Part shown: one piece after another, positions 1 to 40,344 of the stretch
How positions within the stretch are numbered: the first letter of the stretch is position 1
Layout: each line of letters starts with the position of its first letter
Source of the DNA: an uncultured Ferrovum sp.
Lineage (GTDB): Bacteria; Pseudomonadota; Gammaproteobacteria; Burkholderiales; Ferrovaceae
Direction of reading: 5' to 3'
Assembly (NCBI GenBank): GCA_903909215.1
Contig: CAIVUX010000008.1
Location: 1 to 40,344 of the forward strand
DNA length: 40,344 nucleotides
The notes under the pieces: model-generated
Database searches by the model: none
What the model saw: only the letters and a program-made list of their open reading frames with translations
Told to the model about the DNA's origin: nothing
Translations under genes and position numbers: made by a program

Positions 1-141
1 GAAATGGTGATGCCAGGAGACAACGTATCCGTATCCGTAGCGTTGATTGCACCCATTGCTATGGAAGAAGGTTTGCGTTTCGCTATTCGTGAAGGCGGCC
101 GTACCGTAGGTGCGGGTGTTGTTGCGAAGATTATTGAGTAA
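1..141 (+). CDS. tuf: Elongation factor Tu, C-terminal end (partial)
   Basis: The reading frame is open from base 1 and ends at TAA 139-141, giving the last 46 residues of a longer protein whose start lies upstream of the window. The segment reads as the third beta-barrel domain of EF-Tu, with the family's typical ending [15 protein letters not shown] followed by AKIIE. EF-Tu is the cytosolic GTPase that carries aminoacyl-tRNA to the ribosome. It sits 13 nt before rpsJ, the usual str-to-S10 operon junction in betaproteobacteria, so the two are probably co-transcribed. Other tuf copies cannot be excluded from this window. Confidence 0.97.
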
Positions 142-154
142 AAAAAGGATATCC

Positions 155-475
155 ATGGTTACTGCAATCACACATCAAAAAATCCGAATTCGCCTCAAGG
201 CGTTCGACTACCGACTCATCGATCAGTCGGCTTTGGAAATTGTCGAAACCGCGAAGCGCACCGGTGCTGTAGTGAAGGGACCTGTTCCCTTACCTACGCG
301 CATTGAGCGTTTTGATGTATTGCGCTCACCACACGTGAACAAAACATCACGGGATCAGTTCGAAATTCGGACCCATCTGCGCTTGATGGACATTGTGGAC
401 CCTACTGACAAAACGGTAGACGCCCTCATGAAGTTGGATTTGCCCGCAGGCGTGGACGTAGAAATTAAGCTGTAA
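155..475 (+). CDS. rpsJ: 30S ribosomal protein S10
   Basis: This 106-residue protein matches S10 (about 103 residues in E. coli), a component of the 30S head that also acts in transcription antitermination as NusE. Recognisable stretches are [17 protein letters not shown] near the start and [20 protein letters not shown] in the middle. The frame is open further upstream into tuf, but ATG 155 is chosen because it gives the family N-terminus and has the purine-rich site AAAAAAGGA just ahead. It opens the S10 block directly behind tuf. Confidence 0.97.
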
Positions 476-540
476 GCAATATCCGCATAAAAAAGTGCGG
501 CGCTGTAAAAATAGTTAGGAGCTGATCAATTGGAATCGGC

Positions 541-571
541 ATCCGACCAAACCATTTAAGGGTTGGCGGAT
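541..571 (+). promoter_or_regulatory. Candidate stem-loop in the rpsJ-rplC leader
   Basis: The 119-nt gap between rpsJ and rplC is the only long gap in the S10 block. It contains an imperfect hairpin: ATCCG 541-545 pairs with CGGAT 567-571, then CCAA with TTGG, then CC 552-553 with GG 560-561. One base is bulged, one pair is mismatched, and the loop has six nucleotides. In gammaproteobacteria the S10 operon leader is the target of L4 feedback, but that leader lies upstream of rpsJ. A regulatory role here is inference only; the hairpin could equally be an mRNA-processing or attenuation site. Confidence 0.3.
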
Positions 572-594
572 TAACAAACATAAGGAATTGAGCA

Positions 595-1239
595 ATGACT
601 CTAGGACTCGTTGGCCGTAAAATCGGCATGACGCGTGTGTTCACCGACGATGGCGACTCTATACCGGTCACCGTGGTTGATGTGGGCGATAATCGCGTCA
701 CACAGATCAAGACGCCCGGCACCGACGGCTATACCGCCGTTCAAGTGACCTATGGCACCCGTCGTGCAAGCCGCATCACCAAAGCCATTGCCGGTCATTT
801 GGCTAAGGCTGGTGTTACAGGCGGTACACTCACACGCGAATTTCATGTGACCGATGACCAGCTTGCAACGCTGGCCGCTGGAACCACTGTGGCCTTGGAT
901 GTATTTCAAGTGGGCCAAAAAGTGGACGTGACCGGTACCTCCTTGGGTAAAGGGTTTACCGGTGCCATCAAGCGCCACCATTTCAGCTCTAATCGTGCTT
1001 CGCACGGTAACTCGCGCTCGCATAACAGCGCAGGTTCCATCGGTATGGCACAAGATCCAGGCCGCGTGTTTCCCGGTAAGCGCATGGCCGGTCATTTGGG
1101 CGACGTAAAACGTACCGCGCAAAACCTCGTCATCGTGCGTATCGATGCTGAACGCAAGCTGCTTCTCATTAAAGGCGCCGTTCCCGGCTCTAAGGGCGGT
1201 CATGTCATCGTGCGGCCCGCCGCTAAGGCAGGTGCATAA
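595..1239 (+). CDS. rplC: 50S ribosomal protein L3
   Basis: This 214-residue protein (E. coli L3 is 209) is a primary binder of 23S rRNA near its 3' end, with a loop reaching toward the peptidyl-transferase centre. The start [17 protein letters not shown] and the segment [20 protein letters not shown] are diagnostic; the latter surrounds the glutamine that is methylated in E. coli L3. ATG 595 follows the ribosome-binding sequence AAGGAAT. Its TAA stop shares one base with the ATG of rplD, so the two are likely translationally coupled. Confidence 0.97.
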
Positions 1240-1859
1240 TGGATCTGAAAATTATTGATGATAAGGGGCAATCCATATCCACCATGGTGGGTTCGGATGA
1301 GCTCTTTGGTCGCGAATATAACGAACCGCTGGTGCATCAGCTGGTCATCGCGTTCCAGGCCAATGCGCGCCAAGGAACCCGTGCCCAGAAGGGCCGCAGC
1401 GAAATCGCCAAGTCCACACGCAAACCGTGGAATCAAAAAGGAACGGGTCGTGCCCGTGCCGGTATGGCTTCCAGCCCTTTGTGGCGTGGCGGCGGTAAGA
1501 TTTTTCCATCCAGTCCTGATGAAAATTTCTCGCACAAAATTAACCGCAAAATGTATCGCGCAGGTCTGTGCGCCATTTTGTCGCAATTGGTGCGCGAAGA
1601 TCGTCTGGCTGTGGTTGAGCAAATCACCCTCGATTCACCCAAAACCAAAGTTTTGGCCGGCAAATTAAAAGGCATGGGTTACGACCGCGTGCTGATTATC
1701 ACCGACAATCTGGATGACAACCTGTACTTGTCTTCACGCAACCTGCCCAATGCCTTGGTGCTGGAAGTGTCTGAAGCCGATCCAGTGAGCTTGATTCGTT
1801 TTCCTAAGGTGGTGTTGACCCAAGCGGCGGTTAAGAAATTTGAAGAGGTGTTGTCATAA
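1239..1859 (+). CDS. rplD: 50S ribosomal protein L4
   Basis: This 206-residue protein matches L4, which lines the peptide exit tunnel and in some bacteria represses its own operon. The exit-tunnel loop is visible around residues 43-75 ([13 protein letters not shown], then [15 protein letters not shown] and [11 protein letters not shown]). The start ATG overlaps the rplC stop by one base, and its own stop overlaps the rplW start in the same way. Such one-base overlaps usually hold subunit stoichiometry by translational coupling. Confidence 0.97.
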
Positions 1860-2167
1860 TGAACCCCAAATTTAGCGAAGCGCGCTTGCTACAAGTGATT
1901 GAAGGCCCCCTGGTTTCTGAAAAGAGCACCTACGTGGCCGATAAGTTTGAGCAAGTTATTTTCCGTGTGGCTACCACTGCAACCAAGCCTGAAATTAAAG
2001 CGGCTGTAGAACAGCTGTTTAAAGTTCAAGTGGAAAGCGTGCAAGTGGTCAACGTGAAAGGCAAATTGAAACGCAGTGGTCGTTTTGCGGGTAAACGCAA
2101 AGACTGGAAGAAGGCCTATGTGTGCCTGAAGCCCGGCCAAGAAATTAACCTCATGGCAGGGGAATAG
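1859..2167 (+). CDS. rplW: 50S ribosomal protein L23
   Basis: This 102-residue protein matches L23, which sits at the tunnel exit and docks trigger factor and the signal recognition particle. The frame shows the family pattern near the start ([15 protein letters not shown]) and the basic loop [26 protein letters not shown]. The ATG overlaps the rplD stop by one nucleotide, and only 2 nt separate its stop from rplB. It is internal to the S10 block, with no sign of its own promoter. Confidence 0.96.
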
Positions 2168-2169
2168 TC

Positions 2170-2997
2170 ATGGCCATTATTAGAATGAAGCCCACATCAC
2201 CCGGTCGTCGTGGGGTGATCCGTGTTACAGGCGTGGAATTGCATAAAGGTGCACCGGTACAAGCCTTGGTTGAAAAACAATCCAAGAAAGCCGGTCGTAA
2301 CCACAATGGACATATCACCACCCGTCATCAGGGCGGTGGACATCGTCAGCATTACCGTATGGTTGATTTCCGTCGCAACAAGGATGGCATTCCTGCGGTG
2401 GTTGAGCATTTGGAATACGATCCTAACCGGACCGCCAACTTGGCTTTGCTGTGCTATGCCGATGGCGAACGCCGTTACATTATTGCGCCCAAGGGAATCG
2501 CCAAGGGCGCTCAGTTGATGAGTGGCATTGATGCCCCCATCAAGCCCGGTAATTGCTTGCCACTGCGCAACATTCCCGTGGGTAGCACCATTCACTGTAT
2601 TGAAATGCAACCCGGTAAAGGCGCGCAGCTGGCGCGTTCGGCAGGCACCTCTGTACAGCTGTTGGCCCGTGAAGGCGCTTACGCTCAGTTGCGTTTGCGC
2701 TCCGGTGAAATTCGCCGTGTGCATGTGGAATGCCGTGCCACCATCGGTGAAGTGGGTAATGAAGAACATAACCTACGCTCCATCGGTAAGGCCGGTGCAC
2801 AACGCTGGCGTGGTATTCGTCCTACGGTTCGTGGCGTGGCCATGAACCCGGTGGATCACCCGCACGGTGGTGGTGAAGGCAAGACGGCCGCAGGCCGCCA
2901 TCCAGTGAGCCCATGGGGTACTCAAACCAAGGGTTATCGCACACGTAGAAACAAGCGCACGAGCAGCATGATCGTTCGTCGCCGTCAATCCGCTTAA
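2170..2997 (+). CDS. rplB: 50S ribosomal protein L2
   Basis: This 275-residue protein matches L2 (273 in E. coli), a 23S rRNA binder needed for subunit joining and peptidyl transfer. The motif [19 protein letters not shown] near residues 225-243 holds the conserved histidine next to the catalytic centre. The basic tail ends in [16 protein letters not shown]. Several long antisense and out-of-frame open stretches overlap it, but they carry no recognisable protein and are shadows. Confidence 0.97.
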
Positions 2998-3008
2998 GGG
3001 TAACGACT

Positions 3009-3293
3009 ATGGCTCGCTCAGTTAAAAAAGGACCGTTCATTGACGGTCATCTCATGAAAAAAGTGGAAACCGCTGTGGCCTCTAAGGACAAGCGTCCCAT
3101 CAAAACCTGGTCACGCCGTTCTACGGTGTTGCCCGACTTTGTTGGTCTGACGATTGCTGTCCATAACGGCAAGCAGCATATTCCGGTGTACGTTACTGAA
3201 AACATGGTCGGCCATAAGTTGGGCGAGTTTTCATTGACCCGTACCTTCAAAGGCCATACGGCGGACAAGAAAGCCGCCCCGGCCAAGAAATAG
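3009..3293 (+). CDS. rpsS: 30S ribosomal protein S19
   Basis: This 94-residue protein matches S19 (about 92 residues), part of the 30S head contacting S13 and the A-site finger. The start [19 protein letters not shown] and the segment [16 protein letters not shown] are characteristic. A ribosome-binding sequence (AAGGGTAACG) precedes ATG 3009, and the gene lies 11 nt after rplB and 11 nt before rplV. The tail [11 protein letters not shown]-type basic extension is slightly longer than in E. coli. Confidence 0.97.
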
Positions 3294-3304
3294 GAGCACG
3301 AATC

Positions 3305-3640
3305 ATGAATGTAAATGCAATATTGCGCGGCGTTCGCCTCTCTCCCCAAAAGGGACGGTTGGTGGCGGATCAGGTTCGCGGTCTGAAGGTGGACAAAGCC
3401 TTGAGCTTGCTCAGTTTTAGCCCCAAGAAGGGCGCCAAGATCATCAAGAAAGTGCTGGAGTCGGCCATTGCCAACGCCGAGCATAATCTGGGTTTGGATG
3501 TGGATGAGTTAAAAGTCTCCGTCATCCATGTGGAAAAAGGGCCGATCATGAAACGTTTCATGGCGCGCGCCAAGGGCCGTGGCAATAGCATCATCAAGCC
3601 CACCTGCCACATCTATGTCACCGTAGCGGACAAGGAATAA
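3305..3640 (+). CDS. rplV: 50S ribosomal protein L22
   Basis: This 111-residue protein (E. coli 110) matches L22, whose extended beta-hairpin forms part of the exit-tunnel constriction and is a macrolide-resistance site. The hairpin is seen in the C-terminal half as [18 protein letters not shown], and the start has the typical [26 protein letters not shown] precedes ATG 3305. It lies 11 nt behind rpsS and 2 nt before rpsC. Confidence 0.97.
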
Positions 3641-3642
3641 AC

Positions 3643-4353
3643 ATGGGCCAGAAAATACATCCAATCGGTTTCCGCCTCAGTGTTCTTAAAAACTGGACCT
3701 CTAAGTGGTTTGCCAATTCAAAGAATTTCCCCGGCATGCTGCAAGCCGACATCAAAGTGCGTGCTTACTTAAAAAAGAAGCTGGCACATGCCTCTGTGGG
3801 CCGCGTCATTATTGAGCGCCCCGCCAAGAATGCCAAGATCACCATTTACAGCGCCCGTCCGGGTGTGGTGATCGGCAAGAAAGGCGAAGACATTGAAAGC
3901 TTGCGCGTCAGCCTGCAACAGATCATGGGCGTGCCTGTGCATGTGAACATTGAAGAAATTCGTAAGCCCGAACTGGACGCGCAAATTATCGCCGACGGTA
4001 TTTCTGGGCAGCTTGAAAAGCGCGTGATGTTCCGTCGCGCCATGAAGCGCGCCATGCAAAATGCCATGCGTTTGGGCGCACAAGGCATCAAGATCACCAG
4101 CAGCGGCCGTTTAAACGGTATCGAAATTGCCCGTACCGAGTGGTATCGCGAAGGCCGTGTGCCATTACACACCTTGCGTGCCGATATCGACTACGGCTTC
4201 TCCGAAGCCAAAACCACCTACGGCATTATCGGGGTGCGTGTGTTGGTATTTAAGGGTGAACATCAGGGTCGGGGCGAATTGCCCGTAGTGGCAGCCGTTG
4301 AGCCCGAGAAAAAGACCCGCAAGTCAGGAGTCCGAAATGCTGCAACCAGCTAG
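3643..4353 (+). CDS. rpsC: 30S ribosomal protein S3
   Basis: This 236-residue protein (E. coli 233) matches S3, which forms the mRNA entry site of the 30S subunit. [18 protein letters not shown] is the diagnostic start. A type II KH domain carries the GXXG loop in [14 protein letters not shown] near residues 73-86. The C-terminal domain contains [21 protein letters not shown]. Its last 17 nt overlap the start of rplP in another frame, a common arrangement that suggests coupling. Confidence 0.97.
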
Positions 4354-4750
4354 AACGAAATACCGTAAGCAACAGAAGGGCCGCAACACGGGTGTCGCCA
4401 CCCGCGGAGCCAAGGTTTCCTTTGGCGATTTTGGCCTCAAGGCCACCGAACGCGGTCGTCTTACAGCCCGTCAAATTGAGGCTGCTCGTCGTGCCATGAC
4501 CCGTCACATTAAACGGGGCGGACGCATTTGGATCCGGATTTTCCCGGACAAGCCTATTTCCCGTAAACCCGCCGAAGTTCGGATGGGTAACGGTAAGGGC
4601 AACCCCGAGTACTTTGTGGCCGAAATCGTGCCCGGCAAGGTGCTCTACGAAATGGATGGTGTGGATGAAAAGTTGGCCCGTGAGGCATTTACCCTCGCGG
4701 CAGCCAAGTTACCTCTGGCCACCACCTTTGTTACCCGTCATTTGGGATAA
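4337..4750 (+). CDS. rplP: 50S ribosomal protein L16
   Basis: This 137-residue protein matches L16, which binds near the A-site tRNA elbow and completes the peptidyl-transferase region. I place the start at ATG 4337 because it gives the family start [17 protein letters not shown] and follows AGGAG. An upstream in-frame codon at 4298 would add 13 unrelated residues lying inside rpsC. The gene overlaps rpsC by 17 nt. The motif [20 protein letters not shown] is typical of the family. Confidence 0.96.
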
Positions 4751-4754
4751 GGCT

Positions 4755-4943
4755 ATGAAAGCAAAAGAACTTCGTACTAAAAACGTGGAAGAACTGAACC
4801 AGGAACTGGTGTCCTTACTGAAGGCTCGTTTTGGCCTGAAGATGCAGTTATCCACCCAACAAAGCACCAAGACCAGCGAATTGGGCAAGCTCCGGCGCGA
4901 CATCGCCCGGGTCAAAACGCTGATCCGTGAAAAGGCGGTTTAA
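4755..4943 (+). CDS. rpmC: 50S ribosomal protein L29
   Basis: This 62-residue, mainly helical protein matches L29, which lies beside L23 at the tunnel exit. Recognisable features are [18 protein letters not shown] at the start and [17 protein letters not shown] at the end. The frame is open upstream through rplP, but ATG 4755, 4 nt after the rplP stop with AAGG before it, gives the family length. rpsQ follows after 2 nt. Confidence 0.96.
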
Positions 4944-4945
4944 TT

Positions 4946-5227
4946 ATGACAAATACCATTCAAGCCGCAACCACTGCCAATCAGCGCACGCTGACCGGCA
5001 CCGTGGTGAGCGACAAAATGAACAAGACGGTTACCGTGTTGGTTGAACGCACCGTAACCCACCCTACTTTGGGCAAGGTGATGCGTCGCACCAAGAAATA
5101 CCACGCCCATGCCGAAAGCAATGAGTACCATACCGGCGACGTGGTGATTATTGAGGAATGCCGACCCATCTCCAAAACCAAGACTTGGAAGGTGGCGCGC
5201 CTCATTTCAAAGGCAGAAACGGTCTAA
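4946..5227 (+). CDS. rpsQ: 30S ribosomal protein S17
   Basis: This 93-residue protein matches S17 (84 in E. coli), an early-assembling binder of 16S rRNA with an OB-type fold. The core is clear: [20 protein letters not shown], then [17 protein letters not shown] and [18 protein letters not shown]. The extra length is an N-terminal Thr/Ala-rich stretch before RTLTGTVV, common in betaproteobacteria. It is the last gene of the S10 block; a 177-nt gap follows. Confidence 0.96.
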
Positions 5228-5241
5228 ATTAGGTTGGGGGC

Positions 5242-5271
5242 TTGCCTTCGGGCCGGTTTTTACGCTAAACT
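5242..5271 (+). promoter_or_regulatory. Candidate spc-operon promoter upstream of rplN
   Basis: The 177-nt gap between rpsQ and rplN contains TTGCCT (5242-5247), an 18-nt spacer and TAAACT (5266-5271), a reasonable sigma-70 match. In other proteobacteria the spc promoter is found in this position. The predicted transcript would start near 5278 and carry a leader of about 125 nt before ATG 5405. The leader holds no convincing open reading frame; a short frame reading through it looks fortuitous. Primer extension or RNA-seq would decide. Confidence 0.5.
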
Positions 5272-5404
5272 TGCGGATTCTTCGGAAGCAACGTTTTCTA
5301 TCCCTTAAAACGGGGTCCAAAACTAGCCGTCGTAGCCGTGGGGTCGTTACAAATCCCGGGCAGAGCCGCAAGGCCGTCGGATTAAGTTGGAGAGGCACTA
5401 AAAA

Positions 5405-5773
5405 ATGATTCAAATGCAATCGAGACTAGATGTCGCCGATAATACCGGCGCCAAATCGGTCATGTGTATTAAAGTACTGGGCGGTTCTAAACGCCGTTAC
5501 GCCAACATTGGCGATGTCATTAAGGTCAGCATTAAAACTGCTGCGCCCCGTGGCCGCGTTAAGAAAGGCGAGGTGTATAACGCCGTTGTGGTACGTACCG
5601 CCAAGGGCGTTCGTCGCCCCGATGGTTCGCTGGTTAAGTTTGACGGCAACGCAGCCGTTTTACTGAATGCCAAGCTAGAACCCATCGGTACACGTATTTT
5701 TGGACCGGTTACCCGTGAGCTGCGGACTGAGCGTTTTATGAAAATCGTCTCGCTAGCCCCCGAAGTGTTATAG
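5405..5773 (+). CDS. rplN: 50S ribosomal protein L14
   Basis: This 122-residue protein matches L14 (123 in E. coli), which forms an inter-subunit bridge with 16S rRNA. The start [20 protein letters not shown] and the end [19 protein letters not shown] match the family along the whole length. AGAGG lies upstream of ATG 5405. It opens the spc block after the longest gap of the ribosomal cluster, consistent with a promoter just upstream. Confidence 0.97.
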
Positions 5774-5782
5774 GAGCTTTTC

Positions 5783-6100
5783 ATGCGCAAAATTCGCAAA
5801 GGCGATGAAGTCATCGCAATTACTGGCAAAGACAAAGGCAAACGCGGCTCAGTGGCGCGCGTGGTCAGCGAATTTTCTTTGGTGGTAGATGGTTTAAACC
5901 GTGTAAAGAAACACGCTAAGGGCAACCCCGCAAAAGGTGAGCCGGGCGGCATTATCGAAAAAGACATGCCCATTCATATTTCGAATGTGGCGCTATACAA
6001 CCCCGCCACCCAAAAAGCCGACCGTGTGGGCATTCGGGTGTTGGAAGATGGTAAACGGGTACGTTTTTTCAAGTCCAACGGCGAAGTCGTTGACGCGTAA
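5783..6100 (+). CDS. rplX: 50S ribosomal protein L24
   Basis: This 105-residue protein matches L24, an assembly initiator that binds the 5' end of 23S rRNA. The KOW motif is visible as [21 protein letters not shown] near residues 7-27 (split here only by reading). [19 protein letters not shown] is the conserved central loop. AGGAG precedes ATG 5783 by a normal spacing. It is 9 nt after rplN and about 9 nt before the preferred rplE start. Confidence 0.96.
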
Positions 6101-6109
6101 GGAATGAGC

Positions 6110-6649
6110 ATGAGCCGCCTGAATAGTTTTTACAAAGAAACCGTTGTGCCCAAACTGGTCACAGAGTTTGGTTACACCTCGGTTATGGAAGTGCCCCGCA
6201 TCACCAAAATCACCCTCAACATGGGTGTGGGTGAGGCTGTGGCCGATAAAAAAATCATTGAACATGCTGTGGGTGACATGCAAAAGATTGCCGGCCAAAA
6301 ACCGGTGGTCACCAAGTCACGCAAGTCCATCGCCGGTTTTAAAATCCGCGAAGGCTATCCTATTGGCTGTATGGTCACATTGCGCCGTGAGCGCATGTAT
6401 GAATTCCTCGATCGCCTGATTTCCGTGGCCATCCCGCGAATTCGAGACTTTCGTGGTATTTCGGGTCGTTCCTTTGACGGTCGTGGCAATTACAGCATGG
6501 GCGTTAAAGAACAAACCATTTTCCCGGAAATTGAGTACGACAAGATTGACGCAGTGCGTGGTATGGACATCACCATTACCACCACGGCAAAAACGGATGC
6601 CGAAGCAAAAGCATTATTGCTGGCATTTAAATTCCCATTGAAAGTCTGA
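6110..6649 (+). CDS. rplE: 50S ribosomal protein L5
   Basis: This 179-residue protein matches L5, a core part of the 5S rRNA-binding group with L18 and L25. Conserved stretches are [31 protein letters not shown] and [19 protein letters not shown]. Two in-frame ATGs exist, at 6104 and 6110. I choose 6110 because the AAGGA site at 6098-6102 abuts 6104 but is 7 nt before 6110, and it gives the same length as E. coli L5. The earlier start would add two residues. Confidence 0.95.
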
Positions 6650-6657
6650 GGTTAACT

Positions 6658-6963
6658 GTGGCGAAAATTGCAGTGATCAATCGTGATTTAAAGCGCCGTG
6701 TAACGGTAAAGAAATTTGCCGCCAAGCGTGCACAGTTGATGAGCATTATCAACGACAGTAAAGCGGGTGATGAGGCTCGGTATGAGGCTCGTCAAGCGTT
6801 GCAGCAACTTCCACGCAATGCAAGCCCAACGCGGCTGCGCAATCGCTGTGCCCTTACGGGTCGGCCGCGCGGCGTTTATAGTAAATTCGGTCTGGGGCGT
6901 AGCAAGCTCCGCGAAATAGCCATGCGCGGAGAAATTCCGGGCATCACCAAGGCCAGCTGGTAG
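6658..6963 (+). CDS. rpsN: 30S ribosomal protein S14 (zinc-free form)
   Basis: This 101-residue protein is the long, zinc-independent type of S14: it lacks the paired CxxC motifs of the short zinc form. The C-terminal half [20 protein letters not shown] and [20 protein letters not shown] is diagnostic. It starts at GTG 6658, the only sensible start giving [14 protein letters not shown]. It binds the 30S head next to S3 and S10. Spacing to rplE is 8 nt and to rpsH 16 nt. Confidence 0.96.
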
Positions 6964-6979
6964 TAGGAGCGACAACCCG

Positions 6980-7375
6980 ATGAGCATGACAGATCCGATT
7001 GCCGATATGCTGACTCGAACCCGCAACGCTCAGCGTGCGGAAAAGACCAGTGTTTCGATGCCATCTTCTAAATTAAAGATAGCCATTGCCCAAGTCCTAA
7101 AAGACGAGGGGTATATCGATGGTTTTGAAGTCCACCAAAGTGGCAACAAGCCGGTACTTGAGATGGCTCTTAAGTATTACGCCGGCCGTCCCGTGATCGA
7201 GTTAATCGAACGCGTGAGCCGCCCAGGGCTTCGTGTGTACAAGAGTTGCCAGGAAATCCCCAAGGTCATGAATGGCCTAGGCGTGGCCATTGTGTCCACC
7301 CCTGCGGGTGTCATCACCGATCGTGCGGCACGCAGCCGCAACGTGGGTGGTGAAGTCCTGTGCATCGTGGCGTAA
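6980..7375 (+). CDS. rpsH: 30S ribosomal protein S8
   Basis: This 131-residue protein (E. coli 130) matches S8, a primary 16S rRNA binder of the central domain that in E. coli also represses the spc mRNA near rplE. The start [18 protein letters not shown] and the end [19 protein letters not shown] are typical. ATG 6980 follows TAGGAGCG; a second ATG two codons on is possible but is not the usual start. I saw no clear S8-binding mimic in the sequence. Confidence 0.96.
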
Positions 7376-7388
7376 GGAGCTTATAACC

Positions 7389-7922
7389 ATGTCACGCATA
7401 GCAAATTACCCGGTCGACATCCCTGCCAAAGTGGAAGTGACTATTAGCCCTAGCAATGTGTCCGTTAAGGGCCCGCTGGGTGTTCTCAACCAATATCTGG
7501 GTGACCAAGTATTGGTAGAGCGCGCTGAAAACCAATTGCTGTTTAAAGCGGCCAACAACAGTCAACAAGCCAATGCCATGTCCGGCACGGCGCGTGCTCT
7601 GGTATTCAATATGGTGGAAGGTGTCACCCGCGGCTGGGAAAAGAAATTGGCCTTGGTGGGCGTGGGTTATCGCGCACAAGCCGCTGGCGATAAATTGAAT
7701 TTAACATTGGGGTTTTCCCATCCCGTGGTGCATATGATGCCCGCTGGTATTAAGGTAGAAACCCCCAGTCAGACTGAAATTATTATCAAGGGCATTGACC
7801 GCCAAGTGGTGGGCCAAGTGGCCGCCGAAGTGCGGGCTTATCGCAAACCTGAGCCTTATAAGGGTAAGGGCGTGCGCTATGTGGACGAAGTCATCATCCT
7901 CAAAGAAACCAAGAAGAAATAA
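7389..7922 (+). CDS. rplF: 50S ribosomal protein L6
   Basis: This 177-residue protein matches the usual length of L6, which sits near the base of the L7/L12 stalk and the sarcin-ricin loop. Start [17 protein letters not shown], central [19 protein letters not shown] and end [20 protein letters not shown] are conserved. ATG 7389 follows AAGGAG; the frame is open upstream but only inside rpsH. It is 13 nt behind rpsH and 12 nt before rplR. Confidence 0.96.
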
Positions 7923-7934
7923 GGCGAACACATC

Positions 7935-8291
7935 ATGAATAACACCAGCAACGGAAGAATTCGTCGGGCACGCCGCACCCGCAGCAAGATTGCAGAATTG
8001 TGCGCCGTGCGCCTTACCGTGCACCGTACAAATTTGCATGTGTATGCGCAAATTATTGATGCCTCAGGGGCAAAAGTGTTGGCCAGCGCCTCCACTCTTG
8101 AGCCTGAAGTACGTAAAGAAATGGCAAATGGTGGCAACATTAATGCAGCAACCCTGGTGGGTCGTCGCATTGCTGAAAAAGCCAAGCAAGTGGGTATTGA
8201 GAGCGTTGCATTTGATCGCTCCGGCTTCCGCTATCACGGTCGCGTTAAGGCTTTGGCCGACGCAGCTCGTGAAGGCGGCCTGAAGTTTTAA
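7935..8291 (+). CDS. rplR: 50S ribosomal protein L18
   Basis: This 118-residue protein (E. coli 117) matches L18, which carries 5S rRNA into the large subunit. The basic N-terminus ([20 protein letters not shown]) and the end [20 protein letters not shown] are diagnostic. The start ATG 7935 follows AAGGCG. A 29-nt gap then precedes rpsE, with no promoter-like sequence that I would support. Confidence 0.96.
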
Positions 8292-8320
8292 CGGTTTAGT
8301 AAAACCCATAGAGACAGAAC

Positions 8321-8827
8321 ATGGCAAAGAACGATAACGAAGATCGCGGCGACGGCCTGCGGGAAAAAATGGTTGCGGTAAACCGCGTCACTAAAGTGGT
8401 TAAGGGCGGCCGTATTTTGGCATTCGCCGCATTAACCGTGGTAGGTGACGGCGATGGCGGCATTGGCATGGGCAAGGGTAAGTCCCGCGAAGTGCCTGTG
8501 GCCGTACAAAAAGCCATGGAATCTGCACGTCGCAAAATGGTCAAAATTAATTTAAAGAATGGCACCTTGTTTCACCAAGTGATTGGTACCCATGGCGCCG
8601 CTAAAGTGTTTATGCAACCCGCATCCGAAGGTACGGGCATTATTGCCGGCGGCCCGATGCGTGCCGTATTTGAAGTGATGGGCGTGACGGATGTGTTGGC
8701 GAAGTGCATTGGTTCTACCAATCCTTACAACGTGATCCGGGCCACCTTAAATGGTCTTGAAGCCACACGCCGTCCTTCCGAAATTGCAGCCAAGCGCGGC
8801 AAGTCTATTGAAGAGATTACGGAGTAA
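8321..8827 (+). CDS. rpsE: 30S ribosomal protein S5
   Basis: This 168-residue protein (E. coli 167) matches S5, which guards translational fidelity and the mRNA entry helicase site with S3 and S4. The N-terminal double-stranded-RNA-binding-like domain contains [19 protein letters not shown] near residues 14-33, the classic spectinomycin-resistance loop. [20 protein letters not shown] and [16 protein letters not shown] are also conserved. It lies 4 nt ahead of rpmD. Confidence 0.97.
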
Positions 8828-8831
8828 GCAG

Positions 8832-9020
8832 ATGAATAGCGCCACTCAAAAAATGATTAAGGTCACGTTGTTTAAAAGCCCCATTGGTGCGTTGAAGGCT
8901 CATCGGGCTTGTGTGCGTGGCTTGGGACTGCGTCGCATGCAGCAAACAGTTGAAGTCATCGACACCCCTGAAAACCGTGGCATGGTTAACACCGTGAAAC
9001 ACTTGGTTCGTCTCGCATAA
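8832..9020 (+). CDS. rpmD: 50S ribosomal protein L30
   Basis: This 62-residue protein matches L30 (59 in E. coli). The core [18 protein letters not shown] and [19 protein letters not shown] is clear. ATG 8832 lies 4 nt after the rpsE stop; the open frame upstream is within rpsE. Many bacteria lack this gene, so its presence between rpsE and rplO matches the proteobacterial order. Confidence 0.95.
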
Positions 9021-9032
9021 AGGATAAGGGTC

Positions 9033-9491
9033 ATGGAACTAAATACAATTAAACCAGCCGATGGCGCCAAGCGCCCGCGCCGCCGCGTGGGCCGCGGTAT
9101 TGGTAGTGGTTTGGGTAAAACAGCAGGCCGCGGTCACAAGGGTCAAAAAAGCCGTTCCGGTGGTTTTCATAAAGTGGGTTTTGAAGGCGGCCAAATGCCA
9201 CTGCAACGTCGCTTACCCAAGCGTGGTTTCCAACCCGTAAACCGTCATGAAACCGCGCAAGTTCGCTTGTTAGACTTGGCGCGCGTGGAAGGCGATGTGG
9301 TTGATTTGCTGACCTTAAAGCAAGCCGGCCTGATTCCCGGCAGTGCCGGTGGTGCCAAAGTATTTTTGAAAGGTGAGTTGTCGCGCAAGCTCACGCTGCG
9401 TGGCGTAGGCGTTACAAGCGGCGCGCGCGCGGCTATTGAAGCGGCGGGCGGAACCATTGAAGCGCAGGTTGAAGCGCAGCAGGCTGAGTAA
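9033..9491 (+). CDS. rplO: 50S ribosomal protein L15
   Basis: This 152-residue protein (E. coli 144) matches L15, a late-assembling organiser of 23S rRNA. The glycine- and arginine-rich start is diagnostic: [19 protein letters not shown] followed by [10 protein letters not shown], then [17 protein letters not shown]. The C-terminal extension ends in alternating Glu/Ala/Gln ([10 protein letters not shown]). It is followed after 2 nt by secY, which is almost certainly translationally coupled to it. Confidence 0.96.
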
Positions 9492-9493
9492 TT

Positions 9494-10810
9494 TTGGCCA
9501 ATAAGGGCAACGAATCAGCAGGCAGCAAGTTAAACGACCTTAAACGCCGTCTGTGGTTTGTACTGGGTGCATTGGTGGTGTACCGGTTGGGTGCGCATAT
9601 CCCTGTGCCGGGTATTAACCCCGATGAGCTGGCCAAGTTGTTTAGTAGTCAGCAAGGTGGCATTTTGGGGATGTTTAATATGTTCTCCGGAGGCGCGCTG
9701 TCGCGTTTCACGGTGTTTGCATTGGGGATCATGCCGTACATTTCGGCATCCATCATCATGCAACTTCTAACCTCGGTGTTGCCGACCTTAGAAGCGTTGA
9801 AGAAAGAAGGCGAAGCAGGGCGCCGCAAGATTACGCAATACACCCGCTACGGCACTGTGGTGCTGGCGTTTTTCCAAGCCATTGGCATTGCCATCGCTTT
9901 GGAATCACAAGCGGGTTTGGTGTTGGATCCGGGAATGGCCTTTAGGGCCACCACCGCCATCACCTTAGTGACCGGAACCATGTTTCTGATGTGGTTGGGT
10001 GAACAGATTACAGAGCGCGGCATTGGTAATGGCATTTCACTCATTATCTTTGCCGGTATCGTGGCTGGATTGCCACGGGCTGTGGGCAGCACGCTAGAAC
10101 TGGTTAGAACCGGTGCATTTTCCTGGTTTATGGCCATCGCGTTGTTTGCCGGAGTGGTACTGATAACCGCTTTGGTGGTGTTTGTAGAACGCGGCCAGCG
10201 CAAGATTACGGTGAATTATGCCAAGCGGCAGGTGGGCAATAAGGTCTACGGCGGGCAAAGCTCGCATCTGCCCCTGAAGCTGAATATGGCGGGTGTTATT
10301 CCCCCCATTTTTGCCAGCAGCATTATTTTGTTTCCGGCTACTTTGGCGGGATGGTTTGGCAGTCATGAAAATTTTGGTTGGCTGAAGGACGTCAGCGCGT
10401 TGCTGAGTCCAGGACAACCGGTTTATGTGTTGTTGTACGCAAGCGCCATTTTGTTTTTCTGTTTCTTTTATACGGCGTTGGTATTCAACAGCAAGGAAAC
10501 TGCGGACAACTTAAAGAAGAGTGGGGCATTTGTACCAGGAATTAGGCCCGGTGAACAAACGGCGCGCTACATTGACAAGATCATGACGCGCCTCACCTTA
10601 ACTGGGGCCATTTACATTACCTTGGTGTGTTTGTTGCCAGAGTTTTTGATTGTGCGGTTTAATGTGCCGTTTTATTTTGGGGGTACATCGCTGTTGATCA
10701 TCGTGGTGGTTACGATGGACTTCATGGCCCAGGTTCAGTCCTACGCCATGTCGCAACAGTACGAAAGCCTGTTAAAGAAAGCTAACTTTAAAGGGCAGCC
10801 CTCCAGATAA
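9494..10810 (+). CDS. secY: Protein translocase subunit SecY
   Basis: This 438-residue inner-membrane protein is the channel-forming subunit of the SecYEG translocase. About ten membrane-spanning segments can be read. Family motifs include [13 protein letters not shown] in the first loop, [13 protein letters not shown] in the plug/TM2 region and the cytoplasmic loop [17 protein letters not shown] near residues 336-352. The start is TTG 9494, only 2 nt after the rplO stop with a weak ribosome-binding site, so coupling to rplO is likely. It ends immediately before infA with no spacer. Confidence 0.96.
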
Positions 10811-11029
10811 ATGGCTAAAGAAGATACGATCGAAATGCAGGGTGAAATTGTGGAAACGTTGCCGAATGCAACCTTCCGTGTGAAACTTGAAAACGATCAT
10901 GTGGTACTAGGACACATTTCCGGAAAGATGCGTATGCATTACATCCGGATATTGCCGGGCGACAAGGTTACTGTGGAATTGACGCCTTACGATTTAACGC
11001 GGTGCCGGATTACCTTCCGCGCCAAATAG
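10811..11029 (+). CDS. infA: Translation initiation factor IF-1
   Basis: This 72-residue single S1/OB-domain protein has exactly the E. coli length. It binds the 30S A site during initiation. The family pattern runs from [20 protein letters not shown] to [18 protein letters not shown]. Its ATG directly abuts the secY TAA with no spacer, which implies re-initiation after secY. infA within the spc block between secY and rpmJ is typical of betaproteobacteria. Confidence 0.97.
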
Positions 11030-11053
11030 CGTGATGAGCAGGAGTAGAGAAAA

Positions 11054-11167
11054 ATGAAAGTACAAGCATCTGTAAAAAAGGTCTGCCGCAAGTGCAAATT
11101 GGTGCGCCGTAAAGGTGTGCTGCGTGTGATCTGTGAAGATCCGCGTCACAAGCAGCGCCAAGGCTAA
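11054..11167 (+). CDS. rpmJ: 50S ribosomal protein L36 (zinc-binding form)
   Basis: This is a 37-residue gene. It encodes [20 protein letters not shown] followed by [17 protein letters not shown]. The zinc-ribbon ligands Cys11, Cys14, Cys27 and His32 are all present, so this is the zinc-containing form. The start follows GGAGTAG. It lies 24 nt after infA and 46 nt before rpsM, the standard junction of the spc and alpha blocks. Confidence 0.96.
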
Positions 11168-11213
11168 GCCTTAACTTTATAAACCGTTAAGCCAACAGGA
11201 ATTAGAGGTCGTT

Positions 11214-11576
11214 ATGGCACGTATTGCAGGGGTTAATATCCCAAATCACCAACATGCCGAAATTGCATTGACGGCAATTTTTGGAATTGGACGCCCCCGC
11301 GCCCGCGACATTTGCGCGGCCGCTGGTGTGGTCACCAGTTCTAAAATTAAAGATTTAACCGATGCAGAAATGGAAAAACTTCGTATTGAAGTGACCAAGT
11401 TTACCGTTGAAGGCGATCTTCGCCGTGAAGTGTCGCTGAATATTAAGCGATTGATGGATCTGGGCAGTTATCGGGGTTCACGCCACCGTCGTGGCTTGCC
11501 CTGCCGTGGCCAGCGTACCAGGACCAACGCGCGTACCCGTAAGGGCCCGCGTAAGGCCGTTCGTGCAACGAAGTAA
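11214..11576 (+). CDS. rpsM: 30S ribosomal protein S13
   Basis: This 120-residue protein (E. coli 118) matches S13 of the 30S head, which bridges to L5 and contacts P-site tRNA through its basic tail. Conserved stretches are [14 protein letters not shown] at the start, [12 protein letters not shown] in the helix-hairpin-helix region, and [19 protein letters not shown] near the end. GGAATTAGAGG precedes the ATG. It opens the alpha block. Confidence 0.97.
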
Positions 11577-11592
11577 TCGAAGGATTAATTGA

Positions 11593-11988
11593 ATGGTTAA
11601 GGCAAACTCAGCAACACGTGTACGCAAGAAAGTTAAAAAGAATGTGGCGGAAGGCATTGCTCACATTCATGCGTCATTTAATAACACCATCGTGACGATT
11701 ACCGATCGTCAGGGTAATGCATTGTCCTGGGCAACCTCGGGCAGCAACGGGTTTAAGGGCTCACGTAAGAGCACGCCGTTTGCTGCACAGATTGCAGCGG
11801 AAAGCGCAGGCAAAGCAGCGCAGGAATGCGGTGTAAAGAATCTTGAAGTACGGATCAAGGGCCCTGGCCCTGGCCGTGAATCTGCGGTGCGCGCCCTGAA
11901 CGCCGCGGGTTTTAAAATTACCAGTATCTCGGATGTGACGCCCGTGCCCCATAACGGTTGCCGTCCACCCAAGAAACGCCGAATCTAA
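11593..11988 (+). CDS. rpsK: 30S ribosomal protein S11
   Basis: This 131-residue protein (E. coli 129) matches S11 of the 30S platform, which shapes the mRNA exit site. Diagnostic stretches are [37 protein letters not shown] and the end [24 protein letters not shown] precedes the ATG, 16 nt behind rpsM. Confidence 0.97.
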
Positions 11989-12009
11989 CCAGGGATCAGG
12001 AGAAATAAC

Positions 12010-12639
12010 GTGGCAAGAAACCTGGACGCTAAATGTCGCCAATGTCGCCGTGAAGGCGAGAAGCTCTTCCTTAAGGGAGAAAAATGCTTTACGGACAAAT
12101 GTGCCGTCGACCGTCGTGCATATCCACCTGGCCAGCATGGTCAGAAACAAAACAACCGTCAGTCCGTTTACGGCGGACAGTTGCGCGCCAAGCAAAAAGT
12201 GCGTCGCATCTACGGCATTCTGGAACGTCAGTTCCGTAACACCTATCATGCGGCCGACCGCGCGCGTGGCATTACGGGTGAAACCTTACTGCAAACCCTA
12301 GAATCCCGTCTGGACAATGTGGCCTACCGTATGGGTTTTGGTGCTTCACGCGCCGAAGCACGTCAGGTAGTGCGTCACAACGGAATTTTGGTGAACGGTC
12401 ATCGGGTGAATATCCCATCGTTCTTGCTGCGTCCCGGCGATGCCGTGGAAGTAGCCGAAAAATCCAAGACACAGTTGCGCATTAAGGGCGCCACCGAAGC
12501 CGCTGAAGGACGGGGTTTCCCCGAATGGTTGGAAGTGGATGCCAAGGCCATGAAAGGTGTTTTCAAGGCTCGCCCATTGCGCAGTGAATTACCAGCAACC
12601 ATCAATGAATCTCTGGTGGTTGAGCTGTATTCGAAGTAG
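12010..12639 (+). CDS. rpsD: 30S ribosomal protein S4 (four-cysteine zinc form)
   Basis: This 209-residue protein matches S4, a primary 16S rRNA binder and fidelity factor that represses the alpha operon in E. coli. It starts at GTG 12010. The N-terminus carries Cys9, Cys12, Cys26 and Cys31, the same spacing as the zinc-binding S4 of Thermus, whereas E. coli S4 lacks this set. The S4 RNA-binding domain is seen around residues 98-160 ([20 protein letters not shown]). From memory this C+ form also occurs in Nitrosomonadales relatives, so it is a lineage clue rather than an anomaly. Confidence 0.96.
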
Positions 12640-12675
12640 CGGGGAAGTAACCCCAGTTAGTCACAAGGATAAACA

Positions 12676-13662
12676 ATGCATAGCCAATCGAATCCTTTTT
12701 TAAAGCCACGCAGTATTGACGTGCAGAACGTTTCCCCCACCTACGCCAAGGTGGTGATGGAACCTTTCGAGCGCGGCTACGGCCATACGCTGGGCAATGC
12801 TCTGCGTCGTATTTTATTGTCCTCGATGCCTGGTTTTGCACCCACCGAAGTGAAAATTTCGGGTGTGCTGCACGAGTACTCCACTGTTGAAGGCGTGCAA
12901 GAAGACGTAGTGGATCTGTTATTGAACCTGAAGGGCATCGTGTTGAAGCTGCACAACAACAGCGAAGCCGTGTTGAAGCTGATTAAAGTTGGCCCTGGTG
13001 TGGTTACCGCCGGCGACATCGAAGCCCAACATGATGTTGAAATTATCAACCCCGAGCACGTCATCGCGCACCTTACCGCCGGCGGCAAACTCGATATGCA
13101 AATTAAAGTTGAACAAGGCCGCGGTTATCAGCCCGCCACTATGCGCAATGTGGATGAAGAGTCCCGTGCTGTAGGCGGCATTATGCTGGACGCCTCTTTT
13201 AGCCCCGTGCGACGTGTAAGCTACGCCGTTGAAAGCGCCCGTGTTGAGCAACGCACCGACCTAGACAAATTGGTCATGGACATTGAAACCAATGGTGCCA
13301 TCGAGCCTGAAGAAGCTGTTCGCTTCGCTGCTCGCGTGTTGATGGAACAACTCAATATCTTCGCCGATCTGCAAGGCACGCCCATGACATTGGAATCCAC
13401 CAAAGCACCGCAAGTAGATCCTATCCTCTTGCAACCCGTGGACGATTTGGAATTGACCGTACGCTCAGCCAATTGCCTGAAAGCCGAAAACATTTTCTAC
13501 ATCGGCGATTTAATTCAGCGCACCGAAACCGAGCTGCTGAAAACACCAAATCTGGGCCGCAAGTCGCTCAATGAAATTAAAGAAGTGTTGGCCACTAAGA
13601 GCTTAACGCTGGGTATGAAACTCGAAAATTGGCCGCCTGTGGGCCTGACCGATCGTCGCTAA
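12676..13662 (+). CDS. rpoA: DNA-directed RNA polymerase subunit alpha
   Basis: This 328-residue protein (E. coli 329) is the alpha subunit that nucleates RNA polymerase assembly. The N-terminal dimerisation domain (about 1-230) contains [20 protein letters not shown] and [21 protein letters not shown] linker leads to the C-terminal DNA/activator-binding domain (about 245-325) with [17 protein letters not shown] and [13 protein letters not shown]. It is 36 nt after rpsD and 29 nt before rplQ. Confidence 0.98.
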
Positions 13663-13691
13663 GCGTCGACCGATTATTTAAGGAAATTATC

Positions 13692-14087
13692 ATGCGTCAC
13701 CGTTTAAGTAACCGCAAATTAAACCGCACCACCAGCCATCGGTTGGCGATGCTTCGCAACATGACCAACTCTTTATTGCGCCATGAGGTCATCAAGACCA
13801 CATTGCCCAAAGCCAAAGAATTGCGTCGTGTGGCTGAGCCTCTCATCACCATGGGCAAGGTGCCCTCACTGGCCAATCACCGCTTGGCCTTCAACCGCCT
13901 GCGCGATCGTGAAAACGTAGTGAAGTTGTTTAAAGAGTTGGGTCCGCGCTACCTTACCCGCAATGGTGGTTACCTGCGTATTCTGAAATTTGGCTTCCGT
14001 CAGGGCGACAATGCTCCCATGGCCTTGGTGGAACTGATGGACCGTCCCGCCGAAACAGCCTCAGCGGAAAATGCGCCTGAAGCGTAA
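13692..14087 (+). CDS. rplQ: 50S ribosomal protein L17
   Basis: This 131-residue protein (E. coli 127) matches L17. The start [20 protein letters not shown] and the internal [19 protein letters not shown] are diagnostic. ATG 13692 follows AAGGAAATT; an in-frame codon at 13629 is inside rpoA and gives no family sequence. It is the last gene of the super-operon and is followed within 25 nt by a strong terminator. Confidence 0.97.
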
Positions 14088-14109
14088 AGAATTGAATGTA
14101 ATACCCCAA

Positions 14110-14136
14110 AACGCCGGCTCAGCCCGGCGTTTTTTT
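14110..14136 (+). terminator. Rho-independent terminator after rplQ
   Basis: The arms AACGCCGG (14110-14117) and CCGGCGTT (14124-14131) pair perfectly over 8 bp around a six-base loop, and a run of seven T (14130-14136) follows. It ends the alpha operon 22 nt after the rplQ stop. Confidence 0.92.
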
Positions 14137-14157
14137 ACGTGTGAACCCGGTGAACCC

Positions 14158-14240
14158 GGGGTCAGACCCCATGGGGGGTCAGACCCCCCATGGGGTCTGA
14201 CCCCAATTATTTTGGTTTTCTGTATTTGGGGTCTGACCCC
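14158..14240. repeat. Left cluster of GGGGTC(A/T)GACCCC palindromes
   Basis: Four copies of a 13-bp near-palindrome lie at 14158-14170, 14175-14187 (inside a longer G6/C6 version, 14173-14189), 14192-14204 and 14228-14240. The first two read GGGGTCAGACCCC; the last two read the inverse form GGGGTCTGACCCC. Copies two and three form a 13-bp stem with a 4-nt loop ccat, almost the same unit as the right-hand cluster. Elements of this sequence are, from memory, REP-type repeats spread by RAYT transposases in proteobacteria; no such transposase is in this window. Confidence 0.85.
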
Positions 14241-14241
14241 T

Positions 14242-14799
14242 ATGGTTGATGCTGCACCATTAGCCACGCACACCGCACCATCGGCTGCAGCGCTCGCACC
14301 CTCTTTTCCAGCGCCCAAGGTTACGGTATCTGTAGTTAAGAGCAGGGATGGTTTTATTGTGGATGCCACATTGGAGGTGGCGGCAGCGCCGGCCACGGTT
14401 TGGGATGTGTTCACAGACTTTGAACACATGACCGCTATTGTCACCAACCTTACATACAGTCATGTGCTAAGTAGCAACGGTAATGTGTGGGTGGTGCAAC
14501 AGAAAGGTGAGGCGAAATTTGGTTTGCTATCCTACCCTTTTGAGTCGGTACGGGAAATTAGAACAGAGCCCATGAAACGCATGATGTCTAAGAATATCTC
14601 AGGCACTTTTAAGAGCATGGAGAGCGAGTTGCAACTCATTCCCACCGCTTTTGGTACAAGTGTGAAGTATCACGCGGAGGGCATCGCCGATTCAATATTT
14701 GCCAAACTGTTTGGCTTATCGTTTATGCGTCATGAGTTTGAAGAGCAATTCACTGCCATGGCAGTGGAGATGCAAAAGCGTCAAATGGCGGCCAAATAG
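14242..14799 (+). CDS. SRPBCC (START-like) domain protein, N-terminus possibly remodelled by repeats
   Basis: The 185-residue product has one SRPBCC/polyketide-cyclase-like domain from about residue 25: FIVDATLEVAAAPATVWDVF is the typical first strand and helix, and SFMRHEFEEQFTAMAVEM is the long final helix. Such proteins bind hydrophobic ligands; the substrate here is unknown. ATG 14242 lies 1 nt after a repeat copy and has no normal ribosome-binding site. TTG 14212 is an alternative start that gives a short hydrophobic segment ending near DAAPLA, resembling a damaged signal peptide. The stop codon shares its last base with the first right-hand repeat. It lies between the rplQ terminator and uvrA (convergent). 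Confidence 0.72.
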   Translation: MVDAAPLATHTAPSAAALAPSFPAPKVTVSVVKSRDGFIVDATLEVAAAPATVWDVFTDFEHMTAIVTNLTYSHVLSSNGNVWVVQQKGEAKFGLLSYPFESVREIRTEPMKRMMSKNISGTFKSMESELQLIPTAFGTSVKYHAEGIADSIFAKLFGLSFMRHEFEEQFTAMAVEMQKRQMAAK

Positions 14800-14830
14800 G
14801 GGTCAGACCCCGCATGGGGTCTGACCCCTA
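14797..14830. repeat. Right cluster of GGGGTC(A/T)GACCCC palindromes (hairpin unit)
   Basis: Copies at 14799-14811 (GGGGTCAGACCCC) and 14816-14828 (GGGGTCTGACCCC) are exact inverse complements separated by gcat. With the flanking TA/TA they form a 15-bp perfect stem. The unit matches copies two and three of the left cluster except for one loop base. It lies between the SRPBCC stop and the uvrA stop, with no T-run on either strand, so it is a structural repeat rather than a standard terminator. Confidence 0.85.
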
Positions 14831-14832
14831 AC

Positions 14833-17673
14833 CTAAAGGTGAGATTTCAAAAAGGCGCCGGTAAAGCTTTTCTTATTAGCAGCTACCTGTGCGGGGGTTC
14901 CTTCTGCGATGATGCGTCCACCCCCTCCGCCCCCCTCAGGTCCTAAGTCCACAATCCAATCTGCGGTTTTAATCACATCCAAGTTATGCTCAATCACTAC
15001 CACGGTGTTGCCGTGATCGCGCAATCGATAGAGCACTTTCAGCAGTAAGTCGATGTCCTGAAAATGCAACCCGGTAGTGGGTTCATCCAAAATGAATAAA
15101 GTGCGGCCGGTATCGCGTTTGGATAATTCTAGCGACAGCTTTACTCGCTGCGCTTCACCACCGGACAAAGTGGTGGCTGATTGACCCAAGGTGATATAGC
15201 CCAAGCCCACATCCAGCAGCGTTTGCAGTTTGCGCGCGATGACTGGCACGGGTTTAAAAAACTCAAACGCTTTTTCTACTGTCATGCGCAGTACGTCGTC
15301 GATGGTTTTTTCTTTGTAATGAATTTCTAGGGTTTCGCGGTTGTAGCGTTTGCCGTGGCACACATCGCAGGGCACATAAATGTCCGGCAAGAAATGCATC
15401 TCTACTTTAATAACCCCGTCGCCCTCGCACGATTCGCAGCGACCTCCTTTGACGTTAAAGGAGAAGCGCCCTGGCCCATAGCCGCGCTCTCGTGCTTGGG
15501 GAATGCCCGCGAAGAGTTCGCGAATGGGCGTGAAGAGACCGGTGTAGGTGGCGGGGTTAGAGCGTGGCGTGCGCCCAATGGGGCTTTGATCTACAGCGAT
15601 TACTTTGTCAAAGTGATCCAAGCCCTCGATGGCGCTATGGGCCGCGGGTTCTGCGTTGCTGCCGTACAAGTGGCGTGCCACGGCATGGTGCAAGGTGTCG
15701 TTAATGAGGGTGGATTTACCAGAACCCGAAACACCTGTGATGCACACCAAAAGCCCCACCGGCAGATGGAGATCCACATTTTTTAAATTGTTACCGCTGG
15801 CACCCCTAATTACCAATTCACGTGCGGCGTCGGGCTTAAGGCGCTTTTCAGGTAAGGCGATGCGGCGCTTGCGTGTAAGGTACTGACCTGTGAGGGAGGC
15901 GGGGTTCTTTTCCACTTGTACCGGCGTGCCGCAGGCCACCACTTCACCCCCATGCTCGCCGGCGCCCGGGCCCATGTCGATGACGTAATCCGCCGCGCGA
16001 ATGGCGTCTTCATCATGCTCTACCACGATCACCGAGTTGCCGAGGTCGCGCAGATGCACCAAGGTTTCTAACAGGCGATGGTTGTCGCGCTGATGCAGGC
16101 CAATAGAGGGTTCATCCAACACATACATCACACCGGTCAATCCAGAACCAATTTGTGACGCCAGGCGGATGCGCTGAGCTTCTCCGCCGGACAGCGTGTC
16201 CGCCGAGCGATCAAGTTGCAAGTAATCTAAGCCCACATTGTTTAAGAATTGCAGGCGCGCCACAATCTCTTTTAGGATGCGCTCCGCGATGGTTTGTTTT
16301 TTACCTGTCAGCTTGAGATCCTGAAACAGCAACAGCGCATCTTTCAGCGGCAGGGCGCTTAATTCGTATAAGGCATGCCCCGCCACCTTTACGTGACGCG
16401 CTTCCACGCGCAGTCGGGCACCACCGCATTCTGGGCATATCTTTTCGTTGAGGAGCTTTGAGAGTTCTTCGCGCACAGTGGCGGAATCGGTTTCGTCATA
16501 GCGGCGATCAAGACTGGGGATAACGCCTTCAAAGACGTGTTCTTTTACACGAAAGCGTCCGCGCTCACCGGGGTAATGAAAGGAAATTTTTTCTTTGGCG
16601 GAACCTTTTAATACAATCTCTTGAATAGCGGCCGGCAACTTTTCAAAAGGGGTGTCGAGACTGAAGTCATAGTGGGCGGACAAGTCGGTGAGCATTTGAA
16701 AGCTGAACTGGTTGCGGCGGTCCCAGCCTTTAATGGCACCCCCGGCCAAACTTAAATTGGGGAAGGCCACCACGCGACGCGGGTCGAAAAAGCTGATGAC
16801 GCCCAAGCCATCGCAATGACTGCAGGCCCCCATGGGGTTGTTGAAAGAGAAAAGCCGTGGTTCCAATTCAGATAAGGAGTAACTGCATACGGGGCATGCG
16901 AAGCGTGCGGAGAATAAATGTTCTTTTCCTGAATCCATTTCTACCGCCAACGCTCGACCATCGGCGTGGCGCAGCGCAGTCTCGAATGATTCGGCCAAGC
17001 GTTGCTTTAAGTCGGGACGTACCTTCACGCGGTCCACCACCACTTCGATGGTGTGTTTGTGGTTTTTTTCTAATTTGGGGGTGGCATCAATATCCACTAC
17101 CTCGCCGTTGATGCGCAGGCGCACAAATCCTTGTGCGCGCAATTCATTAAACAGTTCTTGCTGCTGCCCTTTGCGGCCCACCACCAAGGGCGCCAAAATC
17201 ATCAAGCGTGTGTCTTCGGGCAAATCCAAAACATGGTCCACCATCTGCGCCACACTTTGTGCGGCCAATATGGTTTTATGTTCGGGGCAATAGGGGTCCC
17301 CCACGCGGGCAAATAAAAGGCGCAAATAATCATGAATTTCTGTCACGGTACCCACGGTGGAGCGCGGGTTATGACTGGTGGCTTTTTGTTCAATGGAGAT
17401 GGCGGGTGAGAGACCCTCAATCAAATCGACATCGGGTTTTTCCATGAGCTGTAAAAACTGCCGAGCGTAAGCCGAGAGAGACTCTACGTAGCGACGTTGC
17501 CCTTCGGCATAGAGGGTATCGAAGGCCAGAGAGGATTTTCCCGAGCCCGATAACCCGGTCACCACCACCAGACGATGGCGGGGGATATCAAGATTAATGT
17601 TCTTGAGATTATGGGTACGAGCCCCACGAATGCGAATACTCTCTTGAGAGGGTTTGGTTTGTTTGAGCATCAT
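14833..17673 (-). CDS. uvrA: UvrABC system protein A
   Basis: This 946-residue protein (E. coli 940) is the damage-recognition ATPase of nucleotide excision repair. It has two ABC ATPase modules, with Walker A GLSGSGKS at residues 40-47 and GVSGSGKST in the second half. Zinc fingers are visible: Cys260, Cys263, Cys284 and Cys287 in the first module, and CESC...CDVC in the second. Both signature regions ([14 protein letters not shown] and [13 protein letters not shown]) are intact. It starts at ATG 17673 with a second Met next to it, and is divergent from the MFS gene across 63 bp, an arrangement usual in betaproteobacteria. Confidence 0.98.
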
Positions 17674-17736
17674 GCGTTAGCCATGGTTAACCTGTTAATA
17701 TACGCGAAGAATTTTACTTTTTCTTGCACAATCTAA

Positions 17737-18915
17737 ATGAAATCATCCGATAAAATGTCTCCTCAAGAATGGCGTGCCAGCTTGGGGCTAGCCGGTATTT
17801 TTGCCCTGCGTATGCTGGGCATGTTCATTATTTTGCCGGTTTTTGCCCTTTATGCAGTGGGGTTGCCCGGCGGGCAAGATGCCACCCTAGTGGGGTTAGC
17901 GCTGGGAGCCTATGGGCTGACCCAAGCCATTCTACAAATCCCCCTGGGTTGGCTATCCGACCGGGTGGGACGAAAGCCCGTCATTATGGGAGGTTTGGTG
18001 GTTTTTGCACTGGGAAGTTTCATTGCGGCCTCGGCAAACAGCATAGAGGGGGTTATTTTGGGCCGTATTGTGCAAGGGTCGGGCGCCATTTCTGCGGCGG
18101 TCATCGCGTTGACTGCCGACCTAACCCGCGAACAGCATCGCACCAAGGCTATGGCCTTGATTGGTATCACCATTGGTATTACGTTTAGTCTGTCCATGAT
18201 TCTGGCCCCCCTGTTGGAACCCGTCATTGGGGTGCCGGGCATCTTTACCATGACAGGGCTATTGGCACTATCGGCCATTGCGGTGGTGCAGTGGGTTATT
18301 CCCCAGCCCAGCGTTGATATCCATGCAAAAGTCTCGGCAGCGCAGTTTGCCCAGGTGTTGCGCCACCCCGAGCTGCTCAGGCTGAATTGGGGTATTTTTG
18401 TGCTGCACGCATTATTGATGGGCATCTTTGTGGTGGTGCCCCAAGCCTTGGTGAAGGCGGGCTTATTACAAGCGGATCATTGGAAGTTGTACCTGCCTGT
18501 AATGGGCGGATCCTTTGTGTTGATGATTCCAGCGGTGGCCATTGCCCATGGCAAATGGCGCAAAGCAGTGTTCTTGGCATCGGTGGCGGTGCTGTTATTG
18601 TCCACAGGGTTGCTGTGGTTGGGATTGGGTAGCGTAATGGGCATTGCTGCGGCACTCACGGTGTTCTTCGTGGCGTTTAATGTGTTGGAGGCGAGCTTAC
18701 CCTCGCTTGTTACCACTGTGGCACCTGCGCAGGCTAAGGGAACCGCTTCGGGTGTGTACAGCAGCATTCAGTTTTTGGGGGCGTTTACAGGGGCAACCTT
18801 GGCAGGAATCATCTCTAAGTATTGGGGTCCGGACAGCGTGCCGGTTTTTTGTGCCAGTATCGCCGCCTTATGGCTGGTGGTGGCCTGGCCCATGCAGGTG
18901 AATAAGGCCAGTTAA
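17737..18915 (+). CDS. MFS transporter, YajR-like
   Basis: This 392-residue inner-membrane protein has about 12 membrane spans. The MFS motif A, GWLSDRVGRKP, is at residues 71-81. Segments such as LRMLGMFIILPVFALYA, ADLTREQHRTKAMALIG and EASLPSLV closely resemble E. coli YajR. YajR carries a C-terminal cytosolic YAM domain and is about 450 residues; this protein stops after the last helix, so that domain is absent. The substrate is unknown and drug export is only a guess from the subfamily. The start could also be the Met at 17755. ssb follows after 18 nt. Confidence 0.88.
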   Translation: MKSSDKMSPQEWRASLGLAGIFALRMLGMFIILPVFALYAVGLPGGQDATLVGLALGAYGLTQAILQIPLGWLSDRVGRKPVIMGGLVVFALGSFIAASANSIEGVILGRIVQGSGAISAAVIALTADLTREQHRTKAMALIGITIGITFSLSMILAPLLEPVIGVPGIFTMTGLLALSAIAVVQWVIPQPSVDIHAKVSAAQFAQVLRHPELLRLNWGIFVLHALLMGIFVVVPQALVKAGLLQADHWKLYLPVMGGSFVLMIPAVAIAHGKWRKAVFLASVAVLLLSTGLLWLGLGSVMGIAAALTVFFVAFNVLEASLPSLVTTVAPAQAKGTASGVYSSIQFLGAFTGATLAGIISKYWGPDSVPVFCASIAALWLVVAWPMQVNKAS

Positions 18916-18933
18916 TTTTACAGAGAGGGCATT

Positions 18934-19377
18934 ATGGCATCAGTGAATAAAGCAATTTTAGTAGGCAATTTGGGCAAGGACCCAGAAGTACGTTATTTGC
19001 CTGAAGGGGGCGCCGTGTGCAATTTCAGTATTGCCACCACGGAAACCTGGAAAGACAAAGCGGGTGAGAAGCAAGAAAAAACAGAATGGCATCGCATCTC
19101 CATGTTTGGTAAGTTGGCCGAGATTGCGGGTGAGTACCTGAAGAAGGGTTCGTCGGTGTATGTGGAAGGGCGCATTCAAACGCGCAAATGGCAGAACAAA
19201 GAGGGCCAAGACCAATACACCACAGAAATTGTGGCCGACCGCATGCAAATGTTGGGTGGGCGATCAGGTGGTGGGGGTGGCGGTAGTTCAGAAGCACCAG
19301 CCAGTGGCGGCAGCAGCGCGCCTTCAGGAAAGCCGCCGGCTAAGTTTGAAGATTTCGCGGACGACATTCCCTTTTAA
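18934..19377 (+). CDS. ssb: Single-stranded DNA-binding protein
   Basis: This 147-residue protein has the OB-fold DNA-binding domain in residues 1-110 (start [57 protein letters not shown]). A Gly/Ser/Pro-rich linker then leads to the acidic tip DFADDIPF, which recruits repair and replication partners. It is shorter than E. coli SSB (178) because of the linker. A ribosome-binding sequence (AGAGAGGG) precedes ATG 18934. The position behind the MFS gene and opposite uvrA is conserved. Confidence 0.97.
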
Positions 19378-19386
19378 GGTTTATCT

Positions 19387-19422
19387 GATTGGCCCATCGG
19401 TTTGCATACCGTTGGGCCAATC
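19387..19422 (+). terminator. Strong stem-loop after ssb (no T-run)
   Basis: GATTGGCCCA (19387-19396) and TGGGCCAATC (19413-19422) pair over 10 bp, and the inner CGGT/ACCG adds four more pairs. It begins 9 nt after the ssb stop. No T-tract follows on either strand, so it is an mRNA 3'-end stabiliser or an atypical terminator. Confidence 0.5.
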
Positions 19423-19495
19423 GCAACCTGCATGTCAGAGGCTATACAATTGTTATCCGGTCCAGACCCCTACCCCGTATGCTCGGAGCCCCTCT

Positions 19496-20449
19496 ATGAA
19501 ACTGCAACCCGATTCCGCTTTCCTTGCTTTAATATGCGCAGCTGCTTTGAGCTCCTTCTCCTTCCCGGTTGCTGCCGCTACACCCGATGACGCTCAGGCC
19601 CTCGCGGTTCCGGCGGATCAGGCGTTGGTTGTTGAAGTCATGGCTTCAGGCGTTCGGGTTTATGAATGTATGAAAGTGAGTGACAACTCGTCGAAATTCG
19701 AATGGGTTTTCAAAGCCCCTGAGGCCGAGCTATATGATGCAAACGGCAATGGAGTCGGCCATTTCTATGTGGGGCCGGCCTGGGAAGCCTATGACGGCAG
19801 CAAAGTGGTGGGCGAGATAAAAGGAAAATATCCTGGCCTGGATGCCGCTGCGATTTCGTTACTGCCCAGTTCGAAATCCAATGCCGGAAAGGGCGTCTTT
19901 GCGCAGACTATAAGCGTCCGACTACTGAGAACCAAGGGATGGCAGGCGCCAACAGAACCTTGTAACCAGGCCCAGACGGGAAAAGAATCCCGGGTTCCTT
20001 TCACTGCTAATTATAGTTTTTCTACCGCCAGAATGAATGAACCAGCGCAGCAGAAGTATATGCCTCACGTTTCGCAAAGCATAATGCCCATTAATGTGGC
20101 AAAGACGGTACGCATTTTTAAGATGACCGAATCCGGCGGTGTTCAGCGTGTCATTGTGAAGAATAGGGATGATGCCGATCAAGTCACTCTCATTCAACAA
20201 AATTTACGCGAGGAAGCCGATCGCTTTCAGCACGGTGACTATTCAGATTTTGCCGCACTGCACAGAACAGATAAGCCGGAACCAAAAGATATTCAACCCG
20301 GCGCGCAGCAAGCCAAAGTTTCGTACGCCACTTTATCTGACGGCGCTGAGATCATATTTGAAACCACTGATCTGCATCTGCTAACCGCAATACATCGTTG
20401 GTTTGGGTCTCAGTTGTCTGAGTATGGTGCCGATGCCAAAGCAGAGTGA
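19496..20449 (+). CDS. Secreted two-domain protein: DUF3455 plus C-terminal domain of unknown role
   Basis: The 317-residue product starts with a signal peptide (residues 1 to about 28, ending in PVAAA). Residues about 35-180 resemble DUF3455, with the signature ASGVRVYECM at 50-59. Residues about 200-314 are a second module (VIVKNRDDADQVTLIQQNLR; TDLHLLTAIHRWFGSQLSEY) that I know as a small stand-alone protein of unknown function, sometimes mislabelled aspartate carbamoyltransferase. It has none of that enzyme's active-site features. The frame is open upstream into ssb, but ATG 19496 starts the signal peptide. Function unknown; the cell envelope is the likely location. Confidence 0.75.
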   Translation: MKLQPDSAFLALICAAALSSFSFPVAAATPDDAQALAVPADQALVVEVMASGVRVYECMKVSDNSSKFEWVFKAPEAELYDANGNGVGHFYVGPAWEAYDGSKVVGEIKGKYPGLDAAAISLLPSSKSNAGKGVFAQTISVRLLRTKGWQAPTEPCNQAQTGKESRVPFTANYSFSTARMNEPAQQKYMPHVSQSIMPINVAKTVRIFKMTESGGVQRVIVKNRDDADQVTLIQQNLREEADRFQHGDYSDFAALHRTDKPEPKDIQPGAQQAKVSYATLSDGAEIIFETTDLHLLTAIHRWFGSQLSEYGADAKAE

Positions 20450-20472
20450 AGATCTGTAAAAGGGTTACCGCA

Positions 20473-22236
20473 TTAGCGCAGCTTAATGTGCAACTCGCGC
20501 AATTGTTTTTCATCTACCGGGCTCGGTGCTTGCGTTAGCAAGCATTGGGCCCGTTGTGTTTTGGGGAAGGCGATCACGTCGCGAATATGTTCCGCACCGG
20601 TCATCATGGCAATTAAGCGATCAAAACCGAATGCGATGCCGCCATGCGGTGGGGCGCCATATTGCAACGCGTCCAATAAGAAACCAAATTTGGCTTGCGC
20701 TTCATCCGGGCCAATATTTAGGGCGCGAAAAACTTTAGATTGCACCTCTTCGCGGTGAATCCGCACCGATCCGCCGCCAATTTCCCAACCGTTTAACACC
20801 ACATCGTAAGCCTTGGCAAAGGCTTCGCCGGGGTTGGTTTCTAACAGCGCTTCGTGACCATCCTTGGGCGCGGTAAAAGGGTGATGCAACGCGGTCCAAC
20901 GTTTGTCTTCTTCGTCGTATTCAAACATCGGGAAGTCCACCACCCATAAGGGTTTCCAGCCACCGGTGGAGTAGCCTTTTTCATGGCCAATCTTCACGCG
21001 CAGAGCACCCAGCGCATCGTTTACCACCTTGGCGCGATCAGCACCAAAGAAGATTAAGTCGCCATTCTCCGCACCTGTTCGTTTAATAATTTCTTGCAGG
21101 ATGGGCTCGGTTAAAAACTTAACGATGGGGGACTGCAAGCCCGTGTCGTTGGCTTGGGTTTTGTCGTTTACTTTAATGTAGGCTAAGCCGCGCGCACCAT
21201 AAATGGCCACGAAGGTGGTGTAATCATCAATCTCTTTGCGCGACAGACTGCCGCCACCGGGAATGCGCAAGGCCGCCACACGACCCCCCACCATATCGGC
21301 CGCAGCGCGGAACACCTTGAAATCCGCCGTTTTCATTAAATCTGTAAGCTCGGTAAATTCCAAAGGAATGCGCAAGTCAGGCTTATCCGAACCAAAGCGT
21401 GCCATGGCTTCCGTCCAGCTCATGCGTGGAAAATCGCCGCTCAAATCAGCGCCAATGGCTTTCTGGAACAGGTCGCGTACCAAACCTTCCATGATGTCCA
21501 TAATTTCATGTTCGGTGAGGAAGGAGGTTTCAATATCGATCTGCGTGAATTCAGGTTGACGATCCGCACGTAAATCTTCATCGCGAAAACATTTGGTAAT
21601 TTGGTAATAACGATCAAAGCCCGACACCATGAGCAACTGCTTAAAAAGTTGCGGTGATTGCGGTAAGGCAAAGAAATGCCCTGAGTGCACGCGGCTGGGC
21701 ACCAAATAATCACGCGCGCCTTCTGGTGTGGATTTGGTGAGCATGGGAGTTTCAATATCAATGAAGCCCAATTCATCCAAGTATTTGCGCACCAACATGG
21801 AGGCTTTGTAGCGCAATATGAAATTCTTTTGCATGGCTGGTCGACGCAAATCCAAGTAGCGGTGCTCTAGGCGCACTTGTTCAGAGAGGGTGTCGTCGTC
21901 CAATAAAAACGGTGGCGGCAGTGAGGGGTTCAATACTTCAATGGTATCTGCCACTACTTCAATAGCGCCGCTGCGCAGATCGGCATTGGCGGCCCCTTCT
22001 GGGCGCGCACGCACAAGACCAGTAATTTGCAATACAAATTCATTGCGCACGGTTTCAGCCACAGCAAAGGTGGCGGCATTGTCGGGATTGCACACCACCT
22101 GCACCAAGCCTTCGCGATCTCGCAGGTCAATAAAAATAACGCCGCCATGATCGCGACGACGATGGGCCCAGCCCTTAAGGGTAACGGTTTGGTTCAGATA
22201 ACGGCCATCCACGAGGCCGCAGTAATCAGTGCGCAT
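20473..22236 (-). CDS. aspS: Aspartate--tRNA ligase
   Basis: This 587-residue class II synthetase (E. coli 590) starts with the anticodon-binding OB domain ([20 protein letters not shown] near residues 20-40). The catalytic core includes [20 protein letters not shown] and [18 protein letters not shown] (motif 2). A bacterial GAD insertion follows, then motif 3 [16 protein letters not shown] near the end. Whether it is discriminating or also charges Asn-tRNA depends on genes outside the window. It is the last gene of an FmdB-DUF502-aspS operon, 20 nt after DUF502. Confidence 0.97.
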
Positions 22237-22256
22237 GGTTCAGCAATCCTGCAAGG

Positions 22257-22892
22257 TTAATTGTGTTGTTTGGGCGGAACAACGATATCCGCCAAGGGTT
22301 TTCCGCTTATGGGGTCCACAACCCCCATAGAGATAATATATTTTAGGGCCACATCCACAGGAATATCGAGCTCGATGATTTGGCTGCGCGGCACCATCAG
22401 AAAAAATCCTGATGTAGGGTTGGGTGTGGTGGGCACATACACGCTCACGTGGGGTTCGGAGAGCTTGTCCGCAATCTCGCCACTGGGCACACCGGTTTGA
22501 AAAGCCACGGTCCAACTTTGGTTATGGGGATAGCGGATCAACAGTACTTGACGGAAGGCTTTTCCGGAACCTGAAAAGAGCGTGTCGCTGACTTGTTTTA
22601 CACCATTGTAGATGCTGTTGACCACAGGAATATGGGCTAACAAGTCTTCGCCTAAGGTCAGCAAGCGTCGGCCCAGTAAGTTGGCCGCCACAGCACCGGT
22701 GAGCAAGATGACGATTACAGTGATCAGTACACCCAAACCTGGGATGGCGAACCCAAACAGCGCCTCAGGGCGCAGCGAGAGGGGCAGTAAGAAAAGCGTT
22801 TGATCCAACGTGTTGACCACAGAGCGCAGCACCCAAATGGTAATCACCAGAGGGATAAGTACCGCTACACCGGTTAAGAAATAGCGCTTCAT
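22257..22892 (-). CDS. DUF502 family membrane protein
   Basis: This 211-residue protein has two N-terminal membrane segments (about residues 4-24 and 46-72) followed by a soluble beta-rich domain (VLLIRYPHNQSWTVAFQTG; VSVYVPTTPNPTSGFFLMVP). This layout and the motif PTTPNPTSG are those of DUF502. The role is unknown. It overlaps the upstream FmdB gene by 4 nt (ATGA) and lies 20 nt before aspS, an arrangement conserved in betaproteobacteria. Confidence 0.88.
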   Translation of the reverse strand: MKRYFLTGVAVLIPLVITIWVLRSVVNTLDQTLFLLPLSLRPEALFGFAIPGLGVLITVIVILLTGAVAANLLGRRLLTLGEDLLAHIPVVNSIYNGVKQVSDTLFSGSGKAFRQVLLIRYPHNQSWTVAFQTGVPSGEIADKLSEPHVSVYVPTTPNPTSGFFLMVPRSQIIELDIPVDVALKYIISMGVVDPISGKPLADIVVPPKQHN

Positions 22893-23227
22893 GAAGAAGC
22901 TGCGGCAGAAGGCGTCGGGTTGGCAGAGGGCTCCACTGTCGAGACCTTGGCGCCTTCAGTGGCGGGCTTGGCGGCCGCACCCTCGCTGGCGGGTTTGGTG
23001 TCCGATGGCGAGCTGTCGGTTTTGGCTGCTACAGTACTGGCCCCCCCACCCCTAAAATCGGTGGCATACCAGCCGGTACCCTTTAATTGAAAACCCGCAG
23101 CTGTAAGCTGTTTCACCAACGCATTTTGCCCGCAAGAAGGGCATTCCGTGCGGGGTGGCTCAGAGATTTTTTGTAGTACTTCCAGTAATTTTCCGCAGGA
23201 CTGGCAACGGTATTCGTACAAAGGCAT
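22889..23227 (-). CDS. FmdB family zinc-ribbon protein
   Basis: The 112-residue product starts with MPLYEYRCQSCGKLLEVLQ, the FmdB/CxxC_CXXC_SSSS zinc-ribbon signature, with Cys8, Cys11, Cys29 and Cys32. From about residue 55 it is a low-complexity Ala/Pro/Ser/Thr/Lys tail (AAKTDSSPSDTKPASEGAAA), a common feature of this family. I use the ATG at 23227 because AGGAGG lies just upstream; an earlier in-frame start at 23266 adds residues that do not fit the family. The family's role is uncertain; it is proposed to be regulatory. Confidence 0.87.
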   Translation of the reverse strand: MPLYEYRCQSCGKLLEVLQKISEPPRTECPSCGQNALVKQLTAAGFQLKGTGWYATDFRGGGASTVAAKTDSSPSDTKPASEGAAAKPATEGAKVSTVEPSANPTPSAAASS

Positions 23228-23249
23228 TGAATCCTCCTGTGAACCGGTG

Positions 23250-23258
23250 ATAATAGCA
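23250..23258 (-). promoter_or_regulatory. Candidate extended -10 promoter of the FmdB-DUF502-aspS operon
   Basis: On the minus strand TGCTATTAT is an extended -10 element, 23 nt before the FmdB start codon. No good -35 is present at the right distance, as is common for extended -10 promoters. It lies in the 137-bp gap shared with the divergent M16 protease gene. Confidence 0.4.
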
Positions 23259-23364
23259 TAATTCACTAAATCAAAGGGTTGGGGCCACGGCTTCGGGGGT
23301 TGGGGAACCCATTGCGCTCTCCGCCCTCCAACCCATCATCGGTGTTTTACTTGAGGATTTTTTC

Positions 23365-26091
23365 ATGCGACTGCAGCATTTGTTGGCCCTATTGTTAACC
23401 CTTTCCATTGCCGCTTTTGCCCAGGAAAAACCGCTGCCCACGGGAGTGACGCGCGTTACCCATGTGGAGGGTGTGACGGAATACCGTCTGGCCAATGGCC
23501 TGCAGGTGCTCTTGGCCCCTGATGACAGCAAGCCCACCACTACGGTAAATGTGACGTATCGGGTAGGATCGCGCTTCGAGAGCTATGGCGAGACCGGCAT
23601 GGCTCATTTGTTAGAGCACCTGATGTTTAAGGGCACGCCGCAACATAAAGACATTTCTGCAGAGCTGACACGGCGCGGTATGCGCCCCAACGGCACCACC
23701 TGGTTTGATCGCACCAATTATTTTGAAAGCTTTACCGCCTCCGACGATAACCTTAAGTGGGCGCTGGGGATGGAAGCGGACCGCATGGTGAATTCTTATA
23801 TTGCGCGCAAAGATTTGGACAGTGAGATGACTGTGGTGCGCAATGAAATGGAGAGTGGTGAGAACGAGCCCAGCGAAGTACTGATGGACAAGGTCATGGC
23901 CGCGGCTTTTCAGTGGCACAGTTACGGCAAATCCACCATTGGTGCGCGCACCGATGTAGAGAATGTCAGCATCCCTCACCTGCAGGCTTTTTATCACAAG
24001 TTTTACCAGCCCGATAACGCCACGCTGGTGGTGGCAGGACGCTTTGATGCCACCACCACATTGGCGCTGATTAATAATTCTTTTGGCAAGATTAAAAAAC
24101 CCGCCCGTGTGCTAGAGCCCACCTACACCTTAGACCCCGTGCAAGACGGTGAGCGTGAAGTAACCCTGCGCCGCGTGGGCGATATTCAATATGTGCAAGC
24201 GGTGTACCACACTGTGGCAGCGGCCAGCGTGGATGCGGCCACTTTTGAGGTGTTGGCCAATGTGCTGGGCGATACACCCTCAGGCCGCCTGCATAAAGCG
24301 TTGGTGGAAACCAATTTGGCCACCAGCATTGCTGCGGAATATTTAAACCTGAATGAGCCTGGCGTTATTTTTTTCCAAGCGGATGTACGCAAAGATCAGA
24401 AACTGGAAGCCGTGCAAGATGTGTTTCTTAAAACCATAGAAGATGCCAGCGCGCATCAGTTTACAGAAGAAGAGGTGGCCCGTGCCCGTGCCAACTTACT
24501 TAACGGCATTGAGCTGACGTTTAACGACCCCGAGAAGTTTGGCATTAGCCTCTCCACTGCCATTGCCAATGGCGATTGGCGTCTGTTCTTTTTAACACGT
24601 GATCGTATCGGTAAAATTAAAGCCGCAGATGTACAGCGTGTGGCAGACGCTTGGCTTAAATCCAGCAACCGCACGTTGGGTATTTTTATCCCCACTGCCA
24701 CACCAGAACGCGCCCCAAACCCCATGCGTGTGGACGCGCATGAGCAACTGAAAGGGTACATGGGCAACGCACAAGTAAGCGCGGGCGAAGCCTTTGATGT
24801 AACGCCTGAGAATATTCAAAAACGCACCCAATGGACCAAGCTGCCCAGCGGGTTGAAGTTGGCGCTACTCCCTAAAAAAACCCGTGGCGCCACGGTGCAT
24901 GCGCAAATTCAATTGCACTTCGGCACTGCGGATAACTTGATGAACAAAGGGACGGCAGCTGATTTTGCTGGAGCGCTACTGGATAAAGGAGCCGCAGGGC
25001 TGAGTCGTGAGGCCATTCAAGATCGCTTCACAGCACTGAAAGCGCAGGTGGCCTTTAGCGGCACTGCCACAGGAGCTTCCGTTAGCATCACCACGGTACG
25101 AGAAAACCTTCCTGTAGTGCTGGCCTTGGTGGCGGATATTATTAAAGCCCCGCAGTTTCCCGAGAGCGAGTTTAAACAGTTGGTGCAGTCTGAATTGGCC
25201 GACATCGAACAAGGACGCAGTGACCCCAAAGCCATAGCAAGCAATGCCAGCAGTGGTTATTTTAATCGTCATCCGCGCGGTGACGTGCGTTACAGCTCCA
25301 CCTTTGATGAACAAGTGGAAGATGTTAAAGCTGTAAATTTGGCGCAGGTGAAAGCCTTCTATCAAGATTTTTATGGGGCGAATCATGGGGAAGTTGCCAT
25401 CGTGGGGGATTTCGATAGCGCGGCTGCTACGCAGTCCTTGGAAAAAGGTTTTGGTAACTGGAAGAGTCACCAAGAATACGCCGAAGTACTGGATGACTTT
25501 AAAGCCTTTCCCGGTACGCGCATGCAGTTGGCTGCACCTGATAAAGCCAATGCCGTGTTCATGGTGCGCCAGCCCATCCATCTTAAAGACAGCGATGCCG
25601 ATGCACCGGCGCTTATGTTGGCCAACTCAATTCTGGGCGAAGGGTTTCTCAATTCACGCTTGGCCACACGCATTCGCCAGAAAGAAGGCTTAAGTTATGG
25701 TGTAGGCTCATTCCTCCGCTTAAATGATCGCCTACCCAATAGCCAGTTTGGTGCTTATGCCATCTACGCACCGCAGAACTTGGATAAGCTTGAAAAAGCC
25801 TTCTTTGAAGAAGTGCGTCGCGCCATTCAAGAGGGTTTCACGGCGGCAGAGATTACGGCTGCGCAATCAGCCCTCATGCAGTCGCGTCAATTGGCGCGCG
25901 CACAGGATGGCCGGCTGGCCGGGTTATTGGTTAAGTTAGAATTTAGTGATCGCACCATGGACTTTGTGGCCAACCTGGATCGTCAGCTGATGAGTTTAAA
26001 ACCAGAGCAAGTCAATAGCGTGTTGGGGCGTTATTTAAAGCCGGATGAGTTTGTGGAAACCGTGGTGGGCGACTTTAGTAAGAAGCCCTAA
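23365..26091 (+). CDS. Periplasmic M16 (pitrilysin) family zinc protease
   Basis: The 908-residue product begins with a signal peptide (residues 1-20, ending AAFAQ). The inverted zinc motif HLLEH is at residues 81-85 in GMAHLLEHLMFKGT, with the distal ligand at Glu161 (RNEMES). The protein is a tandem of two M16 halves. The second half (from about 480) lacks the HxxEH motif, as expected of the inactive half, and contains LATRIRQKEGLSYGVGSFLR. It probably degrades peptides in the periplasm. It starts at ATG 23365 after TTGAGG and is followed 2 nt later by a Nudix gene, so the two form an operon. Confidence 0.92.
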   Translation: MRLQHLLALLLTLSIAAFAQEKPLPTGVTRVTHVEGVTEYRLANGLQVLLAPDDSKPTTTVNVTYRVGSRFESYGETGMAHLLEHLMFKGTPQHKDISAELTRRGMRPNGTTWFDRTNYFESFTASDDNLKWALGMEADRMVNSYIARKDLDSEMTVVRNEMESGENEPSEVLMDKVMAAAFQWHSYGKSTIGARTDVENVSIPHLQAFYHKFYQPDNATLVVAGRFDATTTLALINNSFGKIKKPARVLEPTYTLDPVQDGEREVTLRRVGDIQYVQAVYHTVAAASVDAATFEVLANVLGDTPSGRLHKALVETNLATSIAAEYLNLNEPGVIFFQADVRKDQKLEAVQDVFLKTIEDASAHQFTEEEVARARANLLNGIELTFNDPEKFGISLSTAIANGDWRLFFLTRDRIGKIKAADVQRVADAWLKSSNRTLGIFIPTATPERAPNPMRVDAHEQLKGYMGNAQVSAGEAFDVTPENIQKRTQWTKLPSGLKLALLPKKTRGATVHAQIQLHFGTADNLMNKGTAADFAGALLDKGAAGLSREAIQDRFTALKAQVAFSGTATGASVSITTVRENLPVVLALVADIIKAPQFPESEFKQLVQSELADIEQGRSDPKAIASNASSGYFNRHPRGDVRYSSTFDEQVEDVKAVNLAQVKAFYQDFYGANHGEVAIVGDFDSAAATQSLEKGFGNWKSHQEYAEVLDDFKAFPGTRMQLAAPDKANAVFMVRQPIHLKDSDADAPALMLANSILGEGFLNSRLATRIRQKEGLSYGVGSFLRLNDRLPNSQFGAYAIYAPQNLDKLEKAFFEEVRRAIQEGFTAAEITAAQSALMQSRQLARAQDGRLAGLLVKLEFSDRTMDFVANLDRQLMSLKPEQVNSVLGRYLKPDEFVETVVGDFSKKP

Positions 26092-26093
26092 GC

Positions 26094-26534
26094 ATGGATT
26101 ACAAAATTCCGGTTTCAGTACTGGTGGTGATCTACACGCAGAAGCTTGATGTGCTGCTGTTGGAGCGCGCGGATCATCCAGGGTTTTGGCAGTCGGTAAC
26201 AGGCAGTTGCGACACGCCAGATGAGCCGCTAATGGTTACTGCGCAGCGTGAGGTAATGGAAGAGACGGGCATTGATGCCAGTGCTTATGAGTTGCGCGAT
26301 TGGCACCTACAAAACCAATACGATATTTATGAGCGCTGGCGTCATCGTTACCCGCCGGGCACATTGCGCAACACAGAACATGTATTTGGGTTGAAGGTAC
26401 CCACCACTCTGGCGGTTAAATTATCCGCCCGTGAGCATTTAAATTACTTGTGGTTGCCGTGGGCTGAGGCGGCTGAGAAATGCTTCTCCACTTCTAATAA
26501 AGCAGCGATCCAAACCTTAGGGCAGCGCGTTTAA
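26094..26534 (+). CDS. nudB: Nudix hydrolase, probable dihydroneopterin triphosphate diphosphatase
   Basis: This 146-residue protein aligns with E. coli Nud[32 protein letters not shown] and [18 protein letters not shown] are shared. The Nudix box spans residues 37-60 and ends in REVMEETGI; it is one residue longer than the consensus between the first Gly and the REVxEE, as in other betaproteobacterial copies. The enzyme would remove pyrophosphate from dihydroneopterin triphosphate in folate synthesis. Its TAA stop shares bases with the erpA stop (TTAA, 26531-26534) on the other strand. Confidence 0.88.
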
Positions 26535-26884
26535 GCAGAAAAGGATGAACCGCAGCCGCAGGTGGTGGTGGCGTTGGGGTTTTTAATAACGAACTGCGCG
26601 CCCTCTAAATCTTCTTTGTAATCAATTTCAGAACCCACCAAGTACTGATAGCTCATGGGGTCGATGAGGAGTTGCACGCCATTCTTTTCTAAGACGGTGT
26701 CGTCCTCATTGGGCTTTTCTTCAAAGGTAAAGCCGTACTGAAAGCCCGAGCATCCACCGCCACTGACAAATACGCGTAGCTTCAATTCGGCATTGCCTTC
26801 CTCGACAATCAGGGCCTTTACCTTGTTGGCGGCGTTATCGGTGAACAGCAAGGGGGCAGGCATCATTTCTACGGGTGCATTCAT
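26531..26884 (-). CDS. erpA: Iron-sulfur cluster insertion protein ErpA
   Basis: This 117-residue A-type carrier delivers Fe-S clusters to apoproteins such as IspG. The three cluster ligands are Cys45 ([12 protein letters not shown]) and the C-terminal pair Cys109/Cys111 ([11 protein letters not shown]). The start ATG 26884 has GGAG upstream; an in-frame codon at 26914 would add ten residues outside the family pattern. It lies 75 nt after argC on the same strand, a neighbourhood usual in betaproteobacteria. Confidence 0.95.
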
Positions 26885-26959
26885 GGTTTTCTCCAGCAAT
26901 ATCGTAAGCGGCATGTGCCGCGTCCATTAGAAAGTAATTCTACACCAAATTAGTCCTGA

Positions 26960-28000
26960 TTAGGGCAGCACAGGCACCTGGGTCAACCCCGTGGTTTCAG
27001 GCAACCCAAACATCAGGTTCATGTTGTGGACGGCCTGTCCTGCAGCCCCCTTCACCAGATTGTCGATGACGCAGAGCACCACCACGGTGTTGCCACCCTG
27101 GGGCCGATGCACGGCAATGCGGCATACGTTCGATGCCCGTACCGAGCGGGTATCGGGGTGGCTACCGGAGGGCATCACGTCCACAAAAGGCTCTTTGGCA
27201 TAACGCGCTTCAAACAAGGACTGTAGGTCTACGTCCCGGGTGAGAGTGGCATAGAGGGTGGCGTAAATGCCGCGAATCATGGGGGCCAAATGGGGCACAA
27301 AAGTCAGCCCCACGGGATTACCCGCAACCAGGGAGAGCCCCTGGCTGATTTCGGGGTGATGCCGGTGGCCCGATACGCCATAGGCCTTGAAGTTGTCGCC
27401 GGCTTCAGCAAAGAGGGCGCCCACTTCGGCTTTGCGTCCCGCGCCGGAAACGCCGGACTTGGCATCCGCTATTAAGTGCGCCACATCCACCACGCCTGCT
27501 TCCAGTAAGGGCAGAAACCCCAACTGCACGGCGGTGGGGTAGCAGCCGGGGTTGGCCAACACACGGGCCCCGGCAATGGCGGAACGATTTATTTCGGGCA
27601 GGCCATAAACGGCCTCCTTCACAAGCTCGGGGCAGGCATGGCTCATGCCATACCATTTTTCCCATAGGGCTACATCCTGAATTCTGAAGTCTGCCGCCAA
27701 ATCGATGATGCGCACCCCGGTTGCCACCAAGGCGCGCGACTCTTCCATGGCAATACCATTGGGGGTGGCAAAAAACACCACGTCGCATTCGTCTAGATGA
27801 GCGTCTTGCGGGGCAGAGAAGCTTAAATCCACATACCCACGCAGGTTGGGAAATAAGTCTGCCACGGGCAGCCCCGCTTCCTTGCGTGAGGTAATGGTTT
27901 TGAGGGTGACCTGCGGGTGCTGCGCCAATAGGCGCAACAACTCCACCCCGGTGTAGCCGGTGCCGCCCACAACGCCCACTGTAATGAGTGAATTTTTCAT
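26960..28000 (-). CDS. argC: N-acetyl-gamma-glutamyl-phosphate reductase
   Basis: This 346-residue enzyme reduces N-acetylglutamyl phosphate in arginine synthesis. The NAD(P)-binding start [17 protein letters not shown] (residues 9-25) and the catalytic cysteine Cys153 in [14 protein letters not shown] are present. HHPEISQGL later supplies the conserved histidine region. ATG 28000 is preferred; a TTG three codons earlier (28009) is the alternative. In related genomes argC lies close to rpsI; here an AbiE-like module separates them. Confidence 0.96.
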
Positions 28001-28198
28001 GGTTTTCAAAACCTGTAAGTCCAGAATTGCATGCTACCGTAAATTGGGCATAGTAGAACGAAAAGCCGACCCAAGTATTTGCCCAGATGAATTTAGCGAT
28101 TGGGCGAATGAAATACAAGGCAATCTCAGTACGCCAATTTCACTATGCTACGAATAATTTTGATTGAAATGGGTCAATACGCTGATATATACATTAAT

Positions 28199-28227
28199 TT
28201 GACATTGTTCTAATTTTAGCATATTCT
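28199..28227 (+). promoter_or_regulatory. Promoter of the AbiE-like operon
   Basis: A perfect -35 TTGACA (28199-28204), a 17-nt spacer and TATTCT (28222-28227) make a good sigma-70 promoter. The -10 lies inside the left arm of the large palindrome, so a bound protein would block it. Transcription would start near 28234, giving a leader of only about 24 nt. Confidence 0.65.
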
Positions 28228-28263
28228 GTATCAATCAAATAGTGATTGATACAGAATATGCTA
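28217..28263. promoter_or_regulatory. Perfect 21-bp inverted repeat, probable operator
   Basis: Positions 28217-28237 and 28243-28263 are exact inverse complements (21 bp) around the spacer aatag. The core arm reads CATATTCTGTATCAATCA. It covers the promoter -10 and reaches into the toxin start codon at 28258. AbiEi antitoxins are known to bind inverted repeats in their own promoter, so autoregulation by the downstream gene is the likely role. The same repeat in RNA could also hide the start codon. Confidence 0.75.
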
Positions 28264-29052
28264 TATGACCCAACCACTGAAGGTTTCTCACCGCGAATGT
28301 GCGCCATAGACCGCTGTCAGATGGGATTGTTGCGCGAATTGGCGGTGCACTACGACTCCCGGCTTTTCTTGAAGGGCGGTATGGCCATGCGCGCGTTGTT
28401 TGGCAGCCTGCGCCTCACCAAAGATATTGATTTTGAGCGAGCAGCCTCGCTGTCCATTGCAAGCTTACGTAAATCACTTCCCAAGTCTTTAGAAAAAGCA
28501 GCGCTGCTGGCAGGTCTTCAGGAGCCCACCGCTACCGCCACCAAGGTCACAGCAACGACGATTCGTGTGTCGCTGGCGGCACGGCTGCGGGAAGCAGATG
28601 AGGCTGTACAGTATGAGGTGGAGATTTCAGGGCGTGGATTACCGCCAGCGGAGAACCTCGTGCGTCTTAGCGTGGCTCCACCCATGAGTTATCGCATGGC
28701 GCAGTTCACTATTAGCAGTTATGACGCCCATGCGATGGCTGCTGCTAAGGTAGCGGCCTTGCATTCGGATAACCGCAGCGTTCCACGGGATATATTTGAC
28801 CTCAGTGACTTGATTGCGCAGGGCGCCAATCCAGTGACGTTACTGCGCCAGAGGGCCAGTCCAACATGGTTGCGAAGCATTGCCGACAGAGGTATTGAGC
28901 GCACCAGCATTATTGGATGGGGCCGTGCCAACGAGGAAGTTTTGCCCTATCTCCCTGAGAGAGTTCGGGAAACGCTCAGCGCAGCGGATTGGGAAGACAA
29001 ATGCCTTAGGGTCGCTGAAACCGTAGATCAGTGGATCAGGGAAGCGCTATGA
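28258..29052 (+). CDS. AbiEii-type nucleotidyltransferase (toxin component)
   Basis: The 264-residue product has the AbiEii/MenT nucleotidyltransferase pattern. GG at residues 40-41 and the acidic pair Asp56/Asp58 lie in LKGGMAMRALFG followed by SLRLTKDIDFE. Lys164 and Arg177-Asp178 lie in AAAKVAALHSDNRSVPRDIF, the third family motif. Such toxins transfer nucleotides, in MenT to tRNA ends. A TTG at 28246 could add four residues, but ATG 28258 is preferred; it lies in the right arm of the palindrome and lacks a strong ribosome-binding site. Its TGA overlaps the ATG of the partner gene. All key residues are present, so it is probably active. Confidence 0.82.
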   Translation: MLYDPTTEGFSPRMCAIDRCQMGLLRELAVHYDSRLFLKGGMAMRALFGSLRLTKDIDFERAASLSIASLRKSLPKSLEKAALLAGLQEPTATATKVTATTIRVSLAARLREADEAVQYEVEISGRGLPPAENLVRLSVAPPMSYRMAQFTISSYDAHAMAAAKVAALHSDNRSVPRDIFDLSDLIAQGANPVTLLRQRASPTWLRSIADRGIERTSIIGWGRANEEVLPYLPERVRETLSAADWEDKCLRVAETVDQWIREAL

Positions 29053-29768
29053 CGCTATCAGCCAAACAGGCCGTGGAAAAATCCTTGCTAACGCTTGGCG
29101 CGCCGCATGTTGTCACCACGCAGGACCTTAACGCCTACGCTGAATTTGAAACGGGCGCGCGTCCTGCCCCCGCAACCGTCACGCGAATGGCGAACGCGCT
29201 GGCAAAGACTGGTGCGCTGCAGAGGGTGTCGCGCACCGTATATTTGAACAAGCTTGCAGGCCCTACTGTTCAACTGGCAGAGGCTGCCCAATTGATTCGC
29301 CGCGGCGCGGTGGTTAGTCTGGCTTGGGTACTGGAACGCTCAGGAGCGTTAAATAATTTTGGTGATATCGTCACCTGCGTGGTGCCGCTGGTGGTGGGAA
29401 TGGCGCCGCCTCGTGTGGGTGAGCATAAAACGTTGGCAGGCCAGTTCCGTTTTTATGGAATGCCGATCCGTATTGTGAATTGTGGAGCCGCACACGTTGA
29501 GGATGTTCAAGATGTGCGCTACGCCTATCCCCGCGCAACACCTGAGCGCGCGTTGATGGACTGGATTTATCTAGGAAGTTCGCCTCATAGCCGACTGCCG
29601 TTGCCGCCCTTGGATATTCAACTGCACGGAATGAACCAACCTCGATTGAAAAGACTGTCTAAAGTAATGGGCTTGGAAAGCGAGTGGGCCCACTGGTACT
29701 GTAAGTGGCAAAAAAGGGAATCGACCGATGACGTTCGAGAAAACGCTTCTTTAGGCTTGGGGTTTTAA
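29049..29768 (+). CDS. AbiEi-type antitoxin / transcriptional regulator
   Basis: The 239-residue product has an N-terminal winged-helix region (about 1-75: PATVTRMANALAKTGALQRV, then SRTVYLNKLAG) followed by a domain seen in AbiEi-like proteins (VSLAWVLERSGALNNFGD; YAYPRATPERALMDWIYLG). It probably neutralises the upstream toxin-type protein and represses the operon through the palindrome. ATG 29049 overlaps the toxin stop (ATGA) and follows AGGGAAG; the in-frame GTG 29031 is less likely. In known abiE operons the antitoxin gene comes first, so this order is reversed. Confidence 0.75.
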   Translation: MTLSAKQAVEKSLLTLGAPHVVTTQDLNAYAEFETGARPAPATVTRMANALAKTGALQRVSRTVYLNKLAGPTVQLAEAAQLIRRGAVVSLAWVLERSGALNNFGDIVTCVVPLVVGMAPPRVGEHKTLAGQFRFYGMPIRIVNCGAAHVEDVQDVRYAYPRATPERALMDWIYLGSSPHSRLPLPPLDIQLHGMNQPRLKRLSKVMGLESEWAHWYCKWQKRESTDDVRENASLGLGF

Positions 29769-29781
29769 CCCAGCACGAAAA

Positions 29782-29820
29782 AAATCCCCATGAGCCTGAG
29801 GCCGATGGGAATTTTTTATT
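29782..29820. terminator. Bidirectional terminator between the antitoxin gene and rpsI
   Basis: ATCCCCAT and ATGGGAAT pair with one mismatch, and the inner GCCT/AGGC adds four pairs. A T-run follows on the plus strand (29811-29817), and an A-run precedes (29778-29784), giving a T-run on the minus strand. It can therefore end both the AbiE-like operon and rplM-rpsI. Confidence 0.85.
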
Positions 29821-29838
29821 GCTTGTGAGGAAAGCAGC

Positions 29839-30231
29839 TTAGCGCTTGCTGAACTGTTTACGACGACGGGCTTTATGCAGACCCACCTTCTTGCGTTCCA
29901 CTTCACGTGCATCGCGAGTGACCAAACCCGCTTGCTTCAGCGTGGTTTTGAGTTCTGGGTTGAAGTCGATCAAGGCACGTGTAATGCCGTGGCGTACAGC
30001 ACCGGCTTGACCAGATTCACCGCCACCCATGACGTTAATGCGCACATCAAAACCGGACAGGTTGTTGGTGAGCTCTAAAGGCTGACGCACCACCATACGG
30101 CCGGTTTCACGAGAAAAATATTGTTCCAAGGTTTTGCCATTCACGACAAATTTACCGGAACCCGACTTCATAAACACACGAGCTACAGCGCTTTTGCGAC
30201 GGCCGGTGCCATAGTAATAATTACCAATCAT
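29839..30231 (-). CDS. rpsI: 30S ribosomal protein S9
   Basis: This 130-residue protein has the E. coli length. The start [20 protein letters not shown] and the C-terminal tail [11 protein letters not shown], which reaches P-site tRNA, are diagnostic. Conserved [19 protein letters not shown] lies in the middle. ATG 30231 is used; upstream in-frame codons lie inside rplM. It is 7 nt behind rplM and shares its promoter. Confidence 0.97.
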
Positions 30232-30238
30232 AGTAGCC

Positions 30239-30667
30239 TCAAATTTCCAGCGGTTTGGGTTGCTGGGCGGCATGGGGGTGGTCACTACCCGCATACACTT
30301 TCATTTTCTTGATCATGGCGTAACCCAAAGGGCCTTTGGGCAACATGCCTTTCACAGCTTTTTCTAACATGCGCGTAGGGTGACGAGCGCGCATCTTGTT
30401 GAAATTGGTTTCGTAAATGCCGCCGGGGTAGCCCGTGTGGCGATAGTAAATCTTGTCTTCACCCTTATTGCCGGTGACGCGGACTTTGCCGGCATTCACC
30501 ACCACAATAAAATCACCCGTATCCACGTGGGGGGTGAAAATAGGTTTGTGTTTGCCACGCAAGCGCAGGGCAATTTGACTGGCAAGACGGCCCAACACGC
30601 GGTCTGTGGCATCAACCACAAACCAATCGCGTTCAACTTCGTGTGCCTTAGCGGAAAAGGTTTTCAT
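30239..30667 (-). CDS. rplM: 50S ribosomal protein L13
   Basis: This 142-residue protein has the E. coli length. Start [20 protein letters not shown], then [20 protein letters not shown] and [19 protein letters not shown], match L13, an early assembly protein of the 50S subunit. ATG 30667 is preceded by the leader from a near-consensus promoter. rpsI follows after 7 nt. Confidence 0.97.
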
Positions 30668-30699
30668 GACAAATCTACATTCAGTGAAAAGAGCCAACG

Positions 30700-30729
30700 A
30701 TTATAGCTGTGGCATGGCCATGCTGTCAA
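30700..30729 (-). promoter_or_regulatory. rplM-rpsI promoter
   Basis: On the minus strand TTGACA (30724-30729), an 18-nt spacer and TATAAT (30700-30705) are both perfect consensus hexamers. The transcript would start near 30693, 26 nt before the rplM ATG. Such strength fits a ribosomal protein operon. Confidence 0.8.
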
Positions 30730-30736
30730 CGCGCTA

Positions 30737-30764
30737 TTGGGGCGCGGTGCGGGAGGGCTATAAT
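30737..30764 (+). promoter_or_regulatory. Promoter of the OsmC-trpD-trpC operon
   Basis: TATAAT (30759-30764) is a perfect -10; TTGGGG (30737-30742) is a weak -35 at 16-nt spacing. It lies 33 nt before the OsmC-family start codon and is back to back with the rplM promoter. No trp leader peptide or attenuator was seen. Confidence 0.6.
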
Positions 30765-30796
30765 GGACGTTTTGGCGATGAATTGGGGTTTTGGGT

Positions 30797-31213
30797 ATGA
30801 AGGCACGCATTAAATGGGTAGAGGGCATGTCCTTCCTGGGCGAGAGCGGCAGCGGGCACACCATTCTGATGGACGGCGCTCCCGAGGCGGGCGGGCGCAA
30901 TCTGGGCATTCGCCCCATGGAAGCCATATTAATAGGCGCCGGGGGCTGCACCACCTTTGATGTGATCCTGATCCTGAAGCGCTCACGGGCAGAGGTGACG
31001 GATTGCGTGGTGGAAATCGATTCCGAGCGCGCTGAAACCGACCCCAAGGTGTTCACTAAAATCCACTTCCACTTCATTGTTACCGGCAAGGCCTTGAAGC
31101 CCGAGCTGGTGGAACGTGCCATTAATCTGTCTGCCGAGAAGTACTGTTCCGCCAGCATCATGCTGGGCAAAACGGCCGTCATGACCCACGATTTTGAGAT
31201 TAGAGAGGCTTGA
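30797..31213 (+). CDS. OsmC/Ohr family protein (YhfA-like)
   Basis: This 138-residue protein has the OsmC-family fold features. The two conserved cysteines are Cys51 (GAGGCTTFDV) and Cys117 (EKYCSASIMLGKTA), the pair that acts on peroxides in OsmC and Ohr. The sequence is closest in style to the YhfA branch, whose substrate is not established. ATG 30797 is chosen over TTG 30791. It overlaps or closely precedes trpD, so it belongs to the trp operon, as in several betaproteobacteria. Confidence 0.88.
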   Translation: MKARIKWVEGMSFLGESGSGHTILMDGAPEAGGRNLGIRPMEAILIGAGGCTTFDVILILKRSRAEVTDCVVEIDSERAETDPKVFTKIHFHFIVTGKALKPELVERAINLSAEKYCSASIMLGKTAVMTHDFEIREA

Positions 31214-31218
31214 ACAGC

Positions 31219-32238
31219 GTGACCCCGAAAGATGCCCTCAATATCCTCCTGGCGCGCAATGACCTGACACGTGAGCAAATGCTCACTGTCATGGGAAGTA
31301 TTATGAATGGTGAAACAACCCCCATTCAAACCGCGGGACTTGTGGTGGCCCTGCGCGCCAAGGGCGAAACGGTGGTGGAGATTGCCGCCGCGGCGGAAGT
31401 GATGCGTAAGCTCTCCACCAAGGTGGAGAGCGCCGGCTTAAAGCATGTGGTGGACACCTGCGGTACCGGGGGTGATGGCCTACACACCTTTAATATCTCG
31501 ACTACCGCAGCCTTTGTGGCTGCCGCCGCTGGGGCGCATGTGGCGAAGCATGGCGGACGCTCTGTTTCATCCACCAGCGGCAGCGCCGATGTTTTGGAGG
31601 CCCTAGGCATTCCCGTTACCAACACCAGTGCGGAACATGCGGGTCAGACGTTGCGCGCTCTAGGGTTGGGCTTTATGTTTGCCCCCAACCATCATGCCGC
31701 TATGCGTTACGCCTCAGCAGTTCGTAGGGAATTGGGCGTGCGCACGATATTTAATATTCTGGGGCCGCTCACCAACCCCGCGGGCGCCCCCAACCAATTA
31801 TTGGGCGTATTCAGCCCGCACCTCACCAGCACTCTGGCCCATGTGTTGAAAACCTTGGGCAGCCGTCACGCGATGGTGGTGCACGGCAGTGATGGCTTGG
31901 ATGAAATCACCCTTACAGGCGACACCCAGGTGGCGGAATTGAAAGACGGGAGCGTGCGTGAATACGCCCTCAATCCACGCGACTTTGGCATTAGCCCCGC
32001 ACCGCTTAACAGTCTATTGGTCAAGAATGTGCAGGAATCTCGTGAGCTGTTGGAGATGGTATTGGACAACCGCGAGGGGGCAGCGCTGGACATTGTGCTG
32101 ATGAATGCGGGTGCGGCGATCTATGTGGCAGGCCTCACATCAACCTTGAAAGAGGGCGTTGAATTGGCACGCGCGACCATTCAAAGCGGTGCTGCCCGAG
32201 AAAAGCTTAATGCGTATGTGGGCTGGAAGGGCGCATGA
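31219..32238 (+). CDS. trpD: Anthranilate phosphoribosyltransferase
   Basis: This 339-residue enzyme joins anthranilate to phosphoribosyl pyrophosphate, the second step of tryptophan synthesis. The PRPP-binding CGTGGDG is at residues 81-87, and [20 protein letters not shown] follows at 110-129. The start GTG 31219 gives the family start MTPKDALN and lies a normal distance from GAGAGG; the TTG at 31210 is too close to it. Its stop overlaps the trpC start (ATGA). Confidence 0.95.
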
Positions 32239-33020
32239 GCGACATCTTAGAAAAAATCCTCGCCACCAAAGCCAAAGAAGTGGCAGAAGCGCGCCAAAAC
32301 ATCAGCGATGATGAAATGAAGCAACTTGCCAAGAACGGACCACCGCTGCGCGACTTTACGGGCGCACTGCGCATAAGGCTTGAACGCCATCTGCCCGCGG
32401 TGATTGCGGAAATTAAGAAAGCCAGCCCCAGTCGGGGGGTGCTGCGCGAAGACTTCAACCCCGCCGAGATTGCCAGCAGTTATGCCCGTCATGGGGCCGC
32501 TTGTTTGTCGGTACTCACCGATAGGGAATATTTTCAGGGGGCACCAGAATATTTGAAGGAAGCGCGCAACGCGTGCGGCCTGCCTGTAATCCGCAAGGAC
32601 TTCATTATTGATGAGTACCAAGTGTACGAGGCGCGTGCCATGGGGGCGGATGCCATCCTCTTAATTGTTGCGGCACTGCAACAAACACAAATGAAACAAT
32701 TGGAGCAGTTGGCCGAGGTTTTGGGCATGGCGGTGTTGGTGGAATCCCATAATGAGGAGGAGTTGCAACGAGCGCTGCAACTGAATACACCCTTAATCGG
32801 GATCAACAATCGCAACCTCAAAACCTTTGAAACCAGCCTTGATGTCACCCTAACCCTAAAAAAACAGGTTCCCAAGAATCGTATCGTTGTTACGGAAAGC
32901 GGCATCCAGTCAAAAGCCGACGTGGCCTGTATGCAGCAGCAGGATATTCATGCCTTTTTGGTGGGGGAAGCGTTTATGCGAGCAGCAGACCCTGGAGAAG
33001 CTTTAAGCGCACTATTTTAG
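32235..33020 (+). CDS. trpC: Indole-3-glycerol phosphate synthase
   Basis: This 261-residue TIM-barrel enzyme forms the indole ring of tryptophan. Conserved stretches are [16 protein letters not shown] (residues 58-73, with catalytic Glu/Lys), [20 protein letters not shown] and [11 protein letters not shown], and [12 protein letters not shown] near the end. It is a stand-alone TrpC, not fused to TrpF. It overlaps trpD by 4 nt. trpE and trpG, often just upstream, are not in this operon here. Confidence 0.96.
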
Positions 33021-33140
33021 TGCATAATCGGTTTAAAGCGCTTCTAAGTAGGGAGAAAACTGTTGCGTCACGGCAACACTAATACGTAAATCAACTCCAT
33101 AATACTTAAAAACCTTGGATCAACTACCTCTTTGGGGGAC

Positions 33141-33164
33141 TATGGACGTTCCATAAACATGTTT
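33141..33164 (+). promoter_or_regulatory. Palindromic leader elements of the first porin
   Basis: TATGGA-cgt-TCCATA (33141-33155) and the overlapping palindrome AAACATGTTT (33155-33164) lie 14-37 nt before the porin ATG. The 157-nt gap after trpC has no clear terminator. Porin leaders are frequent small-RNA or regulator targets; a specific role here is a guess. Confidence 0.3.
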
Positions 33165-33177
33165 GGAGTTACAAACT

Positions 33178-34311
33178 ATGAATAAGAAAATTATCGCTGC
33201 AGCTGCTCTGGCCCTGGTTTCAGGCGCCGCGTTGGCTACCGATGGCGTTTCACTGTTCGGTATCGTCGATACCGGTATCATGACCCAGAACAACACTCCG
33301 GGTGGCAAGGGTACCCAGACTCAAATGTGGACCAACGGTCTGCGTCAGAGCGTTTGGGGCATCAAGGGTAGTGAAGATCTGGGTGACGGCACCAAGGCCT
33401 TCTTCAACCTCGAATCCCACATCGACATCAACACCGGCCAGTTGCATGGCACGGGTGACCCCGCTGGCACGGCGACACCACTCTTCCGTCGTCAAGCGAA
33501 CGTCGGTCTGACAAACGCCGACATGGGTACCCTGACTTTGGGTAAGCAGTACGGCCCCGTTCTTCTGGCCGTGCTTGAGACTGAGCCACGCCTGTTCAAG
33601 GAACAGTTCTCCAACCTCTACATGTTGGCTTATTCCCAAATCAACACCGCCGGCACACTCGTGTGCGGCGCAAACACTACCGCTTCAACCTGTGCTTCAG
33701 TTAACTCCAACAACGACGTTGGTATTTTCATGGACAACGCCGTTCAGTACAGCAATGCCGTTGGCCCTGTAAACTTCGGCCTGTTGTACTCCCTTGGTGG
33801 TCAAGCGGGTTCCACCAACAATAACCAGGCCTATGCTCTTGGCGTTACCTACCACGGCCCCGTTGTTCTGGCTGGCGGTTATCAAGCATTCACCGATACG
33901 GCTACTGGAAACAACATCACCAAGTTTTACACTTTTGGTGGTGCATACACCTACGGCGCCGTTACCTTCCGTGCTAACTTCATGGACAGCCGTAACTTCG
34001 ACCCATCTACGCAGGCAACGCTTGCTGACGTGCAAGGTATCAGCGGTGGTGCAGATTGGACCTGGAGTACGCGCAACACTGCTACCCTCGCCTATTACAA
34101 CAACCAGGACAAGAACCACACCCTGGACCAAACCAGAAACGTTGTGCTGAGCAACGATTTTCACTGGTCCAAGCGTACCACCCTGTACGCACAAGCAGCC
34201 TATGTGCAGGCTGATTCTGGTGCAAAACTTGACACGAGCATCGTTGCTTCGGGTTCGGTTGCTAACACCAGTACGCTCTACCTGAACGTGGGTGTTAACC
34301 ACACCTTCTAA
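33178..34311 (+). CDS. Gram-negative outer-membrane porin
   Basis: The 377-residue product has a signal peptide (residues 1-20, MNKKIIAAAA...AALA). A mature barrel follows that starts TDGVSLFGIVDTGIM and ends YLNVGVNHTF, with the terminal Phe needed for barrel assembly. SVWGIKGSEDLGDGTKAFFN is the typical first-hairpin motif of betaproteobacterial general porins. It forms a trimeric diffusion channel by family knowledge. The first in-frame codon (TTG 33163) is not needed; ATG 33178 with GGAG upstream is the start. Codon choice is more C-ending than in the ribosomal genes, as expected of a highly expressed gene. Confidence 0.92.
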   Translation: MNKKIIAAAALALVSGAALATDGVSLFGIVDTGIMTQNNTPGGKGTQTQMWTNGLRQSVWGIKGSEDLGDGTKAFFNLESHIDINTGQLHGTGDPAGTATPLFRRQANVGLTNADMGTLTLGKQYGPVLLAVLETEPRLFKEQFSNLYMLAYSQINTAGTLVCGANTTASTCASVNSNNDVGIFMDNAVQYSNAVGPVNFGLLYSLGGQAGSTNNNQAYALGVTYHGPVVLAGGYQAFTDTATGNNITKFYTFGGAYTYGAVTFRANFMDSRNFDPSTQATLADVQGISGGADWTWSTRNTATLAYYNNQDKNHTLDQTRNVVLSNDFHWSKRTTLYAQAAYVQADSGAKLDTSIVASGSVANTSTLYLNVGVNHTF

Positions 34312-34349
34312 TTCTTCGGGCCCACAAGGCTCGCTTGAAGCTAGAATTA

Positions 34350-34378
34350 AAACGCCCCGCATTGCGGGGCGTTTTTTT
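34350..34378 (+). terminator. Rho-independent terminator after the first porin
   Basis: AAACGCCCCGC (34350-34360) and GCGGGGCGTTT (34364-34374) pair over 11 bp around a three-base loop, followed by eight T's. It ends the porin transcript. Confidence 0.93.
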
Positions 34379-34480
34379 TGGTTACAAAAAAGAGGTAACC
34401 ATTTTTGGCCAGCTTGGCCAAATACTGCATCATTAGAATAAACTGCACCATTCTGCAGAATAACGAGGGGATTTTTCCGG

Positions 34481-35008
34481 ATGCTCGAGATCGTCAAGCT
34501 GGCCCTGCGACGTCCCTATACCTTTGTCGTTCTTGCGCTGCTGATCCTTATTTTTGGGCCCCTCGCCGCCCTGCGAACGCCCACCGATATTTTTCCCGCC
34601 ATTCGCATCCCGGTGATCAGCGTGGTGTGGAGCTATACCAGCATGCAGCCCCAGGACAAGGCGGGGCGCGTGATTTACAGTTACGAGCGTTCACTGAGTT
34701 CCACGGTCAACGACATCGAGCACATCGAGTCACAGTCCTTGCCCGGTTACGGCATCGTCAAAATTTTTTTCCAGCCCACGGTGGATATCCGCACTGCTAC
34801 GGCGCAGGTCACTTCCATTTTTCAGACCGTATCGAAGCAAATGCCGCCTGGCATTACCCCGCCGCTGATTCTCAACTACAATGCCGCCACGGTGCCGATA
34901 ATTCAGCTGGCGCTGTCCAGCAACAAGCTCTCCGAGCAGTGGCTGTTCGATATGGGCCAGAACTTCATTCGCCCGCAACTGGCTACTGTTGCAGGAAGCG
35001 CCATACCT
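34481..35008 (+). pseudogene. RND efflux permease, N-terminal fragment
   Basis: The first 176 codons match the start of an RND-family inner-membrane pump: a first transmembrane helix (about residues 10-30), then LRTPTDIFPAIRIPVISVVW and the porter-domain start up to QLATVAGSAIP. Full proteins have about 1030-1060 residues, so more than 80% is missing. The frame then runs MTWQ and stops at 35023, inside sequence that belongs to another gene. It lies behind the porin terminator. A peptide could still be made, but it cannot be a pump. Confidence 0.85.
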
Positions 35009-35172
35009 ATGACTTGGCAATGAATCATTACCGGAAAGGTGCTGTCAGTTATCTGCAGGTGATCGATGCCGAAAATGCCAAATTGCGTATCGAACGTGAA
35101 GCCCTCAACATCCAAGTCTCACGCATGCAAGCCAGCATTGGCCTGGTAAGGGCCATTGACGGGGACTGGTAG
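35005..35172 (+). pseudogene. Outer-membrane efflux protein (TolC/NodT type), C-terminal fragment
   Basis: In a different frame from the RND fragment, the sequence reads TYDLAMNHYRKGAVSYLQVI, then DAENAKLRIEREALNIQVSR and ends RAIDGDW. This is the characteristic last helices and tail of an NodT-type efflux outer-membrane factor (about 55 of 450-480 residues). Together with the RND fragment it marks one deletion that removed the rest of the pump, any adaptor gene and most of this gene. The longer open frame starting at 34405 is antisense-like noise upstream of the junction. Confidence 0.82.
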
Positions 35173-35545
35173 AAATCTGGATAAAATTATGTTGCGCATT
35201 TGCAACAACAGGGGTTTATCTTTTAAAACTATAAAATTGTAAGAAAAACTTCATGGAACGCAATTAAAATCAGCAGAGTTGATTCTGTAACTTATTGATT
35301 CAGCATCAAAGAATTTCGTGACCCCGCCTGTTGTCACTATGTTGCTGTTAGTGAGGATTGTTATTTTTGCCGATACTGAACGGTTTGAATTTTCAGAATT
35401 TAATATATAGTCACAACGTGGGAAATTTAATATATAGTCACAACGTGGGAAGATGTATGGAAACAATAAAGTTGTTCGGCTGGCTCTATAAACAGCTAAT
35501 TTCCATGCAATATCAAAAACTTTACAAGCACATGGAGTCTCAAAA
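35173..35545. other. AT-rich intergenic region before the second porin
   Basis: These 373 nt hold no gene that I can support. They contain a direct repeat TTGATTCTG / TTGATTCAG near 35279-35304, a perfect tandem 27-bp duplication (35397-35450) and a ribosome-binding site (GGAG) before the porin ATG. The low GC contrasts with the flanking genes. Confidence 0.6.
35397..35450. repeat. Perfect tandem 27-bp direct repeat upstream of the second porin
   Basis: Two identical 27-nt units lie head to tail at 35397-35423 and 35424-35450. Each begins AATTTAATATATAG and ends TCACAACGTGGGA. It lies 95-149 nt before the porin start, so it may be a duplicated regulator site or a duplicated promoter element (TATATA is present in each copy). 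Confidence 0.9.
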
Positions 35546-36853
35546 ATGAAAAAAAGCCTACTGGCTATTGCTGCCCTGTCTGCGATCGCAGGCACTGCTC
35601 AAGCTGATGTAACACTTTACGGCGTTATAGATCTGGCTGTTGGAACGGTCTCGCATCAATACAATGCAGATCCTTCGTTCCCTGCCACGGTAAACCCCGT
35701 ATCGGCAACCGCTGCTCCGAACACCACCACTGCGATGATGAACGGTGGTATTTCTCCGTCGCGCTGGGGCATCAAGGGTTCTGAGGACCTTGGTGGCGGC
35801 ACGAAGGCAATCTTTACCTTGGAATCGGGTTTTGATTCCAATACCGGTCAGCTGAACAATGGTGCACAGGCACTCGTGAGCAACACCAACAAGACCACCA
35901 CCAACGCTGCAAATTCCTCCCTGAACGGCCAGCTTTTCAACCGCCAGGCCTTTGTAGGCCTCTCTGATGACCAGTTTGGTACCCTGACTTTCGGGCGCCA
36001 GTACGCTGTGTTTTTCGACATCTATTCCGGATATGACCCCGTGCAATTTGCCCAGCTGTTCTCTCCCCTGGGCTTCTCCGGCACTTTGGGCGGCGGTGGC
36101 GGTGCAACGGAGTATCTGCGCCAGGATAACGCTGTCAAGTACGCCAACAAGTTTGGCGACGTGACCGTTGGCGCGATGTACAAGATTGGCGGCCAGGCTG
36201 GCAGCAATACGCCTTATTCTGCCTATGGCTTGAGAGTGGGCTATGAGGCCGGAAATTTTGGTATTCAAGCCGCCTATGAAGGTGCCAAGGACGTGTTGAC
36301 TGGCGCTACCTCGGGTGCTGGACTAGTCAATGTGACTGCACAAGACCAAAAAGCGTATCTTGTTGCGGCGAAGTACAAGTTCAACTCCGACCTGACGGGC
36401 AAGGTGGGCTATCAGCGCTACACCCTGAGCGCCCCTTCAGATTCCGCACTGCTCGCAGGTCTGGCAGGCACCAACGGTTACTATGGCTATCCTATTAATA
36501 CCGTATCGCCCGTTACAGCTGACCGCACTGTTTCAATTTTTGACTTGGGCGGCGACTACAACTTCACCCCAAAACTCAACTTGGCGGTGGGTATCTATGG
36601 CGTGAATTATGATGCCTTTAATACAACTTCCGGTGCTCCTGCAACCCAGAGATTTTACTCCGCACTGCTGGACTATAGCTTCTCCAAACGCACTGACGTG
36701 TATATGGGTGCAATGTCTACGGTGAACAGTGGTACTAGAACCGCTGCTGTTGGTACTACTACTACTGGCGCATCCGTAGGATCAGCAACCACCTCGTATG
36801 ACAATCTGCCAACCAACAGTATCTTTGCCGTTGGCGTCCGTCATCGCTTCTAA
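35546..36853 (+). CDS. Gram-negative outer-membrane porin (second copy)
   Basis: The 435-residue product has a signal peptide (1-20, ending GTAQA) followed by DVTLYGVIDLAVGTVSHQ. The internal motif SRWGIKGSEDLGGGTKAIFT and the C-terminal IFAVGVRHRF end are those of betaproteobacterial porins. It is a paralogue of the first porin but clearly diverged, with longer Thr/Ser/Ala/Asn-rich loops (surface-exposed by inference). The start ATG 35546 follows GGAG. Its C-terminal 60 residues and terminator resemble the broken porin before coq7. Confidence 0.93.
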   Translation: MKKSLLAIAALSAIAGTAQADVTLYGVIDLAVGTVSHQYNADPSFPATVNPVSATAAPNTTTAMMNGGISPSRWGIKGSEDLGGGTKAIFTLESGFDSNTGQLNNGAQALVSNTNKTTTNAANSSLNGQLFNRQAFVGLSDDQFGTLTFGRQYAVFFDIYSGYDPVQFAQLFSPLGFSGTLGGGGGATEYLRQDNAVKYANKFGDVTVGAMYKIGGQAGSNTPYSAYGLRVGYEAGNFGIQAAYEGAKDVLTGATSGAGLVNVTAQDQKAYLVAAKYKFNSDLTGKVGYQRYTLSAPSDSALLAGLAGTNGYYGYPINTVSPVTADRTVSIFDLGGDYNFTPKLNLAVGIYGVNYDAFNTTSGAPATQRFYSALLDYSFSKRTDVYMGAMSTVNSGTRTAAVGTTTTGASVGSATTSYDNLPTNSIFAVGVRHRF

Positions 36854-36896
36854 TCGCGCACTGGCCTAGCCAGTTTGCGATTGGTTCGCTGCACCT

Positions 36897-36928
36897 AAAA
36901 CCCACTGTGGAAACACAGTGGGTTTTTT
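36897..36928 (+). terminator. Rho-independent terminator after the second porin
   Basis: CCCACTGTG (36901-36909) and CACAGTGGG (36914-36922) form a 9-bp stem with a GAAA loop, extended by AAAA/TTTT, followed by six T's. The same stem sequence recurs, slightly changed, behind the porin remnant at 39615. Confidence 0.93.
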
Positions 36929-36973
36929 AATGCCTGGTTTGGTTGGTTAACGTCCTGACCACATCAGTTCACG

Positions 36974-36979
36974 TATAAT
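36974..36979 (+). promoter_or_regulatory. Candidate -10 element of the dehydrogenase gene
   Basis: A perfect TATAAT lies 33 nt before ATG 37012. No -35 hexamer sits at the ideal distance (TTAACG is 20 nt away), so only the -10 is supported. Confidence 0.4.
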
Positions 36980-37011
36980 TCAGTTTCTGAACATACCCGA
37001 GGAATAACGGC

Positions 37012-38022
37012 ATGTCTATCAAGACCATTTTTGTACAACCCGGTGGCGGCTTCGACAAAGTCACTGTGGGAAAATCCGAACCCGCCAAACCCAAGGCCGG
37101 CGAGATTACCGTCAGGATTCGCGCAAGCTCCCTCAATTACCATGACTACGTCGTCGTGAGCGGCCTGTGGGGCCCTGCCGAGACCCGCATCCCGATGTCT
37201 GATGGCGCCGGCGAAGTGACCGCGGTGGGTGAGGGCGTGACTGAATTTTCAGTCGGCGATCATGTGGTGAGCCTATTTTTCCGCGAATGGTTGGACGGGG
37301 AGCCGACGATCAGCGATTTTTCCCGCGTTCCGGGCGATGGGATTGATGGTTATGCGCGGGAAGAAGTCACCTTGCCAGTTGCTGCCTTCACCCATGCACC
37401 CAACGGCTACAGCCATGCCGAAGCGGCAACCCTGACGACTGCTGGTTTGACCGCCTGGCGCGCCCTGATGTCGGATGATGCCTTGAAACCTGGTGACTCG
37501 GTCCTGGTTCAGGGCACCGGCGGCGTTTCCATTTTCGCCCTGCAATTCGCCAAGATGGCAGGTGCTACAGTGATCGCCACCTCTTCCAGCGATGCCAAAC
37601 TGGAGCGATTGAAAGCCTTGGGCGCCGATCATGTGATCAACTATCGCGAAACGCCCAAGTGGGGTGAAGCGGTCCAAGAATTGACCGCTGGGCGCGGTGT
37701 CGATCATGTCATCGAAGTGGGTGGCCCACAGACCATTGAGCAATCCATGGTTGCGGCACGGGTCGGCGGCCATGTTTCCATCATCGGCATTCTCACCGGT
37801 CTTGACGGCTCTTTTTCAATTATCTCCGCCATCGTTCGCCACCTGCGACTGCAGGGTGTGCTGGTTGGCAGCCGTCAGCATCAGATCGACATGATCCGCG
37901 CCATTGAAGCCAATGGAATGAAACCGGTCATCGATCGCCACTTTCCCCTTGAAAATATCGTTGACGCCTTCCGGCACCAGGAGTCGAACAAACACTTCGG
38001 CAAAATCTGCCTGGACATCTGA
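37012..38022 (+). CDS. Medium-chain dehydrogenase/reductase, zinc-free (quinone-reductase-like)
   Basis: The 336-residue product is an MDR-superfamily NAD(P)-dependent oxidoreductase. The N-terminal GroES-like domain has RIRASSLNYHDYVVVSG and PMSDGAGEVTAVGEGV; the Rossmann domain has QGTGGVSIFALQFAKMAGA around residues 167-185. The position that holds the catalytic zinc cysteine in true alcohol dehydrogenases is Asn/Tyr here, and the four structural-zinc cysteines are absent. The product is therefore of the quinone-oxidoreductase type; the substrate is unknown. Start ATG 37012 follows GAGGAAT. It stands alone between the second porin and a Cache-domain remnant. Confidence 0.88.
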   Translation: MSIKTIFVQPGGGFDKVTVGKSEPAKPKAGEITVRIRASSLNYHDYVVVSGLWGPAETRIPMSDGAGEVTAVGEGVTEFSVGDHVVSLFFREWLDGEPTISDFSRVPGDGIDGYAREEVTLPVAAFTHAPNGYSHAEAATLTTAGLTAWRALMSDDALKPGDSVLVQGTGGVSIFALQFAKMAGATVIATSSSDAKLERLKALGADHVINYRETPKWGEAVQELTAGRGVDHVIEVGGPQTIEQSMVAARVGGHVSIIGILTGLDGSFSIISAIVRHLRLQGVLVGSRQHQIDMIRAIEANGMKPVIDRHFPLENIVDAFRHQESNKHFGKICLDI

Positions 38023-38076
38023 TGCTGATCTGAGTCCTGGTTCTGTAGGGGGAGAGATTCTAACCCAGGTATGAAA

Positions 38077-38107
38077 AAACCCCATGCCAGAAATGGCAAG
38101 GTTTTTT
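38077..38107. terminator. Terminator-like hairpin between the dehydrogenase and the Cache remnant
   Basis: TGCCA (38085-38089) and TGGCA (38094-38098) pair around a GAAA loop, with CC/GG beyond one mismatch. T-runs flank it on both strands (38102-38108, and A-run 38074-38079). It can end the dehydrogenase transcript and formerly the minus-strand gene. Confidence 0.6.
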
Positions 38108-38131
38108 TGTTGGGCTTGATGAATTGCTGTG

Positions 38132-38284
38132 CTATTGCTTGGTGTAATAGCCTACGCCTACCACATATTTACCGACACGCTGGATAATGGAGTGCTTGTG
38201 CTCGTCCTTGTTGTTGGCTGGATTGCGCCAGATGTATTCGTAAGTGACGAGTTCGGATTCCTTGGCCAATTGTGCCATAATCAT
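38132..38284 (-). pseudogene. Cache-domain protein, C-terminal remnant (50 codons)
   Basis: The minus strand encodes MIMAQLAKESELVTYEYIWR, then NPANNKDEHKHSIIQRVGKY and VVGVGYYTKQ before TAG. The pattern Y-x-W-x-N-P ... R-V-G-x-x-V-x-G-V-G-Y is the end of a periplasmic single Cache sensor domain, where whole proteins have about 150 residues. A stop codon lies three codons before the first Met, so the upstream part is gone. A terminator follows in the right place. It could be a real 50-residue protein, but a truncated gene is more likely. Confidence 0.6.
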
Positions 38285-38323
38285 CAGTACCTAAATTGAC
38301 CAATTTGTTGTCCTGCCTAACCC

Positions 38324-38914
38324 ATGTCTGACCGCACCACGCACCTCCTGTACCTGCACGGATTTCGCTCGTCTCCGCAGTCCACGAAAGCCCAATTGAT
38401 CCAGGCCGCAGTCCTTCAGCGACACCCCGAGGTGATATGGTGCGCCCCCCAGCTTCCCCCATCGCCTCGCCTGGCGATGGAGCAGGTATCGGGTTTGATT
38501 GCAGGATGGCCGGGACATAGCATGGGTGTGGTGGGTTCATCCCTAGGCGGTTTTTATGCCTCCTGGGTGGCCAGGCAGACTGGCTGCCGCACGGTCTTGC
38601 TGAACCCTGCCGTTGATCCTGCCCGGGACCTGGCCAGGCACATCGGGAAATATCAACTGTGGCACCATCCTGGGGAAAGTTTTGATTTCAAGGATGAGTA
38701 TGTCGATCAATTGAAGCAAATGCGCCTTGAAGGCCCTCTTTCACCTGGCCCGGAACTTGCAATCATTGCCAAGGGTGATGAGGTACTGGATTGGCGCGAA
38801 ATGAGTCTGCGCTACGTTTCAGCCAGGCAAATAGTGCTGCCTGGCGGAGACCATGCGATCAGTGACTTTGACCAGCATTTGGACGAGGTTCTGAAATTTT
38901 TAAACCTGGATTAG
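38324..38914 (+). CDS. YqiA-type alpha/beta hydrolase (esterase)
   Basis: The 196-residue product matches the YqiA/YcfP family of small serine esterases. It has the oxyanion-type LLYLHGFRSSPQS (residues 8-20), the nucleophile elbow GSSLGG with Ser73 (71-76), and the C-terminal GGDHAISDF with the catalytic His177. The Asp is likely in AKGDEVLDW. YqiA is a cytosolic acyl-CoA/palmitoyl esterase in E. coli; the substrate here is unknown. It begins at ATG 38324 without a strong ribosome-binding site and is followed 19 nt later by a small secreted protein gene. Confidence 0.88.
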   Translation: MSDRTTHLLYLHGFRSSPQSTKAQLIQAAVLQRHPEVIWCAPQLPPSPRLAMEQVSGLIAGWPGHSMGVVGSSLGGFYASWVARQTGCRTVLLNPAVDPARDLARHIGKYQLWHHPGESFDFKDEYVDQLKQMRLEGPLSPGPELAIIAKGDEVLDWREMSLRYVSARQIVLPGGDHAISDFDQHLDEVLKFLNLD

Positions 38915-38933
38915 CATCAAGGAGAAATTTGAA

Positions 38934-39263
38934 ATGACGAAGATTGGCCGCAAAATAATTCCTGCAATGATTTTATTTTGTTGCAGTTCCACCGTGTTTG
39001 CATTCAGCGAATGCGTCACCGATGACGACTCCAGGCAGATTTGTGCGCATTCGGGCGGTACTGCCATCAACACTGCTTCTGGCGTGGTATGCGCGCCCGG
39101 AAAATGCATTATGGACAGCGCTAAAAAGATTAAATGCTCCAGCGAAAGCGGGGGCGATGCCGGCCGGGATCATGGCGTAGGAATAATCTGCGACGGAGAG
39201 TGTATCAACCCTTCTGCCGAATACTGCTTAAAACCAAGCCAGAAGAAAATCAACGAAAAATAA
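38934..39263 (+). CDS. Small secreted cysteine-rich protein, function unknown
   Basis: The 109-residue product has a signal peptide (residues 1-23, AMILFCCSSTVFA) and a mature part of about 86 residues with eight cysteines (27, 37, 53, 58, 68, 86, 90, 98). The even count suggests four disulfides formed in the periplasm or outside the cell. Local patterns CAPGKC and CDGEC look like an inner repeat. The C-terminus is lysine-rich. GGAG precedes ATG 38934. I do not recognise a family. Confidence 0.65.
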   Translation: MTKIGRKIIPAMILFCCSSTVFAFSECVTDDDSRQICAHSGGTAINTASGVVCAPGKCIMDSAKKIKCSSESGGDAGRDHGVGIICDGECINPSAEYCLKPSQKKINEK

Positions 39264-39382
39264 TGGCCGCAGGTGAGCGGCCAATATCAGGTTCAGTAAA
39301 AACCGGCCCCAGCTGCGGGGCGTAACCGAGGTGGCGCCGGCCGGCGCTTCCTTTGCTGGATTCGAGGAAGCTGGCCTAGTTT
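39264..39382. other. Intergenic scar between the Cys-rich gene and the porin remnant
   Basis: These 119 nt contain no gene. GC-rich inverted pieces (CCGGCCCCAGCTGCGGGGCG; GCGCCGGCCGGCGC) are present around 39302-39345. The last 20 nt may still be porin sequence: read in the remnant frame they give RKLA followed by a stop. Confidence 0.4.
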
Positions 39383-39574
39383 GTGTTGAATTTCGATGCA
39401 TATGGATCCACGGCAAGCGGCAATGAAAACATCGCGTCAGCGCTTCTTGACTACTATCTCAGCAAGCGCAGCGATGTTTATGCGGGCGTTCTGAATGCAG
39501 CCCCAGGCGGAACGAAATATGCGGGCTATCCCACAAACAGCGTGCTCGCGGTCGGGTTTCGCCACGCGTTCTAA
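39383..39574 (+). pseudogene. Porin, C-terminal remnant (about 60 codons)
   Basis: The open segment reads LNFDAYGSTASGNENIAS, then ALLDYYLSKRSDVYAGVLN and ends TNSVLAVGFRHAF. It aligns with the last strands of the second porin (GVNYDAFNTTSG; ALLDYSFSKRTDVYMG; TNSIFAVGVRHRF). A TAG lies two codons upstream and the signal peptide and most of the barrel are missing. A matching terminator follows. It is a truncated third porin, just upstream of coq7 where betaproteobacteria often carry one. Confidence 0.85.
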
Positions 39575-39614
39575 CCCCCTGGCCTGGCTGGTTGAATACT
39601 GGTCCATCGCGCCC

Positions 39615-39646
39615 AACCCACTGTGGCAACGCAGTGGGTTTTTTTT
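39615..39646 (+). terminator. Rho-independent terminator after the porin remnant
   Basis: AACCCACTG (39615-39623) and CAGTGGGTT (39632-39640) pair over 9 bp, followed by eight T's. The stem matches the terminator of the second porin, so it is the original end of this lost gene. Confidence 0.9.
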
Positions 39647-39673
39647 CGTATTGATTTGGCTTAAACTGTCTGC

Positions 39674-40300
39674 ATGCTCACTCTCGACTTCTTCATCACT
39701 CGTTTCGACCGCGCCTTGCGCACCTTGGCAGCGCCTGCGCAAGCCCATCGCGTTTCTCCTGCGCGCGCCCTGCCGAATACGGAATTAACCCCTGAACAGA
39801 AAAAGCATACCGCGCGCCTCATGCGGATTAACCACACCGGAGAGGTGTGCGCACAAGCCCTCTATCAGGGGCAAGCGTTGACGGCACGTGTGGCAGCAAA
39901 TCGTGAGGCGTTGGTGGCCGCTGCACGCGAAGAAGAAGATCATCTCGCATGGTGCGAAGAGCGCATTCAGGAGTTGGGTGGGCGCACCAGTTTCTTAAAC
40001 CCGCTGTGGTACGCCGGCTCTTTGACGCTGGGTGTGGTGGCGGGCATTGCGGGAGACAAATGGAATTTGGCTTTTTTGAAAGAAACCGAACGACAAGTTG
40101 AGAGCCATTTGGCCGCTCACTTAGAAAGTGTTCCCGAATCCGATCAGCGCACCCGTGCCATCGTCTCGCAGATGAAAACTGATGAAGCCGGCCACGCGGA
40201 TTTAGCACAGTCCTTAGGTGCTGCTGAGTTTCCGCAACTCATTAAAACTGCCATGCGGCTCAGTGCCAAGGCCATGACCCAAACAGTTTATTGGGTCTAG
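39674..40300 (+). CDS. coq7: 2-polyprenyl-3-methyl-6-methoxy-1,4-benzoquinone monooxygenase
   Basis: The 208-residue protein is the di-iron ubiquinone hydroxylase COQ7 of the proteobacterial type. The iron-ligand motifs are Glu57 (RINHTGEVCAQALY), Glu87-x-x-His90 (REEEDHLAW), Glu139/Glu143 (ETERQVESHL) and Glu171-x-x-His174 (DEAGHADL). It is a peripheral membrane enzyme of aerobic ubiquinone synthesis. It starts at ATG 39674, 27 nt after the porin remnant's terminator, so it needs its own promoter, which I could not define. Confidence 0.95.
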   Translation: MLTLDFFITRFDRALRTLAAPAQAHRVSPARALPNTELTPEQKKHTARLMRINHTGEVCAQALYQGQALTARVAANREALVAAAREEEDHLAWCEERIQELGGRTSFLNPLWYAGSLTLGVVAGIAGDKWNLAFLKETERQVESHLAAHLESVPESDQRTRAIVSQMKTDEAGHADLAQSLGAAEFPQLIKTAMRLSAKAMTQTVYWV

Positions 40301-40319
40301 CGCCGTTTTCGCATAAAAT
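40291..40319 (+). promoter_or_regulatory. Candidate promoter for the gene beyond the window
   Basis: TTGGGT (40291-40296), a 17-nt spacer and TAAAAT (40314-40319) form a plausible sigma-70 promoter overlapping the coq7 stop. The downstream gene is outside the window. Confidence 0.4.
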
Positions 40320-40344
40320 GGGGATCAATTCACCGGAGCCTCCC

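Follow-up and report, generated by a model that had tools for sequence, protein, structure and literature searches.

What do six copies of one palindrome do around a single small gene of an uncultured Ferrovum sp.? The stretch of DNA that was analysed, called the window here, is 40,344 bases long, and the 13-mer GGGGTC(A/T)GACCCC was found in it exactly at 14158, 14175, 14192 and 14228 to the left of the gene and at 14799 and 14816 to its right. An earlier note, made from the letters of the window, had counted these as the sole occurrences there, and both the exact scan and a scan with two mismatches allowed confirmed this: no further match appeared even in the latter, for which dinucleotide shuffles of the window gave a mean of 0.66 matches and a maximum of 3. 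The same note had seen one identical hairpin unit on both sides, which held only roughly. On the left, three copies make up a 47-nt palindrome with centres in the order A, A, T and the spacers atgg and ccat, whereas the right side carries a two-copy hairpin of 30 nt (Table 1).

Table 1. The SRPBCC gene and its flanking palindromes, in positions of the window.
Feature	Position	Strand	Basis
47-nt palindrome (hairpin) made up of three 13-mers	14158..14204		Exact matches, fold, terminator scan
Lone 13-mer, 1 base ahead of ATG 14242	14228..14240		Exact match
SRPBCC gene (polyketide cyclase / lipid transport type), an ancestral resident	14242..14799	+	Pfam, relatives, synteny
Right hairpin: 13-mer, gcat, inverted 13-mer (30 nt)	14799..14828		Exact matches, fold

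As RNA, the left hairpin was predicted to fold with −52.8 kcal/mol (z −7.4) and the right one, of 13+4+13 nt with the loop gcat, with −33.5 kcal/mol (z −5.9). The right hairpin begins with the final G of the gene's stop codon TAG (14797-14799). Most likely the hairpins act as stem-loops bordering the gene. A consensus terminator scan listed the left 47-nt hairpin as terminator-like; the right hairpin was absent from its list, as was a putative intrinsic terminator of rplQ recognised by eye upstream of the left group (fold −16.3 kcal/mol, z −2.9). A known RNA at 13600-15400 was considered and rejected, since the 21 Rfam matches all scored, among the matches listed, under the gathering scores. 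Elsewhere in the window, two adjacent frames at 28246-29768 appeared by eye to encode a nucleotidyltransferase toxin of AbiEii type and, after it, an antitoxin of AbiEi type. Between two porin-like genes, at 34405-35172, lie short overlapping frames that resemble, also by eye, the beginning of an RND efflux pump gene and the terminal part of one of TolC type; these remnants look deletion-joined.

The protein encoded by the bracketed gene exceeded the cut-offs of both PF10604 and PF03364 and had no relatives among solved structures at E<=0.01. Two starts can be read, ATG 14242 and TTG 14212. Six orthologues read on the right strand (L030, L032, L034, L035, L037, L038) showed a hydrophobic leader by eye, and since the left repeats occupy the leader region of the window gene, its leader and start are uncertain. 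Relatives of the gene were present in 10 of the 31 other genomes of the family, and the genome of the window (G000) held a single copy. In genus g8 (G028-G031) the gene followed rpoA-rplQ in all four genomes; at the other six orthologue loci rplQ was absent from the fetched flank. No copy of the 13-mer was found in the four g8 genomes or at any of the ten orthologue loci. Because the gene stands beside rplQ in g8, with the 13-mer missing there and at all ten loci, it is older than the surrounding repeats, which arrived around it.

This bears directly on the cassette that the earlier note had suspected, namely an element of REP/MITE type with the two hairpin groups as its ends and the SRPBCC gene as cargo. 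To left and right, the hairpin groups do come within a base of the gene, as the ends of such an element might. The note itself had stated that an ancestral gene at this position, free of repeats in relatives, would refute a cassette, and that is what the rplQ neighbourhood revealed in four of four g8 genomes. The gene is also present in one copy, hairpin units recur across G000 without it, and the joint movement of cargo and terminal repeats that marks a MITE-type cassette is at odds with the g8 synteny. We therefore reject a mobile cassette as very improbable and regard the gene as an old resident. That the six palindromes bracket it by position alone belongs to an explanation which, taken as a whole, we trust slightly more than we doubt.

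A genome-wide count, which the earlier note had suggested, yielded 329 exact 13-mers in the 1,534,657 bases (1.53 Mb) of G000 and 0 for a reversed control pattern, so that the motif is not confined to the window; 78 inverted pairs had a loop of 3-6 nt. The 31 other family genomes contained 0-8 copies each. Any copy at all was found in 7 of the 32 genomes: G000, two with 1 each, and four out of five in genus g6, with 4-8 apiece. In this set G000 alone represents its genus, and with one genome compared the gain of sites is not datable. Among 399 genomes sampled from the order, the pair occurred in two, G000 and G291 (3 pairs). In named genomes at least 80 loci hold it; among the matches listed, those in Alcaligenaceae bacterium CAII-53 were dense, with a scatter of others in such genera as Hyphomicrobium, Rugamonas, Duganella, Massilia and Marinobacter. 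The plasmid and phage collections gave no match to the 30-nt unit with the loop GCAT. The hairpin unit was also seen on two IMG/VR contigs (L198, L199) that share one sample number.

The supposition that the motif is of REP type was supported by its company in other taxa. A Y1_Tnp match was obtained in 15 of the 18 genomes searched, G000 being among the three without. Eight of the 30 fetched Y1 loci, from seven genomes, carried GGGGTCNGACCCC (L204-L208, L214, L218, L228) and 22 did not; the copy at L208 has a C at its centre. In CAII-53 (L206) the unit GGGGTCAGACCCC-GCAT-GGGGTCTGACCCC is the same as the right hairpin of the window, and its last base lies within the stop codon TAG of the RAYT. 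Nine Y1 proteins matched NF047646, the profile for REP-associated tyrosine transposases; the six that come from motif loci (L204-L208, L214) scored 59-79 bits, under its cut-off of 80; L218 and L228 were assigned to Y1 by Pfam match only. The RAYT-type transposases at L204-L208 and L214 have a palindrome without a GTAG foot at their side and possibly their own REP type.

A RAYT elsewhere in the genome, as the earlier note had envisaged, did not turn up. In G000 neither PF01797 nor profile A1, made of six RAYTs (five at the motif, L204-L208, and a relative of these, L226, without the motif at its locus), returned anything at E<=1. Contigs break at repeats, so a RAYT may be hidden in an assembly gap of G000, and this caveat is a serious one; 7 of 25 sampled contig starts had the motif within 140 bases. 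The family's own Y1 genes were rejected as a source of the motif, their 12 fetched loci (L016-L027) being without GGGGTCNGACCCC.

The copies in G000 are mostly exact. In a first sample of 425,244 bases (the window plus L039-L069), 111 copies fell into 66 clusters, of which 32 were single. Besides the 111 exact copies there were 22 that were one base off, 21 two off and 117 three off, where a Markov model gave 0.2, 0.6, 16.8 and 154.8. Four control palindromes had 0 exact copies each, and a chance origin was rejected on these counts. Slow decay of old copies was rejected as well, as there was no excess of three-off matches and hardly any of two-off ones. The one-off changes fell on the outermost bases in 17 of 22 cases in G000 and in 66 of 95 in CAII-53, which bears a RAYT, and for this reason the outer-base bias does not favour any one drive. 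From a further 141,234 bases, the second sample, came 25 copies, grouped into 9 single clusters and 7 multiple ones.

Pairs and larger clusters, built from a 13-mer, a short loop and an inverted 13-mer, form very stable hairpins. In two-copy clusters the order A then T held for 24 of 25 in the first sample and for 4 of 5 in the second. CAII-53 had 310 copies with 11 single clusters in 424,910 bases, from stretches chosen for holding pairs, against 111 copies and 32 single clusters in the first sample of G000. Complementary flanks of at least 5 nt were seen at 7 of 60 clusters, all seven among the 24 pairs, a number reached by none of 2000 permutations. As a source of pairs, fold-back synthesis is suggestive only, since three of the seven have tandem GGGGTT-like repeats or the start of a contig close by. 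At L059:64, L048:3568 and L045:11481 the pairs sit inside longer, locus-specific inverted flank repeats (11-19 nt exact), as if extended by fold-back.

Many copies lie within genes. Frames free of stops over 80 codons or more contained forty clusters of the first sample; with a limit of 150 codons, 19 of 32 single and 14 of 34 multiple clusters did so, and in the second sample 6 of the 9 singles were in frames. Twenty frames were scanned, all with Pfam hits, and after L062 and L051 had been left out 18 were aligned with six family genomes. Twelve cases stood in place without net length change, five were longer by 6-16 residues and one was ambiguous. Thirteen of the copies stand alone, in genes which, from Pfam hits, we take to encode an aldehyde dehydrogenase, an M23 peptidase, an MFS protein (aligned with a single relative), T2SSM, GlyS, a 3-hydroxyacyl-CoA dehydrogenase (HCDH), NadC, RmlA, a HisE-like protein, a rhodanese, PmbA/TldD, an S1-type nuclease and Fpg. 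All twelve in-place cases are among these; their length around the motif is kept except that a distant HCDH differs by one residue and a single T2SSM row has gaps that offset each other. In the rhodanese the region around the motif is variable, and it was put in neither class. The motif occurs within the housekeeping genes glyS, nadC and fpg and a type II secretion (T2SS) gene, the frame showing no visible damage (e.g. L046:12974).

The five longer proteins were IDH and FMO, with exact pairs, PepP and MnmE, where a second copy is one base off, and PabB, with a partial second copy. The last three are singles by exact count, and the division into single and multiple was made after viewing the alignments, these three being set apart for the imperfect or partial neighbour copy; if only exact matches are counted, insertions make up 3 of 16 singles. 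The tested in-gene pairs and larger clusters were extra sequence. At the DNA level, the share of sites at which relatives differed was 0.446 in the motif and 0.367 in its flanks (12 genes, 51 comparisons, a few genomes being double-counted through overlapping loci). The former value is well under the 0.75 expected if random sequence had been overwritten, which suggests that the in-place sites were near-native before. Codon use was rejected as an explanation: when synonymous codons were shuffled in the 18 aligned genes, 1000 rounds gave a mean of 0.48 copies and a maximum of 4, against 20 observed, although these genes had been picked for holding the motif and the result is no clean probability. 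Since 12 of the 18 aligned cases, all lone in-gene copies, leave the length unchanged, an outcome not expected under an insertion model, part of the copy population seems to have arisen by substitution in place, in the manner of uptake sequences or HIP1, and not by insertion.

A similar situation was encountered in genus g6, where the motif lies inside lspA in four genomes and in murF-like and dut-like frames (assigned by eye) in two each. Compared with solved LspA chains, g6 LspA showed no more than a one-residue gap at the motif, the copy being in place. The lspA 13-mer was identical in all four g6 genomes compared, while the flanks matched between subgroups at 173-175 of 240 positions. At all three sites the motif was absent from G000, whose Dut-like protein has equal length and different residues at the g6 position. 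The copies in the lspA, murF-like and dut-like genes are thus not common to the two genera.

On balance we favour, with slightly better than even confidence, the view that the highly iterated motif is the REP sequence of a RAYT family of other proteobacteria and exists here in two forms, as pairs and as in-place singles. It would have entered as a REP, its RAYT having since been lost or being concealed in an assembly gap. A sequence-specific bias would convert near-matches into exact matches, and the pairs would be made through local inverted duplication or REPIN insertion. For the drive our leading guess, and a tentative one, is a bias through putative motif-dependent DNA uptake and recombination, by analogy with known uptake sequences; a drive of this type fits both the in-place copies and the inverted pairs. 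ComEC was matched in G000 (E 1.3e-54) and also in 10 of 14 control genomes. It is conceivable, though we consider it rather doubtful, that a REP palindrome without its transposase now spreads by in-place conversion, biased through uptake or repair, with the pairs as secondary inverted duplications.

We are about as sceptical of an ordinary REP/REPIN family, all copies of which would have been spread in trans by a RAYT that is recently lost or lies in a gap, and whose in-gene singles would be inserts trimmed by selection. Such a family would agree with the same motif at RAYT genes elsewhere, the fixed polarity of the pairs (24 of 25 and 4 of 5, A then T), the breaking of contigs at repeats and the in-gene pairs being inserts. 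It is harder to reconcile with the 12 in-gene singles that keep the native length and often near-native residues too, the more so as a 13-base insert would shift the frame, nor did PF01797 or the A1 profile find a RAYT in G000. The palindrome within genes in place, and one-off copies deviating mainly at the outermost base as described for HIP1 in part of PMC4390886, might also call to mind a HIP1-like process, in which exact copies would be fixed, without function, by a hypothetical methylation-dependent repair bias at the GGGTC/GACCC core. Such a process leaves the hairpin pairs and the RAYT link in other taxa unexplained, and it seems to us quite improbable. Our preference stays with a motif of REP origin that occurs in two forms.

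How does this motif compare with known systems? REPs are thought to be spread by RAYT transposases and uptake sequences by biased transformation, USS being grouped with DUS as DNA uptake sequences. Like REPs and REPINs, the motif is a high-copy palindrome with inverted pairs of fixed polarity and is found with the same sequence at the RAYT genes of others; unlike them, it occurs in a genome without a detected RAYT, and its in-gene singles are apparently substitutions instead of inserts. Parts of PMC6006769 describe a GT[AG]G foot for the REPs of five subclasses and atypical REPs for subclass 2.6 and class 3. This foot was not seen at the G000 motif: the third base outside the 13-mer was G in 6% of multiple and 13% of single copies, and the flanks favour A/T. 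In-frame REP inserts within genes are known, as mentioned in parts of PMC3733652 and PMC6006769, and are an analogue of the longer in-gene cases here, not of the in-place ones.

With the DUS of Neisseriaceae the motif shares hundreds of exact copies, in-place copies within genes and inverted pairs able to form stem-loops, intragenic copies and such pairs being reported for DUS in part of PMC3630211. It differs in being itself palindromic and a REP elsewhere. With HIP1 of cyanobacteria it has in common that it is an iterated palindrome whose one-off copies deviate at outer bases (as part of PMC4390886 reports for HIP1), but it is 13 bp long with a central A/T and has hairpin pairs and a RAYT link in other taxa. 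No literature naming this palindrome was found, and no paper with the full 13-mer. Papers retrieved with GGGGTCAGA and 'repeat' included, by title and among the matches listed, none on this motif, and those with GGGGTC, palindrom and transposase none on REPs, judging by title.

In conclusion, the palindrome points to a REP type without a GTAG foot. A RAYT-associated motif in place within the genes of a genome in which no RAYT was detected makes the border between REPs and uptake sequences testable. Should a REP palindrome deprived of its transposase indeed spread by in-place conversion, this would connect REPs to motifs of the uptake type and reveal a way for such motifs to originate.
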